DNA of 13,023 bases from an uncultured Bacillota bacterium (GTDB lineage: Bacteria > Bacillota > Clostridia > Peptostreptococcales > Anaerovoracaceae): contig CAMNJK010000022.1 of assembly GCA_946541435.1 (NCBI GenBank), positions 1 to 13,023 of the forward strand, written 5' to 3'. The stretch's first letter is position 1, and every line of letters starts with the position of its first letter. The notes beneath the pieces were generated by a model, which was not told the DNA's origin, searched no databases, and worked only from the letters and a program-made list of their open reading frames with translations. This document shows positions 1-13,023 of the stretch, in pieces. A program made the translations under genes and the position numbers.

Positions 1-1333
1 TGTATTCGGCTTCGATCTTCTCCCGTTCCAGACCCTGCAGGCGCGCCAGACGCATGTCCAGGATGGCCTGGGCCTGTACGTCGGACAGACCGAAGGTATC
101 CATCAAACGTTCCTTGGCGTCGTTGTAGCTGGACCGGATGATCCGGATGATCTCGTCGATGTTGTCCAGGGCGATCCGCAGTCCTTCCAGGATGTGGGCC
201 CGGTCTTCCGCCTTCTTGAGGTCGTACCTGGTCCGGCGGGTGACCACATTCTTCTGGTGCTTCAGATACTCTTCCAGGATCTGATAGAGGTTCAGCACCT
301 TGGGCTGTCCGTCCACCAGGGCCAGCATGATCATGCTGAAGTTCTCCTGGAGCTGGGACTGTTTGTACAGCTTGTTCAGGGTGACCCGGGGATTGGCGTC
401 CCGCTTCAGCTCGATGACCACCCGCAGGCCCTGCCGGTTGGATTCATCGCGTATTGCCGATATACCTTCTATCTTCTTGTCCCGGACCAGCTCGCCGATC
501 CGCTCCAGCATCCTGGCCTTATTGACCTGGTACGGGATCTCTGTCACCACGATCTGTGATTTGCCTCTGGTGGTCTCCTCGATCTCCGCCACCGCCCGGA
601 CCTGGACCTTGCCCGTGCCCGTCCGGTAGGCTTCCTCGATGCCCTTGTGTCCCAGGATCTGGGCGCCCGTGGGGAAGTCCGGTCCCTTGATGATCTTCAT
701 CAGATCATCCACCGTACACTCCTCGTCATCGATCATCTTCACGCAGGCGTCGATGGTCTCGCTGAGGTTATGGGGCGGTATGGATGTGGCCATACCGACG
801 GCGATACCGTTGCTGCCGTTGATCAGCAGGTTGGGTACCCGTGAGGGCAGGACCACCGGTTCCTTCTCTTCCTCATCAAAGTTGGGGATGAAGTCCACCG
901 TATCCTTCTCGATGTCCCGCAGCATCTGCAGGGCGAAAGGCGTCATCCTTGCCTCGGTATAACGCATGGCCGCCGCGCCGTCGCCGTCGATGGAACCGAA
1001 GTTGCCGTGTCCGTCCACCAGCGGATATCTGGTGGCAAAGGGCTGGGCCAGCTTGACCATGGCATCGTAGATGGAACTGTCGCCATGGGGGTGGTATTTA
1101 CCCATGACTTCACCCACGATACGGGCTGACTTCTTGTGCGGCTTGTCCGGTGTTACCCCCAGACCGCTCATGCCGTAGAGTATTCTTCTGTGTACAGGTT
1201 TGAGTCCGTCTCTGACATCCGGAAGAGCACGTCCCACGATGACGCTCATGGCGTAATCGATGTAGGAGTTCTTCATCTCGTCATGGATCTCATGCTGTAT
1301 CATTTTCTGGTCTTCCAGAAGGGTCGTTGTCAT
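1..1333 (-). CDS. gyrA: DNA gyrase subunit A (5' portion, runs off the window)
   Basis: GyrA is the breakage-reunion subunit of gyrase, which introduces negative supercoils with GyrB. Translation of the minus strand from the ATG at 1333-1331 gives about 444 residues without a stop, roughly half of the usual 800-plus. The N-terminal winged-helix/tower region is clear: [25 protein letters not shown] at about 26-50 (seen in part here as a family hallmark), the [11 protein letters not shown] segment at 81-91, and the active-site tyrosine Tyr125 in AMRYTEAR. Residues aligned with E. coli Ser83 and Asp87 are Ser86 and Asp90, so the quinolone-target positions have the usual susceptible identities. 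An AGGAAA ribosome site lies 6 bases before the start. The gene follows gyrB after 31 bases, so the two are probably one transcript. The C-terminal beta-pinwheel domain is outside the window. Confidence 0.97.
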
Positions 1334-1364
1334 TGATGTTTCCTTTCGTTATGCAAAGGCTGGC

Positions 1365-3293
1365 CTAAATATCCAGCGTAGCATATACAGCGTGTTCTTC
1401 GATGAATTTCTTTCTGGGCGGTACCTTGTCTCCCATCAGGGTGGTGAAGATATCGTCCGCCGCAGCGCCGTCCTCCACTGTGATCTGGATCAGTGTCCGC
1501 TTGGTGAAATCCATGGTGGTATCCCACAGCTGTTCCGCGTCCATCTCGCCCAGACCCTTGTAGCGCTGGATCTCGACCTTGTTCTTGTTCTTCTTGTCCT
1601 TTGACAGCTCCGCCAGCAGCTTTTCCTGTTCCCGGTCGGAATAGGTATAGTAGATTTCTTTCCCTTTCTTGACTCTGAACAGGGGCGGCTGGGCCGCGTA
1701 GACATATCCGTTCTCGATCAGCGGCGTCATATAACGATAGAAGAATGTGAGCAGCAGGGTCCGGATATGGGCGCCGTCCACGTCAGCATCGGTCATGATG
1801 ATGATCTTGTGGTAACGCAGCTTTTCGATATCGAAGTCGGAACCGATGCCGCATCCGAAGGCGGTGATCATGTTCTTGATCTCTTCGGAATTCAGGATCC
1901 TGTCAAGGCGCGCTTTTTCTACGTTGAGGATCTTGCCTCTCAAGGGCAGGATGGCCTGCCGCGCCCGGTCTCTGCCTTCCTTGGCGGAGCCTCCCGCGGA
2001 ATCACCCTCCACCAGGAAGATCTCGGAGATGGCCGGATCCTTCTCGGAGCAGTCCGCCAGCTTGCCCGGCATGGAATTGCCGTCCAGGAAGCTGGCCCGT
2101 CTTGCCTGCTTTCTGGCCTTCTGGGCAGCCTGCCGCGCCCGGGAGGATTTAAGGCATCTTTCCATGATGGTCTTGGCCTGGGAAGGATTCTCCTCCAGGA
2201 ATGCCAGGACATAGTCCGCTGTGGCGGTCTCCACGAAACCTCTCATATCACTGTTGCCCAGTTTGGTCTTGGTCTGTCCTTCAAACTGGGGTTCCGTCAG
2301 CTTGACGGAGATCACGGCGGTCAGGCCTTCTCTCACGTCCTCGCCGGTCAGGGCTTCATCCTTATCCTTCAGGAACTTGTTGTTTCTGGCGTAGTTGTTG
2401 AAGACACGGGTCATGGCGGACTTGAATCCCATCAGATGGAAGCCGCCCTCCGTGGTATTGATATTGTTGGCGAAGGAAAGCACCGTCTCGCTGTAGCTCT
2501 CCGTATACTGGAGGGCGATCTCCACTTCCTTCTCTTTATCTGTTACTTCGAAATAAACGATGTCCTTATGAATGGCGTCCTTGTTGGCATTCATGAATTC
2601 CACATAGTTCTTGATGCCGCCTTCATAATGGAATACTTCTTCCTTCTTGCGCCCTTCCCGTTCATCCTTCAGGGAGATCTTCACGCCTTTGTTCAGGAAG
2701 GCCATCTCTCTGAGACGCCGGGCCAGGGTATCATAATCGTACACCACATCATCGAAGATCTCGGGATCCGGCCAGAAGGTGGACTTGGATCCGGTCTTTC
2801 TGGCATTTCCCACTTCCTCCAGGGGTGTGACGGTCTTACCGTATTCATAGGCCTGTCTGTAGACCTTGCCGTTTCTTCTGATCTCGACTTCCATCCGGGT
2901 GGACAGGGCGTTGACGACGGAAGCGCCGACACCGTGCAGGCCGCCGGAGACCTTGTATCCCCCGCCGCCGAATTTACCGCCGGCATGCAGCACCGTATGG
3001 ATGACTTCCACCGCCGGTTTCTTCATCTTCGGATGCATATCCACAGGCATGCCGCGGCCGTCGTCTTCTACCATAATGGAATTGTCCTTCTGGATGACCA
3101 CCTTGATGTTGGTGCAGAATCCGGCCAGTGCCTCGTCGATACTGTTGTCTACGATCTCATATACCAGATGATGCAGTCCGCGGGAACCGGTACTTCCGAT
3201 GTACATGCCAGGCCGTTTCCGGACGGCTTCAAGACCTTCCAGAACCTGGATCTGTTCCGCTCCGTACTGCTGAAGATTGTCGTTTTTTGCCAT
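1365..3293 (-). CDS. gyrB: DNA gyrase subunit B
   Basis: GyrB is the ATPase subunit of gyrase. The 642-residue product has the full family layout. The GHKL ATPase domain has catalytic Glu46 and Asn50 in [20 protein letters not shown] at 77-85, and the glycine-rich lid GGLHGVG at 117-123. The TOPRIM metal-binding motifs are EGDSAGG at 429-435 and DADVDG at 502-507. [12 protein letters not shown] starts at about 450, and the C-terminal GyrA-contact motif QRYKGLGEM is at 576-584. The length is normal for Gram-positive GyrB, without the proteobacterial insertion. The ATG at 3293-3291 is preceded by a strong AAAGGAGAGG ribosome site. A minus-strand promoter is visible just upstream, and gyrA follows 31 bases downstream. 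A long open frame on the opposite strand (1767-3341) is a codon-bias shadow. Confidence 0.98.
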
Positions 3294-3308
3294 TCTTTCC
3301 TCTCCTTT

Positions 3309-3324
3309 GTACGATTATACGTAC
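3309..3324. promoter_or_regulatory. Short inverted repeat in the gyrB 5' leader
   Basis: Arms GTACG and CGTAC flank the six bases ATTATA between the predicted gyrB -10 element and the ribosome site. Read on the minus strand, the centre is TATAAT, so this could equally be a second -10 element that lacks a clear -35. It sits at or just downstream of the expected transcription start. The regulatory role is inferred only from position and symmetry. Confidence 0.3.
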
Positions 3325-3334
3325 ACCACACGAT

Positions 3335-3363
3335 ATTGTAGCACAAAATCGCCGATTTGACAA
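3335..3363 (-). promoter_or_regulatory. Predicted sigma-A promoter of gyrB(-gyrA)
   Basis: Read on the minus strand, TTGTCA (plus 3358-3363) is separated by exactly 17 bases from TACAAT (plus 3335-3340). Each hexamer differs from consensus at one position. The expected start is near 3328, giving a leader of about 35 bases before the gyrB ATG. gyrB therefore appears to have its own promoter, separate from the dnaA-dnaN-recF transcript. This fits the 731-base gap and the structured elements that lie between recF and gyrB. Confidence 0.65.
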
Positions 3364-3501
3364 GTTTTTCGGCGTGTTTGATAAATTAGTTGATTTGATG
3401 TAAAAAAATCGCTTAAATCGATGATTTTTCGACCTAAATAGTCAGAAAATTTAAGAGTTGAACCTTATTAATTAACATATATTTCCTATTACTATATATT
3501 G

Positions 3502-3529
3502 TTGCTATTATACCCGAACCAATTATACC
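3502..3529 (+). promoter_or_regulatory. Possible promoter of hairpin RNA A
   Basis: A plus-strand TTGCTA (3502-3507) is spaced 16 bases from TATACC (3524-3529). Each hexamer matches consensus at 4 of 6 positions. Transcription from it would start near 3536, at the base of the left arm of the palindrome. An alternative -10, TATTAT (3506-3511), has only a weak -35 partner. The surrounding stretch 3364-3529 is AT-rich and otherwise shows no gene or repeat I can support. This is a weak prediction, supported mainly by its position at the element boundary. Confidence 0.3.
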
Positions 3530-3724
3530 TAAAAGCAATCGGTCTATGTGAATGGTCTTCGTCGCAAAGAGAATGGGAAGGCAGTTCGCGGCAGGTGGCC
3601 TGGCTCATGAAGGCGCGCAGAATTCTATGCGCGCCCATGAGCCAGTGACCCACATGCCCTGCTCACTGCCCCCTCCATTCTCTGTTTGCTCCTTGACAAC
3701 ATTCACATCAGCCGACTGCTTTTA
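3530..3724 (+). ncRNA. Long imperfect palindrome, copy A: putative structured RNA
   Basis: The two halves of this 195-base stretch pair almost throughout into a rod. The terminal stem is TAAAAGCA/TGCTTTTA (3530-3537 with 3717-3724), followed by TGTGAATG/CATTCACA (3547-3554 with 3700-3707). Further in are AGAGAATGG/CCATTCTCT and GGCTCATG/CATGAGCC, and a GC-only apical stem GGCGCGC (3612-3618) with GCGCGCC (3629-3635) and a ten-base loop. If transcribed on the plus strand, the 3' end is a stem running into four U residues, which resembles a terminator. Copy B (3790-4008) is a diverged homologue on the other strand with compensatory stem changes. A 62-codon open frame (3552-3740) runs through it. 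Its similarity to a frame in copy B comes from the repeat, so I do not call it a protein. A 6S-like RNA or a palindromic mobile element are alternatives. The strand is a best guess. Confidence 0.55.
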
Positions 3725-3738
3725 CTATATTTATTACT

Positions 3739-3784
3739 AATATCTAAAATTATTATTCATCAGGTGGCCTGATTTTAAGATATT
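3739..3784. terminator. Hairpin between the two palindromes, possibly a bidirectional terminator
   Basis: AATATCTAAAA (3739-3749) pairs with TTTTAAGATATT (3773-3784) with one bulged base. Inside, after a 9-base bulge, ATCAGG (3759-3764) pairs with CCTGAT (3768-3773) around a TGG loop; T3773 can serve only one of these two stems. The flanks are A/T runs on both strands. The position between the facing ends of copies A and B fits a shared terminator for two convergent RNAs. The core CAGGTGGCCTG (3761-3771) repeats an 11-base segment of copy A (3592-3602), so it could instead be a remnant of a third copy. Confidence 0.35.
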
Positions 3785-3789
3785 TATTA

Positions 3790-4008
3790 TTTGATAGGAA
3801 CAGCTCCTTATGAAGGTGAGTGTTGTTGAGGAGCAGTAAGAAAGAACAGCCAGAGGTGAGAAAGGCACGTGGTTCACCGTCTCGTGGGCGCGCAGGAAAT
3901 GAAGCGCGCCTTCACGAGACGGGCCACTTGCCTCGAACCTCTGACGTTCTTTCTCTGCGACGAGGACCACTCACCTTCAATGGAGCTGCTCACTATTAAA
4001 GTATCAAA
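3790..4008 (-). ncRNA. Long imperfect palindrome, copy B: putative structured RNA, homologue of copy A
   Basis: This 219-base rod is closed by TTTGATA (3790-3796) pairing with TATCAAA (4002-4008). Further in are CAGCTCC with GGAGCTG, GAAGGTGAG with CTCACCTTC, AGAAAGAAC-type stems, and GTCTCGTG/CACGAGAC. The GC-only apical stem is GCGCGCC/GGCGCGC with a ten-base loop near 3899. Read on the minus strand, it aligns along most of its length with copy A read on the plus strand. The alignment includes TGGTCYTCGTCGCA on the 5' arm and TGCTCCTYRACAACA on the 3' arm. Stems differ from copy A by paired changes. A minus-strand TATAAT sits 4 bases outside the terminal stem, right after the recF stop. The element could also act as a recF transcript end structure or be a palindromic mobile element. 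The transcription direction is inferred. Confidence 0.55.
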
Positions 4009-4012
4009 CACT

Positions 4013-4041
4013 ATTATATTTCGATTATATTTCGATATCGA
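4013..4041 (-). promoter_or_regulatory. Predicted promoter of hairpin RNA B, overlapping the recF 3' end
   Basis: On the minus strand a perfect TATAAT (plus 4013-4018) follows TCGATA (plus 4036-4041, 4 of 6 to TTGACA) by 17 bases. The predicted start, about 4006, falls at the first bases of the terminal stem of copy B. The -35 lies inside the last codons of recF. The agreement of promoter spacing and element boundary supports minus-strand transcription of copy B, but AT-rich recF tail codons could produce the -10 by chance. Confidence 0.45.
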
Positions 4042-5122
4042 TTTCTCCGCTCCGGATCTTGAACACCTTTCCCTCCGGCAGAGATCTGGCCACAGATCCG
4101 ATCAGATCCGTGGTGGTGATGAACATCTGATGGTCTCCCAGGGAGTTGAGCAGGTACTTCTGGCGCTCATTGTCCAGTTCAGATAAAACATCGTCTAATA
4201 ACAATATAGGAGATTCGCCGGTCTCTTCTTCAATGAGCCTGATCTCGGACAGCTTCAGGGAAAGGGCCGCGGTACGCTGCTGTCCCTGGGAGCCGAACCG
4301 GCGCAGATCGATGCCGCCTAAGGAGATCCGGATATCATCCCGATGGGGTCCGTGACGGGTGACACCATGAAAACGGTCCTTCTGACGGTCTTCCTTCAGG
4401 ATCCGGTCAAATACAGCTTCTTCGCTCTCCCCTTCTTCCGGCTGGATATCCGTCTCATATTCCAGAAGCAGGTTTTCCCTGCCGCCGGAGATCCGGCTGT
4501 GGATATCCCGGCTGATCATATCGATCTTCTCAATAAAACGACGCCGGTCGCGGACGATGCGGGCCCCGGCCCTGACCAGGGAATCATCCCAGATATCCAG
4601 CACAGTCTCATCGATGCGGTCTTCCTTGAGAAATGCGTTCCGCTGCCGGAGGATCCTCCGGTATTCATTGAGATCGCTCACGTAACCCGGACGGATCTGG
4701 CAGATCTCCCGGTTGATGAATCCCCTTCTCTTTCCCGGTTCCTCTTTGACGATCTTCAGATCCTCGGGAGAAAAGATGATGATATGGAGACGTTCCAGCA
4801 GCTCCGATGTGCGGGAGATCCTGGCCCCGTCCACCTTAACAGCCTTGGCCCCTGCCTGGCTGATGATGATCTCGCTGGTATGTTCCTCATCTTCGTAAAA
4901 AGCGACTGCCCTGTTTTTGCAGTATTCTTCCCCGAATCGGATCAGTTCCCTGTCCCGGATGGTCTTGAAGGACCTCGCCATGGCATGCAGATAAATGCCC
5001 TCCAGCAGATTGGTCTTTCCCTGGGCGTTTTCACCCAGAAAAATGTTCACATCCTTGCTGAAGGACACTTCGAGATGTTCATAGTTTCTGAAATTATCCA
5101 GTTCCAGTTCTTTGATATACAT
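4025..5122 (-). CDS. recF: DNA replication and repair protein RecF
   Basis: RecF is an SMC/ABC-type ATPase that helps load RecA on gapped DNA with RecO and RecR. The 365-residue product is of normal length. It starts MYIKELELDNFRNY, with Walker A GENAQGKT at 30-37, the signature-like GSQGQQRTALSL-type segment in the C-terminal third, and Walker B ILLLDD at 306-311 followed by VLSELD. The start ATG (5122-5120) lies 13 bases after the dnaN stop with no recognisable Shine-Dalgarno sequence. The bases before it read ATGTAATG, a start-stop pair overlapping the recF start, so translation probably depends on ribosomes finishing dnaN. The usual small S4-domain gene between dnaN and recF is missing. 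Downstream is the unusual palindrome region rather than gyrB directly. Confidence 0.97.
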   Translation of the reverse strand: MYIKELELDNFRNYEHLEVSFSKDVNIFLGENAQGKTNLLEGIYLHAMARSFKTIRDRELIRFGEEYCKNRAVAFYEDEEHTSEIIISQAGAKAVKVDGARISRTSELLERLHIIIFSPEDLKIVKEEPGKRRGFINREICQIRPGYVSDLNEYRRILRQRNAFLKEDRIDETVLDIWDDSLVRAGARIVRDRRRFIEKIDMISRDIHSRISGGRENLLLEYETDIQPEEGESEEAVFDRILKEDRQKDRFHGVTRHGPHRDDIRISLGGIDLRRFGSQGQQRTAALSLKLSEIRLIEEETGESPILLLDDVLSELDNERQKYLLNSLGDHQMFITTTDLIGSVARSLPEGKVFKIRSGEIDIEI

Positions 5123-5135
5123 TACATCGCGGATA

Positions 5136-6248
5136 TTACATGGTGGGGATCCGTACCGGCAGGATCAGGTATTCATAGGCATCCCCTTCCACCGGGCGGA
5201 CCACGCAGGGGGTCACGCTGGTCTTCAGATTCAGGGTGACTGTCTCATCGCTGATCTCTTTAATGACGTCCGAAACGTACTTGGAGTTGAATCCGATCTC
5301 GATATCGTTTCCTTCCTTATCGATGGCCAGCTCTTCCCGCACATCACCTTCTTCAGAACGGGAGGTGATGGTCATCATATCTCCATGGACAGAAACCTTG
5401 ACCAGATTGTTCTTTCCTTCCCGGGCCAGGAGCGACGCGCGCTCGATGCTGTCCAGGAACATCTCCCGGTTGACGATCAGTTTTGTGGTGCTGTCTGTGG
5501 GGATGATCCTCCGGTAGTCGATGAATTCTCCCTCCATGATGCGGAGAGCGATCTCTGTGCGTCCGGTATAGATGACTGCCCGCTTCTCGCCGAGATAGAG
5601 CTTCATATCATCATCCTGATCCTCTTCCGTGATGATCCGGGCGATCTCATTCATGATCTTGGCGGAAATGATGAACTTCCGCTCCTCTTCATTCTTCATG
5701 GCTTCATTGGCCAGCGCCAGCCGGAATCCATCCAGGGCCACCATGGTGATCTTATCTTCTTTCATTTCTGTCAGGATGCCGGTGAGGACGCCCTTGGATT
5801 CATCGATGCTGGCAGCGAAGGATGTCTGCCGCACCATATTCCGGAAGAGTTCCGTATCGAATACCATGAACTTGTCATCATCAGACTTCTTTCCCATTTC
5901 CGGAAATTCCTCCGGCGGCAGTGTCATGACCCGGAAGCTGGAGGAGCTGGTGCTGATGCGCAGGCTGTCTGCCCCCTCCTCTTCAATAAAGACTGTTTCA
6001 TTCGGAAGCTTGCGGATGATCTCACTGAACAGTTTGGCTGTGGCCACCGCGGATCCCTCTTCATCGACTGTGGCGTCGATGGTCTTCCGGATGCTCATGT
6101 CCAGATTGGACGATGTCAGTATCAGCTGACCATCCGATGCGGTAAGAAGGATTCCCTTGAGTACCGGGATGGTGGTTCTGGCAGATACTGCCTTCATGAC
6201 GGTATTGATGGCGCGGTTCAGTTCCTGCTGATTGCATTTGAATTTCAT
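5136..6248 (-). CDS. dnaN: DNA polymerase III beta subunit (sliding clamp)
   Basis: DnaN forms the ring-shaped homodimer that tethers DNA polymerase III to DNA and recruits repair proteins. The 370-residue product matches the family in length. It begins MKFKCNQQELNRAINTVMKAVSARTTIPVLKGILL, the typical first domain of the three repeated clamp folds, and ends in VRPVEGDAYEYLILPVRIPTM, matching the conserved C-terminal ILPVR segment. The ATG at 6248-6246 has a strong AGGAGG site five bases upstream. The 186-base space to dnaA carries the predicted origin unwinding element. I see no convincing separate promoter there, so dnaN is probably read from the dnaA promoter. recF follows after 13 bases. 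Confidence 0.98.
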   Translation of the reverse strand: MKFKCNQQELNRAINTVMKAVSARTTIPVLKGILLTASDGQLILTSSNLDMSIRKTIDATVDEEGSAVATAKLFSEIIRKLPNETVFIEEEGADSLRISTSSSSFRVMTLPPEEFPEMGKKSDDDKFMVFDTELFRNMVRQTSFAASIDESKGVLTGILTEMKEDKITMVALDGFRLALANEAMKNEEERKFIISAKIMNEIARIITEEDQDDDMKLYLGEKRAVIYTGRTEIALRIMEGEFIDYRRIIPTDSTTKLIVNREMFLDSIERASLLAREGKNNLVKVSVHGDMMTITSRSEEGDVREELAIDKEGNDIEIGFNSKYVSDVIKEISDETVTLNLKTSVTPCVVRPVEGDAYEYLILPVRIPTM

Positions 6249-6286
6249 CTTGACCTCCTGATAAACGAATGAGAAGCCCGTTTCTT

Positions 6287-6337
6287 TAAATTATTTATAG
6301 TAGTAATAGTAGTAGGCTCTGTGTATTCTGTGCAAAA
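6287..6337 (-). other. Origin unwinding element: paired DnaA boxes, DnaA-trios and AT-rich DUE
   Basis: Read on the minus strand (dnaA toward dnaN), two abutting 9-mers, TTTTGCACA (plus 6329-6337) and GAATACACA (plus 6320-6328), resemble DnaA boxes with one and two mismatches to TTATNCACA. They are followed by the GC-rich GAGC step. Then come six trinucleotides, CTACTACTATTACTACTA (plus 6298-6315), which are TAG/TAA on the plus strand, and an AT-rich run (plus 6287-6297). The order box-box, GC step, trios, AT-rich DNA matches the basal unwinding system known from Bacillus subtilis, where DnaA assembles on the trio strand to open the duplex. The location between dnaA and dnaN is also the same. 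Confidence 0.75.
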
Positions 6338-6382
6338 CCTGGTAAGTCCCTGATTATGCTGGTTTTCTTGTTCTTTTATTTC

Positions 6383-6391
6383 TGTGGATAT
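6383..6391 (-). other. DnaA box between dnaA and dnaN
   Basis: The minus strand reads ATATCCACA, one mismatch from the consensus TTATCCACA, in the same orientation as the two boxes next to the DnaA-trios about 50 bases away. It is probably an additional DnaA loading site for the unwinding element. Confidence 0.6.
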
Positions 6392-6434
6392 CCTGCTTTT
6401 TTATTCCACATCGGTGTGAATGAATCCTTTTGTA

Positions 6435-7820
6435 CTATTTGATTTCCTCTTTCAGGCTGCGGATCTCTTCTGCCAGAGCGGAGTTGGTTTTGATCTCTCC
6501 GCTGATCTTGTCACAGGCGTGCAGCACGGTGGTGTGATCGCGGCCGCCGAAGGAAGCGCCGATCTTGGGAAGTGACATATCCGTCAGCTCCCGGGTCAGA
6601 TACATGGCGATCTGCCTTGGATGGGTGATCTCGCGCTTTCTTTTTGAGGATTCCATATCCGATAATTTAATGTTGTATTTTCTGCAGACGGTCTGCTTGA
6701 TGCTCTCACAGGTGATGGTCACATCCCGTGGATCGAAGATGTCGGGCAGTTTTTCCCGGGCCAGTTCCACGGTCAGCTTCTCATCCAGAAGCGTACGGAA
6801 GCTCAGGACCCGGGTCAGGGCGCTTTCCAGTTCCCGGATGTTGAACTTGATCTTCTCAGCGATCATATCGATGATCTTCAGGAGCTCATCATCCAGGGGA
6901 GCCTTCTGCTGTTCCGCCTTGTTTCTCAGGATGGCCACCCGGGTCTCGAAATCCGGCGGCTGGATATCCGCCACGATGTTCCACTGGAAACGGGACTTGA
7001 GACGCTCATCCAGATCGGTGAGTTTGCTGGGATGACGGTCACTGGTGATGACGATCTGTTTCTCCAGCTCATACAGAGTATTAAATGTATGAAAAAATTC
7101 ATTCTGGGTGCCTTCCTTGCCTTCGATGAACTGGATATCATCGATGAGAAGCACATCCACAGTACGGTATTTCTGTTTCAGGGCATTGATCTGGGCATTG
7201 CTTTTTTTGGCTCCTCTGGTGGCTTCGATGAATTCCGATGTGAACATTTCGGAGGATACGTAGAGGACCTTCATCTTCGGATCGTTCTTCTGGATGAAAT
7301 TGCCGATGGCGTGCATGAGATGGGTCTTGCCCAGTCCCGGCGCGGAATAAAGGAATACCGGATTGTAGACGGTGGCCGGTGTTTCCGCCACTGCCAGGCA
7401 CACGGCATGGGCATAGTTGTTGTTGGATCCCACGATGAAATTATCGAAGTTGTATTTGGGGTTCAGAAAATACTCCTGCTTCAGGGCGTCCGCGGGAAGA
7501 GGCCGGATGGTCTTCTCGCTGGGTGACGGTTCATCGCTCATGCTTTCCGTCAGCTCGTTCTCCGACATCAGTTTCACAACAGGCGTATAACTGCCTTTGA
7601 AATACTTCCCGGTGGTTTCCTCGATCAGCGCAGCATAATTCCGCTGGACCATATTGACCACCATGGGTTTTGTGGTTCCCAGGGTGATGGTCTTCGCGTC
7701 CTTGTCGATCTCGATGGGCTGCAAAGGCTGGATCCAGGTGTGGAAGCTCACTTCAGTGATCCGCTCCCTGATATCATTCAGTATTTTTTTCCAAATCGTA
7801 TTATCAATACGCTGTTTCAT
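6435..7820 (-). CDS. dnaA: Chromosomal replication initiator protein DnaA
   Basis: DnaA is the AAA+ ATPase that binds DnaA boxes and opens oriC. From the ATG at 7820-7818 the product is 461 residues. Domain I is at 1-85 (IWKKILNDIRERITEVSFHTWIQPL is typical). A variable linker follows. Walker A PGLGKTH is at 161-167, Walker B LLIDDIQF at 224-231, sensor 1 ITSDR at 258-262, and the arginine-finger region RLKSRF at 273-278. The C-terminal DnaA-box-reading helix-turn-helix contains GGRDHTTVLHACDKI at about 425-439. The frame stays open for 48 more codons upstream. I reject that extension because the family fold starts at MKQRIDNTIWKK, an AAGGA ribosome site lies 9-10 bases before it, and the predicted promoter lies inside the extension. 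Confidence 0.97.
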   Translation of the reverse strand: MKQRIDNTIWKKILNDIRERITEVSFHTWIQPLQPIEIDKDAKTITLGTTKPMVVNMVQRNYAALIEETTGKYFKGSYTPVVKLMSENELTESMSDEPSPSEKTIRPLPADALKQEYFLNPKYNFDNFIVGSNNNYAHAVCLAVAETPATVYNPVFLYSAPGLGKTHLMHAIGNFIQKNDPKMKVLYVSSEMFTSEFIEATRGAKKSNAQINALKQKYRTVDVLLIDDIQFIEGKEGTQNEFFHTFNTLYELEKQIVITSDRHPSKLTDLDERLKSRFQWNIVADIQPPDFETRVAILRNKAEQQKAPLDDELLKIIDMIAEKIKFNIRELESALTRVLSFRTLLDEKLTVELAREKLPDIFDPRDVTITCESIKQTVCRKYNIKLSDMESSKRKREITHPRQIAMYLTRELTDMSLPKIGASFGGRDHTTVLHACDKISGEIKTNSALAEEIRSLKEEIK

Positions 7821-7832
7821 GTTCTGTGATCC

Positions 7833-7848
7833 TTCGATAATTCGATAA
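7833..7848. repeat. Tandem 8-base repeat in the dnaA leader
   Basis: TTCGATAA occurs twice in direct tandem between the dnaA promoter and its ribosome site. It is too short to assign a function. It could be a chance repeat or part of a regulatory leader. Confidence 0.4.
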
Positions 7849-7860
7849 TAATGCGAAACT

Positions 7861-7889
7861 ATCATATCAAAATAGAGGAACCTTCGCAA
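7861..7889 (-). promoter_or_regulatory. Predicted dnaA promoter
   Basis: On the minus strand TTGCGA (plus 7884-7889) and TATGAT (plus 7861-7866) are separated by exactly 17 bases, with two and one mismatches to the sigma-A consensus. Transcription would start near 7853, leaving about 33 bases of leader before the dnaA ATG. Two DnaA-box-like sites lie 20-125 bases upstream (7908-7916 and 7974-7982), which would allow DnaA to control its own gene, as in other bacteria. Confidence 0.6.
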
Positions 7890-7907
7890 TTGTATGCCCA
7901 AAAATAA

Positions 7908-8006
7908 TTTTCCACAGGAATTCCACATGTAATTGTGAAGGGATTTTTGTTTTTTTATCAGCATCTGAGGAGGTTATCCACAAACAGTGGAAAAAATTGT
8001 GCATAG
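7908..8006. other. DnaA box cluster upstream of dnaA (part of oriC)
   Basis: A perfect consensus box TTATCCACA is at 7974-7982 on the plus strand. Near-consensus boxes are TTTTCCACA at 7908-7916 (plus, one mismatch), CTATGCACA on the minus strand (plus 7998-8006, one mismatch to TTATNCACA) and TTTTCCACT on the minus strand (plus 7986-7994, two mismatches). The cluster sits in the 387-base gap where gene direction flips, next to dnaA. With the trio element between dnaA and dnaN it gives a bipartite origin. The rest of the gap holds the dnaA and rpmH promoters and no gene. Confidence 0.75.
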
Positions 8007-8103
8007 TTTTCACAGATGCAACTATATCTTGTTATTTTTGAATTTCGGCATGCATGGATCGTAGGGAAAGTGAACTCCAGCCTTTGAAATAGAAGGAAAT
8101 GAA

Positions 8104-8132
8104 TTGACATGAAAATTGACGGGATGTATAAT
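8104..8132 (+). promoter_or_regulatory. rpmH promoter with perfect consensus hexamers
   Basis: TTGACA (8104-8109) and TATAAT (8127-8132) both match the sigma-A consensus exactly and are separated by the ideal 17 bases. The expected start is near 8139, leaving a leader of about 70 bases before rpmH. This strength suits constitutive high expression of a ribosomal protein gene. Confidence 0.85.
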
Positions 8133-8146
8133 ATCAAAGCTAATGT

Positions 8147-8172
8147 GCGTAAATTGAAATTAAGATTTACGC
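8147..8172 (+). promoter_or_regulatory. Hairpin in the rpmH leader
   Basis: GCGTAAA (8147-8153) and TTTACGC (8166-8172) form a perfect 7-base-pair stem with a 12-base AT-rich loop. It starts about 8 bases after the predicted transcription start and ends 19 bases before the AGGAGG site. It could stabilise the transcript or take part in control of rpmH. No U-run follows, so it is not a terminator. The function is not known. Confidence 0.35.
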
Positions 8173-8207
8173 GATATTTAATTTAGAAGCAAGGAGGAAT
8201 AAGTTAA

Positions 8208-8342
8208 ATGAAAATGACATACCAGCCGAAAAAGCGGCAGCGTAAGAAAGAGCACGGCTTCAGAAAGAGAATGGCCACAAAGAACGGAAGAAACGTTCTG
8301 AAGAGAAGAAGAAGAAAAGGAAGAAAAGTATTGTCAGCATAA
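8208..8342 (+). CDS. rpmH: 50S ribosomal protein L34
   Basis: The 44-residue product begins [20 protein letters not shown] and ends RKGRKVLSA. It is highly basic, and both its length and its sequence are diagnostic of L34, a component of the large ribosomal subunit. A strong AAGGAGG ribosome site lies about 10 bases upstream of the ATG. It is the first gene of the rightward cluster next to oriC, as in most bacteria. A hairpin with a T-run overlaps its stop codon and probably reduces transcription into rnpA, giving more L34 than RNase P protein. Confidence 0.97.
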
Positions 8343-8363
8343 AGACCTGTACGAGGTCTTTTT
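8341..8363 (+). terminator. Intrinsic terminator or attenuator between rpmH and rnpA
   Basis: AAAGACCT (8341-8348) pairs perfectly with AGGTCTTT (8354-8361) around the loop GTACG, followed by a run of T to 8363. The left arm overlaps the rpmH stop codon. There is no obvious new promoter before rnpA, so partial read-through is likely. Confidence 0.75.
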
Positions 8364-8392
8364 GTATTGAGGAGTACCTGGAGCAGCGGAAT

Positions 8393-8425
8393 ATGCCGGA
8401 ACCAAAGCGGCAGCCGTGTGTTTAA
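8393..8425 (+). CDS. Ten-codon leader ORF directly before rnpA (putative)
   Basis: This mini-ORF encodes MPEPKRQPCV, has a GGAG site (8380-8383) nine bases before its ATG, and ends with TAA one base before the rnpA ATG (TAA-C-ATG). rnpA has no Shine-Dalgarno sequence of its own, so the mini-ORF may deliver ribosomes to rnpA by termination-reinitiation. The evidence is positional. I recognise no function for the peptide itself. Confidence 0.4.
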   Translation: MPEPKRQPCV

Positions 8426-8426
8426 C

Positions 8427-8771
8427 ATGCTGAAAAAAGAAGTCCTGAGAAACAAGAATGATTTCAGTTCCATCTACCGGACGGGAAGATCCGTCGGTGA
8501 TCGGTATGTGGTATTGTTCTTCAAGAAGAATGGTCTTGGTTACAACAGGACAGCTTTTCTGGCCAGTAAGAAGGTGGGAAACAGCGTTCGGAGAAACCGG
8601 GCCAGAAGACTGATGAGAGAAAGCTGGAGAAGGATCGCAGAGGATCTTCCCGCGGGATATGATTTTATCATCATCGCGAGGAATACCATCAATGAACGCA
8701 GCTTTCAGGATGTATCATCATCTCTGAACCACGCGGTCAGGAGATCCAGACTGAAGGAACAGGTGAAATAG
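8427..8771 (+). CDS. rnpA: Ribonuclease P protein component
   Basis: RnpA is the small basic protein that binds the RNase P RNA and helps it cleave tRNA 5' leaders. The 114-residue product has the normal length. It has the central-cleft segment typified by FLASKKVGNSVRRNRARRLMRE, with the conserved RNR motif (RRNRARR at 55-61), and a C-terminal half starting GYDFIIIAR. I chose the ATG at 8427 because MLKKEVLRNKNDF matches the usual start. A longer frame from TTG at 8367 would add 20 residues unlike the family. There is no clear ribosome site at this ATG, and a mini-ORF ends one base before it. The stop codon abuts the yidD ATG. Confidence 0.95.
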   Translation: MLKKEVLRNKNDFSSIYRTGRSVGDRYVVLFFKKNGLGYNRTAFLASKKVGNSVRRNRARRLMRESWRRIAEDLPAGYDFIIIARNTINERSFQDVSSSLNHAVRRSRLKEQVK

Positions 8772-8981
8772 ATGAAGACGGTTCTGATTCTGATCATCAG
8801 ATTCTATCAGAAATTCATATCCCCTCTGTTCCCGCCGACCTGCAGGTTTTATCCGACCTGTTCGGTCTATTTTATTCAGGCACTCGAAAAATACGGTTTC
8901 TTTAAGGGAAGTTACCTCGGAATACGAAGACTTCTGAAATGCCACCCTTTTCATGAGGGAGGTTATGATCCCTTAAAATGA
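8772..8981 (+). CDS. yidD: Membrane protein insertion efficiency factor YidD
   Basis: YidD is a small inner-membrane-associated protein that promotes YidC-dependent membrane insertion. The 69-residue product has the family pattern: a hydrophobic/amphipathic start ([21 protein letters not shown]), the cysteine motif TCRFYPTCS at 23-31, the [27 protein letters not shown] region, and a very short tail. The ATG follows the rnpA stop with no gap, and an AGGTG site lies inside the rnpA end. It is cotranscribed with rnpA and yidC, its functional partner. Confidence 0.95.
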
Positions 8982-8997
8982 AGGAGAAAGGTTTTTT

Positions 8998-9738
8998 ATG
9001 TATACGTTCTTAGGCATCATTGCGAAGCCTCTCGGTATGCTTCTTGGCCTTCTTTATGGTTTCATTGGACATTACGGGATATGCATCATCATATTTACCG
9101 TCATTGTCAAGGTCTGTCTCTATCCTCTGTATATCAAGCAGATCAAATCCACTGCGAAGATGTCCGATCTTCAGCCGAAGATGCAGGAAATACAGAAGCG
9201 GTATGCCAATGACCAGGAAACCATGAACATCAAGATGCAGGAGCTCTACAAGGAGGAGAAATTCAACCCCATGGGCGGATGTCTCCCCATGCTCATCCAG
9301 ATGCCGATCATCATGGGGCTCTTCGCATTGCTCAGAAATCCGATGAGATATATGTCGGATGAGAATATGATTTTCGCTTTTCATGAAGCTTTCATATGGA
9401 TCAAGGACCTGAGCCAGCCGGATCCCTGGATCCTGCCGATCATCGCAGGCGTCGCCACATTCATTTCTTTCACCATGAATACGATGCTGACGGATACAGG
9501 CAATGCCCAGGCAAATCAGATGGCCGGCATGTCCAAGATGATGCAGTACGTCTTCCCGGTCATGATTCTCTGGATGGCCAGATCGTTCCCCTCGGGGCTT
9601 GCGCTCTACTGGGCGGTCAGCCAGATCATTCAGATCTTCTTCAACATCCACATGTCCTCAGTCAGGAAAAAGATGAAGAGAGAATCTGAAGAGAAGCGTA
9701 TGAGAGAGAAGCTGGAAAAGAAGCTGAATGCCAGATAA
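8998..9738 (+). CDS. yidC: Membrane protein insertase YidC/Oxa1 family
   Basis: YidC inserts and folds membrane proteins, alone or with SecYEG. The 246-residue product has the short Gram-positive layout. A hydrophobic N-terminus (1-24) is followed by TM1 at about 25-44, a charged cytoplasmic hairpin at about 48-95, TM2 starting at GGCLPMLIQMPI, TM3 around 144-165, and TM4-TM5 around 182-222. The tail is strongly basic and coiled. Lys38 in FTVIVKVCLYPL occupies the position of the groove arginine seen in many YidC proteins and keeps the positive charge. No lipobox cysteine is visible at the N-terminus, unlike the Bacillus paralogues. An AAGGAG/AAAGG site precedes the ATG by 6-11 bases across a T-run. 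jag follows after 36 bases. Confidence 0.95.
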   Translation: MYTFLGIIAKPLGMLLGLLYGFIGHYGICIIIFTVIVKVCLYPLYIKQIKSTAKMSDLQPKMQEIQKRYANDQETMNIKMQELYKEEKFNPMGGCLPMLIQMPIIMGLFALLRNPMRYMSDENMIFAFHEAFIWIKDLSQPDPWILPIIAGVATFISFTMNTMLTDTGNAQANQMAGMSKMMQYVFPVMILWMARSFPSGLALYWAVSQIIQIFFNIHMSSVRKKMKRESEEKRMREKLEKKLNAR

Positions 9739-9774
9739 TGATCCGGATTCAGCGAATTGGAGGAAATATATTAA

Positions 9775-10656
9775 ATGGACGCAATTGAAAAATGGGGCGT
9801 CAGCATTGAAGAAGCGGTCGACCTGGCTTTGCACGAGTTGAAACTTCCCAGAGAGGATGTTGAAGTCACGGTGCTGGAGGAGCCTTCCAGAGGATTCTTC
9901 GGAATCGGATCCAAGCTGGCAAAGGTAAGAGTCGAGCGCAGACAGCCGGCGGTGGAAGAAAAGAAAGAAGAAGAACCCGTCCGGAAAGCTGCAAAGGCTG
10001 GCCCCATAGGAAAAGAAGAAGTTCTCCCGGAAGACCTGGTGACCCAGGAAGACCGGCAGCGTTCTGACCGTCGGGACAAGGACAGAAAACCCAGAGAGCG
10101 CAGGGACAGAAAGAACAAGTCAAACAAACAGAAAAAAGAAAATAAAGAATTCGTGAAAGAGAGCGTCAATATCGCTCTGGACGGGGTGGATGTGGAAAGC
10201 CTCGCCCTGACGGAGGAACATGAGGCGCTGACCTTCCTGAAGGAGATCACCGGGAAGATGGGCCTCGAACTGAACTTCGTCTGCAGGACCGGAGAGAACA
10301 TGGTCTATGTGGAGATGAGCGGCGACGATTCAAGAACCGTGATCGGCAAGCGCGGACAGACCCTGGACGCCATCCAGTATCTGACCAGCCTGGTGGTCAA
10401 CAAGGACAACAAGTCCTATATCAAAGTTGTTGTGGATGCGGAGAATTACCGGGCGAAGCGGCAGCGTACCCTGGAACAGCTGGCTTACCGGCTGGCGGGC
10501 AAGGTAGCCAAGACACGTAAGTACGTCAGACTGGAACCCATGAATCCTTATGAGAGAAAAGTGATCCACGCCACACTGCAGAATCACCCTGAAGTAACCA
10601 CCAGAAGTGAAGGCGAAGAGCCGTACAGAAGGATCATCATCGAACTGAAAAAATAA
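9775..10656 (+). CDS. jag: Jag/KhpB RNA-binding protein (Jag-N, KH, R3H)
   Basis: Jag (KhpB) is a single-stranded nucleic acid binding protein, usually encoded next to yidC and linked to cell elongation and small-RNA binding in Gram-positive bacteria. The 293 residues divide into Jag-N (1-52, with EEPSRGFFGIGSKLAKVRV) and a highly charged Lys/Glu/Arg linker (about 53-125), probably disordered. A KH domain (about 150-222, with GKRGQTLD at 191-198) and an R3H domain (about 226-291, with RKVIH at 261-265 as the R-x3-H motif) complete it. The GGAGG site is 11 bases before the ATG, slightly long. A strong terminator follows the stop, marking the likely end of the rpmH-jag transcript. Confidence 0.96.
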   Translation: MDAIEKWGVSIEEAVDLALHELKLPREDVEVTVLEEPSRGFFGIGSKLAKVRVERRQPAVEEKKEEEPVRKAAKAGPIGKEEVLPEDLVTQEDRQRSDRRDKDRKPRERRDRKNKSNKQKKENKEFVKESVNIALDGVDVESLALTEEHEALTFLKEITGKMGLELNFVCRTGENMVYVEMSGDDSRTVIGKRGQTLDAIQYLTSLVVNKDNKSYIKVVVDAENYRAKRQRTLEQLAYRLAGKVAKTRKYVRLEPMNPYERKVIHATLQNHPEVTTRSEGEEPYRRIIIELKK

Positions 10657-10665
10657 GACTTCATC

Positions 10666-10697
10666 AGAGCCCGCACCATGCGGGTTCTGTGTTTTTT
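10666..10697 (+). terminator. Intrinsic terminator after jag
   Basis: AGAGCCCGCA (10666-10675) pairs with TGCGGGTTCT (10679-10688), ten pairs with one G-U, around a CCA loop. After GTG comes a run of six T (10692-10697). It ends 19 bases before the chosen mnmE start, and no promoter is visible in between, so some read-through into mnmE is likely. Confidence 0.85.
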
Positions 10698-10716
10698 AAC
10701 AGAGGACAGGCGGAAG

Positions 10717-12120
10717 ATGGAAGAGATAATGAACATGGAAGATACCATAGCTGCGATCGCCACCCCCATGGGAGAAGGCGGGATCGGTGTGATCCGCATC
10801 AGCGGACCCGAAGCAAAAGACATCCTGGAAAAAGTATTCGAATGCGCCGGGGATGTGGATGAGATCATCAGCAGGCGCATGACCTACGGTCATATCATCG
10901 ATCATGAAAACAATCAGATCGTGGATGAGTGCATGGCTGTCTATATGAAAGGGCCCAAGACCTATACCGCCGAGGATACGGCGGAGATCAGCTGCCACGG
11001 CAGCATGGTATCCCTGAAGAACACTTTGGGTCTGGTTCTCAGGTCCGGCGCCCGTCTGGCGGACCACGGCGAATTCACAAAGCGCGCCTTTCTGAACGGG
11101 CGGATCGACCTGTCCCAGGCGGAGGCAGTCATCGATGTGGTCCGGGCGAAGACCGACCGGAGTTTTGACGTGGCCATCAGCCAGCTGCAGGGGGGACTTT
11201 CCCTCAGGGTCAGCGAGATCCGCACCAAGCTTCTGGACCTTCTGGTGGATATTACGGTGAATATCGATTACCCGGATGAGGACATCGAGGAACTGACCTA
11301 TGAAACCATGGGCGATCAAGTATTGCTAATAGGCGATATGATTGAAAAACTAAGGTCTACAGCCCATGCAGGCAAGATGCTGCGGGAGGGACTGCGGGTG
11401 GTGATCACCGGCCGTCCCAACGTGGGAAAGTCCTCTCTGATGAACGAACTGCTCCGGGAAAACCGGGCCATCGTCACGGACATTCCCGGCACAACCAGAG
11501 ATACCATTGAAGAGTCTGTGAACATCCGGAACATCCCTGTCCGGCTCACCGATACCGCGGGGATCCACGAGACCGACGACGTGATCGAGCAGATGGGGAT
11601 CGAACGCAGCAAGGACGCCTTCAACAAGGCAGATGTGATCATCCTGATGCTGGACGGGAGCCAGGCGCTGACGGAGGAAGACCTTCAGCTGGTGGAAGAG
11701 ACAAAATCGTACATAGGCGATAGGAAATGTATTGCTTTACTGAACAAGTCAGACCTGGGATTCTCCGTGGGAGAGAACGAAGTGCGGGATCTGCTGCCCA
11801 AGGCAACGGTGCTTCGTGGAGCAGTGAAGGAGTCCCTGGGGATCGATGCTGTGGAGGACGAGATCGAGACCTTTGTTTACGGCACTGAAGGATCCCGTCC
11901 TAACAGGGTCCTGGTCAATAATGTACGGCACATCCGTCTGCTGGAACAGGCAGCCCAGGATATAGAGCAGGCGGAGGAACTGATCCGCCGCCGGGAACCC
12001 ATGGAACTCATCGAGGTGGATGTCAGGAGCGCTTACGACGCCCTGGGTGAGATCGTGGGAGAAACGGTGAGCGACGAGATTCTGGATGAGGTATTTTCAA
12101 GGTTCTGTCTGGGAAAATAA
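10717..12120 (+). CDS. mnmE: tRNA uridine-34 modification GTPase MnmE
   Basis: MnmE works with MnmG to place carboxymethylaminomethyl-type groups on C5 of wobble uridine 34 in certain tRNAs. From the ATG at 10717 the product is 467 residues. The N-terminal folate-binding domain has DTIAAIATPMGEGGIGVIRISG and the YTAEDTAEISCHG segment. The G domain, inserted in the helical domain, has G1 GRPNVGKS (232-239), G2 GTTRDT (258-263), G3 DTAG (279-282) and G4 NKSD (343-346). The C-terminal CLGK at 464-467 carries the catalytic Cys. Start choice is uncertain: ATGs at 10717, 10729 and 10735 are all in frame with weak AG-rich sites. The frame is open back to 10678, but that part lies in the jag terminator. 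mnmG follows after 10 bases. Confidence 0.96.
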   Translation: MEEIMNMEDTIAAIATPMGEGGIGVIRISGPEAKDILEKVFECAGDVDEIISRRMTYGHIIDHENNQIVDECMAVYMKGPKTYTAEDTAEISCHGSMVSLKNTLGLVLRSGARLADHGEFTKRAFLNGRIDLSQAEAVIDVVRAKTDRSFDVAISQLQGGLSLRVSEIRTKLLDLLVDITVNIDYPDEDIEELTYETMGDQVLLIGDMIEKLRSTAHAGKMLREGLRVVITGRPNVGKSSLMNELLRENRAIVTDIPGTTRDTIEESVNIRNIPVRLTDTAGIHETDDVIEQMGIERSKDAFNKADVIILMLDGSQALTEEDLQLVEETKSYIGDRKCIALLNKSDLGFSVGENEVRDLLPKATVLRGAVKESLGIDAVEDEIETFVYGTEGSRPNRVLVNNVRHIRLLEQAAQDIEQAEELIRRREPMELIEVDVRSAYDALGEIVGETVSDEILDEVFSRFCLGK

Positions 12121-12130
12121 GAGATCGATT

Positions 12131-13023
12131 ATGGAAAGATATTTAATGGGAACCTACGATGTGATCGTCATTGGCGCCGGACACGCGGGATGCGAAGCCG
12201 GTCTTGCCTGCGCGCGTCTGGGAAAAAAGACACTGATGCTGTCCATCAATCTGGAAGCGGTGGCCATGATGGCCTGCAATCCTTCCATCGGCGGCACGGG
12301 CAAGGGACATCTGGTCCGTGAGATCGATGCCCTGGGCGGTGAGATGGGACAGAACATCGACAAGACCTTCCTGCAGAGCCGGATGCTGAATACGGCAAAG
12401 GGACCTGCGGTGCATTCTCTGCGGGCCCAGGCGGATAAAAACCAGTATCATATCGAAATGAAAAAGACCCTGGAGCGCCAGCCTTTGCTGGATCTGAAAC
12501 AGGGAGAGGCGGTGGACCTGCTGCTGGAACCTGCAGAGGGCCCGAATGCGGCCGCCGGCGCATCCGATGCATCCCGCGCGTCCGGCAGACAGCGGGTCTG
12601 CGGCGTGGTCCTGCGCACCGGCGGAGTCTATCAGGCAGATGTGGTGATCCTGGCCACGGGAACCTTCCTGGCGGGCAGGGTCTTCATCGGCGACAGCGCC
12701 TACGACAGCGGCCCCAACGGCCTGGCGCCTTCGGTCCCCCTGGCCCGGTGCCTGCGGGATCTGGGTCTTCCCATGCGGCGGTTCAAGACCGGAACCCCGG
12801 CCCGGGCCCTGGCCCAGAGCCTGCATTTTGAGAAGATGACGCCCCAGGACGGCGATCCGCAGGTGGTGCCCTTCTCATTTATGAACGATGAGATCCGGCC
12901 CCTGGGCGGAGAGCAGGTGCGCTGCTGGCTGACCTACACCAACGAGCGGACCCATGAGGTGATCCGGGCCAATTTTCACCGGTCTGCCCTCTTCGGCGGC
13001 CAGATCGAGGGCGTGGGTCCCCG
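12131..13023 (+). CDS. mnmG: tRNA uridine-5-carboxymethylaminomethyl enzyme MnmG (5' portion, runs off the window)
   Basis: MnmG (GidA) is the FAD-binding partner of MnmE. The 297 visible residues are a little under half of the usual 620-650. They include the FAD-binding GxGxxG as VIVIGAGHAGCEAG, CNPSIGGTGKGHLVREIDALGG, the NTAKGPAVHSLRAQADK segment, ATGTFLAGRVFIG and FKTGTPAR. The ATG at 12131 lies 10 bases after mnmE with a weak ribosome site. An in-frame ATG at 12146 just before GTYDVIVIGAGHAG is an alternative. Between about residues 137 and 154 a Gly/Ala/Ser-rich insertion (GPNAAAGASDASRASGRQ) sits where E. coli MnmG has a short turn. Confidence 0.96.
   Translation, partial: MERYLMGTYDVIVIGAGHAGCEAGLACARLGKKTLMLSINLEAVAMMACNPSIGGTGKGHLVREIDALGGEMGQNIDKTFLQSRMLNTAKGPAVHSLRAQADKNQYHIEMKKTLERQPLLDLKQGEAVDLLLEPAEGPNAAAGASDASRASGRQRVCGVVLRTGGVYQADVVILATGTFLAGRVFIGDSAYDSGPNGLAPSVPLARCLRDLGLPMRRFKTGTPARALAQSLHFEKMTPQDGDPQVVPFSFMNDEIRPLGGEQVRCWLTYTNERTHEVIRANFHRSALFGGQIEGVGP

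Follow-up and report, generated by a model that had tools for sequence, protein, structure and literature searches.

The 731-bp region between recF and gyrB in the window (the whole stretch of 13,023 nucleotides that was analysed) holds two large imperfect palindromes, copies A and B, which probably constitute a face-to-face, BIME-like doublet of a DNA-palindrome family dispersed within the Anaerovoracaceae by transposition-like gain. We consider A and B to be members of a palindromic DNA repeat family, whose general kind is known and which could not be matched to anything described, and not a private pair of RNA genes. The element is best read as a palindromic repeat of the BIME/MITE-like kind that is unusually large, retains conserved motifs in its unpaired parts and settles near the 3' ends of genes.

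Two facing palindromes and their family

Genes recF and gyrB, named from their translations, both lie on the minus strand and enclose an intergenic region at positions 3294..4024. The initial annotation had placed two long imperfect palindromes of opposite orientation here, and both were found at these sites and are related to each other. The core of copy A occupies 3550..3704 on the plus strand and the core of copy B 3818..3972 on the minus strand, facing A. The cores are separated by 113 nt and share 73.5% identity. They match the covariance model with 154.2 bits (A) and 153.8 bits (B), scores that come from a model built from ten sequences including A and B themselves. Both copies fold far more stably than shuffled sequences, with z-scores of -10.9 for A and -13.7 for B.

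Copy A possesses a 25-nt outer left arm (3530..3554, plus strand), which overlaps the core by 5 nt and forms inverted repeat I2 with the outer right arm at 3700..3724 (plus strand), to which it is 84% complementary. In copy B, the outer 5' arm (3973..4010, minus strand) pairs in RNA as well as DNA folds with the outer 3' arm at about 3786..3817 (minus strand), the limits of both arms being approximate. The unpaired modules were delimited in an alignment of 98 copies. In A, these are GTCTTCGTCGC at 3555..3565 (family consensus GTCCTCGTCGC) and TGCTCCTTGACAAC at 3687..3700 (family consensus TGCTCCTGCGGA) on the plus strand; in B, they are GTCCTCGTCGC at 3957..3967 and TGCTCCTCAACAAC at 3822..3835 on the minus strand. 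Both copies are diverged members of the family, as they lack AACTC and have altered 3' modules. The helices and paired changes reported for A and B agreed with our inspection: between GGCTCATG/CATGAGCC and GTCTCGTG/CACGAGAC two base pairs differ, and both partners changed each time. The internal-loop motifs said to be kept in both copies recur across the family in fuller form, as judged from the alignment of 98 copies. Of note, positions 4025-12120 of the window resemble a replication-origin region in gene content (recF, dnaN, dnaA, followed by rnpA, yidC, jag and mnmE; names from translations), which would place the A/B doublet a few kb from the likely oriC.

Read from the outside to the centre, the element is composed of copy-specific complementary arms, an internal loop GTCCTCGTC / TCCTGCGGA, a stem starting GCAG/CTGC, and further stems. 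The inner part contains stems with small internal loops and a GC-rich apical stem, and the tip reads AACTC ... TCAAACA. The core comprises about 150 nt, and the unit including its arms about 200-350 bp. Conserved unpaired motifs of the family are GTCCTCGTCGCAG, AACTC and CTGCTCCTGCGGA; by crude counting in 98 copies, 92 contain AACTC and 93 a TCAAACA-like motif, while 73 carry GTCCTC at their start and 68 carry TGCGGA at their end. Arm sequences differ from copy to copy, with complementarity being retained. For 92 of 96 copies, the two arms of one copy matched each other above the 95th percentile of swaps between copies (median scores of 23.5 and 8.0, respectively; copies with short flanks left out of the 98). 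In genome G128 (L117, L119, L121 and L059:6317-6474) the outer arms end REP-like (CGTTTCACGGGGACAGGC-like), while the inner arms of these copies are mostly copy-specific and still complementary. In [Eubacterium] minutum, the two long arms are swapped relative to the core between copies (L062:11220-11385, L074:3021-3186, L134). A shortened copy starts at L333:1467, in which arms and end modules are present and nearly all of the inner hairpin is gone.

DNA searches revealed a third copy (C49) in the genome from which the window derives and a fourth in relatives (G024). Covariance model R1, built from A, B and the C49 and G024 copies, matched 3 of 148 genomes, G128 contributing seven copies and G021 a single one. 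Model R2, to which distant copies had been added, matched 32 of 349 Anaerovoracaceae genomes. The positive genomes belong to 5 of 92 genera and carry up to 7 matches each; 25 of the 49 genomes of the window's own genus are among them. As the difference between R1 and R2 illustrates, these counts depend on the model, and the genome and copy numbers obtained with R2 are lower bounds because at most eight candidates were scored per genome. An order-wide search yielded matches in 21 of 393 genomes, all 21 of them from the host's family. Alignment A4 comprises 101 matches in 81 loci, three of which are antisense echoes of their own copies; script-based counts take 98 of the 101 rows. A carrier with a complete genome is [Eubacterium] minutum ATCC 700079 (G234, CP016202.1), which contributes 7 copies to A4 and is placed by NCBI in the Anaerovoracaceae, Peptostreptococcales. 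This carrier is cultured.

A pattern consisting of the end modules matched at least 120 stretches in the genome_contigs collection. A fold-back threshold was passed by 90 of 130 pattern matches, GC-rich coding DNA among them, and the covariance model gave 42 matches in 85 of 125 pattern loci (L271-L310 left out). Other palindromes share the same end modules and have other inner stems (L193, L201, L213, L222, L234, L275 and L335, from Clostridia MAGs). Such end-module-only palindromes fold back on themselves and come from MAGs that the submitters assigned to Clostridiaceae or Lachnospiraceae. Five pattern matches fell on viral contigs, none of which was confirmed by the covariance model. A DNA match in G086 was dropped, as it appeared by eye to be coding DNA without the fold of the element. 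Judged by titles and the openings of abstracts, a description of the family was not found in the part of the open literature that was searched. Apparently, this family of large palindromes, which lie next to the ends of genes in Clostridia of gut and rumen, is undescribed.

Covariation and G-U pairs in the stems

The initial annotation interpreted A and B as two paralogous structured non-coding RNAs of about 185-215 nt. Its more general claim that selection acts on a folded molecule which keeps certain unpaired motifs is supported, and it had proposed covariation in homologues as a check. Strong covariation was indeed observed. When A, B and two more copies were aligned by sequence alone, both sides had changed in 17 of 44 pairs and 98.9% of the cells pair, as compared to a mean of 87.2% in shuffled alignments; none of 500 shuffles paired as well, and sliding controls were far lower. 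In the alignment of 101 rows, including the three antisense echoes, 46 of 47 model pairs covary, a figure that refers to an alignment fitted to the structure. Stable folds (z -10.9 and -13.7), strong covariation and conserved unpaired motifs are features that also favour a structured RNA, as do the promoter-like sites that flank A and B on their outer sides. Bacterial rod RNAs such as 6S RNA are comparable in size and rod shape. The element differs from 6S RNA in that it lacks an Rfam match, is multi-copy and contains very few G-U pairs.

True RNA helices tolerate G-U pairs, and the same pair appears as A-C on the non-transcribed strand. We therefore folded the core on itself under a scoring that makes no difference between kinds of mismatch, and counted those single mismatches that have a match on either side. 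The 98 copies contained 5,114 Watson-Crick pairs, 31 G-U, 64 A-C and 253 other mismatches, and the 43 non-redundant copies gave 2,276, 16, 30 and 100, respectively. The rod-shaped SRP RNA of the same genus served as control and yielded 1,038 Watson-Crick pairs, 75 G-U, 10 A-C and 58 others in 20 of 24 loci, redundancy being kept and the four shortest partial matches (L187-L190) left out. The difference between the non-redundant elements and the SRP RNA control corresponds to a Fisher p of 8e-10. Minimum-energy folds led to the same picture: the ratio of G-U to Watson-Crick pairs was 218 to 4,727 in sense and 207 to 4,908 in antisense orientation, both far under the SRP control (193 to 1,137). 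In the stems of the element, G-U is no better tolerated than A-C, and neither strand behaves like a selected RNA. The observed surplus of A-C would speak for an RNA encoded on the other strand, yet these mismatches account for about 1% of the pairs, which is far from the SRP control. As G-U tolerance is absent, unlike in SRP RNA of the same genus, complementarity seems to be kept at the level of DNA, most simply via template switching and/or recognition of folded DNA.

Functional RNAs are usually proven by covariation, and this family covaries although neither of its strands bears the G-U signature of an RNA. In stems without G-U tolerance, compensatory changes are non-specific evidence for RNA, and the family may be a natural case of DNA-level processes imitating selection on RNA. 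A genuine RNA gene would likewise lose its G-U pairs through template switching, so the G-U test counts against covariation as proof more than against transcription. The comparison of G-U with A-C is simple and applicable to other candidate RNA families.

Comparisons of orthologous copies indicate in which order the changes arise, some copies entering these comparisons twice. In six comparisons of copies 89-98% alike, one-sided changes to G-U (7) and A-C (15) and otherwise broken pairs (12) stand against 3 double changes. At 70-80% identity (three comparisons), 28 double changes were counted next to 5 G-U, 9 A-C and 17 broken pairs, and some double changes stand in runs. One-sided changes appearing first and double changes later fits arms that are re-matched by copying, as in template switching.

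The promoter-like sequences noted at the outer edges of A and B are present as consensus matches at 3472-3500 (plus strand) for A and at 4041-4013 (minus strand) for B. Within 110 nt upstream, an inward-pointing promoter-like site occurs in 8 of 93 copies (copies with short flanks left out of the 98); shuffled sequences gave 6.0 on average, and the opposite side of the element 12. Hence, the family as a whole does not share the promoter-like sites of A and B. Rfam contributed no assignment either: at the gathering threshold there was no match in the window, L011 or L012, and 16 further loci gave a single glycine riboswitch match located away from the element. The initial annotation had likewise been unable to match the hairpins to a known family. 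Permissive thresholds produced chance-type matches, mostly to microRNA and snoRNA models and far under the cut-offs. Taken together, the lack of G-U tolerance on either strand, promoter-like sites that are not enriched upstream, and the dispersed copies and empty sites described below make two paralogous RNAs an unlikely reading of A and B, and not the best one.

Gene ends, empty sites and movement

Neighbouring genes, i.e. guesses based on the longest ORF, were called on both sides of 81 of the 98 copies outside ORFs; 17 elements had no usable neighbour or lay inside an ORF. The flanking genes are convergent in 32 cases, tandem in sense orientation in 24, tandem in antisense orientation in 19 and divergent in 6, and 7 of the 19 antisense-tandem cases represent the second member of a doublet. 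Accordingly, 75 of the 81 elements adjoin at least one gene 3' end, a number that stands without a background rate for ordinary gaps.

Such a position would suit an element that serves the host at 3' ends, being transcribed in 3' UTRs and acting as (bidirectional) terminator, as insulator between convergent genes or as mRNA stabiliser, with dispersal being secondary. A terminator or insulator role is the main rival to the DNA-element reading and may coexist with it, but on its own we judge it rather improbable. In its favour, terminator-like hairpins were seen by eye at empty sites, namely in G042 (L100), G020 (L067, L081) and G007 and G020 (L318), and T runs follow some apical stems. However, by a crude pattern such a T run is present in 22 of 98 copies, and 76, including A and B, fail. 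A terminator scan of the recF-gyrB gap returned one site, a 5-pair stem inside B that is in conflict with the long fold. Moreover, several copies are located, as judged by eye, just downstream of an intact terminator, and no clear terminator was visible in G007 at L068 or in G003 at L067. The position beside gene ends would also result from the loss, by purging, of insertions that hit promoters or genes.

Close pairs of copies always face each other: all 12 are in +/- orientation with gaps of 24-210 nt, which corresponds to about 7 independent loci after merging orthologues, A/B included. One facing doublet is inverted as a block in G022 (L060:2092-2450) relative to G021 (L061:3584-3946); copies of the same type are 81-84% identical in this doublet and have swapped places. 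Facing doublets and placement at 3' ends resemble E. coli BIMEs (PMC2817692, in excerpt), and by analogy with what has been reported for these BIMEs the element might be an architectural site, bound by gyrase or a nucleoid protein, that spread and was then retained at gene ends for DNA topology. Presence is patchy, with 25 of 49 congeners positive by model R2, so such a site is probably not required, and we consider this explanation very unlikely.

Copies of the element occupy unrelated places within one genome. Among the congeners of the window, 39 others had a recF match; 29 of these loci were fetched and 27 also hold gyrB. In none of the 27 did the covariance model detect the element in the recF-gyrB gap, which measures 87-267 bp there. 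Nine further orthologous sites were sought in close relatives, of which L068, L100, L067, L318 and L081 were readable; L102 seems shared, judged by spacing only, and L069, L090 and L092 had no readable flank pair. The clearest case is L068, where G013 and G047 carry a 218-bp block including the arms that is missing from G007, G003 and G020, the flanks in G007 being 95-96% identical to those of the carriers. Thus, as is typical of MITEs, a discrete unit is present or absent at an orthologous site, and at five other sites the element is missing in some relatives. Apart from the recF-gyrB gap, relatives without it are G042 at L100, G020 and G003 at L067, G007 and G020 at L318, and G020 at L081; these absences are model-negative for those relatives that were submitted to the model. 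At L067, the gap is filled with N in G013; in G007 it is longer, measuring about 1,690 bp, and gave no match to the model. By parsimony rather than from a tree, the empty sites would reflect gain and not loss of the element. Other copies are orthologous across species, indicating that elements persist, are long-lived and may serve the host.

The initial annotation had also considered a palindromic mobile element, recognisable by dispersed copies with target-site duplications. Of this, the dispersed multi-copy distribution was found, whereas a clear target-site duplication was not seen at any site, TGTAG/TGCAG being possible at L068 only.

At L318, simple insertion does not explain the site, since a terminator stem is found in the middle of the element. 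Here, G007 and G020 carry a plain terminator. The terminator stem and left flank of G007 (AAGAGAATAGTAAAACCCGGAG...) match the inner part of the G013 element and, less closely, the G003 element. Either these terminators are relics of elements, or elements exchange sequence with terminators. The likeness between terminator and element spans L318, L371, L372, L369 and L368. The idea that a terminator had been captured as apical stem, suggested by L318, was dropped as it was not repeated at four other sites.

Related repeats and possible mobilisation

ERIC, YPAL and RPE are examples of palindromic intergenic repeats. Large repeats of this kind include stem-loop families (PMC2267715, in excerpt). 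The element resembles these and MITEs in being non-coding, palindromic, intergenic, multi-copy and mobile-looking, but its arms are copy-specific and yet complementary, and it has conserved mismatched modules, features by which it departs from the repeats in that excerpt (PMC2267715). It further differs in that neither a parent transposase nor a clear target duplication was found for it. REP/BIME sequences are dispersed extragenic palindromes, often arranged in inverted doublets, which are associated with RAYT transposases and whose palindromes are preserved by complementary changes (PMC2817692, in excerpt). The element likewise is a dispersed extragenic palindrome in inverted doublets, as in all 12 close pairs (compared with the same excerpt of PMC2817692). 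In the part of the table concerned, REPs measure about 20-40 nt and start GTAG or GTGG-like (PMC2817692). In contrast, the element has a core of about 150 nt with internal-loop motifs and ends with GTCCTCGTCGCAG / CTGCTCCTGCGGA, and is no short palindrome in the sense of that table part (PMC2817692). It also differs from REP/BIME in its relation to RAYT, the Y1_Tnp gene being found in one of four genomes tested, G128, where several copies have REP-like outer arms.

Template switching during DNA replication copies one arm of a hairpin onto the other and explains double stem changes and inverted segments (PMC8794818, in excerpt). The family displays the same double changes and inversions; the hairpins treated in that excerpt concern RNA genes (PMC8794818), whereas the present repeat family seems to be maintained at the level of DNA. 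On this basis, a mechanism can be outlined for the element. The palindrome would fold when the DNA becomes single-stranded or is extruded, and the mismatched, conserved internal-loop motifs might be the marks by which a nuclease or recombinase acting in trans recognises and moves it. During replication through the hairpin, template switching could copy one arm onto the other; this would rewrite the stem sequence while complementarity is kept, and selection would preserve the unpaired marks. Arm copying together with selection on the unpaired marks would result in RNA-gene-like covariation without any need to act as RNA.

Folded-DNA sites 3' of genes are also represented by the attC sites of integrons, which have R and L boxes and form cassette arrays. 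As a more tentative extension, the family may exemplify a class of mobile elements whose defining feature is folded DNA. Such an element would be an imperfect hairpin of 150 nt, the conserved unpaired loops of which are read by an enzyme in single-stranded or cruciform DNA; it would home to gene 3' ends or terminators and take or rewrite its arms locally by fold-back synthesis, giving rise to RNA-like covariation. If such a class exists, RNA-discovery methods would call its covariation a strong new RNA. If the element moves as folded DNA, this suggests that a group of Clostridia from gut and rumen harbours an enzyme awaiting discovery.

Candidates for this enzyme were sought in several ways. 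Y1_Tnp (PF01797) was detected in G128 and not found in G021 or in the incomplete genomes G000 and G024, and mobilisation by a RAYT was dismissed as the domain occurs in only one of the four genomes examined. No transposase or autonomous copy was found, and a longer copy with both end modules around a gene was detected neither in the fetched loci nor in five whole genomes scanned for the 3' module. Solitary end modules proved to be degraded, shortened, variant or chance cases only. Ten genes located between or near copies were scanned and did not include a common carrier gene; they encode an S41 peptidase, an EndoU-like, a YhgA-like, a DUF6273 and a DUF711 protein, a radical SAM protein, UPF0236 twice, a PEP-utilising enzyme and one unmatched product. 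UPF0236, presumably an ISLre2-type transposase, adjoins 2 of the 7 [Eubacterium] minutum copies in A4. In an all-against-all BLAST of six [Eubacterium] minutum loci, the UPF0236 stretch was shared by L062 and L074 only. Beside these two copies, the UPF0236 gene is surrounded by near-identical repeats of 183-314 bp.
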